64,000 nucleotides of DNA, from the NCBI RefSeq assembly GCF_013364215.1, contig NZ_CP054923.1, positions 310,001 to 374,000 of the forward strand, in the 5' to 3' direction. This document shows positions 1-64,000 of this stretch, in pieces; the stretch's first letter is position 1, and each line of letters starts with the position of its first letter. The DNA is from Verrucosispora sp. NA02020 (lineage in GTDB: Bacteria; Actinomycetota; Actinomycetes; Mycobacteriales; Micromonosporaceae). The position numbers and the translations under genes were made by a program. Under the pieces are notes generated by a model. It had not been told where the DNA came from and made no database searches. It saw nothing but the letters and a program-made list of their open reading frames with translations.

Positions 1-1
1 G

Positions 2-661
2 ACCGACGACCCGTGGACCAGCAGCCGCACCTTCGCGGCGCTGCTGGCCAGCGTCCTCATCGGTGCCGGTGCGGCGGCGTTCCGGGCCTACTTCCAGCTC
101 CGGCAACGGATCGAACAGGAGGAGAGCCTGGCCGCCGGATACGTCGGCGACGACCGGTCCTTCTATCTGAACACCATGGACCTGGTCGACCTGGCGGTCC
201 TCGTGGCGGTCGTCATCGCCACGGCGGGCCTGCTGGTCACGCTGGTGGAGGGCATCGTCTCCCGCCGCCGGGCGTACGCCGCGCTGGTGGCCACCGGGGT
301 GCCCCGGACCACCATCGGCACCTCGATCCTGGTCCAGGTGCTCGCGCCGGTGGTGCCCGCCGTGCTGCTCACGGTCGGCGTCGGGTACGCGATCGGGCGG
401 CTGTTCACCGGCGACGTGGTCAGCGGCGGCTACACCCAGGAGGTGTGCCGGGCGCGCGCGGAACTGTGTGACGACCCGGCCACCCGCCCGCTGCACGTCG
501 AACTCGTGCCGGTCGAGAGCGTGGTCCGCACGCCGGACGTACCCCTGGAGCAGCTCGCGCTGGTCGGCGGCGGTGCGCTGCTCGCGGTGCTGGTCACGGT
601 CGGGCTGGGGCTGCTGTTCCTGCGGGCCAACACCGCGATGGAGGAACTACGAACCACCTGA
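2..661 (+). CDS. FtsX-like ABC transporter permease, C-terminal part
   Basis: The frame is open from the left edge, so the start lies outside the window. What remains is the C-terminal part of an integral membrane permease of the FtsX/MacB type. It shows a membrane segment near residues 10-25, another in the stretch LAVLVAVVIATAGLLVTLVE followed by the basic motif SRRRAYAALVATGVPR, and two more near the end. The segment after the second helix, where the protein talks about ranking 'ATGVPRTTIGTSIL', is typical of FtsX C-terminal domains. Such proteins work with an ABC ATPase in lipid, lipoprotein or peptide export or in cell-envelope signalling; the ATPase is not in the window. The gene ends at a TGA directly before a strong bidirectional hairpin. 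Substrate unknown. Confidence 0.75.
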   Translation, partial: TDDPWTSSRTFAALLASVLIGAGAAAFRAYFQLRQRIEQEESLAAGYVGDDRSFYLNTMDLVDLAVLVAVVIATAGLLVTLVEGIVSRRRAYAALVATGVPRTTIGTSILVQVLAPVVPAVLLTVGVGYAIGRLFTGDVVSGGYTQEVCRARAELCDDPATRPLHVELVPVESVVRTPDVPLEQLALVGGGALLAVLVTVGLGLLFLRANTAMEELRTT

Positions 662-673
662 GACGGCGTCCGC

Positions 674-705
674 CATGGCCCAGGGCAGGCGCGCCCTGGG
701 CCATG
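674..705. terminator. bidirectional hairpin terminator
   Basis: A perfect 13-bp inverted repeat (catggcccagggc / gccctgggccatg) has a 6-nt loop. It lies between the convergent ends of the permease gene and the oligopeptidase gene. No U-tract follows, as is usual in high-GC actinobacteria. Confidence 0.75.
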
Positions 706-733
706 AGCGGCCGGTGGCCGGATGACGGGACGG

Positions 734-2830
734 TCAGGCGCGGCCGAGTCGGTCCAGGGTCCAGGCGTTGACGAACGCCTCCTCCCGCCAGGCGTCGTAG
801 CGACCGCTGGGCCCGCCGTGGCCCGCCTCCATCTCGGTCTTGAGCAGGTATTCGCCCTGCGGCGCGACGGCCCGCAGCCGGGCGATCCACTTCGCCGGCT
901 CGTGATAGAGCACCCGGGTGTCGTTGAGGCTGGTCATCGCCAGGATCGCGGGGTAGTCGCGGTCGGCCACGTTCTCGTACGGGGTGTACGACTTCATGTA
1001 GGCGTACACCTCCGGGTCGGCGAGCGGGTTGCCCCACTCCTCCCACTCGGTGACGGTCAACGGCAGCGACGGGTCGAGGATCGTGCTGAGCGCGTCCACG
1101 AACGGCACCTGCGCGACGATGGCGGTGAACGCGTCCGGCGCCAGGTTGGCCACCGCGCCCATCAGCAGCCCGCCAGCCGATCCGCCCCGGGCGAGCAGCC
1201 GGTCCGACGACGTCCAGCCCGCCTTGGCCAGGTGCCGGGCGCAGGCGACGAAATCGGTGAAGGTGTTCTTCTTGGCCAGCAGTTTGCCGTGTTCGTACCA
1301 GCTCCGGCCCAGCTCGCCGCCGCCCCGGATGTGGGCCACCGCGAAGATCACTCCACGGTCCAGCAGGGACAGCCGGCCGACCGAGAACCAGGGGTCCATG
1401 CTGGCCTCGTACGAGCCGTACCCGTAGATCACGCAGGGTGCGGAGCCGTCGCGGGGGGTGTCCCGGCGGCAGACCAGCGAGATCGGCACCTTGGTGCCGT
1501 CGTCGGCCAGCGCCCAGTCCCGGTGCTGCTCGTAGTCCTCTGGGCGGTACTCCCGCCCGTCCGGTCCGGGCAGCACCGGTCGCCGCCGCAGCAGCGTCAT
1601 CTCGCGGGTCACCAGGTCGTAGTCGTACACCGAGTCCGGGGTGACCAGCGAGGTGTAGCGCAGGCGTACCCGCCCGGTGCGGTACTCCGGGTTCGAGTCC
1701 AGCCCGACCGTGTGCAGCAGCTCCGGGAACGCGATGTCGTGCCCGTCGCCGCCGCCGACCGGCAGCACCCGCAACCCGGTGAGCCCGTTGGCGCGCAGCG
1801 TCACGACCAGGTGGTCGGCGAAGGCGTCGACGGCCTCCAGCCGGGTGCCGGGGGAGTGCGCGATCAGCGGCACCCAGTCGCCCGGGGCGTCGGCCGAGGT
1901 GTACGCCAGCGCGAAGTCCTCCGCGCCGTCGTTGTGCAGGATCAGGAACCGGTGCCCGTGGTGTTCCACCGAGTACTCGACGCCCTGCCGGCGGGGGGCG
2001 ATCACGGCCGGCTCGCCGGTGGGGTTGCCGGCCGGGATGACGCGTACCTCGCTGGTGAGCTTGCTGGCGATGTCGATCAGGATGAAGCGCTCCGAGCGGG
2101 TCAGCTCGACCCCGACCCAGAACCGCTCGTCGTCCTCGGAGTGCACCACCACGTCGTCGGCGGCGGCCGTACCGAGCACGTGCCGCCAGACCCGGTGCGG
2201 ACGCCAGGCGTCGTCCACCGTCACGTAGAACAGCACCGAGGCGTCGGCGGCCCAGGCGGTGCCGTAGAAGGTGTCCGGGATCTCGTCGGGCAGCAGCTCG
2301 CCGGTGGTGAGGTCCTTGATCCGGAGGGTGAAGCGTTCCTTGCCGGAGAAGTCGGTCGAGTACGCCAGGAAGCGGCCGTCCGGGCTGACGTCGAAGGCGC
2401 CCAGCGAGAAGAAGTCGTGGCCCTCGGCGAGCAGGTTGCCGTCGAGCAGCACCTCCTCGCCCTCCAGCGGGGCACCGGCAGGGCTGATCGGCGGCGTGGT
2501 CTCGCCGTCACGGACCGCCCGACGGCAGTGCACGCCGTACTGCTTGCCCTCGACCGTCCGGGAGTAGTACCAGTGCCCGCCCTTGCGGGTCGGCACCGAC
2601 AGGTCGGTCTCCTGGGTGCGCCGACGGATCTCCTCGAACAGTTCCGTGCGCAGGTCGGCGAGGTGCGCCGTACGTGATTCGGTCCAGGCGTTCTCGGCCT
2701 TGAGGTAGCCGATCGTCTCAGGGTCGTCCTTGGTGGCCAGCCAGGCGTACTCGTCGACGACGACGTCGCCGTGGTGGACGCGTTCGCTCGGCACCTGCCT
2801 GGCTACGGGTACGGGGGTCTCGGTGGTCAC
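734..2830 (-). CDS. ptrB: oligopeptidase B-type S9 serine peptidase
   Basis: This 698-aa protein has the layout of the prolyl oligopeptidase family: an N-terminal seven-bladed propeller (about residues 70-410) that gates access, and a C-terminal alpha/beta-hydrolase domain. The nucleophile motif GGSAGG places Ser551. Asp637 in SLNDTRV and His671 in EAGHGG complete the triad. The conserved block CVIYGYGSYEASMDPWFS lies before the nucleophile. The length and the EEWGNP motif fit oligopeptidase B, which cleaves short peptides after basic residues in the cytoplasm. The GTG start at 2830 gives VTTETPVPVARQVPSERVHHG, a normal beginning for the family. It is divergent from the FAD oxidase gene and shares an 82-bp control region with it. 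Confidence 0.92.
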   Translation of the reverse strand: MTTETPVPVARQVPSERVHHGDVVVDEYAWLATKDDPETIGYLKAENAWTESRTAHLADLRTELFEEIRRRTQETDLSVPTRKGGHWYYSRTVEGKQYGVHCRRAVRDGETTPPISPAGAPLEGEEVLLDGNLLAEGHDFFSLGAFDVSPDGRFLAYSTDFSGKERFTLRIKDLTTGELLPDEIPDTFYGTAWAADASVLFYVTVDDAWRPHRVWRHVLGTAAADDVVVHSEDDERFWVGVELTRSERFILIDIASKLTSEVRVIPAGNPTGEPAVIAPRRQGVEYSVEHHGHRFLILHNDGAEDFALAYTSADAPGDWVPLIAHSPGTRLEAVDAFADHLVVTLRANGLTGLRVLPVGGGDGHDIAFPELLHTVGLDSNPEYRTGRVRLRYTSLVTPDSVYDYDLVTREMTLLRRRPVLPGPDGREYRPEDYEQHRDWALADDGTKVPISLVCRRDTPRDGSAPCVIYGYGSYEASMDPWFSVGRLSLLDRGVIFAVAHIRGGGELGRSWYEHGKLLAKKNTFTDFVACARHLAKAGWTSSDRLLARGGSAGGLLMGAVANLAPDAFTAIVAQVPFVDALSTILDPSLPLTVTEWEEWGNPLADPEVYAYMKSYTPYENVADRDYPAILAMTSLNDTRVLYHEPAKWIARLRAVAPQGEYLLKTEMEAGHGGPSGRYDAWREEAFVNAWTLDRLGRA

Positions 2831-2887
2831 GGCGCCACGTTACCGGCAGGCCGGGCGTCTCGGGCGGCGCAAATGCCCACTTCGTCG

Positions 2888-2904
2888 TTCGAACACATGT
2901 ACGA
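2888..2904 (+). promoter_or_regulatory. LexA (SOS) box-like site
   Basis: The sequence TTCGAACACATGTACGA closely matches the actinobacterial LexA consensus TCGAAC-N4-GTTCGA, with one mismatch in the right half-site (GTACG instead of GTTCG). It ends 8 nt before the ATG of the flavin oxidase gene. This is where a leaderless or short-leader SOS promoter would be blocked. Assignment is by motif only. Confidence 0.45.
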
Positions 2905-2912
2905 TCGCTGCC

Positions 2913-4256
2913 ATGGTGCCAGCGCGTTCCACCGGCGGGTCCGGTGCCCTCGACATCGCCCGTCGCCTTACCGACATCTGCGGCTCCCGCTTCGCCCGGT
3001 TCGCCGGCCCGGCCGACGAGGTGGCCGGGCGAGCGGCCCGCTGGGTCGCGGTGCCCGGCGGCGCCCACGCGGCGGCGGAGGTGCTGCGGCTCGCCGCGCG
3101 GCACGACCTGACGGTGGTGGCGCGCGGCGCCGGCACCAAGATCGATTGGGGTGCCGTGCCGGAACGGGTCGACATCATGCTCGACACCGGTCGGCTCGCC
3201 GGCATCGGTCACCAGCCGTCCGAGCGGGGCACCGCCGAGGTCGGTGCCGGCACGCCACTGCGCGCGGTGCAGGCCAGCCTGGAACGCACCGGTCAACGGC
3301 TCGCGCTCGACGCGCCCTCGCCCGGCGCCACGGTCGGCGGGGTGCTCGCCGCGGACGAGGCCGGTCCACTGCGCCACCGGCACGGCACCGCCTGCGACCA
3401 GCTCGTCGGCCTGCGCTACCTGGCCGCCGACGGTGACCTGGCCGAGGCCGGTGGCGGGGCTGCCGGGCTGGCCCAGGCCCGGCTGCTGTGCGGGTCGGAG
3501 GGCGCGCTCGGCGTGCTGGTCAGCGCCACCCTGCGGGTGCAGCCCCTGCCGGCCAGCCGGGTCTGGGTGACCCGCCCGGTGTGGACGCCGCTGGAGGTGC
3601 ACGACCTGGTCCGGGCGGTGCTCGCCGCCCGGCTCGACCCGGCTGCCATCGAGGTGGACCTGCCGGCCGGCACGGGACCCCGGCCGAGGGACCGCCGGGC
3701 CGAGTCGATGGCGCGCCATCCGTCCATGACGGGGCGCCCGTCGACCGGCCCGGCGGGGGCCGGCTCGCTGGTGGTGCTGCTCGAAGGCGGGCCGTCCGAC
3801 GTGGCGGAGCGCGCCGACCGGCTCCGGTCGATGCTCGGCTCCCGGGCCGTCGTCGCCCGATCGGCACCGTCCTGGTGGCGCAGCTACCCGTTCGCCCCCG
3901 GTGACACCGCGCTCCGGCTGGAGGTGCCGATCAGTGACCTGCACGCCGCCGTCTACGCGCTGCGGGACGCGGCCGGCTCGCCGGTGCCGGTCCGTGGCTC
4001 CGCCGGTCTCGGCGTGGTGCACGCCGCACTGCCCGGCACGATGGCACCCGACCGGGTGGCGTCGATCCTGGTCGCGGTGCGCGGCGTGCTGCTCGCCCGA
4101 CAGGGGCGTTGCCTGGTGCTCTCCGCGCCGCCCGCCGTCCGGCGAGCCGTCGACCTGTGGGGCGAGCTGACCGGCGTGGCCCGGATGCGCGCCGTCAAGC
4201 AGCACCTCGACCCGGGTCACCGGCTGGCCCCAGGTCGCCTCCCCGGCGGCCTCTGA
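2913..4256 (+). CDS. FAD-binding oxidase, GlcE-like
   Basis: The 447-aa protein has a PCMH-type FAD-binding fold in its first half. Landmarks are VAVPGGAHAAAEVLRLAA, the pyrophosphate loop VVARGAGTKIDWG, and LALDAPSPGATVGGVLA, followed by a C-terminal FAD-linked oxidase domain. The order and spacing match the GlcE subunit of glycolate oxidase and other D-2-hydroxyacid oxidases. No GlcD or GlcF partner is adjacent, so it may act alone or with a distant partner, and the substrate is open. The ATG at 2913 was chosen because the family-like sequence begins just after it, and the upstream in-frame sequence overlaps the divergent gene. The LexA-like site just upstream suggests possible induction by DNA damage. 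Confidence 0.75.
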   Translation: MVPARSTGGSGALDIARRLTDICGSRFARFAGPADEVAGRAARWVAVPGGAHAAAEVLRLAARHDLTVVARGAGTKIDWGAVPERVDIMLDTGRLAGIGHQPSERGTAEVGAGTPLRAVQASLERTGQRLALDAPSPGATVGGVLAADEAGPLRHRHGTACDQLVGLRYLAADGDLAEAGGGAAGLAQARLLCGSEGALGVLVSATLRVQPLPASRVWVTRPVWTPLEVHDLVRAVLAARLDPAAIEVDLPAGTGPRPRDRRAESMARHPSMTGRPSTGPAGAGSLVVLLEGGPSDVAERADRLRSMLGSRAVVARSAPSWWRSYPFAPGDTALRLEVPISDLHAAVYALRDAAGSPVPVRGSAGLGVVHAALPGTMAPDRVASILVAVRGVLLARQGRCLVLSAPPAVRRAVDLWGELTGVARMRAVKQHLDPGHRLAPGRLPGGL

Positions 4257-4273
4257 GCCACGCCGGCCGTGGC
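4257..4273. terminator. short GC-rich hairpin between convergent genes
   Basis: The palindrome gccacg-ccggc-cgtggc begins right at the stop codon of the oxidase gene. It lies in the 56-bp space before the end of the convergent phosphatase gene. The stem is only 6 bp, so its role as a terminator is tentative. Confidence 0.4.
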
Positions 4274-4312
4274 GCTGCGCAGCCCTGGGGAGACGAAGCG
4301 CAGCTCCGTCGG

Positions 4313-6472
4313 TCAGACCGCGTCGTTGCGCAGGACCAGGATGGCGATGTCGTCCCGGGGTGCCTCGACCGAGAAGTTGATCGCGGTGGCGCGCAGCCGG
4401 GCCGCCACCACGTCCGCCGAGTAGCCGGCGAGCGGCCCGGCGGCGTCCCGGAGCCGACCGGTGCCGAACAGTTCCCGGCCCCGGCGTCGCTCGGTCACGC
4501 CGTCGGTGTAGAAGACCAGGCAGTCGCCGGGATCGAGGGCGATGTCCAGGGTCGGCGAGGTGATCGTGTCGAGCAGGCCGAGCGCGGTGCCGCCGGTGCC
4601 GACGAACGCGGCCGGGCCACCGGACGCGCGCACCAGCACCGGCCGGTCGTGGCCGGCCAGGTGCAGCCCCACGTCGAGTTGCCCGTTCTCACCCTGCCCG
4701 ACCGCCGCCAGCGCCAACGTGCAGTACCGTCCGGCACCCCGCTCGACGAGCGTCTCGTTGAGCCGGGACAGCACCTCGGGCAGCGGCTTGCCGTCCCCGG
4801 CCAGCACCCGGATCACGTCCCGGACCAGCCCGGTGACCGCAGCGGCCTGCACCCCCTTGCCGGAGACGTCGCCGATCACCACCAGCCAACGGCCGTCCGG
4901 CATCGGCACCACGTCGTAGAAGTCGCCGCCGACCTCGGCGTCGTCGCCGGTCGGCACGTACTCGGCGGCGAAGCCGATGCCCTCCACCACCGGAAGCACC
5001 GGTGGCAGCAGCGACTGCTGCAACGTCTGTGCCACCCGCCGACGCTCGGCGTGGATGCGGGCGTTCTCGATCGCCAGGGCGGCACGCCGGGCCACGTCCT
5101 CCAGCACCGCGATCTCGTCGGGATCGTGCCGGTGCCGCTGATGCCGGCCGACGGCCAGTGTGCCGAGGCGCTGACCTCGGGCGATCAGCGGCACGGCGAA
5201 GCCCTCCATCGGCGCGCCCAACGGCGTCTGGGTGCCGTTGCGACTCGCCTCGCGCAGCCGGGCCTGGACCGAGTCCGGTCCCGCCTCGCGCAGCGTCGCG
5301 TGCAGATGCGGCAGCATCGACTCGTCGGCGTGACTGGCCGCGGCCAGCTTGAGTCGACCCCACTCGTCGGTGGTGTGCACGGCACACCACTGACCGAGCC
5401 GGGGCACCACGAGCTGCGGGACGAGCGCCATCGTCAGCTCCACGTCCAGGGACTGGGCGAGCAGCTCGCTGGCCTCGGCGAGGAAGGTCAACCAGGCCTG
5501 TCGCCGGACGTCGGCGCGGCGCAGCCGGTCGTTCTCCAGGTGCAGCGACAGCCGCTCGGCGGTCAGCAGGGCCAACGGCCGGGCGTACGCGGTGGGGGCG
5601 GCGTCGAGTTCCAGCTCACCGGCGTACGGGCGGTGCACCGCCAGCGGCACCCGGAGCAGGTCGTTGCCGGGGCGGGGCTGTCGGCCGTACCGGGCGAGGA
5701 CCTGTGGGCCGTGCCCGTCGCCCCGGTCCAGGCGCACCACCCCGCCGGCCGCGCCGACCATCTCCGCCACCCGGGTGAGCAGGCTGGTGGCGAAGTCCGG
5801 CAGCGGATCGTCCGCGTACGGGTCGGGGGTGGGCTGCATCAGGGCGCTCATCGCCCCGGCGCTCGGCACCGAGGAGTGGCCGCCGTCCGAACGGCCGATC
5901 GGCGGGGCGAAGTCGTCCGGGCGTCCGGGCTGCGGCCCGTCGCGCTCCAACCGGAACCACACGCCCTTGCCGCTGGGCAGGTAGGTGGTGCCCCAACGGC
6001 TCGCGAAGTGGTCGACCAGCAGCAGGCCGCGCCCGCGCTCGGCGACCTCGGTGATGTCGGTCTCCACGTTCCGCACGCCGACGGTCAGCTCGTCGACCGG
6101 CCCGGAGGCGAAGTCCGACACGGTCACGGTCAGCCCGGTCGAGTCGGCGCTGACCTCGATGTCGAGTTCGGTGCGGGCGTGCTCGACCGCGTTGGTGGAG
6201 AGCTCCGTGGTGAGCAGGAGCGCCTCGTTGAGAAGTTCGTCCAGGTTCGCCTCGGCAAGTACGGACCGGACGACGGCTCGCGCGGCGGCCGGCGTACGCC
6301 GATCGGCGGGCAGCCGGACCCGCCGGACGTGCTCCTCCGGGCCCCCGTCCGTCGTTGGCCCCACCGCCGCTGACACTCTCGTATCCTGCCCCGGCACCCG
6401 GCCCGTGCCAAGCCGATCACGGGTCGGGTCCGGAATACGGACGGCGGTGCGCCGTGGCGGTTTCGAGGTCAC
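4313..6472 (-). CDS. HATPase-GAF-PP2C (SpoIIE-type) regulator
   Basis: This 719-aa cytoplasmic regulator joins three modules. Residues about 45-165 form an RsbW-like anti-sigma kinase/ATPase, with N-box ELSTNAVEHA and G-box ERGRGLLLVDHF. Residues about 210-445 hold GAF-like sensor sequence ending in the helix ARRAALAIENARIHAERRRVA. Residues about 450-719 form a SpoIIE/RsbU phosphatase domain with GGDFYDVVPMPDGRW, VIGDVSGKG and FYTDGVTERR. The acidic metal-binding residues of PP2C are in place. Such proteins control anti-anti-sigma factors in partner-switching circuits. The GTG at 6472 (VTSKPPRRTAV) was chosen since longer versions would run into the divergent gene. The divergent neighbour is a HAMP-repeat sensor remnant, probably once part of the same signalling unit. 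Confidence 0.85.
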   Translation of the reverse strand: MTSKPPRRTAVRIPDPTRDRLGTGRVPGQDTRVSAAVGPTTDGGPEEHVRRVRLPADRRTPAAARAVVRSVLAEANLDELLNEALLLTTELSTNAVEHARTELDIEVSADSTGLTVTVSDFASGPVDELTVGVRNVETDITEVAERGRGLLLVDHFASRWGTTYLPSGKGVWFRLERDGPQPGRPDDFAPPIGRSDGGHSSVPSAGAMSALMQPTPDPYADDPLPDFATSLLTRVAEMVGAAGGVVRLDRGDGHGPQVLARYGRQPRPGNDLLRVPLAVHRPYAGELELDAAPTAYARPLALLTAERLSLHLENDRLRRADVRRQAWLTFLAEASELLAQSLDVELTMALVPQLVVPRLGQWCAVHTTDEWGRLKLAAASHADESMLPHLHATLREAGPDSVQARLREASRNGTQTPLGAPMEGFAVPLIARGQRLGTLAVGRHQRHRHDPDEIAVLEDVARRAALAIENARIHAERRRVAQTLQQSLLPPVLPVVEGIGFAAEYVPTGDDAEVGGDFYDVVPMPDGRWLVVIGDVSGKGVQAAAVTGLVRDVIRVLAGDGKPLPEVLSRLNETLVERGAGRYCTLALAAVGQGENGQLDVGLHLAGHDRPVLVRASGGPAAFVGTGGTALGLLDTITSPTLDIALDPGDCLVFYTDGVTERRRGRELFGTGRLRDAAGPLAGYSADVVAARLRATAINFSVEAPRDDIAILVLRNDAV

Positions 6473-6532
6473 GGGGACAATGATGGGGTGGCCGGCGCGA
6501 GCCGGTGTACCCCGATGCGAGTGCGAGGAATG

Positions 6533-7132
6533 ATGACCACGGCGAAACAGTCGGCGATCGCGGACACCTCCGCCGCCGACCACGAGGCGGTCCTCACCGA
6601 GCTGGCCGAGGCGCTGCGGCGGGTCCGCGGAGGCGATCTGAAGGTCAGGCTGCCCCGGCGTTCGGGCGCGGCCGGTGAGGTGGCCGACGCCTTCAACGAC
6701 GTGGTGTCGCTCCAGGAGCGGCAGCATCTGGACCTGCGCCGGATCAGCCGCGTCGTGGGTCGCGACGGTCGGCTGACCGAACGCCTGGACGAGGAGGGGC
6801 TGGACGGCTCCTGGGCGGAGGGGCAGCGCGCGGTCAACTCGTTGATCGACGACCTGGGTCGGCCCACCACCGAGATCGCCCGGGTCATCGTGGCCGTCGC
6901 CGACGGCGACCTCTCCCAGCACATGGCGCTGGAGATCGACGGTCGCCCGCTGCGCGGCGAGTACCTGCGCATCGGCCGCACGGTCAACACCATGGTCGAC
7001 CAGCTCTCGTCCTTCTCCAACGAGGTGACCCGGGTGGCCCGGGAGGTGGGCACCGAGGGCAAGCTCGGCGGTCAATGCCGCTCAGTTAGGGCGGTGGGCG
7101 GGTTGTCAATGCTGCTGTTTCGAGGATGTTGA
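6533..7132 (+). pseudogene. HAMP-repeat sensor kinase, truncated by IS insertion
   Basis: The first 180 residues or so match the N-terminus of the large soluble actinobacterial histidine kinases built from serial HAMP domains. Visible repeats include VRGGDLKVRLPRRSGAAGEV, VIVAVADGDLSQHM and RTVNTMVDQLSSFSNEVTRV. The family normally runs to more than 1,000 residues, with many more HAMP units and then GAF, kinase and receiver domains. Here the frame meets the left end of the IS element at 7073, right after the motif GTEGKLGGQ. It then reads about 18 element-derived residues to a stop at 7132. The rest of the gene is not found on the far side of the element. A good ribosome-binding site (gcgagg) precedes the ATG. 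The remnant has no catalytic part and is presumably non-functional as a kinase. Confidence 0.85.
7073..7096 (+). repeat. left terminal inverted repeat of the IS element
   Basis: This 24-bp end is identical to the reverse complement of 8542-8565. It contains the transposase stop codon (TAA on the minus strand at 7086-7088). Confidence 0.9.
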
Positions 7133-8447
7133 TGTTGATGGTGGCGTGGTAGTTGGTGCGGTCGATGGTGCCTTTGGCGCGGTGTTTGGAGATCGCGCGT
7201 TTGACCACGCGGGGGCTGATTCGGGTGCGGCGTGGGGGTAGCAGGTCGGCCAGGATTGCGCGGCCGATGGTGCCGACGAGGTCGATGACGGTGCCGGCGA
7301 TGACACCAGCGGCTTGGGTGATCTGGTCTCGGGCGGCGTGGACGGCGATGGTGAAGCTGGCCCGGTCGGGGTTGGTCGTGGGCCGGCTGGCGGTGGCGTC
7401 AGCCATTGCCAGCCGGACCGCTTGGTAGGTGGTGAGCAGGGCGTGGACCTCTTGACTGATCCCGTTCGGGGTTCGGGCTCGTAGGACCCGTCCGCCCCGC
7501 AGGGTGGACTTCAACTCCAGATATGTCGTCTCGATCTCCCAGCGGTGGTGGTAGAGGGTGACCAGGTCCATGGCCGGGAAGCGGCGCTGGTCGGTGAGGG
7601 TGGTGATCAGCCGGTACCGGCCGACGTGGCGTTTACCGTTCATGCTCACGACGATCTCGGCGTCAACGACCCGGACCGTCATCGTGCCGATGACAGACAG
7701 CCAGGACCCGTCGCGATGGCGGCGGATGACGGGCAGCCGCCGGTCGTCCTTGTCGCGGATGAGCAGGTCAGCGCCGGTGCTGGCGAACTGTTCGATCATC
7801 TGACGGGCGGCGAACCCACGGTCGGCCAGCAGCAGCATGCCTGGGCGCAGGCAGCCCAACAGACGCCCCGCACACGTGAGTTCGCCAGTGCTGATGGGGG
7901 TGAACACCGCGTCGATGACAGCGCGGGTGCCGCACGCCACGACGGCGACCAGCCGCAGCATCGGATACCCCGACCCACCGTGGCTGCCCGCCTGACGCGG
8001 ATAGACCGTCAGGTTAGCCGCCGTATCGGGCACGAACATGCTGGTGCCGTCGATCGCGCACACCAGCAGACCCCGCCACCGGGCGGCCCCCGCCGGCGGA
8101 CCCGACAGCAACCGGAACAACGCCACCAGCGGCTTGTCCCCGACCCGACGGCGAGCCTGCGACAACGCCGAAGACGTCGGCAGCGCCACCGTCAACCCGT
8201 CCAGCCCAGCGACCAACCGAGCCCACACCTGCCGGTAACCGACCTCAGCGAACAGCCCCGCCGCGAGCAGCAGATACACCACCACCCGCGACGGCAGATC
8301 CCGCACCCGCGACTGCACACCACCGGCCTCAGCCAGAACGGCATCGACCATCTCGAACGGCACCTGCTGCGTCAACTCACCCAGATGGCCCGGCGCGAAC
8401 CGCCCCGCAGCCACCCTGATCGTGGACGTGATGGCAGACTGTTCCAA
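7086..8447 (-). CDS. IS4-family DDE transposase
   Basis: The protein carries the IS4 N-terminal domain (VDAVLAEAGGVQSRVRDLPSRVVVYLLLAAGLF) and a DDE catalytic core. The first Asp is in CAIDGTSMFVPD and the second in LLLADRGFAARQ. The third acidic residue lies in the diagnostic YREK signature (Y-x2-R-x3-E-x6-K), seen here as YHHRWEIETTYLELK. The catalytic set looks complete, so the enzyme may be active. No ATG or GTG exists in frame inside the element before the conserved region. A TTG at 8447 has a GGAG site 8 nt upstream and gives 453 aa. A GTG at 8414 is the alternative. Confidence 0.85.
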   Translation of the reverse strand: MEQSAITSTIRVAAGRFAPGHLGELTQQVPFEMVDAVLAEAGGVQSRVRDLPSRVVVYLLLAAGLFAEVGYRQVWARLVAGLDGLTVALPTSSALSQARRRVGDKPLVALFRLLSGPPAGAARWRGLLVCAIDGTSMFVPDTAANLTVYPRQAGSHGGSGYPMLRLVAVVACGTRAVIDAVFTPISTGELTCAGRLLGCLRPGMLLLADRGFAARQMIEQFASTGADLLIRDKDDRRLPVIRRHRDGSWLSVIGTMTVRVVDAEIVVSMNGKRHVGRYRLITTLTDQRRFPAMDLVTLYHHRWEIETTYLELKSTLRGGRVLRARTPNGISQEVHALLTTYQAVRLAMADATASRPTTNPDRASFTIAVHAARDQITQAAGVIAGTVIDLVGTIGRAILADLLPPRRTRISPRVVKRAISKHRAKGTIDRTNYHATININILETAALTTRPPP

Positions 8448-8541
8448 CGGCGGGGCTCCCGGTCCAGAGGCTGTCTTGGAGTGACAAACCTCTATACCGA
8501 GACCCCGCCGTCCACGTCTACACCCCGCTTGACATCCACCA

Positions 8542-8565
8542 CACCGCCCTAACTGAGCGGCATTG
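8542..8565 (-). repeat. right terminal inverted repeat of the IS element
   Basis: This 24-bp end is the exact reverse complement of the left end at 7073-7096. Confidence 0.9.
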
Positions 8566-8608
8566 CCCCTAACCCCCCCACCCCCCACCTCCCCACCCTC
8601 CTCTCCGC

Positions 8609-8669
8609 GTTGATCAAGAAGTTTTGGTCACGGTGGGAGGTCCCGGGTGACCCAAATCCCTTGATCAAC
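8609..8669. repeat. TTGATCAAGAAGTT palindromic element, copy A (degenerate)
   Basis: The left arm is GTTGATCAAGAAGTTTTGGT. The right arm, read in reverse complement, begins GTTGATCAAGGGATTTGGGT. The two arms pair over about 22 bp with a few mismatches around a 17-nt centre. The same arms recur at 9729-9788 and 35438-35498. This copy lies between the IS element and the next gene. Confidence 0.8.
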
Positions 8670-8755
8670 TCCGCAGGCGGCGGAGGTTGTCCACAGGGGG
8701 CGGCGGGTTATCCACAGGGGTGGAAAAGTGGGGCTGCGGGCGGTGGGGTGGGGGG

Positions 8756-9664
8756 ATGGGGGAGACGGGACTCGGGGCGCGAAGCGGTGTGGTGACGGTG
8801 GAACAGGCGCTGTCGGCGGGGTTCACTCGGGGGCAGATCCGCCACCTGGTCCGGTCGGGGCGTTGGGTCAGGCTGGCCCGGGGGCGCTTCACGCCGTCCA
8901 CCGAACCTGACCCGTTGGCGCTACGACGGGCCCGGATCCGGGCGGCGGTGGACAGTCTGGGGCCGGAGGCGGTGGCCGTGCTGGGGACCGCCGCCGAGAT
9001 GCACGGGATCGCCGGGCTGCGTGCCGCGTCCGAGATCCACGTCTCGGTGCCGGTGCAGTGCCCGCGCCCGCAGCGGCGTACGGATCCGGAAATCGTCGTA
9101 CACCAGTTGACCCTGGGTTCAGAGGATGTCGAGGTGCTGGCCGGTGTGCCGGTCACCACGGCTGTGCGTACCGTCGCCGACGTCATCCTGCGCGCAGACC
9201 GGTACCCGGCGGTCTGCGTCCTGGACTCGGCCCTCAACAAGCGGCTGCTCACCGAGGCGGACCTGGCGTCGATCCCCGCTCTGATCGCCGGACGGCGCGG
9301 TGCGGTCGCCGCCCGGCGGCACCTCACCGAGACGGACGGCCGGGCCCAGTCACCGTTGGAGACGCGTGCCCGGCTGCGGTGCGTCGACGGCGGTGTCCCG
9401 CCGGACGTGCTCCAGGTCGAGGTTCGAGACGAGGACGGCTGGCTCCTGGGCGTCGGTGACCTGGGCTGGCGCCGGGCCCGCCTGATCGCCGAGGCGGACG
9501 GCAGAGGGCCGCACGACGGACCGCAGGCGATCTACGCGGACCGGATGCGACAGAACCGTCTGGTCAACGCCGGCTGGCGCATCCTCCGTTTCACCTGGTC
9601 CGACACCCTCCACCCCGACTACATCCCGCAAACCGTCAAACAAGCCCTCCGCACCCCCCACTAA
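8756..9664 (+). CDS. AbiEi-antitoxin-like / DUF559 domain protein
   Basis: This 302-aa protein belongs to a large actinobacterial family. It starts with a winged-helix-like segment similar to the AbiEi antitoxin N-terminus (VTVEQALSAGFTRGQIRHLVRSGRWVRLARGRF). It ends with a DUF559-like, PD-(D/E)XK-related fold, seen here as LIAEADGRGPHDGPQAIYADRMRQNRLVNAGWRILRFTWSD broken by my spacing. Family members lack a proven function and occur in many copies per genome. No AbiEii-type toxin gene is next to it, so a toxin-antitoxin role is not supported. The ATG at 8756 was chosen; an earlier in-frame start would lie in low-complexity G-rich sequence. It stands alone between two palindromic repeats. Confidence 0.65.
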   Translation: MGETGLGARSGVVTVEQALSAGFTRGQIRHLVRSGRWVRLARGRFTPSTEPDPLALRRARIRAAVDSLGPEAVAVLGTAAEMHGIAGLRAASEIHVSVPVQCPRPQRRTDPEIVVHQLTLGSEDVEVLAGVPVTTAVRTVADVILRADRYPAVCVLDSALNKRLLTEADLASIPALIAGRRGAVAARRHLTETDGRAQSPLETRARLRCVDGGVPPDVLQVEVRDEDGWLLGVGDLGWRRARLIAEADGRGPHDGPQAIYADRMRQNRLVNAGWRILRFTWSDTLHPDYIPQTVKQALRTPH

Positions 9665-9728
9665 CCCCGCCGCCCCAGCCTCACGCGGCCCGCCCTGCCC
9701 CGCCCGCACTGCCCGGCCCGCCTACCTC

Positions 9729-9788
9729 GTTGATCAAGAAGTTTGGGCGTCTACACGCCGGAATTGAGACGCGAACTTCTTGATCAAC
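9729..9788. repeat. TTGATCAAGAAGTT palindromic element, copy B
   Basis: The outer 15 bp of both arms are identical (gttgatcaagaagtt / aacttcttgatcaac). The inner part pairs poorly and contains its own small repeat (gcgtctacacgcc). It lies 25 bp before purD and could act as a terminator of the upstream gene or influence purD expression. Confidence 0.85.
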
Positions 9789-9813
9789 AGGGTCGAGGAG
9801 GGTGGTGGGTAGG

Positions 9814-11073
9814 ATGCCGGCTGTGCGTGTTCTGTTGCTGGGTAGTGGTGGACGGGAGCACGCGCTTGCGCTGCGGCTCGCCGAGGATCCGACCGTTGAG
9901 CAGGTGATCGCGGCACCGGGCAATCCCGGCATCGCGGGCGTTGCCGAGCTGCGGGAGGTCGTGGCGACCGATCCCGAAGCCGTGGCGGCACTCGCGGTCG
10001 AGGTGGCCGCCGACCTGGTCGTGATCGGGCCGGAGGCGCCGCTGGTCGCCGGAGTCGCCGACGCGCTGCGGGCCAAGGGCATCGCGGTGTTCGGCCCGTC
10101 GGCCGAGGCGGCGCAGCTGGAAGGCTCCAAGACGTTCGCCAAGGACGTGATGACGGCCGCCGGTGTGCCCACGGCCCGCGCCCACACCTGCACCGACGAG
10201 GCGGGTACGGCCGCTGCCCTGGACGAGTTCGGGCCGCCGTACGTGGTGAAGAACGACGGGCTCGCCGCCGGCAAGGGCGTGGTGGTGACCGAGGACCGCG
10301 ACGCCGCGCTGCGGCACGCCGCCGAGTGCGGTCGGGTGGTCGTCGAGGAGTACCTGGCCGGCCCGGAGGTCTCGCTGTTCGTGGTGACCGACGGCGAGGC
10401 CGCCGTGCCGCTGCTGCCGGCGCAGGACTTCAAGCGGGTCGGTGACGGTGACAGCGGCCCGAACACCGGCGGCATGGGTGCGTACGCGCCGCTGCCCTGG
10501 GCGCCGTCCGACCTGGTCGATGACGTGATGCGGGACGTCGTGCACCCCACGCTGGTCGAGATGCGTCGTCGGGGCACGCCCTTCGCCGGCCTGCTCTACG
10601 TCGGGCTGGCGATCACCGCCGACGGTCCCCGGGTGATCGAGTTCAACGCCCGCTTCGGCGACCCGGAGACCCAGGTGGTGCTCGCCCTGCTGGAGACGCC
10701 GCTGGCCGGTCTGCTGCACGCCGCCGCCACCGGCACGCTGGCCGAGCACCCGCCGCTGCGCTGGCACGACGGCGCGGCGGTGACCGTGGTGGTCGCCGCC
10801 GAGGGCTATCCGGCCCCGCCGCGTACCGGTGACGTGATCACCGGCGCGGACCGCCCGGGCGTCATCCACGCCGGCACCGCCCGCCGGGCCGCCGACGGTG
10901 CCCTGCTCTCCGCCGGCGGCCGGGTCCTCTGCGGTACGGCCACCGGCCCCGACCTGGCCGCCGCGCGCGACGCCGCCTACGAACTGGTACGCGGCATCAC
11001 GCTGGCCGGGTCGCACCACCGTGGCGACATCGCTTCGTCCGCGATCGACGGCAGGATCACGCTCCCCGCCTGA
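9814..11073 (+). CDS. purD: phosphoribosylamine-glycine ligase
   Basis: PurD makes glycinamide ribonucleotide from phosphoribosylamine, glycine and ATP, the second step of purine synthesis. The 419-aa protein has the family start [20 protein letters not shown] and the N-domain motif APGNPGIAG. The ATP-grasp domain shows [32 protein letters not shown] and the signature [13 protein letters not shown]. Metal-binding residues lie in [17 protein letters not shown]. The ATG at 9814 was preferred; GTGs at 9802 and 9823 are possible. GAGGAG at 9795-9800 serves as the ribosome-binding site. It stands apart from the other pur genes, as is common in Micromonosporaceae. Confidence 0.95.
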
Positions 11074-11443
11074 GCCCTCCGAAGCGGCCCCGGCCAGTCC
11101 GGCGGCCTGTCCCTGCCCCGGCGACGTCACCCAATCCGGTGTCGCCTGCGCCCTGACGGTGTCGCCCAGTCCGATGGCTCGCCCGACCCTGGCGGTGTCG
11201 ACCGGCCCGGTGTCGACCGGCGGGTCGGCTGTCCGGCTGCCCTGATGGTGCTGATCCGGTTCGGCCGGCGAGCCGCCGCGCCGGACGTCGCTGACCGAAC
11301 GGTCGGCGGTTGTGGTCGACGGGCCGCAACGCAATCACCTCCCCGCAGCGTATTAGTGGCTAGCGCGGTGTCCAGGAACGTTGGCGGTGTCGCGGCGCGG
11401 CCCGGTGAACGTTTCTGGACACCGCACTAGGGAGGGAGGCGGG
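11074..11443. other. 370-bp non-coding stretch before the sigma-factor operon
   Basis: I see no convincing gene here. The first part is GC-rich and holds short imperfect direct repeats of the type ggtgtcg (for example gtgtcgaccggc twice near 11195-11222). The last 80 bp hold the palindromic element at 11360-11430 and a strong GGAGGGAGG ribosome-binding site at 11431-11439. Confidence 0.5.
11360..11430. repeat. 71-bp palindromic element (GTGTCCAG-arm type)
   Basis: Two 23-bp arms at 11360-11382 and 11408-11430 pair with two mismatches around a 25-nt centre. Their cores are GCGGTGTCCAGGAACGTT and AACGTTTCTGGACACCGC. Both arms end in CTAG at the outside. The element lies just before the ribosome-binding site of the sigma-factor gene. 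It may be a small mobile palindrome or a regulatory hairpin. Confidence 0.7.
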
Positions 11444-12067
11444 ATGGCAGCCGACGAGTTCGAGACGTTCGTCCACCGGTCCGCGCCGGTGCTGCGCCGG
11501 TACGCGCGTGCGGTCGCCGCAGACCCGGACCGGGCGGAGGATCTTCTCCAGGAGACCTACGTCCGGGTGGCCGGGGTGTGGCATCGGGTGCTCGCCGACG
11601 GCAACCCGGTCGAGTACGCGAAAGTCGAGATGATCCGGCTGCACACCGGTCGGCTCCGGACGCTGGTCCGCCTGCTCCGGCCCACTCCGTCGGCGTCTCC
11701 GCCGGTCGCCGACGGCAGGTCCGGCCGCCAGAGCGAACCCGGCCGTGTCGCCGAGAGCGGATCCGATCGCGTGGCCGACAGTGGGCCCGATCGCGTGGCC
11801 GACAGTGGGCCCGATCGCGTGGCCGACCTCGGGTCCGAACGCGTCGAGGACGGTGGCCTGCTGCGTCGACTGCTGGCCGGGCTGCCACCCGTGCAACGGG
11901 CGGTGCTCGTCCTGGCGTACCTCGACGATCTCGACGACGCAGCGATCGCCGAGGCTGTCGGGCGACGTCCGGCGGCCGTCCGGTCCCTGCGGCGCCGGGC
12001 GCTCGACGCGATCCGCCCGGGACTGCCGGCCGTCCGTGCCGGAGCCCTCCCGGAGGTCGTGCGATGA
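11444..12067 (+). CDS. ECF RNA polymerase sigma factor (SigE-like)
   Basis: The 207-aa protein has a sigma region 2 (residues about 5-75; FVHRSAPVLRRYARAVAADP, DRAEDLLQETYVRVA). It also has a sigma region 4 helix-turn-helix (about 140-195; LPPVQRAVLVLAYLDDLDDA, VGRRPAAVRSLRRRALDAI). The linker between them is unusually long. It is built from four copies of an eight-residue unit, VADSGPDR and variants, encoded by 24-bp tandem DNA repeats at 11747-11842. The ribosome-binding site is strong. The next gene encodes a one-TM protein that could be its anti-sigma partner, as is usual for ECF factors. Confidence 0.82.
   Translation: MAADEFETFVHRSAPVLRRYARAVAADPDRAEDLLQETYVRVAGVWHRVLADGNPVEYAKVEMIRLHTGRLRTLVRLLRPTPSASPPVADGRSGRQSEPGRVAESGSDRVADSGPDRVADSGPDRVADLGSERVEDGGLLRRLLAGLPPVQRAVLVLAYLDDLDDAAIAEAVGRRPAAVRSLRRRALDAIRPGLPAVRAGALPEVVR
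11747..11842 (+). repeat. four 24-bp tandem repeats inside the sigma-factor gene
   Basis: Copies lie at 11747-11770, 11771-11794, 11795-11818 and 11819-11842. The two central copies are identical, and the outer ones have diverged. The unit keeps the reading frame and encodes V-A-(D/E)-S/L-G-x-D/E-R. The number of copies may vary between strains by slippage. Confidence 0.9.
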
Positions 12068-12120
12068 CCGGCGCCGTTCCCCGAGGCCGCGCGATGACCG
12101 GAGCCGTTCCCCGAGGCCGG
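12061..12120 (+). repeat. two 30-bp tandem repeats after the sigma-factor gene
   Basis: Units at 12061-12090 and 12091-12120 differ at only two positions. The first overlaps the sigma-factor stop codon. They lengthen the gap to the downstream membrane-protein gene. Confidence 0.85.
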
Positions 12121-12170
12121 AGCCCATCGGGATGTGACGGCATGACCGGAGTCGATCGGGAGGTGGCGCG

Positions 12171-12770
12171 ATGACCGACGTCCGGGATGCTCTTCGGGAG
12201 GTCTGGGACGGCGGGCCCGGCGGGGGTATGCCGGGTCCGGATCCGCTCCCGGCGGTGCGGGCCCGCCTGCGTCGTCGTCGCCGGGTCCAGGCCGTCGCCG
12301 TGGCGTTGGCGCTCTGCACGGTGGTCGGCCTGGGGGTCTTCACCGTGGTGACGGCCGGTCGACCGGCACCAGCGTCGCCGGCCGCGGCGCCCGCCAGTCC
12401 CACCGTGCCCGAACTACGTGGCCTGCCGGCCTATCTGCGGCCGGCCGACCCCGCCGAGGCGGTGCTGCGGATGGCGCGTCCGCAGGCGGTGCCGACCGGC
12501 GACCGGGTGGCGTACGAGGGGGACGGCCCGGTGATCCGGGTGGTCGCGGTCTTCGACTTCGAGGCGGCGCTGGGGCTCCCCGGGGTATCCCGCGAGGTCA
12601 CCGTGGCGACTGCGGCGCAGGTGCTGGCCACGGACGACGTGGCGACCTCGACGGCGTACCTGTCGGCGTGGCTTCCCGACGGGCGTACCCTGTTCGTTTC
12701 CGTGACCGGGGACACGCCGCAGGTCCGTGCGGCGACGGTGGACGCTCTCGTGACGGCCAACCTGGGCTGA
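12171..12770 (+). CDS. single-TM membrane protein, possible anti-sigma partner
   Basis: I do not recognise a named family. The 199-aa protein has a short cytoplasmic N-terminus with an Arg-rich cluster (RARLRRRRRVQ), one membrane helix at about residues 38-60 (AVAVALALCTVVGLGVFTVV), a Pro/Ala linker and an extracytoplasmic domain of about 120 residues. Position directly after an ECF sigma gene and this topology suggest an anti-sigma or sensor role. However, the cytoplasmic part (under 40 residues) is short for a classical anti-sigma domain, and no zinc motif HxxxCxxC is seen. The ATG at 12171 follows GGGAGGTGGCGCG. Confidence 0.55.
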   Translation: MTDVRDALREVWDGGPGGGMPGPDPLPAVRARLRRRRRVQAVAVALALCTVVGLGVFTVVTAGRPAPASPAAAPASPTVPELRGLPAYLRPADPAEAVLRMARPQAVPTGDRVAYEGDGPVIRVVAVFDFEAALGLPGVSREVTVATAAQVLATDDVATSTAYLSAWLPDGRTLFVSVTGDTPQVRAATVDALVTANLG

Positions 12771-12891
12771 TCTTGGCCGGTCAGACCGGGTGGACCGGCC
12801 GATCGGCCCTGACCATGCGGTTGACATCCCGTGTCACGATCATCGTGCCGGTGGCCTGCTCGGGCCGCCGGGTGCGGGGGAGGAGGACAAG

Positions 12892-13524
12892 GTGACCGGC
12901 TTTCTCGGCACGGCACTCAGTTTCCCCACCGTGCTGTTCAGCTTCCTGCTCGTGGTCGTCGTCGGCTACTGGCTGCTGGTGCTGACCGGGGTGCTGGATC
13001 TGGGCGACGACCTGGACGTCGACGGCGGACCGGGTACGTTCCTCGCCGGTCTCGGGCTCGGCGGCGTACCCAGTGCGATCATCTTCTCCCTGCTCGTCGC
13101 GGTGGCCTGGTTCGTCAGCCTGGCCGGTACCGCGCTGCTCGACGGCATCGGGCTCGGCGCCGGCACCCGGATCGCGGTCTCGATCGGCGTGCTGCTGGCC
13201 GCCGCGTTCTGCGCGTACGCGGTGACCCGGCTGGTCGCGGTGCCGTTGGGACGCCTCTTCCCGACCGATTCGGACGCCAGCCGTAACACCTTCGTCGGCC
13301 GCCTCTGTGTGGTGCGGACCGGTACGGTCACCGCCGACTTCGGTCAGGCCGAGGTGACGGCGGCGGACGGCTCGTCGGCCGTGGTGCAGGTCCGGCAGCC
13401 GGGCGACGAGAAGATGACGGCCGGCACTTCCGCGTTGATCTACGACTACGACACCGAGGGTGAGTTCTTCTGGGTGATGCCCGCCGGGCCCACCTTCGAC
13501 CCCCTGAGACATGCCCCCGAGTAA
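12892..13524 (+). CDS. YqiJ-like OB-fold inner-membrane protein
   Basis: The 210-aa protein has three membrane segments: residues about 8-30 (FPTVLFSFLLVVVVGYWLLV), 55-80 and 88-112. A C-terminal soluble OB-like beta domain follows (FVGRLCVVRTGTVTADFGQA to EFFWVMPAG). This is the layout of E. coli YqiJ, whose gene sits next to the flotillin gene yqiK. The OB part resembles NfeD domains that bind or modulate SPFH proteins. Here, too, the next gene encodes a flotillin. The GTG at 12892 has a strong AGGAGG site 5-6 nt upstream. It is inferred to anchor or organise the flotillin scaffold. Confidence 0.75.
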   Translation: MTGFLGTALSFPTVLFSFLLVVVVGYWLLVLTGVLDLGDDLDVDGGPGTFLAGLGLGGVPSAIIFSLLVAVAWFVSLAGTALLDGIGLGAGTRIAVSIGVLLAAAFCAYAVTRLVAVPLGRLFPTDSDASRNTFVGRLCVVRTGTVTADFGQAEVTAADGSSAVVQVRQPGDEKMTAGTSALIYDYDTEGEFFWVMPAGPTFDPLRHAPE

Positions 13525-13702
13525 TCGCCCCTGGTGAGTCCGCTTCCGCGCGGATCACCCCGACCTCGCCCGAGGCGGTCGGTGCGAACCCCCTTCGTCC
13601 GGCCCGCCCGCCACGCTGCCCCTGACGTATCCCCTCGAAAGGAGGATGCGCGGCGCCCCGCCCCGGCCCCGTCGCCGGCTGCCGCCGTCCGCGCGCCCAA
13701 CC

Positions 13703-15724
13703 ATGGAAGTGATCACCACCGGAATCGGTGTACTCCTCGCCGTCGTCCTGCTCGTCGCGCTCGGCGTGGTGTTCATGGTCAGTCGGCTGTTCCGCAAGGT
13801 CGAGCAGGGCAAGGCGCTGATCATCTCCAAGATCCGGCGGGTCGACGTGACCTTCACCGGCGCGGTGGTGATGCCGGTGCTGCACAAGGCCGAGATCATG
13901 GACATCTCGGTCAAGACGATCGACATCGAACGGACCGGCAACGAGGGTCTGATCTGCCGCGACAACATCCGGGCCGACATCCGGATCACCTTCTTCGTCC
14001 GGGTGAACAAGACGAACGAGGACGTCATCAAGGTGGCGCAGGCGATCGGCACCGCGCGGGCCAGCGACCGGGAGACGCTCCAGGAGCTGTTCAACGCGAA
14101 GTTCTCCGAGGCGCTGAAGACCGTCGGCAAGCAGCTCGACTTCGTCGACCTCTACACCAAGCGTGACGAGTTCCGCGACCAGATCATCCGGGTCATCGGC
14201 ACCGACCTCAACGGCTACAGCCTGGAGGACGCGGCGATCGACTTCCTCGAGCAGACGCCGATGTCGCAGCTCGACCCGAAGAACATCCTCGACGCCCAGG
14301 GCATCCGGAAGATCACCGAGCTGACCACGCAGGAGCACGTCCGGACGAACGAGTTCCGGCGCAGCGAGGAGAAGGAGATCACCCGCCAGAACGTGGACGC
14401 CAAGGAGGCGATCCTCGAACTGGAGCGGCGGCAGGCCGACGCCGAGGCCAAGCAGCAGCGCGAGATCGAGACCGTGCGGGCCCGCGAGCAGGCCGAGACC
14501 ACCCGGGTACGCGCCGAGGAGCGGCTGCGGGCCGAGACGGCGAACATCCGTACCGACGAGCAGTTGGGCGTCCAGCACGAGAACCGGGCGCGGGAGATCG
14601 CGGTCGCGGAGAAGAACCGCGAGCGGGTCATCGCCATCGAGACCGAGCGGATCGAGAAGGACCGCATGCTGGAGGTGATCGGCCGGGAGCGGGAGACCGA
14701 GCTGAGCACGATCGCCAAGGACAAGGAGGTGGAGGCCGAGAAGCGGGCCATCGCCGAGGTCGTCCGGGAGCGGATCGCGGTGGAGAAGACCGTGGCCGAG
14801 CAGGAGGAGAACATCAAGCGGCTGCGCGTGGTCGAGGAGGCCGAGCGGACCCGCCAGGCGGTGGTCATCCAGGCCGAGGCCGAGGCGCAGGAGAGCCTGG
14901 TCAAGGACATCAAGGCGGCGGAGGCCGCCGAGGCGGCGGCGAAGTACAAGGCCCGCGAGGAACTGGTGCTGGCCGAGGCCCGGCAGCAGGCCGCAGAACT
15001 GGACGCCCGGGCGAAGATCCGGCTGGCCGAGGGAGTCCAGGCCGAGACCGCAGCGGCCGGCCTGGCCGAGGTGCAGGTCAAGGAGCGCAGTGCCGAGGCC
15101 ATCGAGAAGGTCGGCCGGGCCGAGGTCGCGGTGGAGCGGGAGAAGGCGCTGCTCGCCGCCGACGCGGTGCGCGAGAAGCTGAAGGGCGAGGCCGAGGGTC
15201 TCACCGAGAAGGCCGCCGCGATGGCCGCGCTGGACGACGCGACCCGCGAGCACGAGGAGTACCGGTTGCGCCTGGAACTGGAGAAGGAGGTCCGGCTCGC
15301 CGGGCTGGACACCCAGCGGCAGGTCGCCGAGGCACAGGCCGCCCTGGTCTCCACCGGTCTGGAGAAGGCGAACATCGACATCGTCGGTGGGGACAGTGTC
15401 TTCTTCGACCGGCTGCTCAGCTCGATCTCGTTCGGCAAGAGCGTGGACAGCTTCGTGGCCCACTCGGACGTGGCGAAGAACCTCGCCCAACCGTGGCTGG
15501 ACGGCAAAGCCAGCTTCACCGACGACCTGACCCGGATGATCGGCTCGCTGAACACCGCCGACGTGCAGAACCTCACGCTGTCGGCGTTCCTGGCGCAGCA
15601 GATGCGCTCCGGCGGTGCCGACAAGGGCAAGCTCCAGGAGCTGCTGAAGGCCGCGCAGCGCCTGGGTGTGGCGGACACCCCGGTCGCCGCCCTCACCGGT
15701 TCGCGGCAGCCCGCCGGTGAGTGA
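13703..15724 (+). CDS. flotillin / SPFH-domain protein (YqiK-like)
   Basis: The 673-aa protein has one N-terminal membrane segment (residues 5-27), an SPFH/band-7 domain (about 30-210; FRKVEQGKALIISKIRRVDV, DISVKTIDIERTGNEGLICR) and a very long charged coiled coil (about 215-540). The coiled coil is rich in Glu/Arg/Ala heptads such as EAEAQESLVKDIKAAEAAEA. A C-terminal oligomerisation region ends it (GGDSVFFDRLLSSISFGKSVD). It fits the YqiK branch of flotillins, which form membrane microdomain scaffolds. The ATG at 13703 is the likely start because the TM begins right after it. An ATG at 13646 sits with no spacing after AAAGGAGG and is less likely. Its stop overlaps the ATPase gene start. Confidence 0.85.
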   Translation: MEVITTGIGVLLAVVLLVALGVVFMVSRLFRKVEQGKALIISKIRRVDVTFTGAVVMPVLHKAEIMDISVKTIDIERTGNEGLICRDNIRADIRITFFVRVNKTNEDVIKVAQAIGTARASDRETLQELFNAKFSEALKTVGKQLDFVDLYTKRDEFRDQIIRVIGTDLNGYSLEDAAIDFLEQTPMSQLDPKNILDAQGIRKITELTTQEHVRTNEFRRSEEKEITRQNVDAKEAILELERRQADAEAKQQREIETVRAREQAETTRVRAEERLRAETANIRTDEQLGVQHENRAREIAVAEKNRERVIAIETERIEKDRMLEVIGRERETELSTIAKDKEVEAEKRAIAEVVRERIAVEKTVAEQEENIKRLRVVEEAERTRQAVVIQAEAEAQESLVKDIKAAEAAEAAAKYKAREELVLAEARQQAAELDARAKIRLAEGVQAETAAAGLAEVQVKERSAEAIEKVGRAEVAVEREKALLAADAVREKLKGEAEGLTEKAAAMAALDDATREHEEYRLRLELEKEVRLAGLDTQRQVAEAQAALVSTGLEKANIDIVGGDSVFFDRLLSSISFGKSVDSFVAHSDVAKNLAQPWLDGKASFTDDLTRMIGSLNTADVQNLTLSAFLAQQMRSGGADKGKLQELLKAAQRLGVADTPVAALTGSRQPAGE

Positions 15725-18700
15725 GCCGACCGCCGGTCCGGCGACCACCGGGCGTATGCCCGGTGCCGCCGGGCCGGCCCCGGCGGGCCGGTCCGGCGAC
15801 GGACCCGATCCGGCCGAGGTCGTGTCGGACGGCGGTACCCGGCCCGGGCTGGACGACGGCAGCTACGAGGTGCTGCGCAAGCGCCTCGCCGGGCAGGCCG
15901 CCGAGTTGGCCCGGCGGGCCGAGTCGCTCAACGCCCGCCGGCTGGAGGTCTTCGGCAGCACCGAGCTGCGGCTGCTGAGCACCGAGCGGATCCGTACGGA
16001 GCACAACTGCGTGCCCCGGGACCTCGTCCCGGTCGGCGGGCTGATGCTGTTCGGCTACAACGTCTTCATCGGCCTGAAGCCGGAGACGACCGTCGACGAC
16101 GTCTTCTCGCTGCACCGATTCACCCGCGAACAGCGCGAGGGTGAATCGGAGGAGGTCGCCTTCCGGTTCGACGAGGCCGGTCAGGACGAGTTGCCCGGCC
16201 TGCTGCGGCACCCGCAGTTCGTCCGGGACTTCAGCGAGCTGTACCGCTACTACCGGCAGGCGCGCCTGCTGCAACTGCGCCGCGTCGACGCCCGGCTGCT
16301 GGCGGTGTTCCAGACCGGGCCGCGTACCGAGGACATCCGGGTGCTGCGCTGGCAGGTCGGCGTGGACGGCATCCCGGAGTACCTGGACAGCCGGGGGGAG
16401 CGGGACCACGTCTTCCCGCCGAGCCACGACTTCGAGTGGATCGAGACGACCCGGCAGGACCACGTCCTCGGCCGGCACCCGCACATCGACATCGACGGCG
16501 AGGTCTTCGTCGAGACGGTGGGCGGCACGCTGACCGTCAAGGTGGAGAACAACACCGAGGTCGGCGAGGGCATCTACAGCGAGCCGGTGGACGAGCCGTT
16601 GCAGAGCCTGGCCGACGCCGACGTGCAGTGGGCCCGGGTGGGTCCGCTGATCCTGCTGCGGATCCTGCCGTACAAGGAGACGCAGTGGCGGCACCTGGTC
16701 TTCAACACGCTCACCCGGGAGGTGGTCCGCCTCGACGGCATCGGGGTGGCCTGCCAGCGGCTGCCCGAGGACCACGGCATCATCTTCCCGGGCGGGTACC
16801 ACCTGGCGACCGGCGTCACCCGCACCTTCGACACCGAGGTCGCCGACCTGGAGTTCGAGCGGGTGGTGCGCTCGCCGAACGGTGAGGACGTGCTCTACGT
16901 CTTCCACGCCCGGGCCGAGGGGCGCTCGCTGCTGCTGCCGTACAACGCGATCCGCAAGGAGGTGGCCGCGCCGATCCCTTGCCACGGCTTCTCCCTCTTC
17001 GACGACGGCACGCTCGTGGTGTTCCGGGCCGTCTCCGAGGAGCCGACCCGGGTCCACCCGATGCAGATCTGGCAGACGCCGTACGTCTCCGACGCGTACG
17101 CGGCGGCGCAGCCGGCCGGCACCGGTCCGCTGGAGCGGATCGGCAACGCCGACCTGGTACGCGGCATCTCGGACTGCCTCTCGGCGGCGCGGATGGTGCA
17201 GGGCAGCGCCACCGCCGGGGTGTACGAGGCGCTGATCGCGGCCTGTGCCCGGATCACCGACCACTTCCACTGGCTCGGCGAGGACGAGCTGGGTGACCTG
17301 GCCACCCCGCTGAGCGGTCTGCGGCGTACCGCCAGCTCCGTGCTGGAGGAGCACGAGAAGGTCCGTACGCTCACCGAGCAGGCCCGCGCCGAACTGGACG
17401 AGAGCGCCGAGCAGATCGCCTCGCTGGCCCGCCGGGCCCGGGGCGAGGCGCCGCTGACCGCCGACGACTGGGTCACCCAGCTCGGTGGGTTGCGTCGGGC
17501 GCGCGGACACCTGGAGTCGTTGCGCGAACTGCGGTACGTCGACCACGACCGGATCGACGAGCTGGCCGCCCGGCTGGACGAGGAACTGTCGGTCGCCGGT
17601 CGACGCGCGGTCGAGTTCCTCCGCCGTGACGAGGCGTTCACCGGCTACCAGCAGGAGGTGGATCGACTCGCCGCGCGGGCCGCCGAGATCGGCACCGTGG
17701 CCGAGGCCGGCACCGTCCGCGACGAGCTGGCCGCCCGTACCGACGGCCTGCAGACCATCACCGACGTCGTCGGTGGGCTGGACATCGCCGACGCGACCGT
17801 ACGGACCGGCATCCTGGGCCGGGTCGGTGAGGTGCTGGGCGCGGTCAACCGGGCCCGGGCAGTGCTCGACAAGCGACGCCAGGAACTGGCCGCGGTGGAG
17901 GGCCGGGCCGGTTTCGCCGCCGAGTTCGCCCTGCTCGGGCAGGCGGTGACCGGGGCGCTGGCGGCGGCGGACACCGCCGAACGCTGCGACGAGCAACTCG
18001 GCCGGCTGCTGCTGCGCGTGGAGGAGCTGGAGTCCCGGTTCGGCGAGTTCGACGACTTCCTCACCGAGCTGTCGACCCGGCGTACCGACATCTACGAGGC
18101 GTTCTCGGCGCGCAAGCAGGCCTTGCTGGACGAGCGGTCCCGGCGGGCCGACCGGCTGGTCGGGTCGGCCGAGCGGATCCTGGTCAGCGTGCAGCGGCGG
18201 GCCGGCACGCTCGGCTCACTGGACGAGATCAACACCTACTTCGCGGCCGACCCGATGGTGGGCAAGCTCCGCTCGGTGGTGGAGGAACTGCGTACCCTCG
18301 GCGACGCGGTGCGGGCCGAGGAGTTGGACGGCCGGATCCGGGCCGCTCGCCAGGAGTCCGGTCGCGGTCTGCGCGACCGCCTCGACCTGTACGCCGACGG
18401 TGGCGAGACGATCCGGCTGGGCCGGCACCGCTTCGCGGTGAACACGCAACCGGTGGACGTGGCGGTGGTGCCGGCCGAGGGCCGCATGGTGGTGGCGGTG
18501 ACCGGCACCGACTACCGCGCACCGGTGCGCGACGAGGAGTTCCAGCAGACCCGGCGGTTCTGGGACCAGCTGCTGGTCTCCGAGTCGGCGCAGGTGTACC
18601 GGGCCGAGTACCTGGCCACGGCGATCCTGGCCGCCGCCGAGGCGGGTCGTGACGGGCTCACCCTGGACGCGCTGCACACCGCGGCGGTGGACGCGAACGG

Positions 18701-20792
18701 GCTGCGGGACCTGGTGCGGCGGATCGCCGAGACCCGTTACGACGAGGGGTACGAGCGCGGCGTGCACGACCACGACGCCGCCGAGATCCTGCGGATGCTG
18801 CTGCGCCTGCACGCCGGTGCCGGGCTGCTGCGTTACCCGCCGGCCGACCGGGCCGCCGCGCAGTTGTTCTGGCGGTACGGCACCGACGAACCGACCCGGT
18901 CCGCCTGGACCGCCCGGGCCGCCTCGCTGGCCCGCGCCCGGCAGCGGTTCGGCCGTCCCGAGGGGGAGGACGCCGCCGACCGGCTCGGCGCGCAGCTCGC
19001 CGAGGCGGCCGAGACGTTCCTGCGGTCCGCCGGACTCCCGGTGCCGCCCGCTGGGACGGCGGTGGCCGGCGAGTACCTGTTCGAGGAACTGTCCTCACCG
19101 CCGGTGCGGTTCGTCACCGGTGGCGGGGCGCGGGCCCTGCTGGACCGGTTCCGCCGGGCACTCGGCGGCCCGCAGTCGCGGTCGTCCCGCGAGTTCGACG
19201 ACGACCTGCGTGCCCTCGGTGACGACCTCGCCGGCCGTCACCAGCTGGTGGAGGCGTGGCTGACCGCGTTCCTGGCCACCGACGACGGCAACCTGTCCGG
19301 GTACGACCTGCCGGAGGCGGTCGCCGTCGAGCTGTGCGGTGCGGAGCCGGCCCGGCAGGACAGCACGGCGACGATGACCGAGACGGTCGGCGGGCTGCTC
19401 GGCGCGCACCCCCGCATCGACGGCTCCACGCTCGACGTACGGCTGGACGAGATGCTGGCCCGGACCCGGACGTTCCGCACCGACCTGGTCCCCGCGTACC
19501 GGGACTACCAGCGGCGACGCAACGCCCTGGTGGACGCCGAGCGGGACCGCCTGCGGCTGGAGGAGTACCGGCCGAAGGTGATGAACGCCTTCGTCCGCAA
19601 CCGGCTGCTCGACGAGGTGTACCTGCCGCTGATCGGCGACAACCTGGCCCGGCAGCTCGGTGCCACCGGCGACGGCAAGCGGGTCGACCAGTCCGGCCTG
19701 CTGCTGCTGATCTCACCGCCCGGGTACGGCAAGACGACCCTGATGGAGTACGTCGCCAGCCGACTCGGACTGGTCTTCGTCAAGGTCAACGGGCCGGCCC
19801 TGGGCACCAAGGTCACCTCGCTGGACCCGGCCGAGGCGCCCGACGCCACCGCCCGGCAGGAGGTCGAGAAGATCTCCTTCGCCCTGGAGCTGGGCAACAA
19901 CGTGCTGCTCTACCTGGACGACATCCAGCACACCAACCCGGAGCTGTTGCAGAAGTTCATCTCGCTCTGTGACGGGCAGCGCCGGATGGAGGGTGTCTGG
20001 GAGGGCCGCACCCGCACGTACGACCTGCGCGGCAAGCGGTTCGCGGTCTGCATGGCCGGTAACCCGTACACCGAGTCGGGGAAGCGGTTCCGGATCCCGG
20101 ACATGCTCGCCAACCGGGCCGACGTGTGGAACCTCGGTGACGTGCTCTCCGGGCGGGAGGAGGCGTTCGCGCTCAGCTACATCGAGAACGCGCTCACCGC
20201 CAACCCGGTGCTGGCACCGCTCTCCGGGCGGGACCGGGGCGACCTGGAGCTGCTGGTCCGGATGGCACGCGGGGACGACTCGGTCCGTGCCGACCAGCTC
20301 TCCCACCCGTACCAGCCGGTGGAGCTGGAACAAATGGTGTCGGTGCTGCGCAAGATGCTGCGGGTGCAGCAGGTGGTGCTGGCCAACAACCAGGCGTACA
20401 TCGCCTCGGCCGCCCAGTCCGACGACGCCCGCACCGAGCCGCAGTTCCAGCTCCAGGGCTCCTACCGGAACATGAACAAGCTCGCCGAGCGGATCGTGCC
20501 GGTGCTCACCGACGAGGAGCTGGAGGCGGTGATCGACGACCACTACCTGGGCGAGGCGCAGACACTCGCGGCGGGTGCGGAGGCGAACCTGCTCAAGCTC
20601 GCCGAGCTGCGTGGCCGGCTCACCCCGGAACAGGCCGCCCGGTGGGTCGAGGTGAAGGACGCCTTCCAGCGCTCGAAGGCACTGGGCGGGGGTGGCGACG
20701 ATCCGGTCGACCGCGCGGTGGGCGCGCTCGGCCTGCTCGCCGACCGGGTCAGCGGAGTCGCCGCCGCGATAGGTCGTGTCAGCGAACGCTGA
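15717..20792 (+). CDS. giant AAA ATPase of the DUF3686 'DNA repair ATPase' type
   Basis: This 1,691-aa protein begins with a DUF3686-like region (residues about 40-480; ELRLLSTERIRTEHNCVPRD, MLFGYNVFIGLKPETTVDDV). Long helical, coiled-coil-rich segments follow (about 560-1320). A C-terminal AAA+ ATPase has Walker A SPPGYGKTTLMEYVASRLGL near residue 1334 and Walker B NVLLYLDDIQHTNPELLQ near 1396. Family members are annotated as DNA repair ATPases with no direct proof. The GTG start at 15717 overlaps the flotillin stop by 8 nt, implying translational coupling and a common complex. I infer an ATP-driven remodeller attached to the flotillin scaffold. Its target is unknown. Confidence 0.75.
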   Translation: MSEPTAGPATTGRMPGAAGPAPAGRSGDGPDPAEVVSDGGTRPGLDDGSYEVLRKRLAGQAAELARRAESLNARRLEVFGSTELRLLSTERIRTEHNCVPRDLVPVGGLMLFGYNVFIGLKPETTVDDVFSLHRFTREQREGESEEVAFRFDEAGQDELPGLLRHPQFVRDFSELYRYYRQARLLQLRRVDARLLAVFQTGPRTEDIRVLRWQVGVDGIPEYLDSRGERDHVFPPSHDFEWIETTRQDHVLGRHPHIDIDGEVFVETVGGTLTVKVENNTEVGEGIYSEPVDEPLQSLADADVQWARVGPLILLRILPYKETQWRHLVFNTLTREVVRLDGIGVACQRLPEDHGIIFPGGYHLATGVTRTFDTEVADLEFERVVRSPNGEDVLYVFHARAEGRSLLLPYNAIRKEVAAPIPCHGFSLFDDGTLVVFRAVSEEPTRVHPMQIWQTPYVSDAYAAAQPAGTGPLERIGNADLVRGISDCLSAARMVQGSATAGVYEALIAACARITDHFHWLGEDELGDLATPLSGLRRTASSVLEEHEKVRTLTEQARAELDESAEQIASLARRARGEAPLTADDWVTQLGGLRRARGHLESLRELRYVDHDRIDELAARLDEELSVAGRRAVEFLRRDEAFTGYQQEVDRLAARAAEIGTVAEAGTVRDELAARTDGLQTITDVVGGLDIADATVRTGILGRVGEVLGAVNRARAVLDKRRQELAAVEGRAGFAAEFALLGQAVTGALAAADTAERCDEQLGRLLLRVEELESRFGEFDDFLTELSTRRTDIYEAFSARKQALLDERSRRADRLVGSAERILVSVQRRAGTLGSLDEINTYFAADPMVGKLRSVVEELRTLGDAVRAEELDGRIRAARQESGRGLRDRLDLYADGGETIRLGRHRFAVNTQPVDVAVVPAEGRMVVAVTGTDYRAPVRDEEFQQTRRFWDQLLVSESAQVYRAEYLATAILAAAEAGRDGLTLDALHTAAVDANGLRDLVRRIAETRYDEGYERGVHDHDAAEILRMLLRLHAGAGLLRYPPADRAAAQLFWRYGTDEPTRSAWTARAASLARARQRFGRPEGEDAADRLGAQLAEAAETFLRSAGLPVPPAGTAVAGEYLFEELSSPPVRFVTGGGARALLDRFRRALGGPQSRSSREFDDDLRALGDDLAGRHQLVEAWLTAFLATDDGNLSGYDLPEAVAVELCGAEPARQDSTATMTETVGGLLGAHPRIDGSTLDVRLDEMLARTRTFRTDLVPAYRDYQRRRNALVDAERDRLRLEEYRPKVMNAFVRNRLLDEVYLPLIGDNLARQLGATGDGKRVDQSGLLLLISPPGYGKTTLMEYVASRLGLVFVKVNGPALGTKVTSLDPAEAPDATARQEVEKISFALELGNNVLLYLDDIQHTNPELLQKFISLCDGQRRMEGVWEGRTRTYDLRGKRFAVCMAGNPYTESGKRFRIPDMLANRADVWNLGDVLSGREEAFALSYIENALTANPVLAPLSGRDRGDLELLVRMARGDDSVRADQLSHPYQPVELEQMVSVLRKMLRVQQVVLANNQAYIASAAQSDDARTEPQFQLQGSYRNMNKLAERIVPVLTDEELEAVIDDHYLGEAQTLAAGAEANLLKLAELRGRLTPEQAARWVEVKDAFQRSKALGGGGDDPVDRAVGALGLLADRVSGVAAAIGRVSER

Positions 20793-20800
20793 GCTGTCGT

Positions 20801-20854
20801 GTAAGGAGGGGTCCCCTGCTATGCCGTAGGCGTTAGCAGGGGACCCCTCCTTAC
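20801..20854. repeat. AAGGAGGGGTCCCC palindromic element, copy 1 (perfect)
   Basis: Two perfect 20-bp arms (GTAAGGAGGGGTCCCCTGCT and its complement) flank a 14-nt loop, atgccgtaggcgtt. It starts 8 bp after the ATPase stop codon and can fold into a strong terminator-like hairpin. Relatives lie at 25450-25504, 26152-26205 and 53852-53904. Confidence 0.9.
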
Positions 20855-20909
20855 ATCCAGCATCTCGGATACACGTGTTCTGCCATCCGTCCAGGCGGGG
20901 TGCTGCCGG

Positions 20910-21191
20910 TCATCGCCCCGGCGTGTCGTCACGACGGCTGCCGGACCGGGGGCCGGACGGTCGGCGGGCATACACGGCGGCGACGCCGAACGCGGCCGTC
21001 ATGATCGTTCCTACCGCCGCGATCCCGGCGATGGCCGTACCGTCGGTCTTGCTGCAACCGCCGAGAACCGCCAACAGCAGCACGGTCAGGAGCGCCATCG
21101 CAGTGGTGAGATAGGTGGCGTGCACAGGATGCAGATGTTCCCGTGCCCTCTCGCCCTGGTCGGCCTCCTCGTCACGGCTCGTGGATGCCAT
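20910..21191 (-). CDS. small two-TM membrane protein, hypothetical
   Basis: The 93-aa protein starts MASTSRDEEADQGERARE, a charged N-terminus. Two hydrophobic segments follow (about residues 28-47, TTAMALLTVLLLAVLGG, and 53-72, AIAGIAAVGTIMTAAFGVAA) and then an Arg-rich tail. A Cys after the first segment (LGGC) resembles a lipobox but lies too far from the N-terminus to be sure. The ATG at 21191 has GGGGGAGG upstream at good spacing, supporting a real gene. A TTG at 21215 is possible. I do not recognise a family. Confidence 0.5.
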   Translation of the reverse strand: MASTSRDEEADQGERAREHLHPVHATYLTTAMALLTVLLLAVLGGCSKTDGTAIAGIAAVGTIMTAAFGVAAVYARRPSGPRSGSRRDDTPGR

Positions 21192-21377
21192 TCGTCGTTC
21201 CTCCCCCGTAGTCAACTGTGGACGGACTCATCGCTGTCGCCAATTAGACAGAGGGCGATGGGATGTGGTCAACGGGACAAGACGAATGAGAATCCCATGA
21301 ACATTCAGACCTATCGAACTTAAGGTGCCAAAGTTGCTCGATGCCGGCCGTTTGGCCAGCTGACGCTGCGGGAGCGG

Positions 21378-22940
21378 TCAGCCGTAGTAGCGGCGTAGTT
21401 CCCGGGTGAGCACCTTGCCGGTGGCGTTGCGGGGCAGGTACTTGACGAAGACGACGTCGCGGGGGACGGAGAACCGGGCGAGGTAGTGTCGCACGTACTC
21501 GCGGACCGCCTCGGCGTCGAGCGTCTCGCCGGGGTGCAGCGCGAGGAACGCGGTGAGCCGCTGGCCGTACTCCGCGTCGCGGACACCGATGACGGCGGCC
21601 TCGCGTACCTGTGGGAGGTGGGCGAGGAGTTGTTCCACCTCGGCCGGGAAGACGTTCTCCCCACCAGAGACGATCATGTCGTCGGCTCGGCCGTCGACGA
21701 AGAGCAGTCCGTCGGCGTTGATCCGGCCCAGGTCGCCGGTGTCCAGCAGGCCGTCGTGGCGTTCCCGGTCGGCGCCCGAGGTGTAGCCCTCGAAGAGCAT
21801 GTCGTTGCCGACCAGGATCCGGCCGACCCGGCCGCTGGGCACCGGCTCGCCGTCGTCGTCGACGATCGCGAGCCGGGTCCCGTGCGGTGGCCGTCCGGCG
21901 GTGGTGGGCGCGGTACGCAGGTCGACGGGGGTGGCGATGGAGGCCCAGGACGCCTCTGTCGAGCCGTACAGGTTGTAGAGCACGTCGCCGTAGGTGTCCA
22001 TGAAGGCTGCCGGGAGACCGCCGGGCAGCGCCGATCCGCTGACGGCCACCACGGAGAGCGGCGGACGGGGATCCGGCGCCGGCACCTCCATCAACCGTTG
22101 CAGCATCACCGGCACCGCGAACAGGGCCTGGCAGCGGTGCCGGACCAGGGCGTCCAGGGTGGTGGCCGGGTCGAACCGTCGGTGCAGCACGATCGTGGCC
22201 CGCAACGCGAAGCAGACCTGGAGGGCGGCGTACCCCCAGGTGTGGAAGACCGGCGCGGCGATGAGGACGCGGTCCCGAACGTGCATCGGGATGCGGTCGA
22301 TGATGGACACCAACGGACCGAAACCGTTGGGGATGGGCCGGCGGGCGCCCTTGGGCGTCCCGGTGGTGCCGGAGGTGAGCACGATGATCCGGCCGTCACG
22401 GTCGGGTGGGTGCAGCTCACCGGCGAGAGCGGTGACGATCAGGTCCTCGCGGGCCCGTTCGTCGAGGCGGTGCAGGTCGGCGGGGAGCCCGAGGGTGCGC
22501 TCGGTGAACTCGTCGTCGTGCACCAGCACCCGGATGCGTTGCTCCTGCGCCACGGTGGCCAACTGCGCGGCGGAGAGACCGGTGTTGACCAGTACGGCGT
22601 CCGCGCCGAGCAGGGTGGCGGCGACGATCGACTCGACGAGTCCGGCATGGTTGCGGCAGAGCACGGCGACCCGGTCGCCGGCCTGCACACCGACACCGGC
22701 GCGCAACGCGCGAGCCAGCCGCATCGAGCGGTCGAGCAGGTCGGCGTAGGTCAGTTCGGTGCCGTGCTCGTCGACGATCGCGATCCGGTCCGGATCGCGG
22801 GCCGCCGCCTGACGTAGTTCACCGGCAAGACTCCAACCCCAGGTACGCAGCGCGTGGAGTTGGGCGGCCACCCGGATCGGCCGGCCCGGAGTGAGCAGGC
22901 CCCGCCGGGTCAACGTGGTGACGACGAACGGCAGTCCCAT
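21378..22940 (-). CDS. acyl-CoA synthetase (AMP-forming)
   Basis: The 520-aa protein is an ANL-superfamily ligase that activates a carboxylic acid with ATP and CoA. Motifs are the P-loop-like IIVLTSGTTGTPKGARRP, the A5 motif YNLYGSTEASW, the hinge LLDTGDLGRINADGLLFVDG and the C-terminal catalytic Lys segment PRNATGKVLTRELRR. It fits the FadD-type long- or medium-chain fatty acyl-CoA synthetases. The chain length is not clear from sequence. The ATG at 22940 has aaggag about 12 nt upstream. It lies downstream of the acyl-CoA dehydrogenase gene in the same direction, consistent with joint work in beta-oxidation. Confidence 0.85.
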   Translation of the reverse strand: MGLPFVVTTLTRRGLLTPGRPIRVAAQLHALRTWGWSLAGELRQAAARDPDRIAIVDEHGTELTYADLLDRSMRLARALRAGVGVQAGDRVAVLCRNHAGLVESIVAATLLGADAVLVNTGLSAAQLATVAQEQRIRVLVHDDEFTERTLGLPADLHRLDERAREDLIVTALAGELHPPDRDGRIIVLTSGTTGTPKGARRPIPNGFGPLVSIIDRIPMHVRDRVLIAAPVFHTWGYAALQVCFALRATIVLHRRFDPATTLDALVRHRCQALFAVPVMLQRLMEVPAPDPRPPLSVVAVSGSALPGGLPAAFMDTYGDVLYNLYGSTEASWASIATPVDLRTAPTTAGRPPHGTRLAIVDDDGEPVPSGRVGRILVGNDMLFEGYTSGADRERHDGLLDTGDLGRINADGLLFVDGRADDMIVSGGENVFPAEVEQLLAHLPQVREAAVIGVRDAEYGQRLTAFLALHPGETLDAEAVREYVRHYLARFSVPRDVVFVKYLPRNATGKVLTRELRRYYG

Positions 22941-23078
22941 GCCCGGAGTTCTCCTTCCGCAGCCCGATGCCCACCCTTCCGATCTTGCCTGCTGGCGGGG
23001 TGGTTCGCCCACGTCGAACCGGCCGGCGCTCACGTACGGAGCACCGGCCGGGTGCCGTCCGTGTCGGACGGCCGGACG

Positions 23079-24293
23079 TCAGCGGATCTGCATCCCGGAG
23101 ATCGCCCGGGAGATGACCAGGCGCTGGATCTCGGAGGTGCCCTCGAAGATGGTGTAGATCTTGGCGTCGCGGTACCACCGCTCGACCGGGTGGTCACGGA
23201 GGAAGCCGGCCCCGCCGAGCAACTGGACCGCCTTCTCGGTGACCGCTACCGCCACCTCGCCGGCCTTGAGCTTGGACATCGACCCCTCGCCCGCCGTGAA
23301 CGGCCGGTTGTTCCGGCCCATCCAGGAGGCCCGCCAGACCAGCAGCCGGGCGGCGTCGATCTCGGTCTTCATGTCGGCGAGCGCGAAGGCGACCGCCTGG
23401 TTGGTGATGATCGGGCGGCCGAACTGGACCCGTTCCCGGGCGTAGTCCAGGGCGTACTCGTAGGCGGCCCGCGCCACGCCGAGCGCCTGGGCGCCGACGG
23501 TGGGTCGGGACAGCTCGAACGTCCGCATCGCGGCCTGGCCGGAGGCGCGTTGCCCGGACCGGGCCCGGGCCAGCCGCTCCTCCAGCGACTCCCGGCCGCC
23601 GAGCAGGCACCGGCCGGGCACCCGCACGTCGTCGAGGAAGACATCCGCTGTGTGAGATGCCCGTAGGCCGAGTTTGCGCAGCTTGCGGGTGGCGGAGAGG
23701 CCGGCGGTGCCGGGCGGTACGACGAACGCGGCCTGACCTCGCGAGCCCAGCTCGGGGTCGACCGAGGCGGTCACCACGTGCACGGCGGCGATCCCACCGT
23801 TGGTGGCGTACGCCTTCTGGCCGCGCAGCACCCACTCGTCGGTCGCCTCGTCGTACTCGGCCCGGGTCCGCATCGCGGAGACGTCCGAACCGGCTTCCGG
23901 CTCGGAGGAACAGAACGCGGCGACCGCCGGCGAGTCGACGTCACCGAAGCACTGCGGCACCCACTCGACGAGCTGGTCGGGTGTGCCGCTGCCATAGATC
24001 GCGGCGACCGCGAGCGAGGTGCCGAAGATGCTCAGCCCGATGCCGGCGTCTCCCCAGAACAGCTCCTCGCTGGCGATCGGCAGCGAGAGCCCGGTGGGGT
24101 CGGCCCAGCAGGTGGCGAGGAACTCGAAGCCGTAGAGGCCGACCTTGGCCGCCTCGCCGATGATCGGCCAGGGAGTCTCCTCCCGGGCGTCCCACTCGGC
24201 GGCGGCCGGGCGCACGACCTCGCTGGCGAAGCCGTGCACCCAGTCGCGCAGATCCCGCTGTTCCTCGTTCAGGTCGAGCGAGAATTCGACCAT
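23079..24293 (-). CDS. acyl-CoA dehydrogenase
   Basis: The 404-aa flavoprotein catalyses the first oxidation of acyl-CoA in beta-oxidation. Family signatures are CSSEPEAGSDVSAMRTRAEY and QAYATNGG-type GQKAYATNGGIAAVHVV. The C-terminal motif is RYRDAKIYTIFEGTSEIQRL (here RWYRDAKIYTIFEGTSEI), which carries the catalytic Glu of the short/medium/long-chain branch. The start at 24293 lies 1 nt from the stop of the SCP2 gene upstream, so the two are translationally coupled. Expression is probably controlled by the divergent TetR protein through the operators at 24769-24801. Confidence 0.9.
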   Translation of the reverse strand: MVEFSLDLNEEQRDLRDWVHGFASEVVRPAAAEWDAREETPWPIIGEAAKVGLYGFEFLATCWADPTGLSLPIASEELFWGDAGIGLSIFGTSLAVAAIYGSGTPDQLVEWVPQCFGDVDSPAVAAFCSSEPEAGSDVSAMRTRAEYDEATDEWVLRGQKAYATNGGIAAVHVVTASVDPELGSRGQAAFVVPPGTAGLSATRKLRKLGLRASHTADVFLDDVRVPGRCLLGGRESLEERLARARSGQRASGQAAMRTFELSRPTVGAQALGVARAAYEYALDYARERVQFGRPIITNQAVAFALADMKTEIDAARLLVWRASWMGRNNRPFTAGEGSMSKLKAGEVAVAVTEKAVQLLGGAGFLRDHPVERWYRDAKIYTIFEGTSEIQRLVISRAISGMQIR

Positions 24294-24294
24294 C

Positions 24295-24747
24295 TCAGGC
24301 CTTGGGGATGTCGAAGAGGTTGGCGATGTTGGCGGCCAGCCCCAGGTCACCCTTTGCCTTGAGCTTGCCGGTCATGAACATCATGACCGGGTTGGCGCCA
24401 CCCGAGACGATCTTCAGGAACTCGACCGGGCCCAGCGTCAGGGCCAGTCGCGGCTCGTGCTGCGGGGTCTCGTTGACCGTGCAGGTGCCGTCGGCGATGA
24501 CCACCTCGTACGTGTCGGTGCCGCCGTCGGGGGCGCCGGTGATGTTCCAGTGGATCACCGCGTTGGTGGAACCGGCCCGGTCCGCGCGGAAGATCTGCGG
24601 CAGTCGCCGGAAGACCTCGCCGAGGATCTTTCCGCGCAGGTCGCCCGACATGATCTCGGCGAGCTTGCTATCCGGGGTGCTCTTGACGAGCTGGGCGAAC
24701 TCCTTCGGGCCCATGTTGGCGAAGTTGGCCGGGTCGAAGTCAGTCAT
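24295..24747 (-). CDS. SCP2 sterol-binding domain protein
   Basis: The 150-aa protein is a single sterol-carrier-protein-2 fold (GEVFRRLPQIFRADRAGSTN, WNITGAPDGGTDTYEVVIAD, FLKIVSGGANPVMMFMTGKL). Such proteins bind lipids or acyl-CoA in a hydrophobic tunnel. It is the first gene of a unit with acyl-CoA dehydrogenase, suggesting a role in delivering the acyl substrate. The ATG at 24747 (MTDFDPANFANMGPKEF) is preferred over one three codons earlier because AGAGGTGCG lies just before it. Confidence 0.82.
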   Translation of the reverse strand: MTDFDPANFANMGPKEFAQLVKSTPDSKLAEIMSGDLRGKILGEVFRRLPQIFRADRAGSTNAVIHWNITGAPDGGTDTYEVVIADGTCTVNETPQHEPRLALTLGPVEFLKIVSGGANPVMMFMTGKLKAKGDLGLAANIANLFDIPKA

Positions 24748-24768
24748 GGAACGCACCTCTCGAACAGT

Positions 24769-24801
24769 GGTTACTCAGGCGTAACCCTACGCACCAGTAG
24801 G
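24769..24801. promoter_or_regulatory. paired inverted repeats, likely TetR operators
   Basis: Two overlapping palindromes lie in the 66-bp space between SCP2 and the tetR gene. GGTTAC-tcaggc-GTAACC is at 24769-24786 and CCTAC-gcacca-GTAGG at 24786-24801. Read on the minus strand the second is CTACTGGTGCGTAGG. It resembles the motif at 32585-32600 before fabG4/fadA2. Confidence 0.6.
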
Positions 24802-24813
24802 TATGCTCGCAAG

Positions 24814-25452
24814 GTGTCCGCGACACCCGCCTTCAAGCGCCTCCCCCGGGCCGTACGCGAGCAGCAGATGCTCGACGCCGCCGTGCGGGTCTTCTCCCGG
24901 CGCGGCTACCACGGCGCCAGCATGGACGAGATCGCCGAGGACGCCGGCATCTCCAAGCCCATGGTCTACGCGTACCTCGGCACCAAGGAAGAACTCTTCG
25001 TCGCCTGCCTGCACCGCGAGGGCACCCGGATGATGGAGGCCATCGCCGGGGCGGCCGTCCCCGACCTGCCCGCCGACGAACGACTCTGGCGTGGCCTGCG
25101 GGCGTTCTTCGGCTTCGTCGGCGCACACCGGGACGGTTGGTCGGTGCTCTACCGGCAGGCCCGCGCCGAGCAGCCGTTCGCCCGGGAACTGGCCCAGATG
25201 CGGGCCAGGATGGTCGAGGTGGTCGCCGGGATGCTGGACCACGCGCTGCGGGCCGAGGGACGTACCGCTGCCGAGACCGAGTTGGAAGTAGTCGCGTACG
25301 CCCTGGTCGGGGCGACTGAGTCGCTGGGTGACTGGCTCGCGGACCACCCTGACGCCGACCCGGAGAAGACCGCGACCCGGATGATGAACGCCGCCTGGCT
25401 GGGGGCCGGGCAACTCCTGCGCGGCGTGAGCTGGCACCCGCCCGAGGTGTAA
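24814..25452 (+). CDS. TetR-family transcriptional regulator
   Basis: The 212-aa protein has a classical TetR N-terminal helix-turn-helix (REQQMLDAAVRVFSRRGYHG, MDEIAEDAGISKPMVYAYLG, TKEELFVACL). An all-helical C-terminal ligand domain follows. It is divergent from the SCP2/acyl-CoA dehydrogenase/acyl-CoA synthetase genes, and palindromes suited to a TetR dimer lie between them. It is therefore inferred to repress these genes and itself, probably relieved by an acyl-CoA. The GTG at 24814 was chosen as the first start in frame that leaves the operators upstream. Confidence 0.85.
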   Translation: MSATPAFKRLPRAVREQQMLDAAVRVFSRRGYHGASMDEIAEDAGISKPMVYAYLGTKEELFVACLHREGTRMMEAIAGAAVPDLPADERLWRGLRAFFGFVGAHRDGWSVLYRQARAEQPFARELAQMRARMVEVVAGMLDHALRAEGRTAAETELEVVAYALVGATESLGDWLADHPDADPEKTATRMMNAAWLGAGQLLRGVSWHPPEV

Positions 25453-25504
25453 GGAAGGGCACCTTATTAACGCCTGCGGTAGTAGCGGGGTCCCCTGTTA
25501 ACAG
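25450..25504. repeat. AAGGAAGGG palindromic element, copy 2 (hybrid arms)
   Basis: The left arm (GTAAGGAAGGGCACCTTATT) matches the right arm of copy 3. The right arm (cggggtcccctgttaac) resembles the GTCCCC-type arms of copies 1 and 4, so the two arms do not pair well with each other. The element covers the stop codons of both convergent genes (tetR and dedA). Confidence 0.75.
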
Positions 25505-26127
25505 CCGCCGTCCGCACCGCTCGCCGCCCGCCGGTGCGCCCGGTGCCGGAGCCAGCGGATCAGCTCCACCAGCAGCGTCACCGAGACCGAGAGCCCGATG
25601 CCGGCCAGGATGCCGTGCAGCGGGTGCTGTTCGAAGGCGAGTCCGCCGAAGATGCCGAGCAGGACGCAGTACACCGCCCACGAGGCGCAGCCGATCAGGT
25701 CGAAGAGGAAGAACCGGCGCAGCGGGTAACGGACGGCGCCCATGGCCAGGGTGACCGCCGTCCGCCCGCCCGGGACGTAACGGGCGGCGATGAGGATGAC
25801 GCCGCCGCGCCGGTCGACCGCCCGCCTGGCCCATTCCGAACCGGCCCGGCGCCGGCTGTCCACCGGTGAGTGGTCGAGCCGGCGCGACCCACCTCCGCGT
25901 CCGATCCCGTACGAGATGTGGTCTCCGACGGTCGCGCCGAGCGTGGCCGCCACGACGATCAGCGCCAGGTTCGGCTCTCCGCCGGTGGCGAGCACGGTGA
26001 CGCTGATGACCGCCGCCTCGGAGGGCACCAGCGGGAAGAACGCGTCGACGGCGGTGAGCCCGAAGATCAGCAGGTACACCCAGGGTGAGGTGAGTGTCTG
26101 TCGGAGCAGGTCGAGCGCGGCCTCCAT
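25498..26127 (-). CDS. DedA-family membrane protein
   Basis: The 209-aa protein has the DedA/SNARE-associated (VTT) core. Visible segments are the helix YLLIFGLTAVDAFFPLVPSE, the re-entrant motif with VVAATLGATVGDHISYGIGR, and the Arg/Pro-rich signature IAARYVPGGRTAVTLAMGAV, followed by two more helices. DedA proteins act in the cytoplasmic membrane, where several recycle lipid carriers such as undecaprenyl phosphate or phosphatidylethanolamine. The length is typical. The TAA stop lies inside palindromic element copy 2. Confidence 0.85.
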   Translation of the reverse strand: MEAALDLLRQTLTSPWVYLLIFGLTAVDAFFPLVPSEAAVISVTVLATGGEPNLALIVVAATLGATVGDHISYGIGRGGGSRRLDHSPVDSRRRAGSEWARRAVDRRGGVILIAARYVPGGRTAVTLAMGAVRYPLRRFFLFDLIGCASWAVYCVLLGIFGGLAFEQHPLHGILAGIGLSVSVTLLVELIRWLRHRAHRRAASGADGGC

Positions 26128-26151
26128 GTCTCCATGCTCAGGGCACGGACT

Positions 26152-26205
26152 GTTAGGAAGGGGCCCTTCCTCTACACCAGGCGTTAATAAGGTGCCCTTC
26201 CTTAC
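26152..26205. repeat. AAGGAAGGG palindromic element, copy 3 (partly coding)
   Basis: The left arm is gttaggaaggggcccttcc and the right arm is AATAAGGTGCCCTTCCTTAC, around tctacaccaggcgtt. Read on the minus strand it encodes the last 17 residues and the stop of the adenylosuccinate-synthetase-like gene. Confidence 0.85.
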
Positions 26206-27562
26206 GAACGTGCTTCTCGGCAGAGGTGGGTCCGTGCGAGGTGAGGAGCACCGGAGCGCCGAGCGCCTCGCCGATCATCTCGGGCCAGTTTGCCGGACCG
26301 GCGTCGTAGAGCGGGCGTGCCCGCAGCAGGCGGGCGGTGAGCGCGGCCTGCCGGTCGAGGTCGCCGGCCGGGCCCGGGAGCAGCCGGTCCAGGCCGTCGT
26401 AGCGGCGGCAGATGCGCAGGTCGAGATCACGTTCGGTGAGATCCAGGTGGGTCAGCGCCAGGCCGTCCACCCCGCCCGCGACCGCCAGGGCGTACGCGTG
26501 CGCGACGGCGTCGAAGTGACCGAACCGGAAGCGGCCCTGCCAGGGGTTCGTCGCGTTGTGCGGGTCGGTCAGCGGCAGCGACGGGTCCTCGGTGACCAGC
26601 GGTCCTGGACCGTGCCGGGTGGTGACGGTCCGCAGCACCCCGATCCGCAGCGCCGATCCGCCCTGCCCGGCCTCGGCCAGCAGAGTCTCGGCGTTGGCGA
26701 AGGTGGTGGTGCTCCACGTGGTGTACGGGTGGAAGCCGTGCCACTCGTCCAGCAGCACCCCCTGGGCGCCCTCGAACACGCACGGCCCGGCCCGTAGCGC
26801 CCCGGCCAGCCAGGAGCCGTCGACGATCGCCACCCGTTCGGCGAAGGCCCGGTACGCCGGCAGGCAGTCCGCGACCGGTGGGGCATCCAGCGGCCCGAGT
26901 TCGGCGGTGAGCCGGTCCCGGAGTGCGGTCAACCGTCGGCGCAGCACCTCCGGGTCGCGGCAGTCGGCGACCCGGGGTGCCTCGTCGGGGTGGGCGAGCC
27001 CGTACGCGACAGTCTCGCCCACCCCCTGCCCGCAGGAACCGTGCCGGTCGGCTCCCCGGGCTGTCTCCCGGGCCCGGTTGGCGGCCCGGTGGTACGGGGT
27101 GGCCAGCAGCGCCGCCCCGTCCACGGTCAACCGGTCGAACGCGTCGGGCACCCCGACGGCGGCGAGGTGGTCGGCCTCGGCGGCGAGCGCCAGCGGGTCC
27201 ACCACGACGTGCCGGGACAGGTGGGTGCGTACGCCGGGGTGGAAGGTGCCGGCACCGAACTGCGCGAAGGTGTGGTGTCGGCCGTCGGGCCGGACGACGT
27301 TGTGCGCCGCCTGCGCACCCCCGTTGAACCGGACCACGGTGTGCACCGGCCGGGTGGCGCAGAGCCAGTCCACGACCGTGCCCTTGCCGGCGTCGCCGTA
27401 CCCGAGGTCGACCACGATCGCGTGCTCCGGACCCGGCCCGCCGGCCGAGCCCCCGGTGAACCGGCCCGCCGGACCATCCGCCGGCCCGCTGGCCAACCCG
27501 CCTGCCGGGCCGCGCCCGGGTGCCGGGACACCCGGGCGCGTGACGGTCATCGGCTCGTTCAC
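26153..27562 (-). CDS. divergent adenylosuccinate synthetase paralogue
   Basis: The 469-aa protein keeps the PurA framework after a Pro/Gly-rich N-terminal stretch of about 45 residues. It has a P-loop with GYGDAGKGTVVDWL (canonical GDEGKGK), VVRFNGGAQAAHNVV (GGxNAGHT, catalytic His kept at 87) and FEGAQGVLLDEWHG. Key loops differ. The IMP-phosphate loop TTGRGIGPAYEDK is replaced by HGSCGQGVGETVAYG, and the aspartate loop TTGRRRR by PWQGRFR. These changes suggest an altered nucleotide or amine substrate. The last 17 residues come from palindromic repeat copy 3. The GTG start overlaps the VWA stop by 4 nt (GTGA). It is the last gene of a four-gene operon with VWA, J-domain pseudokinase and NrtR-like proteins. 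Confidence 0.8.
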   Translation of the reverse strand: MNEPMTVTRPGVPAPGRGPAGGLASGPADGPAGRFTGGSAGGPGPEHAIVVDLGYGDAGKGTVVDWLCATRPVHTVVRFNGGAQAAHNVVRPDGRHHTFAQFGAGTFHPGVRTHLSRHVVVDPLALAAEADHLAAVGVPDAFDRLTVDGAALLATPYHRAANRARETARGADRHGSCGQGVGETVAYGLAHPDEAPRVADCRDPEVLRRRLTALRDRLTAELGPLDAPPVADCLPAYRAFAERVAIVDGSWLAGALRAGPCVFEGAQGVLLDEWHGFHPYTTWSTTTFANAETLLAEAGQGGSALRIGVLRTVTTRHGPGPLVTEDPSLPLTDPHNATNPWQGRFRFGHFDAVAHAYALAVAGGVDGLALTHLDLTERDLDLRICRRYDGLDRLLPGPAGDLDRQAALTARLLRARPLYDAGPANWPEMIGEALGAPVLLTSHGPTSAEKHVRKEGHLINAWCRGRAPS

Positions 27563-28518
27563 AGCCGGACGACCCCGCCGCCGGTGGTGCGGGTGGCCGG
27601 CAGCTCGGCCACCTCGGCGCGGCGCGCGCCGTTCAGCCGGGCCAGCGCCTTCGACACCGTGCGGGTGGCCGTCGAGCCGGTCCGGTCCAGGTCCCGCAGG
27701 CCGGTGTCGAGGTCGATGGCCTGCTCGCCGAGGCCGACGGTGAGCGCGATCGTCTCGCAGACCGCGTCGAGGTCGTCCAGCTCCAGGGCGTTCTGGCCGA
27801 GCAGGCCGCGCCAGAAGTCGAGCACCTTGCGGTTGCCCGAGTAGTGGCTGCCGGCCGGGAGCAGGTAGTACGTGTCCCAGCGGCGGGTCACCTCGTCGAC
27901 GATCTGCCGCACCGGCACGTCCTCGCGCGGGTCGTCGCCGATCAGGCGGGCCACCTCGGCGGCCTTGACCGACGGGTACGCCAGCTCGTCGCCGATGATG
28001 AAGAGGTAGCCGCGTCGGCCCCGCTTCTCCCAGCTGTCGGTGACCGTCCGTCGGGCCATGTAGTAGAGCGCCAGTTCGTAGGACTCCATCATCTGGCCGC
28101 CACCGCCGCCCTCCAGCACGATCCGCCCGAGGTCCTCGTCCATCCGGTTGTCGGACTCGAACTGGCCGATCTGCAACGGCACCCGGTCGCAGGTGGCGTC
28201 GCCGATCGCGCCGAACATGATCTGCGGGTCGCGGGCGTACCCCTGGCGCAGCAGCAGTCCCAGCAGTTGCGGCAGCTTGGCCTGGAGGGTGCGGGGCACG
28301 TGCCCCATCGAGCCGGTCACGTCGAACAGCACCGTGACCGGGGTCGACCGCGGGTGCTCGGCCGAGTCACGGCTCTCCCGCGTCGCGCCACGGGGGTCCA
28401 GTTGCGGGTGCACCACCTTGGCTCCGCTGTCGCTGTACGAGAACGCGCTCTTGCCGGTGGCCCGGCGGTACCGGTCGGCGGCGGTGTACACGTCGGTGGA
28501 CCACATTCCGCTGCCCAT
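27559..28518 (-). CDS. VWA-domain protein with MIDAS motif
   Basis: The 319-aa protein has a von Willebrand A-like fold. The metal-ion-dependent adhesion site begins at residue 66 (DVTGSMG), preceded by the hydrophobic strand VTVLFD, and a second acidic strand is FIIGDELAYPS. No signal peptide is seen, so it acts in the cytoplasm. Such VWA proteins usually form metal-bridged complexes with an ATPase, kinase or enzyme. Here the likely partners are the J-domain pseudokinase encoded 10 nt upstream and the synthetase paralogue with which it overlaps. The start follows AAGGAGGCTGCC. Function unproven. Confidence 0.75.
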   Translation of the reverse strand: MGSGMWSTDVYTAADRYRRATGKSAFSYSDSGAKVVHPQLDPRGATRESRDSAEHPRSTPVTVLFDVTGSMGHVPRTLQAKLPQLLGLLLRQGYARDPQIMFGAIGDATCDRVPLQIGQFESDNRMDEDLGRIVLEGGGGGQMMESYELALYYMARRTVTDSWEKRGRRGYLFIIGDELAYPSVKAAEVARLIGDDPREDVPVRQIVDEVTRRWDTYYLLPAGSHYSGNRKVLDFWRGLLGQNALELDDLDAVCETIALTVGLGEQAIDLDTGLRDLDRTGSTATRTVSKALARLNGARRAEVAELPATRTTGGGVVRL

Positions 28519-28528
28519 GGCAGCCTCC

Positions 28529-29503
28529 TTAGGGGGTGAGGGTGAAGGGTCGGAAGGTGCGCGGCCCGTAGAGCCGGTGCAGCACCTCGTCGAGTTCGCC
28601 GAGCAGTCGCCAGGCGTCGTCGGGGCGGCCCGACAGCGATCGCTGTCGGCAGCCCGCCGCGAAGGCGAGCAGCTCGTGCGGGGCCCGGTGCCCCATCAGC
28701 CAGGTCATGCACCGGGTGGCCATGTCGATGTCGGTGCCCGGCCCGCAGGGGCGACGCCCGGTGACCTCGGCCGGGTACCACTCCTGGTGGTCCGGGACCA
28801 GCGCGGGCACGACGCCGCCGGGCTCGGTGGCGAAGCACCAGTCGACCAGCACCACGCCGTGCGCGTCCGGCTCGATCAGCACGTGGGGCGGCAGCACCGC
28901 GCCGTGCACGACGCCGGCCCGGTGGGCCAGGCCGAGCGCCACCAGCAGCCGTCGCCACATCCAGGCCACGTCGCGGGCGTCCAACCCGTCCGGGTACGCC
29001 TGCCGCACGTCGACCAGGCTGCGCAGGCCGGGTGCGGTGGCGAGGACGGTGACCTGGCGTTCCGCCCCGGTGGCGGGGTCCCGGTGCGCGAACGTGTCGA
29101 CCAGCCGGGGCACGTACGGCAGCCAGCGGGGGTCGCCGTGGTCGGCGAGTCGGCGCAACGCGCGCTGCTCACGGATCATCAGGTCGTTGTCGCCGACCTC
29201 GCGGGGCAGTTTGAGCAGCCGGTCCCCGCCGACGTCGTAGAGGTCGGCGAGGTCACCCGAGTACGCCGGTGCGCCGCAGTGGTAGCCGCGCAGGACGGTG
29301 ACCCGGCGGGCGCGCCAGCGGGTGGTGACCCGGACGAACGCCTCGGTGGCCTCGGCGCGTACGCCCGGGGCGGTCCGGTCCAGCCGGTCGGGGTGCAGGG
29401 CGGTGACCAGTTCCCGGTAGCGGCGTTCCGGTGCGTCGGCGCCGAACAGGTCGTGGTCGTCGCGGGCAGCGGTGACCAGGCGGATCGCCTCGTCGGTCCT
29501 CAT
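28529..29503 (-). CDS. J-domain-like / pseudokinase fusion protein
   Basis: The 324-aa protein starts with a short DnaJ-like segment (about residues 1-60) containing HPD at 37-39 in YRELVTALHPDRLD. The remainder has a protein-kinase-like fold with Lys98 in RLLKLP, a helix-C Glu (IREQRALRRL) and a hinge region. The catalytic loop HRDLKPxN reads HGAVLPPHV and DFG reads DWC. The catalytic Asp and Asn are thus missing, while the metal Asp is kept. It is therefore probably a pseudokinase or an atypical nucleotide-binding protein. The ATG overlaps the stop of the Nudix gene (ATGA), and the VWA gene follows after 10 nt, so it is a core part of this operon. Confidence 0.65.
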   Translation of the reverse strand: MRTDEAIRLVTAARDDHDLFGADAPERRYRELVTALHPDRLDRTAPGVRAEATEAFVRVTTRWRARRVTVLRGYHCGAPAYSGDLADLYDVGGDRLLKLPREVGDNDLMIREQRALRRLADHGDPRWLPYVPRLVDTFAHRDPATGAERQVTVLATAPGLRSLVDVRQAYPDGLDARDVAWMWRRLLVALGLAHRAGVVHGAVLPPHVLIEPDAHGVVLVDWCFATEPGGVVPALVPDHQEWYPAEVTGRRPCGPGTDIDMATRCMTWLMGHRAPHELLAFAAGCRQRSLSGRPDDAWRLLGELDEVLHRLYGPRTFRPFTLTP

Positions 29504-30252
29504 CGCACCGTCTCCTCCCGGGCGGGCCGCAGCAGCGCCGGGTGCAGCAGCCGGGCGTCGCCGGCCCGGTAGAGGCGGGCACGCGGGCCGCCCCGGCTGC
29601 CGCCGCGTTCGGTGTTGGCGCCGGTGCTCTCCACGAAGCCGGGCACGGAGAGCACCTTGCGGTGGAAGTTGCCGGCGTGCAGCGGGTGGCCCCAGACCGT
29701 CTCGTAGACGGTGCGCAGCTCGCCGATGGTGAACTCGGGCGCGAGGAAGCGGGTGGCCAGCGGCGTGTACTCCAGCTTGGAGCGGGCCCGCTCCAGCCCG
29801 TCGTCGACGATCCGGCGGTGGTCGAAGGCGAGTTCCCGGCCGGGCAGCTCGGCGACCGGCACCCAGCCGGCCTCGTCGGCGTCGGTGCCGGCGGTGGCGT
29901 CCGGCAGGTCGGGGGCGAAGGCGAGGTGGGCGATGGAGACGACCCGCATCCGCGGGTCGCGCTCGGGCGCGCCGTAGCTCGCGAGCTGCTCCATGTGGAC
30001 GCGACGCAGCCGCTCCCCGCCGAGCCCGGTCTCCTCGGCCAGCTCCCGCCGGGCGGCGGTGGCCGGGTCCTCGTCCGGGCGGACGAAGCCGCCGGGCAGC
30101 GCCCAGTGTCCGGCGTACGGCGGCTCGGCGCGGCGGATCAGCAGCAGGTGCAGCGCGTCGTCCCGGATGGTCAGCGCGACCACGTCGGCGGTGACCGCCA
30201 CGGCCGGGTAGGCCCGTGGGTCGTAGGAGGCGAGGAAGTCCTGCTCGTTCAC
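29500..30252 (-). CDS. NrtR-like Nudix regulator
   Basis: The 250-aa protein has an N-terminal Nudix domain (residues about 15-145) with a complete Nudix box, G-x5-E-x7-REL-x-EE-x-GL, seen from GGFVRPDEDPA. A C-terminal winged helix follows (FTIGELRTVYETVWGHPLHA, NFHRKVLSVPGF). This two-domain form is that of NrtR, a repressor responding to ADP-ribose or related nucleotides, often in NAD metabolism. The intact Nudix box leaves hydrolase activity possible. As the first gene of the operon it probably regulates its own unit. Direct repeats TGAGAACA lie just upstream. The GTG at 30252 was chosen, and a TTG two codons earlier is equally possible. Confidence 0.75.
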   Translation of the reverse strand: MNEQDFLASYDPRAYPAVAVTADVVALTIRDDALHLLLIRRAEPPYAGHWALPGGFVRPDEDPATAARRELAEETGLGGERLRRVHMEQLASYGAPERDPRMRVVSIAHLAFAPDLPDATAGTDADEAGWVPVAELPGRELAFDHRRIVDDGLERARSKLEYTPLATRFLAPEFTIGELRTVYETVWGHPLHAGNFHRKVLSVPGFVESTGANTERGGSRGGPRARLYRAGDARLLHPALLRPAREETVR

Positions 30253-30270
30253 GCTCAATCACTCTCACTC

Positions 30271-30294
30271 TGAGAACATCTCTATGTGAGAACA
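30271..30294. promoter_or_regulatory. direct repeats upstream of the NrtR-like operon
   Basis: TGAGAACA occurs at 30271-30278 and 30287-30294, 16 bp apart (centre to centre), in a small AT-richer patch before the operon start. Spacing on about one and a half helical turns suggests a protein-binding site, possibly for the NrtR-like protein itself. Confidence 0.4.
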
Positions 30295-30338
30295 ACTTAG
30301 CGCGAAAAGGAGGGCCGGGCAAGTGCCCGACCCTCACC

Positions 30339-31205
30339 TCAGCGAATCGTGCCCACCAGATGCGGTCGACCTCGCTGGTCGTGCAGCGCGACGTCCCACC
30401 CGGCCAGGGCCGCCGTGGCGCTGAACGCCACCGTGCTCGGCAACGGCACCGGCAGCTTGAACGCCACGTCGACCGTGTACGCCTCGGGCAGCCGGTTCTC
30501 CACCGCCGCCAGGCAGCGGGCCTTGCTCCACATCCCGTGCGCGATCGGCCGGGGGAAGCCGAACAGCTTCGCGCCCAGCCGCGAGGTGTGGATCGGGTTG
30601 TGATCGCCGGAGACCCGCGCGTAGTCCGTACCCACCCGGGGCTCGACCCGCCACCGCGCGGACGCGGCCGGCGGCGCGGGACGGTCACCCGGGTCGCGCC
30701 GTTCGCCGCCACCCGAAGTGCGCTGCAGGCCCAGGTACGTCGAGACGCCGCGCCACACCTCCTCGCCGTCGACCGACCCGACGAGGACCACGTCGACCTG
30801 GCGCCCCCGGTCGTGCGGGCGCAGGTGCTCCGCCCACGTGGTGAAGTCCAGCCGGTCGGCCACGGTGACCGGGCGGTGCACGGTGATCCGGTTCGCCACG
30901 TGCACCACCCCGGTCAACGGGATCGGGAAGTCCGGTGCGCTGATCAGGCGCAGCGCCAGCGGGAAGCCCACCACGTGCGGGAAGGTCGCCGGCAACCGGT
31001 CGGCGAGCCGGAAACCGCACACCCGGTCGTAGTCGGCCAACCGGTCCGGATCCACGGCCACCCGGTCGACGGCCAACTCCACCGCCGGCACCTCGTCCGT
31101 CCGCCGCCCGCCGCGCCCCGGCACCGCGCTCAGCAGGGCCTGCCGGTACAACGGCCCGGCCGCCGGCAGTGCGGACAGGGTCACCCGCTCCCGTTGCGTG
31201 GCCAT
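30339..31205 (-). CDS. htdX: MaoC-like hydratase (HtdX type)
   Basis: The 288-aa protein has a double hot-dog layout. The C-terminal half carries the hydratase-2 motif DYARVSGDHNPIHTSRLGAK with catalytic Asp and His, and then FPRPIAHGMW. Such enzymes hydrate trans-2-enoyl-CoA or -ACP to the (R)-3-hydroxy form. The gene follows fabG4 with a TGATG overlap, and fadA2 is divergent. This is the same order as Rv0241c-Rv0242c-Rv0243 in M. tuberculosis, which supports the htdX name. Role: fatty-acid chain modification coupled to the reductase. Confidence 0.8.
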   Translation of the reverse strand: MATQRERVTLSALPAAGPLYRQALLSAVPGRGGRRTDEVPAVELAVDRVAVDPDRLADYDRVCGFRLADRLPATFPHVVGFPLALRLISAPDFPIPLTGVVHVANRITVHRPVTVADRLDFTTWAEHLRPHDRGRQVDVVLVGSVDGEEVWRGVSTYLGLQRTSGGGERRDPGDRPAPPAASARWRVEPRVGTDYARVSGDHNPIHTSRLGAKLFGFPRPIAHGMWSKARCLAAVENRLPEAYTVDVAFKLPVPLPSTVAFSATAALAGWDVALHDQRGRPHLVGTIR

Positions 31206-32575
31206 CACGCCCCCAGCAGGCTCTGGCCGCACACCCGGACCACGTTGCCGCTGACCGCGCCCGAGGCGGGCCAGGCCAGCCAGCCGATGGTCTCCGCGAC
31301 GTCCACCGGCAGCCCACCCTGGGAGAGGCTGTTCATCCGGCGGCCCGCTTCACGCAACACCAGCGGGACACGGGCGGTGAGCCGGGTCTCGATGAAGCCG
31401 GGCGCGACGGCGTTCACGCTGATCCCCCGGTCACGCAGTGCCGGGGCCAGTGCGTCGACCAGCCCGATAACACCGGCCTTGCTGGTGGCGTAGTTGGTCT
31501 GGCCCCGGTTGCCGGCGATCCCGGCGATCGAGGAGACGCCGACGATCCGCCCGCCGTCCGGGATCACCCGGTCCAGCAGCACGTCGTTGATGCGTTCCTG
31601 GCTGGACAGGTTGACGTCGATGACCTGGTCCCAGCGGTCGGCGTCCATCCGGCCCAGGGTCTTGTCGCGGGTGATGCCGGCGTTGTGCACCACCACGTCC
31701 ACCCGGCCGTGTCGTTCGGCCAGGTGGTCGGCGAGCCGGGCCGGCGCGTCGGCGGCGGTCAGGTCGAGCTGTACGGCGCTGCCGCCGATCTCGTTGGCGA
31801 CGCCGGCCAGCGCGTCCCCGGCGGCCGGCACGTCCAGCGCCACCACCGTCGCCCCGTCCCGGGCCAGCACCCGGGCCAGTGCCGCGCCGATGCCCCGGGC
31901 CGCGCCGGTGACCAGCACCACCTGCCCGTCCAGCGGGCGGTCCCAGTCCACCGGTGCGCTCGCCCGGCCGGCACCGACCCGGATCACCTGCCCCGACACG
32001 TACGCCGAGCGGCCGGAGAGCAGGAACCGCAGGGTCGCGTCCAGGCTGGTCCAGGTGCTCTCGTCGGCCTGCCGCGTGACGTGGACCAGTTGGGCGGTGA
32101 TGCCCCGGCCGAAATCCTTGCCGATGCTGCGGGTCAGCCCCTCCAGGGCCCGCTGGGCGGTCGCCTCACGCGGCGTGTCGCACTCGGCGGGCGGGGTGCC
32201 CAACACGATCACCCGGCCGCTGGGCTGCACCGCCCGGGCCTGCGGGTGGAAGAAGTCGTGCAGTTGCCGCAGCCCGGTCGAGTCGGTGATGCCGGTGGCG
32301 TCGTAGACCAGGGCGGAGCTGGTCGGCGTACGGCCGGAGGTGGGGTCCGGTGCGGCGGTGGCCGGATCGCGCAGGGCGAGCCCGGCGCCGGTCAGGATCC
32401 TGCCGACCGGCTCGGCGAGCCGGCCCCCGGTGGAGGTGCCGAGCAGGACCGGCCCGGGGAGGATCGGCTCACCCGGCGCATGTCGGCGAAGTCGTGGCGG
32501 ATCGGGTAGTCCGAGGCGCTTGACCAGCGCTCGACCGGCGCTCGACTGGACAAAACTCGCGTACCTGTCGGTCAT
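31205..32575 (-). CDS. fabG4: 3-oxoacyl-(ACP/CoA) reductase, FabG4 type
   Basis: The 456-aa protein is longer than ordinary FabG (about 250 aa). It has a degenerate Rossmann-like N-terminal domain (residues 1-205) fused to a full short-chain dehydrogenase. The latter shows LVTGAARGIGAALARVLA, NAGITRDKTLGRM, the catalytic Ser in GVSSIAGIAG and YATSK. This matches high-molecular-weight FabG4 (Rv0242c), an NADH-dependent 3-oxoacyl reductase. It is transcribed with htdX and divergently from fadA2 across a 53-bp region with a TetR-type motif. Confidence 0.85.
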   Translation of the reverse strand: MTDRYASFVQSSAGRALVKRLGLPDPPRLRRHAPGEPILPGPVLLGTSTGGRLAEPVGRILTGAGLALRDPATAAPDPTSGRTPTSSALVYDATGITDSTGLRQLHDFFHPQARAVQPSGRVIVLGTPPAECDTPREATAQRALEGLTRSIGKDFGRGITAQLVHVTRQADESTWTSLDATLRFLLSGRSAYVSGQVIRVGAGRASAPVDWDRPLDGQVVLVTGAARGIGAALARVLARDGATVVALDVPAAGDALAGVANEIGGSAVQLDLTAADAPARLADHLAERHGRVDVVVHNAGITRDKTLGRMDADRWDQVIDVNLSSQERINDVLLDRVIPDGGRIVGVSSIAGIAGNRGQTNYATSKAGVIGLVDALAPALRDRGISVNAVAPGFIETRLTARVPLVLREAGRRMNSLSQGGLPVDVAETIGWLAWPASGAVSGNVVRVCGQSLLGA

Positions 32576-32584
32576 AGGCGTAGC

Positions 32585-32600
32585 CTACTGGCGGGTAAGG
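32585..32600. promoter_or_regulatory. CTACTGG motif in the fabG4/fadA2 divergent promoter
   Basis: The site reads CTACTGGCGGGTAAGG. The minus strand of the TetR operator at 24786-24800 reads CTACTGGTGCGTAGG, so 12 of 15 positions agree. This suggests that both regions are bound by the same TetR regulator. Confidence 0.5.
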
Positions 32601-32628
32601 TACGGCAACACTCCTGAGGAGGCGGATC

Positions 32629-33921
32629 GTGCAGAAGGTTCGACGGGTCGCGGTCATCGGCGGCAACCGGATCCCCTTCGCCCGCTCGAACTCGCGGTAC
32701 GCCAGCGCCTCGAACAGTGACATGCTCGGCGCCGCCCTGGACGGGCTGGTCGCCCGCTTCGGCCTGGCCGGGCAGCGCGTCGGCGAGGTGGTCGCCGGAG
32801 CCGTGCTCAAACACGCCAAGGACTTCAACCTGACCCGCGAGGTGGTGCTCGGTTCGAAGCTCGACCCGCGCACCCCGGCGTACGACATCCAGCAGGCCTG
32901 CGGCACCGGCCTGGAGGCCGCGATCCTGGTCGCCAACAAGATCGCCCTCGGTCAGCTCGACGTCGGCATCGCCGGCGGTGTCGACACCACCTCCGACGCC
33001 CCGCTCGCCGTCAACGAGGACATGCGGCGCACGCTGCTCCGGCTCAACTCGGCCCGGACGCTGGGCGAGCGGCTGCGGATCGCCGCCAAGCTGCGCCCGG
33101 CCCAGCCGTTCCAGCCGGAGGTCCCCCGCAACGCCGAGCCGCGTACCGGGCTCTCCATGGGCGAGCACGCCGCGCAGACCGCGCTGCGCTGGAACATCGA
33201 CCGGCAGGCCCAGGACGAGCTGGCGCTGCGCTCGCACCAGCGGCTCGCCGCCGCGTACGACAAGGGGTTCTTCGACGACCTGATGACCCCCTACCTGGGG
33301 CTCACCCGCGACGGAAACCTCCGCGCCGACACCACGCTGGAGAAGCTCGGCACGCTGCGGCCGGTCTTCGGCGCCAAGGGCCCGGACGCCGAGCGGGCCA
33401 CCATGACCGCCGGCAACTCCTCGCCGCTCACCGACGGCGCCTCCACCGTGCTGCTGGCCAGCGAGGAGTGGGCAGCCGCACACCAACTGCCGGTGCTGGC
33501 CTGGTTCACCTGGTCGGAGACGGCGGCGGTGGACTTCGTGCACGGCGACGAGGGCCTGCTGATGGCCCCCGCGTACGCGGTGCCCCGGATGCTGGCCCGG
33601 GCCGGGCTCACCCTCCAGGACTTCGACTACTACGAGATCCACGAGGCGTTCGCCTCGCAGGTGCTGGCCACCCTGGCCGCGTGGGAGTCGCCGGAGTTCT
33701 GCAAGGACCGGCTCGGTCTGGACGCCCCGCTCGGCACCATCGACACCGACAAGCTCAACGTGCACGGCTCCTCGCTGGCCGCCGGGCACCCGTTCGCGGC
33801 CACCGGCGGCCGGATCGTGGCCACCCTGGCCAAGCTCCTCGCCGAGAAGGGCAGCGGCCGGGGACTCATCTCGATCTGCGCGGCCGGCGGCCAGGGCGTG
33901 ACGGCGATCCTGGAACGCTGA
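32629..33921 (+). CDS. fadA2: acetyl-CoA acetyltransferase / 3-ketoacyl-CoA thiolase
   Basis: The 430-aa thiolase has the nucleophilic Cys in YDIQQACGTGLEAAI, the motif EIHEAFASQVLATL, GSSLAAGHPFAATGGRIVA and the second active-site Cys in ISICAAGGQG. It performs the last step of beta-oxidation or the first condensation in reverse. Orthology to FadA2 (Rv0243) is supported by the divergent fabG4-htdX neighbours. The GTG start at 32629 follows GAGGAGGCGGATC. Control by the CTACTGG site is inferred. Confidence 0.88.
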   Translation: MQKVRRVAVIGGNRIPFARSNSRYASASNSDMLGAALDGLVARFGLAGQRVGEVVAGAVLKHAKDFNLTREVVLGSKLDPRTPAYDIQQACGTGLEAAILVANKIALGQLDVGIAGGVDTTSDAPLAVNEDMRRTLLRLNSARTLGERLRIAAKLRPAQPFQPEVPRNAEPRTGLSMGEHAAQTALRWNIDRQAQDELALRSHQRLAAAYDKGFFDDLMTPYLGLTRDGNLRADTTLEKLGTLRPVFGAKGPDAERATMTAGNSSPLTDGASTVLLASEEWAAAHQLPVLAWFTWSETAAVDFVHGDEGLLMAPAYAVPRMLARAGLTLQDFDYYEIHEAFASQVLATLAAWESPEFCKDRLGLDAPLGTIDTDKLNVHGSSLAAGHPFAATGGRIVATLAKLLAEKGSGRGLISICAAGGQGVTAILER

Positions 33922-33983
33922 CCTCCGGGTTGTCGGCCGTACCCGGTCGGGGCGGGCGGCGGCGGCATCGGGAGAATGGCGGG

Positions 33984-35408
33984 GTGACGACGATCCCGAA
34001 CGTGCTCGCCAACCGGTACGCCTCGCCCGAGCTGGTCGCCCTCTGGTCGCCGGAGGAGAAGATCCGGCTGGAACGTCGCCTCTGGCTGGCCGTGCTCCAA
34101 GCCCAGCGGGACCTCGGCGTGCCGGTGCCCGACGGGGTGGTCGAGGCGTACGAGCGGGTGCTCGACGACGTCGACCTCGACTCGATCGCGGCCCGGGAGC
34201 GGGTCACCCGGCACGACGTGAAGGCCCGCATCGAGGAGTTCAGCGCGCTCGCCGGGTACGAGCACGTGCACAAGGGGATGACCTCGCGGGACCTCACCGA
34301 GAACGTCGAGCAGCTCCAGGTGCGTCGCTCGCTGGAGCTGATCCGGGACCGGGTGGTGGCGACGTTGGCCCGGCTCGCCTGGCACGCCCACGAGTACGCG
34401 GACGTGGTGATGGCCGGGCGCTCGCACAACGTCGCGGCGCAGGCCACCACGCTGGGCAAGCGCTTCGCGTCGGCCGCCGAGGAACTGATCATCGCGTACG
34501 AGCGACTGGAGGACCTGATCTCCTGGTACCCGCTGCGCGGGATCAAGGGGCCGGTGGGTACCGCCGCCGACCAGTTGGACCTCTTCGACGGCGACGCCGA
34601 GAAGGTGGCCGAGCTGGAGCGGCGGGTCGCCGAGCACCTCGGCTTCCAGCGGGTGCTGGACAGCGTCGGGCAGGTCTACCCCCGGTCGATCGACATGGCC
34701 GTGATCGCCGCGCTGGCGCAGGTGGCCGCCGCACCCTCCTCGCTGGCCACCACGATCCGGCTGATGGTCGGGCAGGAGTTGGCCACCGAGGGCTTCAAGC
34801 CGGGCCAGGTGGGTTCCAGCGCGATGCCGCACAAGATGAACACCCGTTCGTCGGAGCGGGTCAACGGCTTCGCCGTGATCATCCGGGGGTACCTGTCGAT
34901 GGTCGGCGAGCTGGCCGGCGACCAGTGGAACGAGGGGGACGTCTCCTGCTCCGTGGTCCGCCGGGTGGCCCTGCCGGACGCCTTCTTCGCCGCCGACGGG
35001 CTGTTCCAGACGTTCCTCACCGTGCTCGACGAGTTCGGCGCGTACCCGGCGGTGATCAACCGGGAGTTGGAGCGTTTCCTTCCATTCCTGGCCACCACCA
35101 AGATCCTGGTGGCGGCGGTGCGTCGGGGCGTGGGCCGGGAGACCGCCCACGAGGCGATCAAGGAGCACGCGGTGGCCGTGGCGCTCGCCATGCGTGAGCA
35201 GGGTGCGCCCGACAACGACCTCTTCGACCGCCTCGCCGCCGACCCCCGGCTGGGCCTCACCCGCGCCGAGATCGACGCCCTGGTCGCCGACCGGGCCGCC
35301 TTCGTCGGCGCCGCCCCCGCCCAGATCCAGGCGGTGACCACCCGGATCTCCAAGATCGTCCAGTCCCACCCACACGCCGCCACCTACACCCCCCCACCAA
35401 TCCTCTAA
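33984..35408 (+). CDS. purB: adenylosuccinate lyase
   Basis: PurB removes fumarate from SAICAR and from adenylosuccinate, serving two steps of purine synthesis. The 474-aa protein contains the fumarase/aspartase superfamily signature GSSAMPHKMNTRSSERV with the catalytic Ser loop. It also has MTSRDLTENVEQLQ and the AGRSHNVAAQATTLGKRF region carrying catalytic His residues. GTG at 33984 was chosen (VTTIPNVLANRYASPELVAL), with a weak ggaga upstream. The gene is followed by a perfect palindromic repeat at 35438. Confidence 0.95.
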   Translation: MTTIPNVLANRYASPELVALWSPEEKIRLERRLWLAVLQAQRDLGVPVPDGVVEAYERVLDDVDLDSIAARERVTRHDVKARIEEFSALAGYEHVHKGMTSRDLTENVEQLQVRRSLELIRDRVVATLARLAWHAHEYADVVMAGRSHNVAAQATTLGKRFASAAEELIIAYERLEDLISWYPLRGIKGPVGTAADQLDLFDGDAEKVAELERRVAEHLGFQRVLDSVGQVYPRSIDMAVIAALAQVAAAPSSLATTIRLMVGQELATEGFKPGQVGSSAMPHKMNTRSSERVNGFAVIIRGYLSMVGELAGDQWNEGDVSCSVVRRVALPDAFFAADGLFQTFLTVLDEFGAYPAVINRELERFLPFLATTKILVAAVRRGVGRETAHEAIKEHAVAVALAMREQGAPDNDLFDRLAADPRLGLTRAEIDALVADRAAFVGAAPAQIQAVTTRISKIVQSHPHAATYTPPPIL

Positions 35409-35437
35409 CCCCCTCCCCCCTACCCGCCGACGCAGGC

Positions 35438-35498
35438 GTTGATCAAGAAGTTTGGGTCGCCCAGGAGTGCTCCGGAGGACCCAAACTTCTTGATCAAC
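35438..35498. repeat. TTGATCAAGAAGTT palindromic element, copy C (perfect)
   Basis: Perfect 21-bp arms begin GTTGATCAAGAAGTTTGGGT and flank a 19-nt centre (gcccaggagtgctccggag) that can itself pair in part. It lies between convergent purB and the YbjQ-like gene and could serve as a shared terminator. Confidence 0.92.
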
Positions 35499-35552
35499 GC
35501 CACCGGCCGACTCAGGGCGGTGGGGTGGGTGGGTGGGTGGGGTGGATGGGTG

Positions 35553-36011
35553 TCAGTCGCGGGTGGGGGTTTCGGCGGCGGAGCTGAGGTTGGGAGCGCT
35601 GGCAGGCTCGGCGATGCCGCCCGGGGTCTCGGCGAAGGACGGGTCCTGGGCGGTCTCGGCCGCTACGAGGGGCTGGTCCGGCGGCATCACGTCGGGCATC
35701 TTCGGTGCCACGATCACGGCGGTGCCGTAGGCGCAGATCTCCATCCACATCTCGCCGCAGTCGCGGCTGTCGAACCGCATCCCCACGACCGCGTTCGCGC
35801 CGAGCCGTCGGGCCTCCTCCCCGAGCCGCGCCACGGAGTCGGTACGCCAGCGGGTGAGGTTGTCCGGTGCGGACGGGTCGTACGCGCCACCGCGCAGGTT
35901 CTTCACCCCCTCGCGGTAGGGGTTGCGGGTCCTGGCCATGGAGGAGACCACTTCGCCGAGGATCTGGCGGATCTCGTAGCCGGGAAGTTGGTCCGTCGTC
36001 ACGACCAGCAC
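35553..36011 (-). CDS. YbjQ / UPF0145-family protein
   Basis: The 152-aa protein matches the YbjQ fold over its first 105 residues: VVTTDQLPGYEIRQILGEVV, ARTRNPYREGVKNLRGGAYD and LGANAVVGMRFDS followed by AYGTAVIV. The family forms pentameric beta-barrel-like rings, is annotated as putative heavy-metal binding, and has no firm function. A further 45-residue Pro/Ala/Glu tail is peculiar to this copy. The GTG at 36011 starts the conserved region directly. Confidence 0.78.
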   Translation of the reverse strand: MLVVTTDQLPGYEIRQILGEVVSSMARTRNPYREGVKNLRGGAYDPSAPDNLTRWRTDSVARLGEEARRLGANAVVGMRFDSRDCGEMWMEICAYGTAVIVAPKMPDVMPPDQPLVAAETAQDPSFAETPGGIAEPASAPNLSSAAETPTRD

Positions 36012-36139
36012 GTTTCTGATGCTGGCAGTCGATGCGGGTCGCCAACGCGAGGGTTGTTCACCTGAACGGATGCTGCAAAACGACGCGGCGCGGACGGCGG
36101 GCGCGCAGCCCACCATCCGCGCCGACCGGGCGCTAACCG

Positions 36140-36820
36140 TCAGACACCGGCCACCGAGGTGATCCAGGCACGGTTGAACGCGACACTGCCGTAGTTCTGG
36201 ATGTTCACCCCGTCGGCCGTCGAGGCGACGCCGACCTGCGCGCCGTTGTAGAACTGCGGACCGCCCGAGTCGCCCCGCCAGGCGTTGCCGTTGATCCGGG
36301 TGCTCCGGATCGCCTGCCCGCCGTACGCGTCGGTGACGCCGGTGCTGGTCACCCGGACCGACGCGGTCTTGAGCTGGGGGGAGGCCGCGCAGCCGCTGTA
36401 GCAGGTCCGGCCCCAGCCGTAGATCGAGTTGGTGGAGTTGACCGGCGGGTTGCTGCTGGCCAGCGTGACGTAGCTGGTGCTCACCGTGCTGGAGAGCCGC
36501 ATCAGGGCCAGGTCGTAGCGGCCGTAGGTGGCGCTGACCGTGCGGGTGACGCCGCCGGAGGAGAGGTACACGCTGCCCACCCGGACGGACATGTTGCTGC
36601 CGATGCAGTGCTGGGCGGTGAGCACCCACTGGGGCGCGATGATCGTGCCGGAGCAGGTGAACGAGCCGTTGCTGAACACCGCTGCCGCCCACGGCGCGGA
36701 GGAGACGGTGCTGCCGCCGATGATGTACGGGCTGACGGGGGAGGCGACGGCGCCGGAACTGGCGCCGACGACGCCGACCATGGCTGTGGCGAAGGCCACG
36801 ATCAGGGATCGGATGCGCAT
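36140..36820 (-). CDS. secreted trypsin-like serine protease (S1)
   Basis: The 226-aa precursor has a signal peptide (residues about 1-26, ending AVASP), a short propeptide and the mature start IIGGSTVSSAPWAAAV. The catalytic residues are His in WVLTAQHCIG, Asp in RYDLALMRL and Ser in RGDSGGPQF. A small His-Cys loop and later cysteines support disulfides. The specificity pocket cannot be fixed by eye. It is an extracellular digestive protease. It stands alone, divergent from the purS region. Confidence 0.88.
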   Translation of the reverse strand: MRIRSLIVAFATAMVGVVGASSGAVASPVSPYIIGGSTVSSAPWAAAVFSNGSFTCSGTIIAPQWVLTAQHCIGSNMSVRVGSVYLSSGGVTRTVSATYGRYDLALMRLSSTVSTSYVTLASSNPPVNSTNSIYGWGRTCYSGCAASPQLKTASVRVTSTGVTDAYGGQAIRSTRINGNAWRGDSGGPQFYNGAQVGVASTADGVNIQNYGSVAFNRAWITSVAGV

Positions 36821-37271
36821 CGGTAGGGCTCCTTCGGGGTGTGGCGACCCGGGTTGACCGAGTCGATCTGCGCTGGCGGGAGGGGGTGAACCGCCACCGC
36901 GACGACAGTTAATCGACGTCTGACGATGTACCGTAGGGCCCGGTGAGGTGTTTCACAAGAGGTTCATCGAAACAGCCGGATGTAACAGTCGGATTCGCTG
37001 GCGTCGGGGAAGGGGGGCCGGATCGGGCCGATCAGGGCCCGTCGACCGCCTGGAGGGGGGTGAAACCTGCCCGGACCGGGCCGTCCGGCAACGAACCCGT
37101 ATCGAGACTGCAACGAACCCGTATCGGTCCCGAAGGCCCCACGCGGGTACGGTCGGACACCGCCGGGACCGCGTCCGGCCGGTGCGTCTGGCGCCGTATC
37201 TGCCAGGTAGGCTGGCTGCGCTCGCCCGTTGTGGGTCGGCACCCAACTGCGTACACAGTCAGGAGTGCCCA
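36821..37271. other. 451-bp intergenic region before purS
   Basis: No convincing gene is seen. The part near the protease contains an AT-richer patch (ttaatcgacgtctgacgatg) suitable for its promoter. Near 37088-37126 lies a 17-bp direct repeat that may regulate the purSQL operon. The purS ribosome-binding site (AGGAG) is at 37261-37265. Confidence 0.5.
37088..37126 (+). promoter_or_regulatory. 17-bp direct repeats upstream of purSQL
   Basis: GCAACGAACCCGTATCG occurs twice, at 37088-37104 and 37110-37126 with a 22-bp period, about two helical turns. This is a possible binding site for a purine regulator. No known consensus was verified. Confidence 0.4.
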
Positions 37272-37535
37272 GTGCCTCGCGTCGTCGTCGACGTCATGCT
37301 CAAGCCCGAGATCCTCGATCCTCAGGGCCAGGCCGTCGCAAACGCGCTGCCCCGGCTCGGCGTCAACGACGTCGCCTCGGTACGGATCGGCAGGCGGATC
37401 GAGATCGACTTCACCGGTGAACCGGACCTGGACCGGGCCCGGGAGATCGCCGACAAGTTGCTCGCCAACCCGGTCATCGAGGACTTCACCGTCCACCTGG
37501 TCGAGGCCGACGAAGCCGCGGACGCCCGCTCGTGA
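37272..37535 (+). CDS. purS: phosphoribosylformylglycinamidine synthase, PurS subunit
   Basis: The 87-aa protein ([20 protein letters not shown], ending in acidic residues) is the small bridging subunit of the three-part FGAM synthase. It dimerises to hold PurQ and PurL together and helps ammonia transfer. Length is normal. The GTG at 37272 follows AGGAGTGCCCA. Its stop overlaps the purQ start (GTGA), marking a translationally coupled purS-purQ-purL operon. Confidence 0.93.
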
Positions 37536-38215
37536 CCGCCCGGGTCGGTGTGGTGACGTTCCCCGGCTCGCTCGACGACGGGGACGCGGCCCGGGCCGTC
37601 CGGATCGCCGGCGCGGAGCCGGTCCGCCTCTGGCACGGGGACGCCGAGCTGCACGGGGTGGACGCGGTCGTCCTGCCCGGCGGCTTCTCCTACGGTGACT
37701 ACCTGCGGTGCGGCGCCATCGCCCGGTTCGCCCCGGTGATGGAGAAGATCGTCGACGCCGCAGCCGGTGGTCTGCCGGTGCTCGGCATCTGCAACGGCTT
37801 CCAGATCCTCTGCGAGGCGCACCTGCTGCCCGGCGCGCTCACCCGCAACCAGCACCTGCACTTCCGCAACCGGGACCAGGTCCTGCGGATCGAGGCGACC
37901 GGCACGGCCTGGACGAACGCGTTCCAGCCCGGCCAGGAGGTGCTGATCCCGGTCAAGAACGGCGAGGGTTGCTACGTCGCCGACCCGGCGACGCTCGACG
38001 CGCTGGAGGCCGAGGGTCGGGTGGTGGCCCGGTACCTCGGCGGCAACCCGAACGGGTCGCAGCGCGACATCGCCGCGATCACCAACCCCGCCGGCAATGT
38101 GGTCGGCATCATGCCGCATCCCGAGCACGCGGTGGAGGCCCTCACCGGCCCCTCCCTCGACGGCCTCGGCTTCTTCACCTCGGTGCTCAAGCACCTGGTG
38201 GGGGCGCCGGCGTGA
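37532..38215 (+). CDS. purQ: FGAM synthase, PurQ glutaminase subunit
   Basis: The 227-aa class I glutamine amidotransferase releases ammonia from glutamine for PurL. The nucleophile Cys87 is in [12 protein letters not shown], and the His/Glu pair of the triad is in [13 protein letters not shown]. The start [20 protein letters not shown] and the [11 protein letters not shown] oxyanion segment are typical. The GTG start overlaps the purS stop by 4 nt. A 24-codon reading frame and then purL follow. Confidence 0.95.
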
Positions 38216-38286
38216 CCGTCGGCTGCGGGATCAACGGTCAGCTCACCCGCCTCCCCGGCGGCGAGCGCAACGAGGAGATGTCATGA
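38212..38286 (+). CDS. 24-aa reading frame between purQ and purL (uncertain)
   Basis: The frame starts with a GTG that overlaps the purQ stop (GTGA) and ends with a TGA that overlaps the purL ATG (ATGA). Its product would be [20 protein letters not shown] plus four residues (EEMS). The exact fit on both sides suggests it may carry ribosomes from purQ to purL (translational coupling) rather than make a useful peptide. No family is recognised. Confidence 0.3.
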
Positions 38287-41120
38287 CCACGCATCCGGAC
38301 CCGGTACGGGAGACCCCGGAGGCATACCCGGCCGCGCCGGTCCAGCCGAACCCGGCTGCCGCCGCGTCCCCGGTCGCCCCGCCCCGGCACGCCGCCGCGC
38401 AGGAGGCCACCGACTGGACCGGCGGGGTGGACACCGTCCCGGCCGCCGACGGCAGCCCGGACGAGCTCCAGCCCTACGCCGAGCTCGGGCTCCGCGACGA
38501 CGAGTACGACCGGATCCGGCACATCCTGGGCCGCCGGCCGACCCAGTCCGAGCTGGCGATGTACTCGATCATGTGGAGCGAGCACTGCTCCTACAAGTCG
38601 AGCAAGGTGCACCTGCGCCAGTTCGGCGAGAAGGCCCCGCCCAGCGACCGGCTGCTGGCCGGCATCGGGGAGAACGCCGGTGTGGTGCAGATCTCCGACG
38701 AGCTGGCGGTGACCTTCAAGGTCGAGTCGCACAACCACCCCAGCTTCGTCGAGCCGTACCAGGGTGCCGCCACCGGCGTCGGTGGCATCGTCCGCGACAT
38801 CCTGGCCATGGGTGCCCGCCCGGTGGCGGTGATGGACCCGCTGCGCTTCGGTGCCGCCGACCACCCCGACACCGCCCGGGTGCTGCCCGGCGTGGTGGCC
38901 GGAGTCGGCGGGTACGGCAACTGCCTCGGTCTGCCCAACATCGGCGGCGAGGTCGTCTTCGACCCCTGCTACCAGGGCAACCCGCTGGTCAACGCGCTCT
39001 GCCTCGGCGTCCTGCCGGTCAGTCGCCTGCAGAACAAGGCCGCCGTCGGCCCCGGCAACGTCGTGGTGCTGATGGGCGCCAAGACCGGCCGGGACGGCAT
39101 CGGCGGTGTCTCCGTGCTGGCCAGCGCCACCTTCACCGAGGGCAGCGAGAAGCGCCGCCCGTCGGTGCAGGTCGGTGACCCGTTCATCGAGAAGCTGCTG
39201 ATCGAGGCGTGCCTGGAGCTGTACGACGCCCAGCTCGTCGCCGGCATCCAGGACCTCGGTGGCGCCGGGCTGACCTGCGCGCTCACCGAGACCGCCGCGG
39301 CGGCCGGCACCGGCATGCGGGTCTGGCTGGAGCGGGTGCCGCTGCGCGAGCCGTCGATGGAGCCGCACGAGATCCTCGCCAGCGAGTCGCAGGAGCGGAT
39401 GCTCCTGGTCGTCGAGCCGGACAAGCTCGACGCCGTGCTCAAGACCTGCGAGAAGTGGGGCGTCCTGGCCACCGCCATCGGCGAGGTCACCGCGCCGCAG
39501 CAGGACGGCCAGCCCGGCCGGCTGCTGATCACCTGGCGGGACCACCTGGTGGTCGACGTGCCGCCGGGGTCGCTGGTGGACGACGGCCCGGTCTACGCCC
39601 GCCCGATGCGGGAGCCCGCCGACCTGATCCTGCTCCAGGCCGACCGGGCCGAGACGCTGCCCCGGCCGACCGACCCGGACGCGCTGCGCGAGACCCTGCT
39701 GCGCATGATCGCCTCGCCGAATCTGGCCGACAAGACCTGGGTCACCGAGCAGTACGACCGCTACGTGCTGGGCAACACCGTGCTCGCCCAGCCGGAGGAC
39801 TCGGGCGTGATCCGGATCGACGAGCAGACCGGCCTGGGCGTGGCGCTCTCGGTCGACGGGAACGGCCGGTACGCCCGGCTCGACCCGTACCACGGCGCCA
39901 AGCTGGCGCTGGCCGAGGCGTTCCGCAACGTCGCGGTCACCGGTGCGACGCCGATCGCGGTCACCGACTGCCTGAACTTCGGTTCGCCGGAGGACCCGGG
40001 CGTGATGTGGCAGTTCGCCGAGGCCGTACGCGGTCTGGCGGACGGTTGCGCCGAACTGGGCATCCCGGTCACCGGCGGCAATGTCAGCTTCTACAACCAG
40101 ACCGGTGCGGCGGCAATCCACCCGACTCCGGTCGTCGGCGTGCTCGGTGTGCTGGAGAACGTGGCCGAACGGGTGGCGTCCGGCTTCGTCGCGCACCCCA
40201 CCAACGAACACGACCAGCTCTTCCTGCTCGGCGAGACGCACGTCGAGCTCTCCGGCTCGGAGTGGGCCTGGGTCACCCACGAGCACCTCGGCGGCGTACC
40301 CCCGCAGGTCGACCTGACGCGCGAGAAGCAGCTCGCCGGGCTGCTGGCCGCCGCTTCCCGGGTCGGTCACCTCAGCTCCGCGCACGACCTCTCCGACGGT
40401 GGTCTCGCGCAGAGCCTGGTGGAGTCCTGCCTGCGCCACAACGTCGGCGCGCGGATCGCAGTGCCGGAACGGTTCGAGGGCGGCTCGATGCCGTTCGTCT
40501 TCCTGTTCAGCGAGTCCGCCGGTCGGGTGCTGGTCTCGGTGCCGCGCGGGCACGAGAAGGCGTTCACCGCGCTCTGCGCCGAGCACGGTGTGCCGTGGGA
40601 GCTGATCGGGGTCACCGACTCCACCGCCGCCGCACTCGAGGTGCACGGCCAGTTCCGGGTCGAGCTGGACGAGCTGCGCGAGGCGCACACCGGCACCCTG
40701 CCCAAGCTCTTCGGGGGCGTGCAGCCGTTCGAGGTGACCGCGCCGGAGGCCGTCGGGACGTCGGCCCAGGCCGACGTCGCCCCGACCGCCGACGCCGCCG
40801 AGGCGGCTCCGGTCGTCGAGGCGGCACCGACCGCCGACGCGACGCCGGAGACCGCCGACGTGGTGGACGAGGTGGCGGTGGCGGACGAGGTGCCGGCGAC
40901 CGACAGCCCGGTCGTCGCATCCGAGGAGCCGACGACGGCGGGTGCCGAGGACGAGGACGAGTCGGTGGCCGAGCGGCCGGCCGAGCGGGCGACGCCGCCG
41001 GTCCGGGCTAACGCCGCCGGTGAGACCTCGACGGCCGGGAACGCGCCGGTCGACCAGGCCGGCGCCGAAGCTCCGCAGCCCGGTGCCACTGAGCAGCCTG
41101 CCGCGTCCGACGAGCGCTGA
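38283..41120 (+). CDS. purL: FGAM synthase, PurL large subunit
   Basis: PurL converts FGAR to FGAM with ATP and ammonia from PurQ. The 945-aa protein has the small-PurL architecture over residues about 60-820. It has the N-terminal signature [40 protein letters not shown], the nucleotide-binding [17 protein letters not shown] and the later [15 protein letters not shown]. An additional N-terminal 55 residues and a C-terminal tail of about 150 residues (after [13 protein letters not shown]) are Ala/Pro/Glu/Asp-rich and low in complexity. They are absent from typical PurL of about 740-760 aa. The ATG at 38283 follows GAGGAG. Confidence 0.95.
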
Positions 41121-41124
41121 GGCG

Positions 41125-41877
41125 GTGGCCTCGGCCGTCTTCGCCCAACCCGGATCGGGAGCCCGGTTCGACTGGGGCCTCGCGGGAGCGGCCGAACTCG
41201 GCCGGGTCTGCGCGGCACTGGTGGTGGTGGACGTGTTGTCGTTCACCACCACCGTCGAGGTTGCCGTCGGCCGGGGGATGCGCGTGCACCCGTTCCCCTG
41301 GGGCGCCCAGGCCGCCGACTACGCACAGCGGATCGGTGCGGTGGTCGCGACCGGTCGGCGGCAGACCGCGCAACATCCGTGGTCGCTGTCGCCTGCCGCG
41401 TTGAGCCGGGCACCCTTCGTCGCCGAACTGGTGCTGCCCTCCCCGAACGGATCGGCCATCAGCGCCGCCGCCAGCGCCACCGGCCTGCCGGTGGTGGCGG
41501 CCAACCTGCGTAACGCCCGCGCCGTCGGGAGTTGGCTGCTGCGCCAGGGGTACGGCTCGACCATCGATCCGATCGGCGTGGTCGCCGCCGGTGAGCAGTG
41601 GCCGGACGGCTCGCTCAGGCCGGCGGTGGAGGACCAGCTCGGTGCGGCCTGCGTGCTGGACGCCATCTCCGGAGTGCCGGGTGGTCTGTCGGTGGAGGCG
41701 GCAATGGCACTCGCCTCGCTGGCCAGCACGCCGGATGTGCCTGCGGCGGTCCGGGGTTGCGTGTCCGGTCGCGAGCTGATCGAGGCCGGTTTCCCCGACG
41801 ATGTCGAGGTCGCGGTACGGGTCGACGCCTCCGATGTGGTCCCGCTCCTGCGGCAGGGCGTCTACTCCGCCGCCTGA
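41125..41877 (+). CDS. ComB-like 2-phosphosulfolactate phosphatase family protein
   Basis: The 250-aa protein has the ComB signature: VCAALVVVDVLSFTTTVEVA, LPSPNGSAISAAASATGLPV, NARAVGSWLL and VVAAGEQWPDGSLRPAVED. ComB is a Mg-dependent phosphatase of the coenzyme M pathway. Actinobacteria lack methanogenesis, so the real substrate here is likely another phosphorylated hydroxy acid. The GTG at 41125 lies 4 bp after the purL stop, so it may be co-transcribed with purSQL. A strong hairpin terminator follows. Confidence 0.72.
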   Translation: MASAVFAQPGSGARFDWGLAGAAELGRVCAALVVVDVLSFTTTVEVAVGRGMRVHPFPWGAQAADYAQRIGAVVATGRRQTAQHPWSLSPAALSRAPFVAELVLPSPNGSAISAAASATGLPVVAANLRNARAVGSWLLRQGYGSTIDPIGVVAAGEQWPDGSLRPAVEDQLGAACVLDAISGVPGGLSVEAAMALASLASTPDVPAAVRGCVSGRELIEAGFPDDVEVAVRVDASDVVPLLRQGVYSAA

Positions 41878-41924
41878 CCGTTCCGACCGATCACTGCGGA
41901 CACGTGACCGATCCACCATCGACG

Positions 41925-41956
41925 AAGAGCCGTGGACCTTCCGGTCCACGGCTCTT
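41925..41956. terminator. strong bidirectional terminator
   Basis: Perfect 14-bp arms (aagagccgtggacc / ggtccacggctctt) with loop ttcc are followed by further T residues. They lie between the convergent ends of the comB-like gene and the Gly/Tyr-rich protein gene. Confidence 0.88.
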
Positions 41957-42000
41957 TCTCGTCGGTGCCTCCGCGTCAGCGGGATACGAGGTCCGGGTGG

Positions 42001-44232
42001 TCAGTCGTCCATCCAGTCCAGCCGGCGACCGCCCCGCTCCTGTCCCGGGCCGTCCGGCCGACCGCGACCGCTCTGCGCCGGATCGCTGTGGTAGCCGCCA
42101 CCCTGTTGCTGCTGCTCGTAGTCGTTGTCGTAGCCACCGCGCTGGCGTGGCGGTTCCTGGCCGTAGCCGCCGCCCTGGCCGTAGCCGCCCTGCTCGTAGG
42201 CGTTGTCGTAGCCGCCGCGCTGCTGCGGTGGTTCCTGGCCGTAGCCGCCGCCCTGGCCGTAGCCACCCGGGGCGTAACCGGTGGGCTCGTTGTAGTTGTC
42301 GTAGCCGCCGCGCTGCTGCGGTGGTTCCTGGCCGTAACCGGCGCCCTGGCCGTAGCCGCCGGTCGGCTCCGCGCCGTGACCGTAGCCGCCGGTCGGCTCA
42401 CCCCGGCCGTAGCCACGGGTGGCGTCGCCGCCCTGACCGTAACCGCCGGTCGGGTCTTCCTGGCCGTAGCCCCGGGGGGTGTCACCGCCGCCCTGGCCGT
42501 AACCGCCGGGCCCGCCCTGGCCGTAACCGCCGGTCGGGTCGCCCTGGCCGTAGCCTCGGGTGGCGTCGCCGCCCTGGCCGTAGCCACCGGGCTCGCCCTG
42601 GCCGTAGCCGGCACCACCGGGCTCGCCGCGACCGTAGCCACCAGGCTCGGGCTGGCCGTAACCCTGGCCGCCCTCCGGCTGGTAGACGCCGGTCGCGTAC
42701 GGGTCGGCAGGCGCCGGGTAACGGGTGTCGTCGCCCTGGTAGCGGCCGGTCGGCTCGTCGTACCGCTCGCCGTAGCCGGCGGCACCACCGGCACCGGCCG
42801 GCGGGTACTCCGACCCACTGCCGCCCGCGCCGTAGTCACGACTGCCGTAGCCGCCACCCGAGGACGGGCTGGTGCCGTAGCCCCCGCCCGAGGAGGGTGC
42901 GTTGCCGTAGCCACCACCGGAGGACGGGGCGTTGCCGTAGCCCGGACCGCCGCCGTAGCCGCCGCCCTGCTCGTCGCCGTAACCGCCCGACCATGCCTGC
43001 TGCCCCGAACCGCCCGCCGCGCCGTACGGCTGCGGAGGCGCACCGTACGGGTCCGGCGGGACGTCGTCGACCACCGGCTGGTGCATCATCGTCGGCGCGT
43101 TGGCCAGGCCCGGACCGCCCACCATGGTCGGATCCGGAGCGGAGCCGACCCGGTTCACCACCCGGGTCTGGTCGTCCGCCCCGGCGAACGAGCCACGGGC
43201 TGCGGGAACCGCACCGGCCGGTGCCCCGGCGACGGGCTCACCGTCGGGATCGGGGTCCTCGTTCTCCTTGCGCTTCATCCAGAGCAGCACGATCGTGCCG
43301 ACACCGATCGCCACGAAGAGCCCGCCGAGCAGGATCAGCAGCCAGTTGCCGAAGCCGCCGGAGCTCTCGTTGCCGGCCGGGGCCTGGGCGGCGGGAGCGT
43401 CGCCGGGAGGCGCGTCCGTCTCGTCGGTGGCGTCGTCCGCGAACGGGTCCTCGGTCGGCTCCGCCGACACACTCTCCGAGGGGGTGGCGCTCGGGCTGGC
43501 CGAGGTCTCGATGGCGAGGGTGATCCGTCGCCCGGTGATCTGCTGGCCGGCGTTGGCGGTGAAGCTCACCGTGGCCCGGATGTCGTCCTTGCTCGCGCCG
43601 ATGTCGACCCGGCCGGGCGCGATCGGGTTGCCGCTGTTGCCGGTGAAGCGGAAGTTGCCGTTGCCGTCGCTGGTGGTGTCCCGCTGACGGCCGGCGCTGT
43701 CCACCAGCAGCACGTACGCGTTCGGCACCCCGTCACCGGAGCGCGCCACGACCTTGCCCGCGATGGAGCGCACTGTCTGCGGCGCCTGGGAGGTGGGCGC
43801 GGGGTTGGGCCCGCGCACCGTCATGTCGCGCTCGTCGCCGCCCTGGTCGCCGCCGGCCCGGGCGGAGACCCGCACCTTGCCGGAACGCTCCTGACCGGCC
43901 GCCACGTCGCCCGCGACCAGGTTGACCGTGATCGAGACCTCTTCGTTGGGCCCGACCACGCGCGCGGGGATGTTGCAGTCGCCCTGGCAGCTCAGCCCGT
44001 TGAAGACGTTGACGGAGATGTTGAACGGAGTCGGCAGCTCGTTGTTGTTCTTGACGCGGAACGTCATCGACGTCTGCTGTCCGGACTGGAGAGTGCCGTT
44101 CGGCAGGTTGGTGATCTGGACGTCCGGGTTCGCGGCGAGTGCGGGTGTGGCGGGGACGGCGAGCAGGGCACCGACAATCAGCGCCACGACCACACCGGCC
44201 CGCTTTTGCCAGGCTCGTCGGTGTGTTGACAC
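42001..44232 (-). CDS. membrane protein with Gly/Tyr/Gln-rich cytoplasmic tail
   Basis: The 743-aa protein has a signal peptide (residues about 10-34, VVVALIVGALLAVPATPALA) and an extracytoplasmic CARDB-like beta domain (FRVKNNNELPTPFNISVNVF). A carboxypeptidase-regulatory-like domain (IAGKVVARSGDGVPNAYVLL) and an acidic Pro-rich linker follow. One membrane helix lies near residue 310 (WLLILLGGLFVAIGVGTIVL), then MKRKENEDPD. After this stop-transfer the tail of about 400 residues is cytoplasmic, and most of it is a low-complexity repeat of GGYGQGG, GYGQEPPQQRGGYDN and related units. Such sequence is disordered and prone to phase separation. The start GTG at 44232 has GGAAGG at correct spacing. 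Function unknown; possibly a cell-surface scaffold. Confidence 0.72.
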   Translation of the reverse strand: MSTHRRAWQKRAGVVVALIVGALLAVPATPALAANPDVQITNLPNGTLQSGQQTSMTFRVKNNNELPTPFNISVNVFNGLSCQGDCNIPARVVGPNEEVSITVNLVAGDVAAGQERSGKVRVSARAGGDQGGDERDMTVRGPNPAPTSQAPQTVRSIAGKVVARSGDGVPNAYVLLVDSAGRQRDTTSDGNGNFRFTGNSGNPIAPGRVDIGASKDDIRATVSFTANAGQQITGRRITLAIETSASPSATPSESVSAEPTEDPFADDATDETDAPPGDAPAAQAPAGNESSGGFGNWLLILLGGLFVAIGVGTIVLLWMKRKENEDPDPDGEPVAGAPAGAVPAARGSFAGADDQTRVVNRVGSAPDPTMVGGPGLANAPTMMHQPVVDDVPPDPYGAPPQPYGAAGGSGQQAWSGGYGDEQGGGYGGGPGYGNAPSSGGGYGNAPSSGGGYGTSPSSGGGYGSRDYGAGGSGSEYPPAGAGGAAGYGERYDEPTGRYQGDDTRYPAPADPYATGVYQPEGGQGYGQPEPGGYGRGEPGGAGYGQGEPGGYGQGGDATRGYGQGDPTGGYGQGGPGGYGQGGGDTPRGYGQEDPTGGYGQGGDATRGYGRGEPTGGYGHGAEPTGGYGQGAGYGQEPPQQRGGYDNYNEPTGYAPGGYGQGGGYGQEPPQQRGGYDNAYEQGGYGQGGGYGQEPPRQRGGYDNDYEQQQQGGGYHSDPAQSGRGRPDGPGQERGGRRLDWMDD

Positions 44233-44391
44233 GTCCACCGCCTTCCGGACTGACCTCCTCGTACCGGCGAGCGCCGGCCGAAGGAACATCACGGTACGAA
44301 TACGCCGTCGGCAACTATGCCTTGTCGGGTCGGATCGGCGCGACCCAGGGCCATCGTGACGCGCCGGGCGACCGCGCCGTATCGTCCCGTC

Positions 44392-44754
44392 GTGTCCTCT
44401 CCGTACATTAAGTCCGCTGCGGTGGCCGCAGTGTTGTCGGCGCTCGACGAGGGGCGCGCGCCCGAACGGCCGGTGCTTCGTGCGGCGGTCAGGGCCCTAC
44501 TGGCCACCCTCGCGGAGCGTGCCCCCGGCCGATCGGTGGAGGTGCGTGTCCCACCTTACGGTGCAGTTCAGTGCGTTCCGGGGCCACGACACACCCGCGG
44601 TACTCCGCCGAACACGGTGGAGATGGATCCGCAGACATGGGTCCTTCTCGCCACCGGACGGCTCGACTGGGAGTGGGTCGTCACGGAGGGTCGCGTACGG
44701 GCGAGTGGCGCGCGAGCGGATCTGTCCGCGTACCTGCCGCTCGAACTGGAGTGA
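44392..44754 (+). CDS. sterol-carrier-family small protein
   Basis: The 120-aa protein ([20 protein letters not shown] to SAYLPLELE) resembles the short bacterial sterol-carrier-like family near purF in many actinobacteria. It has a [20 protein letters not shown] strand region and a C-terminal [20 protein letters not shown] helix-sheet. Its biochemical role is not known. The GTG at 44392 is supported by homologue-like length. Upstream the divergent membrane-protein gene begins 160 bp away. Confidence 0.6.
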
Positions 44755-44818
44755 CGCGTGTGGCGCGATGACACTACGCCGCATCAGTGTGACTGTATGT
44801 GGCGACATGGATTCGCGT

Positions 44819-44841
44819 ACACTGTCAGGCGACGACAGTGT
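44819..44841. promoter_or_regulatory. perfect palindrome in the purF leader
   Basis: ACACTGTC-aggcgac-GACAGTGT has perfect 8-bp arms and ends 76 bp before the purF start. It could be an operator for a dimeric regulator or a hairpin in the leader RNA. Confidence 0.5.
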
Positions 44842-44917
44842 GGTTCCGGCCGATGCAGCGCGGAGCGGCCCCGGTGGCTCCGACAGGCCAGTCCAGACCA
44901 GCAAGAGGGAGCGGCAG

Positions 44918-46471
44918 GTGCCCCGAGGCGACGGCCGGCTGAGCCACGACCTTGATCCCCAACGACCAGGCCCCCAGGACGCGTGTGGCGTCTTCGGTGT
45001 CTGGGCGCCGGGGGAAGAGGTCGCCAACCTGACCTACTTCGGGCTGTACGCGTTGCAGCACCGTGGGCAGGAAGCGGCCGGGATAGCGGTCAGCGACGGC
45101 TCCGGCGTGGTGGTTTACAAGGATCTCGGCCTGGTCGCCCAGGTCTTCGACGAGCCGACGTTGGCGAGCCTGCGCGGGCACGTCGCCATCGGCCACACCC
45201 GATACTCGACCACCGGTGCCTCGACCTGGGAGAACGCCCAGCCGACCATCCGGGCCACCAGCTCGGGCACCACGATCGCGCTGGCGCACAACGGCAACCT
45301 GGTCAACACCGCCGATCTCCAGCGTGAGGTCGCCGAGCGTGGCCTGGGCACCGACGGCTCGACCAACGACACCTCGCTGGTCACCATGCTGCTGGCCAGT
45401 CGCCCGGATCTCTCCGTCGAGGCCGCCGCGCTGGAGGTGCTGCCGCAGTTGCGGGGCGCGTTCAGCTTCGCCTTCATGGACGAGACCACGCTGTACGCCG
45501 CCCGGGACCCGCACGGCGTGCGTCCGCTGGTGCTCGGCCGCCTGGAGCGGGGCTGGGTGGTGGCCAGCGAGACGGCGGCGCTGGACATCGTCGGCGCGAG
45601 CGTGGTCCGCGAGGTCGAGCCCGGTGAGTTGATCGCGATCGACGCCGAGGGGCTGCGCTCCAACCGGTTCGCCGCGCCCGAGCCCAAGGGCTGTCTCTTC
45701 GAGTACGTCTACATCGCCCGCCCGGACGCCACCATCGCCGGACGCAACGTGCACTCGGCACGGGTGCAGATCGGCCGCCAGTTGGCCAAGGAGCACCCGG
45801 TCGAGGCGGACATGGTCATCCCGGTGCCCGAGTCGGGCACGCCGGCCGCCATCGGCTACGCCGAGGAGTCCGGCATCACCTACGGCGCCGGCCTGATGAA
45901 GAACCCGTACGTCGGTCGTACCTTCATCCAGCCGTCGCAGACCCTGCGTCAACTCGGCATCCGACTCAAGCTCAACCCGCTGCGCGAGAACGTACGCGGC
46001 AAGCGCCTGGTCGTGGTCGACGACTCGATCGTGCGGGGTAACACCCAGCGCGCGATCGTCCGGATGCTCCGCGAGGCCGGCGCGGTGGAGGTGCACGTCC
46101 GCATCTCCTCACCGCCGGTCTCCTGGCCCTGTTTCTACGGCATCGACTTCGCCACCCGCGCCGAGCTGCTCGCCAACGGCCTCGACAACGAGGGCATCCG
46201 GCGTTCCATCGGCGCTGACACGTTGGGCTACGTCTCGCTGCCCGGTCTGATCGCCGCGACCGAGCAGCCGAAGACCCGGCTGTGCCGGGCCTGCTTCGAC
46301 GGGGAGTACCCGATCGAGTTGCCCGTCGGGAACCTGATCGGCAAGCACGTGCTCGAAGGGATCAGCCGCCGGGTCGCGAACCGCGTCGACGACGACGTCG
46401 ACACCGGTGAGCAGGCCGGCACGACGCCCCGCACCGACGTGACGATGTCGGCGACCACACACCGCCCGTAG
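44918..46471 (+). CDS. purF: amidophosphoribosyltransferase
   Basis: PurF carries out the first step of purine synthesis, making phosphoribosylamine from PRPP and glutamine. The 517-aa precursor has a 22-residue propeptide before the nucleophile Cys23 in QDACGVFGVWAPGEEVANLT. It has the glutaminase core GHTRYSTTGAS and ALAHNGNLVNT, and the PRPP-binding motif RLVVVDDSIVRGNTQRAIVR. Three cysteine-containing segments (FEYVYIARPD before, SWPCFYGIDF, TRLCRACFDGEYPI) suggest an iron-sulfur cluster as in B. subtilis PurF. The GTG at 44918 follows AAGAGGGAG. purM follows 64 bp later. Confidence 0.95.
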   Translation: MPRGDGRLSHDLDPQRPGPQDACGVFGVWAPGEEVANLTYFGLYALQHRGQEAAGIAVSDGSGVVVYKDLGLVAQVFDEPTLASLRGHVAIGHTRYSTTGASTWENAQPTIRATSSGTTIALAHNGNLVNTADLQREVAERGLGTDGSTNDTSLVTMLLASRPDLSVEAAALEVLPQLRGAFSFAFMDETTLYAARDPHGVRPLVLGRLERGWVVASETAALDIVGASVVREVEPGELIAIDAEGLRSNRFAAPEPKGCLFEYVYIARPDATIAGRNVHSARVQIGRQLAKEHPVEADMVIPVPESGTPAAIGYAEESGITYGAGLMKNPYVGRTFIQPSQTLRQLGIRLKLNPLRENVRGKRLVVVDDSIVRGNTQRAIVRMLREAGAVEVHVRISSPPVSWPCFYGIDFATRAELLANGLDNEGIRRSIGADTLGYVSLPGLIAATEQPKTRLCRACFDGEYPIELPVGNLIGKHVLEGISRRVANRVDDDVDTGEQAGTTPRTDVTMSATTHRP

Positions 46472-46535
46472 CACCATCCGGCTGCGGCGCCGGTCACCGC
46501 CGACGCGGCCGCCGAGAACCACTAAGGGGAGAACC

Positions 46536-47687
46536 GTGACGCACGTGTCCGAGCGCAGCGGCGCAGGAAGCAGCCCGACCGGCGGCGGCGACCGTCAGTC
46601 CTGGACGGCCGGCACCGGCCGCCCCGCTCGCAAACGTTCCGTCTCGTACGCGGACGCCGGCGTGTCGATCGAGGCGGGCGACCGCGCGGTCGAGCTGCTC
46701 AAGTCCAAGGTCAAGCAGACCCGACGGCCGGAGGTGATGGGCGACCTCGGCGGCTTCGCCGGCCTGTTCCGGCTGGACACCACGAAGTACAAGAACCCGA
46801 TCCTGGCCTCCTCCACGGACGGCGTCGGCACCAAGCTGGTGATCGCGCAGCAGCTGGACATCCACGACACGGTCGGCATCGACCTGGTCGCGATGGTCGT
46901 CGACGACCTGGTGGCCTGCGGCGCCGAGCCGCTGTTCCTGCTGGACTACATCGCCACCGGTGAGGTCGTGCCGGACCGGGTCGCCGAGATCGGCGCCGGT
47001 ATCGCCGACGGTTGCCGGTACGCGGGCTGCGCGCTGCTCGGTGGGGAGACCGCCGAGCACCCGGGTGTGCTCCGCCCCGACGAGTACGACATCTCGGCCA
47101 CCGGCGTGGGCGTGGTGGAGGAGAGCGAACTCCTCAGCCCGGAGCGGGTCGAGGTGGGTGACGTGGTGATCGCCATGCGCTCGTCCGGCCTGCACTCCAA
47201 CGGCTACTCCCTGGTCCGGCACGTGCTGCTGGGCGCCGGCCGGATGCGGCTGGACGTGGTGATTGACGACTTCGGCCGGCAGCGCACCCTCGGCGAGGAG
47301 CTGCTGACCCCGACCAAGATCTACGCGCAGGACTGCCTCAAGCTGATCGCCGAGGCGGAGGTGCGGTCGCTGGCCCACGTCACCGGCGGTGGCATCCCCG
47401 GCAACCTGGTGCGCATCCTGCCCGAGCACGTGGACGCGGTGGTCAACCGCTCCACCTGGAAGCCGCAACCGATCTTCGACCTGATCCAGTCCAAGGGGCG
47501 GATCGACGACCCGGAGATGGAGGCGACCTTCAACATGGGCGTCGGCATGTTCGCGATCGTCTCGGCCGAGGACGCCGACCGCGCGCTGGCCACGCTGACC
47601 GGTCGCGGGGTGGACGCGTGGCAGGCCGGCGAGATCATCGAGGGCACCGGTGAGGTGCAGATGATCGGACAGCACACTCGCGGCTGA
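46536..47687 (+). CDS. purM: phosphoribosylformylglycinamidine cyclo-ligase (AIR synthetase)
   Basis: PurM closes the imidazole ring of AIR from FGAM and ATP. The 383-aa protein has a 30-residue N-terminal extension and then YADAGVSIEAGDRAVELLKS. ATP-binding and dimer motifs follow: LASSTDGVGTKLVIAQQLDI, IGIDLVAMVVDDL-type sequence, GGETAEHPGVLRPDEYDI and HVTGGGIPGNLVRILPEHVD. The start is GTG at 46536 after AAGGGGAGAACC. It belongs to the purF-purM unit and probably shares its regulation. Confidence 0.95.
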   Translation: MTHVSERSGAGSSPTGGGDRQSWTAGTGRPARKRSVSYADAGVSIEAGDRAVELLKSKVKQTRRPEVMGDLGGFAGLFRLDTTKYKNPILASSTDGVGTKLVIAQQLDIHDTVGIDLVAMVVDDLVACGAEPLFLLDYIATGEVVPDRVAEIGAGIADGCRYAGCALLGGETAEHPGVLRPDEYDISATGVGVVEESELLSPERVEVGDVVIAMRSSGLHSNGYSLVRHVLLGAGRMRLDVVIDDFGRQRTLGEELLTPTKIYAQDCLKLIAEAEVRSLAHVTGGGIPGNLVRILPEHVDAVVNRSTWKPQPIFDLIQSKGRIDDPEMEATFNMGVGMFAIVSAEDADRALATLTGRGVDAWQAGEIIEGTGEVQMIGQHTRG

Positions 47688-47848
47688 TCATCTGACACCG
47701 ATCGTCCAACCACCTGGTCAGGGGTTCACCCAAGTGGCCGTCGCGGCCTAGCCTTAGAGGCTGCTTCGCCTTTGAGGCGCTGCTTCGGAAGCTGTGGGTG
47801 CGCCAGTGCCGTGGTGTGCCCGGTAGCCGTCAACCGGTGAGGAGGGCG

Positions 47849-48997
47849 ATGGCTGCACGGGGACGGTCGTTGCGGGGGATGCGGGGTCTGGCCGGCGTCC
47901 CGTCGTACGTCGTGATGCAGCCCACCACCCTCTGCAATCTGGATTGCGCGTACTGCTATCTGCCGTTGCGCGCGGCGGACCGGCGGATGCCGGTGGCGGT
48001 GGCGGAGGCGGTGGCCGCCTCGGTGAACCCGTGGGCCGCCTCCGGGCGGTTCTCGGTGGTCTGGCACGGCGGGGAGCCGCTCGCGGCGGGCCGGGAGCGA
48101 CTGGCGGCGCTGATGGCGCCGTTCGCCGCCGAGGTGGAACACCATGTGCAGACCAACGCCACGCTGATCGACGACGCGTGGTGCGAGTTCTTCGTGACGC
48201 ACCGGATCCGCGTCAGCGTCAGCGTGGACGGGCCCCGGGCGCGTAACGGGGACCGGGTCACCCGGGCCGGTCATCCGGCGTACGACCGGATCGTGCGGGG
48301 TGTGGCGACGTTGCGCCGGCACGACCTGCCGTTCTCGGCGCTGGCCGTGGTGAACGACCCGTCGCCGGAGCGGGCGGCGGAGTTGTACGCCTACTTCCTC
48401 GACCTCGGGTGCGAGGTGCTCGGGGTCAACATCGAGGAGACCGAGGGCGTCAACACCCGTGACAACGCTCACGACGCCGCCGCGGTGACCGGTTTCTGGG
48501 CCGAGCTGGTCGCGGCCTGGCGACGCGAGCCACGGATCCACCTGCGGGAGGTCGAGTGGTCGCTGCGGTACGCCGCCGCGGTCCTGGACGGCACGGCGGA
48601 CGACCTGTTGCCGGCCAGTCTCGACCCGATCCCCACCGTGGCGCACGACGGCGCGGTGGTCGTGCTCTCACCGGAGCTGGCCGGATTCACCGATCCGCGC
48701 CACGGCGACTTCAGCAGCGGGAACGTCCTGGCCACACCGTTGCACTCGATTCTCGCCGGTGCGGCCGGCACGGGCTGGGTCGGTGAGTTCCTGAGCGGGG
48801 TGGAGGCCTGCCGCTCGTCCTGCCCGTACTTCGGTTTCTGTGGCGGAGGCCACGCGGCCAACCGCTACTTCGAGCTGGGCCGTTTCGACGGTACGGAGAC
48901 CGAGCACTGCCGCAACAGCAAGATCCGCCTACTGGAGGGAGTGTTGGATCATGCCCGAGACCACAGGTCACCGGGAGCCCGAGCGGGTGACGGGTAA
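47849..48997 (+). CDS. radical SAM/SPASM peptide maturase (AmcB-like)
   Basis: The 382-aa enzyme has the radical SAM cluster motif CNLDCAYC at residues 29-36, then VVWHGGEPLAAG and the SAM-binding strands VQTNATLIDD and VSVSVDGPRARN. A C-terminal SPASM region has spaced cysteines (CRSSCPYFGFCGGGHAANRY, then TEHCRNSK). It matches the family of cyclophane-forming maturases (rSAM/SPASM, the AmcB and triceptide group) that link an aromatic ring carbon to the beta-carbon of a residue two positions on. The precursor gene overlaps its end by 47 nt. Start ATG with GAGGAGGGCG upstream. Confidence 0.8.
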   Translation: MAARGRSLRGMRGLAGVPSYVVMQPTTLCNLDCAYCYLPLRAADRRMPVAVAEAVAASVNPWAASGRFSVVWHGGEPLAAGRERLAALMAPFAAEVEHHVQTNATLIDDAWCEFFVTHRIRVSVSVDGPRARNGDRVTRAGHPAYDRIVRGVATLRRHDLPFSALAVVNDPSPERAAELYAYFLDLGCEVLGVNIEETEGVNTRDNAHDAAAVTGFWAELVAAWRREPRIHLREVEWSLRYAAAVLDGTADDLLPASLDPIPTVAHDGAVVVLSPELAGFTDPRHGDFSSGNVLATPLHSILAGAAGTGWVGEFLSGVEACRSSCPYFGFCGGGHAANRYFELGRFDGTETEHCRNSKIRLLEGVLDHARDHRSPGARAGDG

Positions 48998-49187
48998 CGA
49001 GGCCGACCGGGTCACCGACCGGGTGCGGGAGGCCGCTGCCGGGCTCACCGCACTGCTCCAGGAGGCGGAGGCCGCACGACGGCTACGAGCGGAGGTGACG
49101 GGCGGCGACGGGGCGAGCGCGGTCTGCGCCTGGAACCACTTCGAGAACATCCCGACGTTCTACAACTGGAACAACCGGCCTCGCTGA
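48951..49187 (+). CDS. RiPP precursor peptide with aromatic-x-Asn core (AmcA-like)
   Basis: The 78-aa peptide has an acidic, helical leader (residues about 1-55, including GLTALLQEAEAARRLRAEVT) and a C-terminal core CAWNHFENIPTFYNWNNRPR (59-78). The core contains three aromatic-x-Asn units, F64-E-N66, F70-Y-N72 and W73-N-N75, plus W61-N-H63. These are the sites at which three-residue cyclophanes form in this RiPP class. It overlaps the maturase gene, so the two are translated together. No protease or exporter is adjacent. The final product would be a multi-ring peptide. GGAGGG lies 12 nt before the ATG. Confidence 0.8.
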   Translation: MPETTGHREPERVTGNEADRVTDRVREAAAGLTALLQEAEAARRLRAEVTGGDGASAVCAWNHFENIPTFYNWNNRPR

Positions 49188-49201
49188 CCGGCCGGAGTCG
49201 A

Positions 49202-49244
49202 GGGCCCGCCACGTTCCCGGATTACCTCCGGGCGTGGCAGGCCC
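49202..49244 (+). terminator. hairpin after the RiPP precursor gene
   Basis: The outer arms gggcccgccacg and cgtggcaggccc pair with one mismatch, and inner arms cccgg / ccggg extend the stem. It ends the amcB-amcA-like unit. Confidence 0.75.
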
Positions 49245-49329
49245 TTGAGCGTCGGGTGGTACGCCGCCGCGTGCCGGGCACATACGTGAGCACGCGGGGA
49301 GTTACCGCGTGCTCGGATGTGACCGGGGG

Positions 49330-49539
49330 TCAGCGGGTGGGACGGACCCAGGTGTCCGGGTCGTCCTCGGCGTGGTCCTCATCATCGTCGACGTACTCTT
49401 TGTCGTCGTCGAAATGGTGGTCCGACTTGCCGCTGCCGCCGAGTTCTCGCTGCAAGGCGGCGAGGTCGGTGTTCGGGGAGTGATACTTCAGCTCCCGGGC
49501 CACCTTTGTCTGCTTGGCCTTAGCACGGCCGCGCCCCAT
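49330..49539 (-). CDS. DUF3073-family small protein
   Basis: The 69-aa protein starts MGRGRAKAKQTKVARELKY, the highly conserved actinobacterial DUF3073 beginning. It ends in a very acidic segment (FDDDKEYVDDDEDHAEDD). It is a basic/acidic two-part, probably disordered protein with no known role. The ATG at 49539 is fixed by the family start. Confidence 0.85.
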   Translation of the reverse strand: MGRGRAKAKQTKVARELKYHSPNTDLAALQRELGGSGKSDHHFDDDKEYVDDDEDHAEDDPDTWVRPTR

Positions 49540-49836
49540 GGCTCGACCCCCTCGCACAGAATGCGGGGCAGCCCGAAGGCGGGCCCCGATGACGTCAGGC
49601 ATCTCTCGTGGCTCTTACGGTACATGGGGATGCCACCGTTCGGCACCTCGGGTTACCGCTGACCGCCGCCGCGCGTGGCGGTCAACCGGTCGTCACCCAT
49701 TGTACCCGGTAAGGAGCGATGCCGGGAACGGTCCTGACACGGGGTAAAACTCCATGAACGCGTCGTATTTTCAGTTTAGCCGGATGCGCCCGTTAAGGGC
49801 GGGAGCAACGCGGCCCGCCCTCAACGTACGGCGAGG

Positions 49837-50919
49837 TCACCGCAGGTGGATCGCGCGCAGCCGGCCGATGTCGGCCATCCGCCGCTCCGCCAGCCGGTCG
49901 GCCGCCACGGCGGGCGGGACACCGTCGGTGTCGGCGAGCCGGAGGATCTCCCGCGTGGTGTCGAAGATGCGGGTCGCCCGCAGCTTGGCGCGGTCGAAGT
50001 CGAAGCCCTCGATCTCGTCCGCGACCTGGATCACACCACCGGCGTTCACCACGTAGTCCGGCGCGTAGAGGATGCCCCGGTCGGCGAGCAGCTTCTCCAC
50101 GCCCGAGTGGGCGAGCTGGTTGTTCGCCGCACCGGCGACCACCTTCGCCCGCAGCGCGCCGACCGTGTCGTCGTCCAGGGCGCCGCCCAGGGCGCAGGGC
50201 GCGTACACGTCGATGTCGGCGGCGGCCAGCGCGGACGCGTCCTCGACGAGCGTCACCTCGGGGTGGGTGGTCCGCGCCCAGTCCAGCGCGCGGGGGCTCA
50301 CGTCGGTGGCCACCACCTCGGCGCCGTCCTCCAGCAGGTGACCGACCAGGTACTTGCCGACCTTGCCCAGGCCGGCCACACCGACCCGCCTGCCGTGCAG
50401 CGTGGGGACCCCCCAGACGTGCTCGGCCGCCGCGCGCATGCCCTGGAAGACGCCCCAGGCGGTGAGGATCGAGGAATCGCCGGCGCCGCCGTGCTCGACA
50501 CTGCGGCCCGTGACGTACCGCGTCTCGCGGGCGATGACGTCCATGTCCGGCACGTACGTGCCGACGTCGCAGGCGGTGTAGTAGCGCCCGCTCAGCGACT
50601 CCACGAAGCGGCCGTACGCGCGCAGCAGCGCCTCGCTCTTGATCTGCTCGGGGTCACCCCAGATGACCGCCTTGCCGCCACCCAGGTCCAGCCCGGCGAG
50701 AGCGTTCTTGTACGCCATGCCGCGGGACAGGTCGAGCACGTCGGCGAGGGCGGCCTCCTCGCTCGCGTACGGGTAGAAGCGGGTGCCACCCAGCGCCGGG
50801 CCGAGCGCGGTGGAGTAGATCCCGATGATCGCCTTCAGGCCGGTCTGCTTGTCCTGGCAGAACACGACCTGCTCGTGGCCCGTGGATCCCGGGTCGTCGG
50901 AAGTGGCGAATACGCCCAT
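49837..50919 (-). CDS. vdh: valine (Leu/Phe/Val) dehydrogenase
   Basis: The 360-aa NAD-dependent amino-acid dehydrogenase deaminates branched-chain amino acids to 2-oxo acids. The catalytic Lys is in [20 protein letters not shown], preceded by the glycine-rich [14 protein letters not shown]. The Rossmann segment is [20 protein letters not shown], and the later signature is [20 protein letters not shown]. It supplies building blocks for branched fatty acids and polyketides in actinomycetes. Start ATG at 50919. It is divergent from the next gene across 274 bp. Confidence 0.9.
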
Positions 50920-51193
50920 GACTGGCTCCTGTGTCGGCGGGCGTCCTTGTGGGACGCGGACCTCGGTCGAGCCGGCGGGGATGCTGCCGGTGGTGCGAGC
51001 CTAGTATCGACGGGCGCTCCCCGGCCCCTCCCGGGCGTCCACGTCCCGCCCAGCGGGCGTACGCACCGGGCGTCCCGACGCCCGCGCCGTAGGGCGCGAC
51101 GAGGGCGCCGGACCCCCGTTTCGGCTCGCCACGCGGTACCGGCCGGGTGACGCCGAGCAACGCTCGGCTTGCCGTTCGTGGGAGGATCGCGCC

Positions 51194-52033
51194 GTGCCGT
51201 CGCTCTTCGCCTCATACCTGCGCGTGTACGAGCCGCTGACCGCCTTCGATCGCGATCGTCAGGCGTACTGGCGGCGCTACGTCGAGCAGGGGCGGGCGGT
51301 GGCGCCGGTGGAGGGACCGGTACGGCAACGGACCTCGGTGATCGAGGCGCTCGGTGCCGGCTGGACCCGGCTGCCCGACCTGCCCGACGAGGCGTACGTG
51401 CTGGAGACGGACGAGACGCTGCTGGTGTGCCCGTGGAACCTGCGCATCCGGGTGGCCGAGGCCGCGCTGAGCGCCCGGGACGGGGTGCCGGCGGTGCTCG
51501 CCGACGCGTTCGTGCCGCCGGTGCTGGCCGGGCAGGCCAAGGCCGTGGTGGAGGACTGGCGCAGCGGGGCCCGGGTGCTGGAGCACGGCGTACCCCGGGT
51601 GCACGAGCAGATCGCCACCTGGGGGGTGCCGCTGCGCTGGTTCGTGCTCTTCGAGGCGCAGGAGCGTCACCACGTGACCGCACCGGAGCGTCGTGCGTTG
51701 CGCTTCCGGACGGAGATCTCGAAGGCCCGCCGCCGGTCGTCGCGTGCGCTGTCGGTGCTGCGCAAGTCGGTGGGGGAGGCGCCCATCACCGAGGCGGTCG
51801 AGGAGGCCGCCCGGTGGCTGGAGGAGTTCCACCCCCGCTCGGTGGTGGAACTGGACTACGGGGGTCTGGTCGAGTTGCTCTCCGACGAGACGCTCGCCGA
51901 GGACGACTCGGCGGAACTCGTCGCCACGGGACTCGCCGGACTGTCGCGTGGTGAGGCCGAGGAGGCGTCTGCGGCGTACGACAAGCTCGTTGCGCGCTGG
52001 CGGGCCGTGCAACTTCTAGAACGCTGCAACTAG
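51194..52033 (+). CDS. conserved actinobacterial protein upstream of bldC
   Basis: The 279-aa protein (VPSLFASYLRVYEPLTAFDR to VQLLERCN) is a conserved actinobacterial hypothetical (DUF8083-like) that commonly precedes bldC. It appears all-helical. It has a conserved start YLRVYEPLTAFDRDRQ, a central WVLF-type segment RWFVLFEAQERH and an acidic C-terminus. No catalytic motif, signal peptide or membrane segment is seen. Position next to bldC suggests a link to development but gives no mechanism. Confidence 0.7.
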   Translation: MPSLFASYLRVYEPLTAFDRDRQAYWRRYVEQGRAVAPVEGPVRQRTSVIEALGAGWTRLPDLPDEAYVLETDETLLVCPWNLRIRVAEAALSARDGVPAVLADAFVPPVLAGQAKAVVEDWRSGARVLEHGVPRVHEQIATWGVPLRWFVLFEAQERHHVTAPERRALRFRTEISKARRRSSRALSVLRKSVGEAPITEAVEEAARWLEEFHPRSVVELDYGGLVELLSDETLAEDDSAELVATGLAGLSRGEAEEASAAYDKLVARWRAVQLLERCN

Positions 52034-52087
52034 TCCGCTTTTGCCCAAATTTCGGGCTGCAACATGAGGCGTGCTCGTAGTTGTTGC

Positions 52088-52102
52088 GTCACGAACCGTG
52101 AC
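52088..52102. promoter_or_regulatory. short palindrome in the bldC upstream region
   Basis: GTCACG-aac-CGTGAC lies in an AT-richer 252-bp region (52034-52285) that separates the DUF gene from bldC. The region must contain the bldC promoter. The palindrome could be an operator. Confidence 0.3.
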
Positions 52103-52285
52103 TATGAGTCCGAATAAGGTACTTTCTGGCGTGTAATAGTCGTATAAATCGGGCATGGTTCATCCGTCCGTCTAGGGACGTTCGGCCGTTCGGCCCATGT
52201 CGGACATCGGGGACTAGCCGGACCATGGGAGACGCGTCGGCCGGCGGGACCCCGGCCGATGTCTCTACATGTGGAGGAGTGACCG

Positions 52286-52495
52286 ATGGCATCGCGAACG
52301 CACGAACCAGAGCCGCTACTCACACCGGCCGAGGTGGCGTCGATGTTCCGTGTCGACCCGAAGACGGTGACCCGCTGGGCGAAGGCCGGCAAGCTGAGCG
52401 CCATCCGGACCCTGGGCGGCCACCGCCGGTATCGCGAGTCCGAGGTCAGGGCGCTGTTGCAGGGGCAGATCCCGCAGCAGCGTCAGGGGGACTGA
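52286..52495 (+). CDS. bldC: developmental regulator BldC
   Basis: The 69-aa MerR-like helix-turn-helix protein reads LLTPAEVASMFRVDPKTVTR then WAKAGKLSAIRTLGGHRRYR. It is nearly invariant in actinomycetes. BldC binds DNA cooperatively as a head-to-tail oligomer and delays entry into development in Streptomyces. Start ATG at 52286 after GGAGGAGTGACCG-type sequence. It is followed by a very strong terminator. Confidence 0.96.
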   Translation: MASRTHEPEPLLTPAEVASMFRVDPKTVTRWAKAGKLSAIRTLGGHRRYRESEVRALLQGQIPQQRQGD

Positions 52496-52521
52496 CCGGC
52501 TGGTAGATAGCAGAGACACCA

Positions 52522-52557
52522 CGAAGGGCGACGGATTCTCGAATCCGTCGCCCTTCG
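52522..52557. terminator. strong terminator after bldC
   Basis: Perfect 16-bp arms (cgaagggcgacggatt / aatccgtcgcccttcg) with loop ctcg lie between convergent bldC and the PPOX gene. Confidence 0.9.
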
Positions 52558-52595
52558 ACATGTCCCGACCCGGCGGCCGGGTCGGCGTACCGGCC

Positions 52596-52976
52596 TCAGC
52601 CGGTCAGCTCGACCCGGATCCCCACCGTGCCGCCGGTGCCCCGGCGGAGTCGGCTGCCGAGCAGCGTCAGCCGCCCGATCACTCGGTACTTCTGCTTGAT
52701 CAGCCCCCGGATGCGATCGGTCGCTCCGGGGTCGTAGAGGCTCGCCCGGGCGGGCACCGCCTCGCCATGGGGTCGACCGCGCACGTCGCACGGCGCCACC
52801 GTGACATCCCCACTGCGCCGGATCCGCTTCACCTTGCCGGCATCCGCCGCAGACCACACCGCCAGGGCGTCGCCGTCGCGTACCGCCCAGACCGGGGTCG
52901 GCACCGCGCGGCCGTCCTTGCGGAAGGTCGTAAGGAGTATGTACTTCTCCGCCGAGAGGCGGTCCAACGTGGTCAC
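52596..52976 (-). CDS. PPOX-class F420/flavin-binding split-barrel protein
   Basis: The 126-aa protein has the pyridoxamine-phosphate-oxidase-like split barrel. Landmarks are KYILLTTFRKDGRAVPTPVW, ALAVWSAADAGKVKRIRRSG and VTVAPCDVRGRPHGEAVPA. The family of this size (PPOX class F420-dependent) uses F420 or flavin to reduce small substrates. The exact substrate is unknown. GTG start at 52976; divergent methyltransferase gene 55 bp away. Confidence 0.8.
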   Translation of the reverse strand: MTTLDRLSAEKYILLTTFRKDGRAVPTPVWAVRDGDALAVWSAADAGKVKRIRRSGDVTVAPCDVRGRPHGEAVPARASLYDPGATDRIRGLIKQKYRVIGRLTLLGSRLRRGTGGTVGIRVELTG

Positions 52977-53031
52977 GCCGCCCAGGATACGGGCGTCGCG
53001 CGCGACTGAGCAGCCCGTTAGCGTTAAGGAC

Positions 53032-53808
53032 GTGACGGGGGAACCACGGATCGGTGACGTCTTCGGAGAACTGCTGCGCGACGCGCTGGCGGTGGCGACC
53101 GGGGTCGGTCCCCGGCCGCTGGCCGGCGGGCGGCTGCCCCGACCGGTCATCGAGATCATCGAACGGGACGACGGGCTGGTCAACGGCGCGCCCGCCGCCC
53201 ACTACCTGGCCGGGCCGCAGGAGTGGCAACCACACGACCACCGGGCCGTGGACCGGGTGCGGGGCGCGACACTGGACGTCGGCGTCGGCGGCGGCCGGAT
53301 CGCGCTGCTGTTGCAGGAGCGCGGCGTACCCGTGACCGGGCTGGACGTCTCGCCCGGCGCGCTCGCGGTGTGCCGTCGTCGGGGCGTACGCGATCTGGTG
53401 CACGGCACGGTCGACGAGCACTGCGCCGACGGGCGGCGCTACGACACGTTCCTGTTGCTCGGCAACAACCTGGGCCTGTTCGAGGGTCGGGAGCGCGCAC
53501 CCGCCTTCCTGGCGGCCCTGGCCGCGATGGCCAACCCCGGGGCGCAGGTGATCGCGCACGGCACCGACCCGTACGGCACCACCGATCCGCTGCACAGCCG
53601 CTACCACGAGCGCAACCGTCGACGGGGCCGCCTCGGCGGGCAGCTCCGGCTGCGGCTGCGCTACCGCGAACTCGGTACGCCCTGGTTCGACTACCTGGTC
53701 TGCTCGCCGGGCGAACTCGCCGACCTGGTCCGGGGCACCGCCTGGCGACTGACCGACGTGGACGACCGGGACGCCCCGTACTACCTCGCCACCCTGCGCC
53801 TGAGCTGA
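53032..53808 (+). CDS. class I SAM-dependent methyltransferase
   Basis: The 258-aa protein shows the Rossmann SAM-binding motif LDVGVGGGRIALLLQERGVP, motif II VTGLDVSPGALAVCRRRGVR and a post-II segment FLLLGNNLGLFEGRERAPAF. An N-terminal extension of about 65 residues precedes the core. The substrate is not evident. The GTG at 53032 follows TAAGGAC. A palindromic repeat (copy 4) lies 43 bp after the stop. Confidence 0.75.
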   Translation: MTGEPRIGDVFGELLRDALAVATGVGPRPLAGGRLPRPVIEIIERDDGLVNGAPAAHYLAGPQEWQPHDHRAVDRVRGATLDVGVGGGRIALLLQERGVPVTGLDVSPGALAVCRRRGVRDLVHGTVDEHCADGRRYDTFLLLGNNLGLFEGRERAPAFLAALAAMANPGAQVIAHGTDPYGTTDPLHSRYHERNRRRGRLGGQLRLRLRYRELGTPWFDYLVCSPGELADLVRGTAWRLTDVDDRDAPYYLATLRLS

Positions 53809-53851
53809 GCGCCGAGGGCCGCCTGAGCTGAGCGCCTGGGTGCCGCCGGAT

Positions 53852-53904
53852 GTTAGGAAGGGTCCCCTGCTATGCCTTAGGCGTTAGCAGGGGACCCTTC
53901 CTTG
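53852..53904. repeat. AAGGAAGGGTCCCC palindromic element, copy 4
   Basis: Perfect 17-bp arms (AGGAAGGGTCCCCTGCT at 53855-53871 and its complement at 53886-53902) flank a 14-nt loop, atgccttaggcgtt. The loop differs from copy 1 at one base. It lies between convergent genes. Confidence 0.9.
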
Positions 53905-53914
53905 ATCCGAAGGC

Positions 53915-54211
53915 TTAGACCTGGACGGTCGGGGGGAGCTGCTCGGGCGGCAGGCCGCCGTCGCCGTCGACGACCTCGTCGGGCTGACCGTCCTCGTCGA
54001 TGTCGACCATCGTGACGTCCACCTTGCCGTCGCCGTCGGTGTCGAACTGGAACAGGTCGGCCTTGCCGTCACCGTCGGTGTCGACCACCCAGACGTCGGT
54101 ACGGCCGTCGTTGTTGGTGTCGGCGCGCAGCAACTCGATGCGCTCGTCGCCGCGCGTCTCGACGGTCTCCTGGGTGCCCGAGTCGCCCGTGGTCTCCGGT
54201 GCCTGGCTCAT
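53915..54211 (-). CDS. small Asp-rich calcium-loop protein
   Basis: The 98-aa acidic protein contains at least three tandem loops of the D-x-D-x-D-G-x-x-D type: DTNNDGRTDVWVV, DTDGDGKADLFQF and DTDGDGKVDVTMV, then DIDEDGQPDEVV. These are dockerin/thrombospondin-type-3-like calcium-binding turns. There is no signal peptide, so the protein is probably intracellular or released by a non-classical route. The ATG at 54211 has AAGGAC upstream. Function unknown; a calcium buffer or sensor is possible. Confidence 0.65.
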   Translation of the reverse strand: MSQAPETTGDSGTQETVETRGDERIELLRADTNNDGRTDVWVVDTDGDGKADLFQFDTDGDGKVDVTMVDIDEDGQPDEVVDGDGGLPPEQLPPTVQV

Positions 54212-54404
54212 CTGTTCGTCCTTCCCTTTGGCTGTCGGCGGTCTGTACCCGATCCCGTCCGCCCCCACGCATCGGGCCCGGTCGGTGCTGCATAGGGTCG
54301 CAGCATGACTGAGCGGAGCGTACGGGCCGGTTGCGGCGTTGCGGCGATCCCGCGCGTCGACGGCGTCGGAGAGCGTGTCGTCGTCACCCTGCGGTGGTGG
54401 CACC

Positions 54405-55337
54405 ATGACTGAACGATTCGTGGTGGTGGGTGCCGGCACCATGGGCCTCGGCATCGCGTACGTGGCGGCCGGCGCCGGCCACACGGTGGAACTGGTCGAG
54501 GTGGACCGGGAACGCGGTGCGGAGGCAATGATCCGGCTCGCCGAGCTGTGGGACCGGGGCGTCCGGCGCGGCAAGTTGACCGTGGGGCAGGCCGCCGCGA
54601 ACCAGGAACGCGTCACCCTGCGGGCGGGCCTGGCCGAGGTGGCTGCGGAGCCACAGGTGATCGTGGAGGCGGTGCCGGAACGGCGCGACCTGAAGCGGGC
54701 CGTGCTGGCCGAGGCGGAGGCGCTGCACCCGGCCCTGTTGGGCAGCAACACCTCCAGCATCCCGATCGCCGAGCTGGCCCAGGGACTGCGCCGGCCCGAG
54801 CGCTTCTGCGGGCTGCACTTCTTCAACCCGGTCTGGGCGATGGCGCTGCTGGAGATCGTGGTCGGCGCGGCCACCGCGCCGGAGACCACCGCCGCCGCCG
54901 TCACGCTCGCCACCCGGCTGGGCAAGGACCCCGTGGTGGTACGCGACATGCCGGGCTTCGCCACCTCCCGGCTCGGGGTGGCCCTCGGTCTGGAGGCGAT
55001 CCGGATGGTCGCCGACGGGGTGGCCGACCCGGCCGACATCGACAAGGCCATGGTGCTCGGCTACCGGCACCCGGTCGGGCCACTGGAGCTGACCGACCTG
55101 GTGGGTCTGGACGTACGCCTCGACATCGCCCGCACCCTCCAGGCCGCGTACGGGGACCGGTTCGCGCCGCCACCGCTGCTGACCGAGATGGTGGCGGCCG
55201 GTCGGCTGGGCAAGAAGTCGGGGCAGGGCTTCTATCACTGGGTCGACGGTGTGCGTACGGACGGCACGGCGCGGCCTGAGACGGGCGAGGGGACGCCGGG
55301 CGCGGCTTCCGCCGACCGGACGGGCGCGGTCCGATGA
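54405..55337 (+). CDS. 3-hydroxyacyl-CoA dehydrogenase
   Basis: The 310-aa enzyme has an N-terminal Rossmann fold (FVVVGAGTMGLGIAYVAAGA), the substrate-pocket motif ALLGSNTSSIPIAELAQ and the catalytic His in FCGLHFFNPVWAMALLE. A C-terminal helical dimer domain follows (GYRHPVGPLELTDLVGLDVR), then a GT-rich tail. It oxidises 3-hydroxyacyl-CoA to 3-oxoacyl-CoA with NAD. Its stop overlaps the start of the enoyl-CoA hydratase gene (ATGA), giving two successive steps of beta-oxidation in one operon. Confidence 0.9.
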   Translation: MTERFVVVGAGTMGLGIAYVAAGAGHTVELVEVDRERGAEAMIRLAELWDRGVRRGKLTVGQAAANQERVTLRAGLAEVAAEPQVIVEAVPERRDLKRAVLAEAEALHPALLGSNTSSIPIAELAQGLRRPERFCGLHFFNPVWAMALLEIVVGAATAPETTAAAVTLATRLGKDPVVVRDMPGFATSRLGVALGLEAIRMVADGVADPADIDKAMVLGYRHPVGPLELTDLVGLDVRLDIARTLQAAYGDRFAPPPLLTEMVAAGRLGKKSGQGFYHWVDGVRTDGTARPETGEGTPGAASADRTGAVR

Positions 55338-56080
55338 GCGGCGGGCTGCGGGTCGAGGAACGCCCGGACCGGCTGGTGGTCACACTGGACCGGCCGGAGA
55401 AGCGCAACGCCATCGACGCCGACCTGATCGCCGCGCTGCACGAGGTCTGCGCCGACCTGGAGGCCCGTCCCCGGATGCTGTTGCTGACCGGCGGCACCGA
55501 CGGGATCTTCGCCGGTGGGGCGGACATCGGTCAGCTACGCGAGCGGGGCCGCCTGGATGCGCTGGCCGCGATCAACTCGGCCGCCTTCGCCCGGATCCGG
55601 GCGCTGCCGATGCCGACCGTGGCGGCCGTCGACGGTCCTGCGCTGGGCGGTGGCGCCGAGCTCGCGTACGCCTGCGATCTGCGGGTCTGCACCGAGCGGG
55701 CGGTCTTCGGCCAGCCGGAGGTGCGGCTCGGCATCCTGGCCGGTGCCGGCGCGACGCACCGGCTGCCGGCGCTGGTCGGTGAGGCTCGGGCCAAGGAACT
55801 GCTGTTCACCGGTCGCCGGGTGGACGCGGCGGAGGCGTCCCGGATCGGACTGGTCAACCGGGTGGTGGCGGGGCCGGAGGAGTTGCTGCCGGCGGCCCAC
55901 GCGCTGATCGACGAGATGGCGAAGGGCTCGGCGCTGGCGCTGCGGCTGACCAAGCTCGCCGTGGACGCACCGCCCGCCGCCCATCCGCACCTGGACCTGG
56001 TCAGCCAGGCGGTGCTCTTCGAGGACGACGAGAAGTACCGCCGGATGACGGATTTCCTGGACCGGCGTCGCGGTCGCTGA
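55334..56080 (+). CDS. enoyl-CoA hydratase/isomerase
   Basis: The 248-aa crotonase-fold protein has LDRPEKRNAIDADLIAALHE and an oxyanion hole at GIFAGGADIGQLRERG. The family signature is PTVAAVDGPALGGGAELAYACDLRVCTER, shown in part here, and Glu-containing FGQPEVRLGILAGAGATHRL is also present. It hydrates trans-2-enoyl-CoA or isomerises double bonds. Coupled to the upstream 3-hydroxyacyl-CoA dehydrogenase. A 16-bp hairpin terminator follows. Confidence 0.9.
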   Translation: MSGGLRVEERPDRLVVTLDRPEKRNAIDADLIAALHEVCADLEARPRMLLLTGGTDGIFAGGADIGQLRERGRLDALAAINSAAFARIRALPMPTVAAVDGPALGGGAELAYACDLRVCTERAVFGQPEVRLGILAGAGATHRLPALVGEARAKELLFTGRRVDAAEASRIGLVNRVVAGPEELLPAAHALIDEMAKGSALALRLTKLAVDAPPAAHPHLDLVSQAVLFEDDEKYRRMTDFLDRRRGR

Positions 56081-56098
56081 GACCGACCGCAGAGACCA

Positions 56099-56134
56099 CG
56101 ACGGCCGCACCGGAACCCTCCGGTGCGGCCGTCG
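56099..56134. terminator. strong bidirectional terminator
   Basis: Perfect 16-bp arms (cgacggccgcaccgga / tccggtgcggccgtcg) with loop accc lie between the convergent enoyl-CoA hydratase and substrate-binding-protein genes. Confidence 0.9.
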
Positions 56135-56146
56135 CTGTCGGATCGG

Positions 56147-57484
56147 TCAGCGGCCCAGCGCGGCCAGCGGCACGTCGGCGTCCGCCAGCGCCCGGATCAC
56201 CGCGGCCGACTCGCTGAAGCCGATGAGAAGTACGGCGTCGGCACCGAAATCCTTGATCTGCTTGGCACCGTCACTGAAGTTGATCGGTGCGGCGTCGGCA
56301 CCCTCGCCCGGCTCGTAGCCGAGCAGCGTCACCTTGTCGCCGCCGAACCCGGCCCGCTCCAGTTCGGCCCGGACGGCCTCTTGGAGGCCCTCGCCGTAGG
56401 CGTCCTTACGGGCCACGATGGCGATCTTCTGCGGCCCGTCGCGGAGGATCACGTCGGCCAACGCCCGACCCTGGAGGCTGTCCGGCGGCGCGGTACGGAA
56501 GTAGAGGCCCTTGTCCTCCGCGTCGGTCAGCGACGCGGCGGTGTTCGACGGGGAGAAGAGGATGCGGCCGGCCGCCACCACGTCCGGCAGGACGGCGGCT
56601 GAGATACCGGAGGCGCCGGCCCCGATGATCACGTGCACCCCGGCACCGACGTGGCTGGCGACCGTCCGCTTGGCGACCGTCGGGTCCGTGCCGTCGTCGC
56701 CGTCGATCCAGACCACGTCCTCGTCGAGCACACCGCCGGCCGCGTTGATCTCCTTGATCGCCAGGCCCACACCGGCTGCGATCGGCGGGTACGCCAGGGC
56801 CAGGTCGCCGGTCTTGGGCAGCAGACCGCCGAGGACGAGCGGCGCGCCGCTGGGCTGCTGGCTGCCACGCGGCGGCGCCTTCGTGCTCGCCGCCGACTCG
56901 TCCCCGGCGCCGACGAACTCCGTCTTGGCGTCGTTGAGCTGCTGGTTGTCGAAGTGCAGGGTGGCGTAACTGGCGGTGGCGGGCTCACCGGCGTCGGTGA
57001 ACCCGGCGCGGGTGATCGACACGCTGCGGTACTCGATGTCGTCGCCGTCGCGGGCCAGCCGCAGGCACTGGGCGGGGGTCTCGCAGCGGGTGCCCTCGTT
57101 GGTGACGCCGACGATCTGCCGGGCGATGGCCGCCGGGTTGGTGCTGCCGGCGAGTTCCGTCGCGAGCGCGCTGATCACCACCGCGTCGTACGCCTCGGCG
57201 GCGTAGAGGAAGTCGTTCAGCCCCGGGTCCATGGACCGGAGCCGGTTCTTGAAGTCCTCCGGCAGCGGAGTCAGGGGAGTGGTGCCCTTCATGCCGTCGA
57301 CGAGGTTGGCGCGATCCTGCAACTCTTCCGGGTACGAGTTGAGCATGTTGCCGTCCGTACCGTAGAGGCGCACCTGGTCGGCGCCCGCCTCCTCGGTCTG
57401 GTCGTTCCCGCATGCGCTGGTGGCGAGCAGGAGGGTGGCGCAGGTGGCCATGATGGCCGCCCGCAAGCCGCGTGACATGTGCAT
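56147..57484 (-). CDS. ABC substrate-binding lipoprotein with permuted lobes
   Basis: The 445-aa protein has a signal peptide with lipobox LATSAC (Cys25). It consists of type I (Leu/Ile/Val-type, Peripla_BP_6) binding-protein sequence in an unusual order. Residues about 37-185 (VRLYGTDGNMLNSYPEELQD, LYAAEAYDAVVISALA, FTDAGEPATASYATLHFDN) match what is normally the C-terminal part. A Ser/Pro linker (186-214) follows. Residues 215-445 (LVLGGLLPKTGDLALAYPPI, GVGLAIKEINAAGG, ALADADVPLAALGR) match the normal N-terminal part and end where the other would usually continue. The gene thus looks circularly permuted. No permease or ATPase gene is adjacent. The ligand is probably an amino acid or similar. 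Confidence 0.82.
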   Translation of the reverse strand: MHMSRGLRAAIMATCATLLLATSACGNDQTEEAGADQVRLYGTDGNMLNSYPEELQDRANLVDGMKGTTPLTPLPEDFKNRLRSMDPGLNDFLYAAEAYDAVVISALATELAGSTNPAAIARQIVGVTNEGTRCETPAQCLRLARDGDDIEYRSVSITRAGFTDAGEPATASYATLHFDNQQLNDAKTEFVGAGDESAASTKAPPRGSQQPSGAPLVLGGLLPKTGDLALAYPPIAAGVGLAIKEINAAGGVLDEDVVWIDGDDGTDPTVAKRTVASHVGAGVHVIIGAGASGISAAVLPDVVAAGRILFSPSNTAASLTDAEDKGLYFRTAPPDSLQGRALADVILRDGPQKIAIVARKDAYGEGLQEAVRAELERAGFGGDKVTLLGYEPGEGADAAPINFSDGAKQIKDFGADAVLLIGFSESAAVIRALADADVPLAALGR

Positions 57485-57638
57485 CGTCGTCCTTCCTACG
57501 GCGAAGGTCCGCTGCGCAGACTAACGTGCCGTGACGCACGGCGGGACCGTGGAGGCGTGTCTATCCGCAGGTCGCCCTCCCTAATTACGGAGAGTTACCA
57601 TCGGTGGTCGCTTGACCGGGCCCCCTACCGTGCGGTGG

Positions 57639-58028
57639 GTGACCGACTCGCCACAGCAGACGTACGACGACGCCTCCGCCATCCTCAGTTCGGCGCTCGA
57701 CGGCGACTCCGACGGTGTGGTCGGGACATTCGACGCGGTGGTGGACCGGGCCGGCCTCGTCGGGGCGTACGACGTGGCGTGGTGCCTGGCCGCGACGATG
57801 GTCGGTGATCCGGTGCCGCCCGGCGCCTGCGCGCTCGACTTCCCCGAAATCGACCAGGCCGAGTACGACGCCCGCTGGGTGGCCCGTTTCGTCAGCGCGT
57901 ACGCCAACTCGGACCTGGACACCGCCCGTGCCCTGTTCGGTGCGGCGGTCGCCGACGGGCTGCTGCCGGAGTGCCTGCTGACCCTCGCCGGTTCGACGGT
58001 GGCCACCCTGCGGCACCGGTCCGCCTGA
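57639..58028 (+). CDS. hypothetical protein, 129 aa
   Basis: I do not recognise a family. The protein (VTDSPQQTYDDASAILSSAL to ATLRHRSA) is acidic and mainly helical, with no signal or membrane segment. It has a pattern of alternating Ala-rich helices (VGAYDVAWCLAATMVGD, DLDTARALFGAAVADGLLPE). Codon use is typical of the genome. Starts at 57639 or 57630 (GTG) are possible. It is divergent from the substrate-binding-protein gene. Confidence 0.55.
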   Translation: MTDSPQQTYDDASAILSSALDGDSDGVVGTFDAVVDRAGLVGAYDVAWCLAATMVGDPVPPGACALDFPEIDQAEYDARWVARFVSAYANSDLDTARALFGAAVADGLLPECLLTLAGSTVATLRHRSA

Positions 58029-58078
58029 GCCGCAGCGCCCGGCGGCACCGGTCCGCCTGAGCGACAACGGCAGCCCGT

Positions 58079-58591
58079 TCAGGTGCCGGACTGGACCACC
58101 GTGGTGGCGTACCGGGACAGCAGCTCGTGCCAGCCGGCGGTCAGCGCCTGCCGGTAGCCCTCCGCGGCCTGGCCGTGCCGGTCGAAGTGCCGGTGCGCGA
58201 CCTCGACCAGGGTGCCGGAGCCTTCCGGCGTGAACAGCACCTCGACCTCGCTGGCCTGCGCCGGATCGGGCACCGGGGCGCGGTCCGCCCCGATCTGCCA
58301 GGTGAACACCAGCCGCCGGGGCGGATCCCAGGTCAGCACCCGGCCCCAGTCGCTGCGGAAGCCGTAGGGGCCGATCTCATAGAGCATGCCGCCGGCCTGC
58401 AGCTCCATGCCAAGCTCGGCCAGGGCCTCCGGGCCGGACCAGGTGTACTCCATCACCCACCAGTCGGCGAGCCTGCTGGTGAACACCGCGTAGGCCTGCT
58501 CGGGGGCGGCCGGGACGACCAGGGCGCTGTGGATCGTGAACCGCTCGTGATCCTGTCGGATGTCGATCGGATCAGTAATCCCCTGTCCCAT
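58079..58591 (-). CDS. SRPBCC (AHSA1-like) domain protein
   Basis: The 170-aa protein is a single START-like domain of the AHSA1 subgroup. It shows VVPAAPEQAYAVFTSRLADW, AGGMLYEIGPYGFRSDWGRV, LTWDPPRRLVFTWQIG and the C-terminal helix GYRQALTAGWHELLSRY. These form a hydrophobic ligand cavity. Functions are diverse, and none can be assigned. Start ATG at 58591. Confidence 0.8.
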   Translation of the reverse strand: MGQGITDPIDIRQDHERFTIHSALVVPAAPEQAYAVFTSRLADWWVMEYTWSGPEALAELGMELQAGGMLYEIGPYGFRSDWGRVLTWDPPRRLVFTWQIGADRAPVPDPAQASEVEVLFTPEGSGTLVEVAHRHFDRHGQAAEGYRQALTAGWHELLSRYATTVVQSGT

Positions 58592-58776
58592 AGGCCCGGA
58601 CCATACCGGCTCATGCCCGCGTGCGCAGCTTCCCGCAAGGCCGAGACCTGCCGGAAGATCCGCTTACGGGTCGATTCCGGTCCGCCACGGACATCGGCGG
58701 ATGGCGGCCTCCGGAGCGGGTATCCGCGGCGCGATGCCGCCGGGGTGGTCCAGGGCGGTGGGGCGGAGCGGAGAGC

Positions 58777-59691
58777 ATGGGCGAACAGCCGCAGGCGTCG
58801 GTACCCGGGTCCGGACAACCGCACGAGCCGCGCCTCGGGACGGGGCACCGGGACCGTCCCGGCGCAGGCGGCGGCGAGCCGGCACGGGTGGAGCCGGACG
58901 TCCTGTTGGACGTGCCGAGGGTGTCGGTCGACTCGCTCCGGCTCTCCGTCGACGGATTGGAAGCCGACCTCTCCCTGCGGGCCCGGGTGGCCGGTCTGCT
59001 GGAGGTCGACGCCGGTGCCCGCATCCGCCTGGAGGGTGTGGACCTGGACGTCACCGGGGTGCAGGCCCAGGCTCTGCTCAAGGTACGCCTGGAGAAGCTG
59101 GTCACGATCCTCGACCGCGCGCTCACCACGATCGACCACCACCCCCAGGTGATCGACGCGTCCCGCCGGTCGAGAGATGCGAGGGACGAGCACCCCGGCC
59201 CCCCGCCGACCAGACCCACTGACAGTTCGCTGGGCGGGTACGCCACGGACCGTACGGGTGGATCACCGGCCGGTCGGGGTGCGGGGCGCGAGGGCCAGGC
59301 CGTCGGTCGGACCGCCGACGGGGTCGGTGAGGTGCCGGAACCCGGGATCGGACCACCGGGCGGAGCCACCGACGACCTCGGACAACAGGTGGGGGCGATC
59401 GGGGCGGTGGCCGGCAGGGCACGTGGCGACGCCGGTGCCGGCCCGGACCGGACGAGGCCACGCGACATCCAGCGGGACGGGCAGCGGGAAAGGTCGCAGG
59501 ACGGGCCGCGTCACACCCCGCCGGGCGGGGCCGGGACGGAGCCGGGAGCGGGCACCACCGAGTCGAACGGACCCGAGCCGTCGGCGGCCCGGCAGTTGGC
59601 CGAGCAGACCGGGGAGAGCATCCTGCAGGCGGGGCGCAGCGTGTGGGACGCCATCCAGAGCGGATTGGCACAACGTCGCCAGGACGGCTGA
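58777..59691 (+). CDS. conserved actinobacterial hypothetical with disordered tail
   Basis: The 304-aa protein has one conserved block (residues about 45-125: DVPRVSVDSLRLSVDGLEAD, LSLRARVAGLLEVDAGARIR, VTGVQAQALLKVRLEKLVTI). This looks like a beta-rich, amphipathic domain common in actinobacteria. It is followed by about 140 residues of Gly/Pro/Arg-rich disordered sequence and a final helix (SILQAGRSVWDAIQSGLAQR). No known function. Start ATG at 58777 after GGAGCGGAGAGC. Confidence 0.55.
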   Translation: MGEQPQASVPGSGQPHEPRLGTGHRDRPGAGGGEPARVEPDVLLDVPRVSVDSLRLSVDGLEADLSLRARVAGLLEVDAGARIRLEGVDLDVTGVQAQALLKVRLEKLVTILDRALTTIDHHPQVIDASRRSRDARDEHPGPPPTRPTDSSLGGYATDRTGGSPAGRGAGREGQAVGRTADGVGEVPEPGIGPPGGATDDLGQQVGAIGAVAGRARGDAGAGPDRTRPRDIQRDGQRERSQDGPRHTPPGGAGTEPGAGTTESNGPEPSAARQLAEQTGESILQAGRSVWDAIQSGLAQRRQDG

Positions 59692-59713
59692 GCGGCGTTA
59701 CCGGGGAAAGCAA

Positions 59714-59745
59714 AACACCGACCGGCGTTTCCGCTGGTCGGCGTT
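59714..59745. terminator. hairpin with G-U tolerant stem
   Basis: aacaccgaccggc and gctggtcggcgtt pair over 13 bp with two G-U-type mismatches and loop gtttcc. It separates the hypothetical gene from the convergent tRNA-Phe. Confidence 0.7.
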
Positions 59746-59769
59746 GCTGTAGCCCGGCGAAAGGCTATG

Positions 59770-59843
59770 TGGCCAGGGGCGGGGTCGAACCGCCGACCTT
59801 CCGATTTTCAGTCGGACGCTCGTACCAACTGAGCTACCTGGCC
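59770..59843 (-). tRNA. tRNA-Phe (GAA)
   Basis: The acceptor stem GGCCAGG/CCTGGCC, D-loop AGCTCAGTTGGTA, anticodon arm ccgac-tgaaaat-gtcgg region with GAA, and T-arm GGTTCGACCC are complete. CCA is not encoded beyond the discriminator A. Confidence 0.95.
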
Positions 59844-59913
59844 GTGGTGCTCGGCTCATGCTACCCGTCCCACCGGGTCCCCGTCGGGAGGGTCACATGC
59901 CCCGATACGCAGA

Positions 59914-59936
59914 ACGCCGCGCGAGGTGCGCGGCGT
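59914..59936. terminator. hairpin between tRNA-Phe and tRNA-Asp
   Basis: acgccgcgc and gcgcggcgt (9 bp) flank loop gaggt. It may end the Glu-Asp transcript or separate tRNA precursors. Confidence 0.55.
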
Positions 59937-59945
59937 CAGCGCTTG

Positions 59946-60019
59946 CGGTCCTGACGGGACTTGAACCCGCGACCTCCGCCTTGACAGGGCGGCGAGCACT
60001 CCAACTGCTCCACAGGACC
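59946..60019 (-). tRNA. tRNA-Asp (GTC)
   Basis: Complete cloverleaf from GGTCCTGTGGAGCAGTTGG to discriminator G. The anticodon loop ctGTCaa sits in the ccgcc/ggcgg stem, and the T-arm is GGTTCAAGTCC. Confidence 0.95.
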
Positions 60020-60052
60020 TAGCTGGTGTTGCATTCGACCGAAGTCGAACCG

Positions 60053-60125
60053 TGCCCCCAACGGGATTCGAACCCGTGCTACCGCCTTGAAAGGGCGGCG
60101 TCCTGGGCCGCTAGACGATGAGGGC
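60053..60125 (-). tRNA. tRNA-Glu (TTC)
   Basis: Complete cloverleaf from GCCCTCATCGTCTAGCGGCC to discriminator A. The anticodon loop ctTTCaa sits in the ccgcc/ggcgg stem. It is the first of the actinobacterial Glu-Asp-Phe cluster transcribed leftwards. Confidence 0.95.
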
Positions 60126-60278
60126 GGCCCCGCTATCATTGCACATTCGCAACGTGAGCGGACTTGCTCCCATCCGGCCCCGCCGGAGGCTTGGAAAGCA
60201 TACGTGATGTCTCACCGGTCGGCCAAACCGGTGTGGCTACCGCCGCAACGTCTCGTAAAAGTGCAGCTCAGAACGGGT

Positions 60279-61061
60279 CTATCCGAGCTTGGTGATGCCG
60301 AGGTCGCGCTTCAGGGCGGCGATCACCCTGGTGCAGGCGGCGAGCGTGGCGGCCCGATTGCCGCCTCCGTCGTGCAGCAGCACCACCGCGCCGGGCTTGG
60401 CGCTGCGCTTCACCCGCTTCTCGATCGTGGCGGCGGTCGGCTTGGCCCAGTCCTGCGGGTCCACCGTCCAGTGCAGCGACCGCATGTCCAGCTTCTTGGC
60501 GACCCGCACCACCTCGGCGGTCCACCGGCCGCCGGGCTGGCGGTAGAACGGGATCTCCGCGTCGGGCACCGCCCGCCGGATCTCCTTGTTCGTCCGGACC
60601 AGGTCGGCGCGGATCTCGGCGACCGGCCGCCGGGCGAGGTCGAGGTCGTGGTTCCAGCTGTGGTTGCAGAGCTGGTGCCCCTCCCGGACGATCCGCCGGA
60701 GCAGGTCGGGATGCTTGCGGACCTGGGCGCCGACCACACAGAAGGTGGCGGTGACGCCCGCCTTCTTCAGGCGGTCGAGCACCTTGGGCGTCCAGGTCGG
60801 ATCGGGTCCGTCGTCGAAGGTGAGAGCCACCCCCTCGGCCCCGGTGGTGCGGACCAGCCCGGCCGGCAGCTTGGCCGGCAGGGCCCGCAGTGGGGGCTTG
60901 GGCGGGGCCAGCGTCGGTGACGGCGAGGGCTCCGGGGGCAGGGCGGCCGACGGAGGAGGGCTGGACGGGGTGGTCGCCTGGGGCGACTCGCCGCCACCGC
61001 CGCAGCCGGTCACCAGGAGGACCAGGCTCGTGACACACGCGAGCAGGACACGGGTACGCAT
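60279..61061 (-). CDS. NodB polysaccharide deacetylase lipoprotein
   Basis: The 260-aa precursor has a lipobox (LLVTGC, Cys20) and a Pro/Ser-rich linker to about residue 65. A NodB-domain carbohydrate esterase follows, with TFDDGPD (metal and catalytic Asp), the HxxxH metal site in QLCNHSWNHDLDL, and catalytic motifs PFYRQPGGRW and VVLLHDGG. It likely removes acetyl groups from peptidoglycan or another wall polymer outside the cell membrane. Monocistronic. Confidence 0.88.
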   Translation of the reverse strand: MRTRVLLACVTSLVLLVTGCGGGGESPQATTPSSPPPSAALPPEPSPSPTLAPPKPPLRALPAKLPAGLVRTTGAEGVALTFDDGPDPTWTPKVLDRLKKAGVTATFCVVGAQVRKHPDLLRRIVREGHQLCNHSWNHDLDLARRPVAEIRADLVRTNKEIRRAVPDAEIPFYRQPGGRWTAEVVRVAKKLDMRSLHWTVDPQDWAKPTAATIEKRVKRSAKPGAVVLLHDGGGNRAATLAACTRVIAALKRDLGITKLG

Positions 61062-61216
61062 CGTTCGCTCCCGAGAGGGGTTCGGGTTCGACGGACTGCC
61101 CGACGCTAGTTCACCCGATTTGAGTAGACAAACGCCGGGTCAGGACGCCACCGCTTTCCGTGCCGACCTAATGCCGTGAACCCCTATGGAAGCCTGCAAA
61201 GGCCCCGAAATTTCTC

Positions 61217-62152
61217 TCAGGATGCGGCCGAACGGTCGAGCGAGTCGCGTACGGCGACGATGAGCGAGACCGCTTCGGTCAGGTCGATCGGCCGGACCAC
61301 CCCGGCCGGCAGACTCTCGGCCCGCCACCCCGGTCCCGCCGCGAGGACCAGCAGCGGTCGACGCGGAACGGTCAGCAAGGCGCTGAGCTGGGTGGCATCG
61401 GCCGTGGCCCGGGTGTGCGACCAGACCACCACGGCGGCCGGTCCGGTCCGGTCGATCGCGTCCAGCAGCGCCCTCACCGGGACCCGGGCGCCGAGCATCC
61501 GGTGCGCGACACCGGCCTCGGCCAGCGCGGCGGCCAGCGCCTCCAGGGGCAGGCTGTGCTGCTCCTCGTCGGCGCAGGACAGCAGGATGCGCGGCGGCCC
61601 GAGGACGGGACGGGTGGCCGCCGCCAAGGCGAACGCCGCCGAGACACAGCGCGACAGCAGATGCTCCACCTCGATCAACACGTCTGTCGCGGCGTGCCGT
61701 TGCCCGATGCCGGCGAGCACCGGGCGCAGCAGCCTGTCCCAGGTGCCGATCACACCCTCGGTGGCCAGGCTGCGTGAGATCGCCTCGTTGATCGCGACCG
61801 CGTCCAGCCGCATCGCGGCACGCGCCAGGCCGCGCGCTGCCGGACCGGCGCGGCCCACCGGAATGGTGTTGCCTCCGCCGTCCCGCGCGGTCCTCGACCG
61901 GGCGACACCACCCGCCGCCGTGGCGGGAGCCTGCCGGGCCCATCGCGCCGCCTCCGCCGGACTGAGCCCCTCGCCGGTGAGCCGTCGCATGACCTCCAGC
62001 CGGGCGAGGTCGGCCGTCGTGTAGCGGCGGTGGTGTCCGGGTACGTGCTCGCTGGGCCCGAGGCCGTAGCGCTGGTGCCAGGTGCGCAGCGTGGTCACCG
62101 CGACGCCGAGTCGTCGGGCGACCGCCCCCGCGCTCAGTGCCTCATCGGCCAC
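61217..62152 (-). CDS. MerR-family regulator with B12-binding domain (CarH/LitR-like)
   Basis: The 311-aa protein has a MerR helix-turn-helix (LSAGAVARRLGVAVTTLRTW, HHRRYTTADLARLEVMRRL), a helical middle and a C-terminal cobalamin-binding Rossmann domain (PRILLSCADEEQHSLPLEAL). The E-x-H of EEQHSLP occupies the place of the B12-ligand His motif, and the later strand is AAVVVWSHTRA. Such proteins bind adenosylcobalamin and release DNA in light, so they switch carotenoid genes. The genes upstream, idi and crtI, fit this role. Start GTG at 62152, overlapping the end of idi by 11 nt. Confidence 0.82.
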   Translation of the reverse strand: MADEALSAGAVARRLGVAVTTLRTWHQRYGLGPSEHVPGHHRRYTTADLARLEVMRRLTGEGLSPAEAARWARQAPATAAGGVARSRTARDGGGNTIPVGRAGPAARGLARAAMRLDAVAINEAISRSLATEGVIGTWDRLLRPVLAGIGQRHAATDVLIEVEHLLSRCVSAAFALAAATRPVLGPPRILLSCADEEQHSLPLEALAAALAEAGVAHRMLGARVPVRALLDAIDRTGPAAVVVWSHTRATADATQLSALLTVPRRPLLVLAAGPGWRAESLPAGVVRPIDLTEAVSLIVAVRDSLDRSAAS

Positions 62153-62720
62153 CCGGCCGCTCCGGCCCGTCGCCGGCCGGGGCCGAGGGGTGGAGCAGAC
62201 GGTCCACCACGCCGACCAGCCACGGCGCGTACGCGTCGGGGTCACGGTCGAGCTCGGCGGCCAGTGCCGCAGGGTCGACCCAGCGCAGCTCGGCGACCTC
62301 CGCAGGCTCGGGACTCAGTGGTGTGTCCGGCGAGAACTCGCCACGCAGGACGTGGTCGTACTCGACTTCGACCCGACCCGTGGACGGGTCCTCGGCGCGG
62401 TACACGTGCACGCCGACCTCGGTCAGCACCACCGGGCCGACGCCGAGTTCCTCGTGTAGCCGGCGGTTGGCGGACTCGGCCACGTCCTCACCGGGCTGCG
62501 GGTGACCACAGCACGTGTTGGCCCAGCGCAGCGGGAACCGTGTCTTCGCCGCAGCCCGACGCTGGAGGAGGATCCGGCCGTCCGGCGAGACGAGCAGCAC
62601 GGAGAAGGCACGGTGCAGTTGACCGGGGGTCTGGTGGGCGGCGGACACGGTGGCCGACCCGATCCGCCGGCCCGAATCGTCGACCAGCTCGACCAGGTGG
62701 GCTTCCCGCGACAGTGACAT
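62142..62720 (-). CDS. idi: isopentenyl-diphosphate delta-isomerase (type I)
   Basis: The 192-aa Nudix-fold enzyme interconverts IPP and DMAPP for isoprenoid and carotenoid synthesis. It shows HRAFSVLLVSPDGRILLQRR, the catalytic Cys in WANTCCGHPQPGED, the Nudix-like ANRRLHEELGVG and the metal/Glu motif VEVEYDHVLRG. The ATG at 62720 was preferred over one three codons earlier because GAAGG lies 9 nt upstream. It lies 16 bp after crtI in the same direction. Confidence 0.93.
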   Translation of the reverse strand: MSLSREAHLVELVDDSGRRIGSATVSAAHQTPGQLHRAFSVLLVSPDGRILLQRRAAAKTRFPLRWANTCCGHPQPGEDVAESANRRLHEELGVGPVVLTEVGVHVYRAEDPSTGRVEVEYDHVLRGEFSPDTPLSPEPAEVAELRWVDPAALAAELDRDPDAYAPWLVGVVDRLLHPSAPAGDGPERPGGR

Positions 62721-62736
62721 CAGAGCCATCCTTCGT

Positions 62737-64000
62737 TCAGCGGCCACGGCCGGTGATGCGACCGGCGGCCAGCTTGCCCGAGATGAGCACCATGGGAACC
62801 CCGACGCCGGGCTGCGTGCCCGAGCCGACGAACACCACGTTGGACAGCGACGGGTGCAGGTTCGACGGGCGGAACGGACCGGTCTGGAACAGGGTGTGCG
62901 CGGCGGCGAACGGCGTGCCGGCGGCCATGCCCTGCTCCGCCCACTCGGCCGGGGTGACCGCCCGGAGCACCTCGATGCCGTCGCCGAAGCCGACGTAGCC
63001 GCGTTCCTCAAGGGTGGCGACGAGCTGGTCGGAGTAGCGGGCGGTGAGGTCGCCGCGCCACTCGAAGGGTGCCCGCTCCAGGTTCGGCACCGGGGCGAGC
63101 ACGTAGTAGGTGTGCCGTCCGGCAGGCGCGACCGCCGGGTCCGTCCGGCTCGGGTTGGTGACCAGCAGGGACGGGTCGCTCATCAGCTCACCGCGTCGGA
63201 TGACCTCGTCGAACGTGCCCTTCCAGGAGCGCCCGAAGTGGATGTTGTGGTGCGCGATGCGCCGGTAGCCCTGGGTCGAGCCGACGTGCAGCACGACGCA
63301 GGACGGCGAGTAGGTCAGGCGGCGTTGCCGGGTCGCCGGCAGCAGGTCGCGGTAGGCCACCGGCAGGTCGGGGTTGAGGACCACCACGTCGGCGGGGACG
63401 AACTCGCCGTCGGCGGTCAGCACGCCGGTGGCCCGGCCGTGGGCGGTCTCCACCCGGGTCACCGTGGTGCCGTACCGGATCTTGACGCCGTGCTTCTCGG
63501 CGGCGCCGGCCAGCCCGCGCGAAACCGCGTGGATGCCGCCGCGCGGGAAGAAGACCCCGGCGACCGAGTCGAGGTACGCGATGACCGCGTAGATGGCCAG
63601 CGCGTCGTGCGGGGCGAGGCCGGCGTACATCGCCTGGAAGGAGAAGATGCGCCGGGTACGCGGGTCGCGGAAGAACTGGTCGATCTTGGTCTGGAGCCGC
63701 CGGAAGGCGCCGGTGGCGACCAGCTTGAGCAGGTTGGCGGTGAGCAGGTCGGTGGGGGCGTCGAGGTTGCGCTCGATGAAGTCGGCCCGCTCCAACCGCC
63801 ACAGGTTCCGTGCGAAGTCGACGAACCGCAGGTAGCCGTCGGCCTCGCGGGGCCCGCAGACCCGGGAGATCTCCGCCGCCATCCGGGCGGTGTCGGTCAG
63901 CACGTCGAGCGTGGAGCCGTCCGGGTAGTAGGCGCGGTACGCCGGGTCGAGCGGCATCAGGTCGACCCAGTCGGACAGCTCCTCGCCCACCGCGCCGAGC
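62737..64000 (-). CDS. crtI: phytoene desaturase (CrtI-type), C-terminal part
   Basis: The sequence is open to the right edge, so the FAD-binding N-terminus lies outside the window. The remaining 420 residues show the CrtI-type hallmark FFPRGGIHAVSRGLAGAAEK, the substrate region FSFQAMYAGLAPHDALAIYA and the C-terminal dinucleotide motif NVVFVGSGTQPGVGVPMVLI. Such enzymes introduce double bonds into phytoene to form coloured carotenoids. It is grouped with idi and a B12-photoreceptor-type regulator. Confidence 0.9.
   Translation of the reverse strand, partial: LGAVGEELSDWVDLMPLDPAYRAYYPDGSTLDVLTDTARMAAEISRVCGPREADGYLRFVDFARNLWRLERADFIERNLDAPTDLLTANLLKLVATGAFRRLQTKIDQFFRDPRTRRIFSFQAMYAGLAPHDALAIYAVIAYLDSVAGVFFPRGGIHAVSRGLAGAAEKHGVKIRYGTTVTRVETAHGRATGVLTADGEFVPADVVVLNPDLPVAYRDLLPATRQRRLTYSPSCVVLHVGSTQGYRRIAHHNIHFGRSWKGTFDEVIRRGELMSDPSLLVTNPSRTDPAVAPAGRHTYYVLAPVPNLERAPFEWRGDLTARYSDQLVATLEERGYVGFGDGIEVLRAVTPAEWAEQGMAAGTPFAAAHTLFQTGPFRPSNLHPSLSNVVFVGSGTQPGVGVPMVLISGKLAAGRITGRGR

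Follow-up and report, generated by a model that had tools for sequence, protein, structure and literature searches.

A four-gene operon around a divergent adenylosuccinate synthetase-like protein, common to actinobacteria, plasmids and large phages

Gene order and upstream region

Four adjoining genes occupy the minus strand of Verrucosispora sp. NA02020 in the window, the 64,000-nucleotide stretch analysed here. They encode a Nudix-winged-helix (Nudix-wHTH) regulator, a pseudokinase with a putative J domain (JK), a VWA protein and a protein resembling adenylosuccinate synthetase (PurA-like). The features are as follows.

30294..30299, minus strand: -10-like TAAGTT, read from the sequence, 9 bp upstream of operator half 1
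30280..30290, minus strand: putative operator half 1 (CTCACATAGAG), 16 bp from half 2
30264..30274, minus strand: putative operator half 2 (CTCAGAGTGAG), a conserved CTCAN4GAG site
29500..30252, minus strand: gene for the Nudix-wHTH regulator (PF00293, E 1.5e-23; PF21906, E 2.9e-11), start set from relatives
28529..29503, minus strand: gene for JK, putative J domain plus pseudokinase, 324 aa (phrog_3043, AlphaFold2, Foldseek, motif counts)
27559..28518, minus strand: gene for the VWA protein, 319 aa (phrog_2971, AlphaFold2, Foldseek, metal-site residue counts)
26153..27562, minus strand: gene for the PurA-like protein, a predicted ligase, 469 aa (PF00709, phrog_1211, residue map, tree)

A reading made earlier from the sequence alone had described an operon coupled at each junction, and all three couplings are found: the JK start overlaps the regulator stop in ATGA (29500-29503), a gap of 10 nt separates JK from the VWA gene (28519-28528), and the PurA-like start overlaps the VWA stop in GTGA (27559-27562). 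The open frame of the regulator reaches back to a TTG at 30258. Conservation of GTG/ATG-AACGAGCAG in many relatives favours the GTG at 30252 as the start, in agreement with the end coordinate given by the earlier reading. Co-occurrence of the four genes was followed in 80 genomic loci, all actinobacterial, which are the best by VWA similarity out of at least 405. The order Nudix, JK, VWA, PurA-like is the same at 70 of them, one with a split PurA frame, and the operon is therefore more than chance. The four genes are one tightly kept operon, and not one limited to a single strain: the module recurs in other actinobacteria, in phages and on plasmids.

Family and active site of the PurA-like protein

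The PurA-like protein matches the adenylosuccinate synthetase family (Pfam PF00709, E 5.2e-60), with residues 1-46 as an extension N-terminal to the matched domain, and phrog_1211 (E 2.1e-77), which is named '2-aminooxy adenylosuccinate synthetase'. It shares with PurA (EC 6.3.4.4) the superfamily, the P-loop GDxGKG and the residues D13, H41, Q224, T239 and D333. Residue roles were taken from the ligand contacts of H. pylori AdSS (PMC11276676), and counted in 166 PurA-like and 22 canonical proteins, the 166 being related and including near-copies. D13 and K16 are each retained in 165 and H41 in all 166; with Q224 and T239 included, each residue is kept in 162-166. By contrast, N38, T129, R143, V273, T300, T301 and R303 are retained in 1, 8, 4, 0, 0, 0 and 0 of the 166, against 22, 22, 22, 22, 21, 22 and 22 of the 22 canonical proteins. 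The usual replacements are N38Q (165), T129C (148), V273H (165) and T301Q (160), and R303 is absent throughout. On this alignment, whose gap in the Arg-rich loop falls where the aligner happened to put it, the positions for the IMP ribose-phosphate and for aspartate are replaced family-wide while the P-loop and catalytic residues are retained, as had been supposed of an altered synthetase. Retention of D13 and H41 would by itself be no proof of catalysis. Among the GDP contacts, D333 is kept in 164/166, T42 in 34/166 and K331 in 0/166, so GTP is not certain to be the nucleotide used. Position 306 carries Arg in 165/166, so the aspartate loop might have been rebuilt for the same substrate. A count of the C-terminal GTP motif was uninformative, since the motif is scored in 135/166 PurA-like but 0/21 canonical proteins and the control thus failed.

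The family match and the retained catalytic residues would suit an ordinary adenylosuccinate synthetase that the cell retains as a second copy, for back-up or for stress. However, the protein scores far below the NCBIfam purA cut-offs (TIGR00184, 118.2 vs 395.55 bits; NF002223, 154.2 vs 402), the replacements listed above fall on the IMP and aspartate positions, and the PurA-like proteins form one clade apart from the three canonical rows of the tree (support 99/99). We think this explanation very unlikely. A canonical purA is also present in the operon's own genome and in 20/20 other VWA-bearing genomes tested; the PurA-like protein is therefore a paralogue and not the sole PurA, as the sequence-only reading had anticipated.

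The enzyme might instead be PurZ-like and make 2-aminoadenine or another DNA precursor. PurZ and PurZ0 of Z-genome phages are likewise a phage-borne branch of the superfamily and share a product name with some phage records; large phages carry the PurA-like gene, in some cases near replication or nucleotide genes, and the name of phrog_1211 points the same way. Yet D13, which is kept in 165/166 PurA-like proteins, is replaced by Ser in 147/147 PurZ sequences of phages (PMC12884076), and phiVC8 PurZ also has Ser there. The PurZ model NF038379 scores 35.3 against a cut-off of 300, and, unlike PurZ and PurZ0, the PurA-like protein goes with a VWA protein, often with JK, and is found on bacterial chromosomes too. 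A PurZ-like role is likewise very unlikely. Those phage and plasmid records that were examined name the PurA-like partners of VWA proteins PurA or PurZ, and the residues contradict both names.

Judged by its residues and its place in the tree, the PurA-like protein is neither PurA nor PurZ but a third, distinct branch of the superfamily. With its pockets for IMP and aspartate apparently rebuilt, it probably attaches a different partner to a purine. The likeliest role is that of a purine ligase that depends on an NTP, uses a new amine and is predicted to act together with the VWA protein.

Partner proteins and regulator

JK has no Pfam match above cut-off (the J domain, PF00226, reaches 11.8 vs 27.8 bits) and matches phrog_3043, 'kinase' (E 2.1e-46). 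Its AlphaFold2 model (mean pLDDT 95.9) matches kinase structures in Foldseek, where the first match is the DnaJ-PKA chimera 4wb7 at an rmsd of 26.7, which shows that the J and kinase domains are arranged differently in JK. An HPD motif lies at residues 37-39, its H, P and D being present in 29, 28 and 28 of 29 actinobacterial rows and in 32, 31 and 32 of 35 viral rows. This motif and the chimera match are the basis for the putative J domain. Where an active kinase has the catalytic Asp of HRD, Ala stands in 29/29 actinobacterial and 26/35 viral rows, and Asp in 2/35 viral rows, which agrees with the J-domain pseudokinase first proposed for this gene.

The VWA protein has no Pfam match above cut-off, the VWA domain included, and is placed by phrog_2971 (E 2.9e-72) and by an AlphaFold2 model (mean pLDDT 93.0) that matches integrin I/VWA domains in Foldseek, with a TM-score of 0.6 by target length. 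The metal site, which follows the MIDAS pattern of DxSxS and a later Asp, comprises DxTxS at residues 66-70 and D177; D66, S70 and D177 are present in 67/67 rows and T68 in 66/67, in keeping with the earlier assignment. Relatives number 5699 at E <= 1e-3, and among the 120 matches listed those that are named are 'hypothetical' or 'VWA domain-containing' proteins. A vWA protein with a kinase-like partner is also characteristic of TerY-type stress modules, from which this one differs in that the kinase of JK is without its catalytic Asp and is accompanied by the putative J domain.

In the regulator, a Nudix domain (PF00293, 83.7 bits) precedes an NrtR winged helix (PF21906, 43.8 bits), both over cut-off. 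This is the domain order of NrtR repressors, and to that extent the label 'NrtR-like' stands; as an NrtR equivalog the protein falls short (NCBIfam score 132.8, cut-off 400 bits), and unlike NrtR it has its own tandem CTCAN4GAG operator. The operator is found in 75/80 upstream regions (2.2 in shuffles) and in tandem, 16 bp apart, in 56/80; the 9-bp spacing from the -10-like element recurs in 44 of the 75 operator-bearing regions. Single CTCAN4GAG sites number 3 in the window vs 7.95 expected, and only the tandem arrangement and its conservation are taken as pointing to an operator. In a scan for exact sites, the double operator stands only before this operon in the host genome, where it is found twice because the region lies in an apparent 149-kb duplication, and at just one position in all 23 relatives that have a match. 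With the NrtR score so far below cut-off and the exact double operator unique to the operon, the protein looks like a private regulator, and the idea that an NrtR senses ADP-ribose here is unsupported.

A pathway of NAD or ADP-ribose may still be considered, in which the substrate of the PurA-like protein would be the purine moiety of NAD, of ADP-ribose or of some derivative, sensed by the Nudix protein. The regulator is of NrtR type, and some viral copies lie near genes for nicotinamide phosphoribosyltransferase (NAMPT), NUDIX or NADAR proteins. A Nudix-HTH regulator and a vWA protein also occur together in the Nudix/WYL-HTH and vWA systems of ADP-ribose conflict, where the vWA protein is proposed to be a Mg-dependent peptide-binding chaperone (PMC9503650); a term search of that text found no adenylosuccinate, PurA or DnaJ. 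On the other side, NAMPT makes up 4/300, NUDIX 4/300 and NADAR at least 1 of the neighbour proteins, raw counts without a background rate for large phages, the exact double operator precedes no other gene, and the strict Nudix box pattern fits only 46/79 regulators. We regard this pathway as possible but doubtful. It overlaps our preferred explanation, a new purine ligase whose substrate is left unspecified.

Spread of the module and proposed function

Large phages often carry the module, which also occurs on plasmids and actinobacterial chromosomes. Among viral contigs, the PurA-like gene lies within ~6 kb of the VWA gene in 75/80, and in four of the other five the VWA gene is <900 bases from the contig end. 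Acetobacter proteins used as queries led to the same groups of phages, in 207 records, and to 13 records of plasmids. The sequence-only reading had missed this occurrence in large phages and on plasmids. In the literature, a Bxz1 adenylosuccinate synthase homologue is noted without function and listed in another paper, and tables for Vi01-like phages contain a VWA gene and, in separate entries, an adenylosuccinate synthase. In the open literature searched, and for that literature only, no paper on the four-gene module was found.

Distances between VWA proteins track those between PurA-like proteins (Mantel r 0.82 over 67 viral loci, permutation maximum 0.16; 0.74 over 77 actinobacterial loci, permutation maximum 0.12), and the JK matrix fits each at least as well as those two fit one another, although this co-inheritance follows in part from gene adjacency. 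JK is absent from some copies. Around the 80 genomic loci no fifth gene recurs: each neighbour family is limited to at most 6 of the 27 genus labels, and the commonest families are partly spurious frames. When viral neighbours were clustered, the largest cluster (12 loci) was spurious antisense and the next ones, NAMPT included, covered at most 4 loci. An alignment search over phylum-drawn genomes gave hits in 2/396, and a single-protein search over class-drawn genomes in 43/394, two of them weak and partial (E 1e-4, 6e-4); the searches, which scored at most five candidates per genome, disagree, and therefore neither is used as prevalence. The module is conserved, co-inherited, common to phages and plasmids, and has its own operator.

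Such a distribution would suit an anti-phage defence module of bacteria that phages captured as counter-defence or as an inter-phage weapon. At the studied locus the whole unit is present or missing en bloc between flanking genes, patchily across the genomes compared; plasmids and phages carry it, and the actinobacterial PurA-like copies nest within a mostly viral tree. Against this, PADLOC recognises no defence system over several of the genes, matching Nudix at E 3.1e-8, JK weakly through kinases (4.3e-6 or weaker) and the VWA and PurA-like proteins not at all, the unit contains no recognised toxic effector, and it is without a recurrent fifth gene. Defence is a tentative explanation, less probable than otherwise, and it too overlaps the preferred one.

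The explanation we prefer, at roughly even chances, is a module around a third adenylosuccinate-synthetase branch that uses a purine other than free IMP and an amine other than aspartate, with the VWA protein as partner, JK as scaffold and control by the Nudix-wHTH protein. The PurA-like protein would use an NTP, namely GTP should D333 play the part it has in PurA, and phosphorylate the 6-oxo group of that purine, whose 5' phosphate probably lies within a larger molecule (a dinucleotide, nucleotide-sugar or nucleic acid), and would then join the activated purine to the amine. The VWA protein would be the constant enzyme partner, its metal site serving docking or specificity, and JK an ATP-binding, non-phosphorylating scaffold that may recruit DnaK via the HPD motif. 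The regulator would sit on the tandem operator beside the promoter, with a nucleotide ligand permitting expression. The modified purine nucleotide, the chaperone-like assembly of VWA and pseudokinase proteins and the stress or defence role put forward by the sequence-only reading are likewise hypothetical.

A bolder and more speculative form, which we hold with low confidence, takes the larger molecule to be RNA/DNA or a dinucleotide resembling NAD or ADP-ribose and has the reaction run by a VWA/J-pseudokinase assembly; it would be a categorically new nucleotide chemistry, exchanged by large phages and actinobacteria, probably in conflict. Being common to large phages, plasmids and chromosomes, the module is a candidate player in conflicts between phage and host. 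If the site for amine and nucleotide has been rebuilt in a PurA-derived enzyme, the outcome would be a new purine reaction.

Operon layout and distribution in chromosomes and plasmids

The sequence was read as containing one run of coupled genes:

26153-30252, minus strand: four-gene run encoding a Nudix-winged helix (Nudix-wHTH) regulator, a J-domain pseudokinase protein (JK), a VWA protein and a PurA-like protein

The coupling described in the sequence-only reading (an ATGA overlap, a 10-nt gap and a GTGA overlap) is confirmed at all three junctions. The Nudix-wHTH gene matches Pfam families PF00293 and PF21906 and the PurA-like gene PF00709, while the Pfam search returned nothing above cut-off for JK and VWA. 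Matches to PHROG phage families exist for each of the four (phrog_1198, phrog_3043, phrog_2971 and phrog_1211), a first hint of phage carriage. The end of the PurA-like gene (26153-26215) enters a GGAAGGGGCCCTTCC palindrome, together with a further AAGGTGCCCTTCCTT, presumably of a kind repeated in Micromonosporaceae.

VWA has at least 5699 relatives at E <= 1e-3 among 5.8 billion proteins, with scoring restricted to the 7997 candidates sharing most words. For the locus set, one genome per species was scanned with VWA, and genes were called in the best 80 of at least 405 loci (27 genus labels) using models from alignments A1-A3 and the window's Nudix protein. The co-occurrence in actinobacterial genomes on which the sequence-only reading had staked its proposal was found: the Nudix-JK-VWA-PurA order is kept in 69 loci, or 70 with one whose PurA-like frame is split (L087), a figure that describes the loci closest by VWA, all actinobacterial, and not distant relatives. 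Six loci lack JK alone, and there the Nudix gene abuts VWA. Two have no Nudix gene inside 4 kb (one is truncated by a contig end, the other has its Nudix gene ~4.4 kb off), one (L088) has Nudix and VWA only, and one (L107) lacks PurA because of a contig end. VWA also occurs in 21 plasmid records. The order is JK-VWA-PurA-Nudix in plasmids of Tsukamurella and Rhodococcus, and JK-VWA-PurA with a divergent Nudix gene in those of Agrobacterium vitis and Acetobacter. On a Variovorax plasmid (L008:4762-5964), the kinase-like protein starts, by reading, with a zinc-ribbon-like CPxC...CxxC stretch that replaces the J domain.

Among same-genus relatives, 23 of 36 have VWA. The 13 without a VWA match were compared at the locus with five genomes that have it (the window's included): the MaoC-SCP2 flank distance is 1.0-1.6 kb in eight of the 13 versus 5.5-5.9 kb in the five, 4.1-4.3 kb in three more, and the flanks lie on separate contigs in the remaining two. 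MaoC is followed by a VTT gene in five inspected relatives without VWA (two of the eight short-gap and the three middle-gap ones), and the middle-gap, operon-free loci (L255, L256 and L257) hold, by reading, a putative two-component pair and a second VTT-type gene. Flank distances and gene content together indicate that the operon is gained or lost as a block. The window itself crosses the junction (near 7073) of a ~149-kb direct duplication. Positions 7073-64000 equal C1:167679-224666 at 100%, except for one ~60-base repeat unit near 8506, and 1-7074 is repeated at 100% at C1:459614-466687, with an offset ~280 bases larger; this may be a genuine tandem copy or an assembly artefact.

The active site of the PurA-like enzyme

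A separate purA had been expected, and the window's genome carries a canonical one at C1:166398-167648 (608.6 bits; the PurA-like gene scores 203.8 bits). Both genes are present in all 20 other genomes, which were chosen for a VWA match; the PurA-like gene is thus a paralogue, and its match adjoins VWA on the same contig in 20/20.

We aligned 166 PurA-like proteins (80 actinobacterial, 3 proteobacterial and 83 viral; related, with near-copies included) with 22 canonical proteins. Conserved among the PurA-like proteins are D13 (165), K16 (165), H41 (166), Q224 (165), T239 (162) and D333 (164); H41, like D13, is a catalytic residue of PurA. N38, T42, T129, R143, V273, T301, R303 and K331 are present in 22/22 canonical proteins. 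In the PurA-like proteins, N38 becomes Q (165/166), T129 C (148/166), V273 H (165/166), T301 Q (160/166) and K331 H or C (159/166, kept in none), T42 is kept in 34 and R143 in four, and R303 is missing from all 166. T300 is replaced by W, F or Y in 156. The Arg-rich loop is one residue shorter, with a single Arg instead of several; this Arg aligns with position 306 in 165/166, the gap placement being the aligner's choice.

According to PMC11276676, H. pylori AdSS contacts IMP via the neighbour's Arg135, Asn37, Gly119, Thr121, Thr230, Val264 and Arg294, and GDP via Asp12-Gly16, Thr41, Lys322, Asp324 and Ser400-402; its aspartate loop is 289-294. H. pylori lies outside the alignment, and with contacts transferred by order and motif, five of the seven IMP contacts would be changed in the PurA-like proteins, as would the aspartate loop. 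Among the GDP contacts mapped (P-loop, Asp, Thr and Lys), the P-loop and Asp appear retained and the Thr and Lys lost. This suggests that the phosphoryl-transfer part is retained and that the donor may not be GTP; since T42 and K331 are not kept, we state the donor as "an NTP".

In PMC12884076, D13 occurs in 99% of the PurA group, and 365 of 767 sequences fall, by subtraction, outside both the PurA and PurZ groups. The 147 phage PurZ sequences have Ser at position 13, unlike the near-invariant D13 here. The phage product name "2-aminooxy adenylosuccinate synthetase" is also borne by the phiVC8 gene, which that paper counts as a PurZ, so that the name looks carried over on the PurA-like branch.

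Partner proteins and operator

The VWA model (pLDDT 93.0) matches integrin I and VWA domains; of 67 rows, 66-67 conserve the metal motif and all have E145. The JK model (pLDDT 95.9) matches kinases, with a DnaJ-PKA chimera ranked first at an rmsd of 26.7, so its J and kinase domains are placed differently. Actinobacterial JK rows keep the HPD motif (28-29/29), the Lys-Glu pair (29/29) and the Asp of DFG (28/29), and have Ala at the catalytic Asp position (29/29); viral rows keep HPD and the kinase residues less strictly. VWA and PurA-like distances correlate (Mantel r 0.82 for 67 viral and 0.74 for 77 actinobacterial loci). Where JK is present, its distances fit both at least as well (0.78-0.81), so VWA is not singled out by co-inheritance.

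Eighty regions upstream of the Nudix gene were searched, one from the window and 79 from relatives; they are related, hence not independent. CTCAN4GAG lies in 75 of them, with 150 sites in total versus 2.2 in dinucleotide shuffles (maximum 5) and a tandem pair in 56. With a looser motif form, 87 of 92 pairs of neighbouring sites are spaced by 16 bp. A TAnGTT -10-like box begins 9 bp ahead of the first site in 44 regions. In the window, sites counted singly show no excess over chance (3 versus 7.95 expected). Of 61 genomes, 24 contain the exact double site. Each has it at a single position except the window's genome, whose two are the duplication copies. VWA is found in 22 of these 24, 1.5-2.8 kb from the site, and 4 of 26 VWA genomes lack the exact double site. 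Of the two exceptions, G009 has a Nudix gene behind the site; the other, G039, also gives the one match to the reversed control pattern among the searched genomes. The Nudix-wHTH regulator thus seems to serve the operon, and the placement of the sites suggests repression by it. A second Nudix-wHTH-like match (59% identical) lies at G000:C1:128237-128926, with no VWA or PF00709 match beside it.

Phage carriage and possible function

Among 50,697 phage records, VWA occurs in 206, JK in 190 and PurA-like in 224, mycobacteriophages accounting for 189, 190 and 190, respectively. The mycobacteriophage Mangeria (Bixzunavirus) has JK-VWA-small gene-PurA close to its genome end. VWA and PurA-like are also carried by phages of Rhizobium and Vibrio. 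Within up to 6 kb on each side, the best 80 of at least 437 IMG/VR PurA-like contigs (some near-copies) have VWA in 75 and JK in 48; four of the five without VWA are <900 bases from a contig end. Loci without JK, and phages with just VWA and PurA-like, point to JK as the dispensable part. In a 90-row tree, all 86 PurA-like rows are separate from three canonical PurA rows and one PurZ row (99/99), the bootstrap being unsettled and the PurZ row on a very long branch. The 16 actinobacterial rows are nested in a mostly viral tree, as one group with support of just 77/91; the smallest starred set containing them adds three viral rows (99/91).

We found no paper on the four-gene module in the open-access library searched and no named system matching the assembly. 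A defence role is conceivable; PADLOC gave no match for VWA and PurA-like. Among 300 viral neighbour proteins scanned there are four NAMPT, four NUDIX and at least one NADAR, with the background frequency uncontrolled; together with the NrtR-type regulator, these weakly suggest an NAD or ADP-ribose link. At viral loci L114, L115, L116 and L136, NUDIX-type genes, some with NAMPT-type genes, lie close to VWA/PurA-like. The PurA-like enzyme represents a new branch within a known superfamily. Its phosphoryl-transfer residues are kept and its IMP and aspartate positions replaced, which favours a ligase that joins new partners. The loss of R143 and T129 would be consistent with a purine that has its 5' phosphate tied up rather than free.
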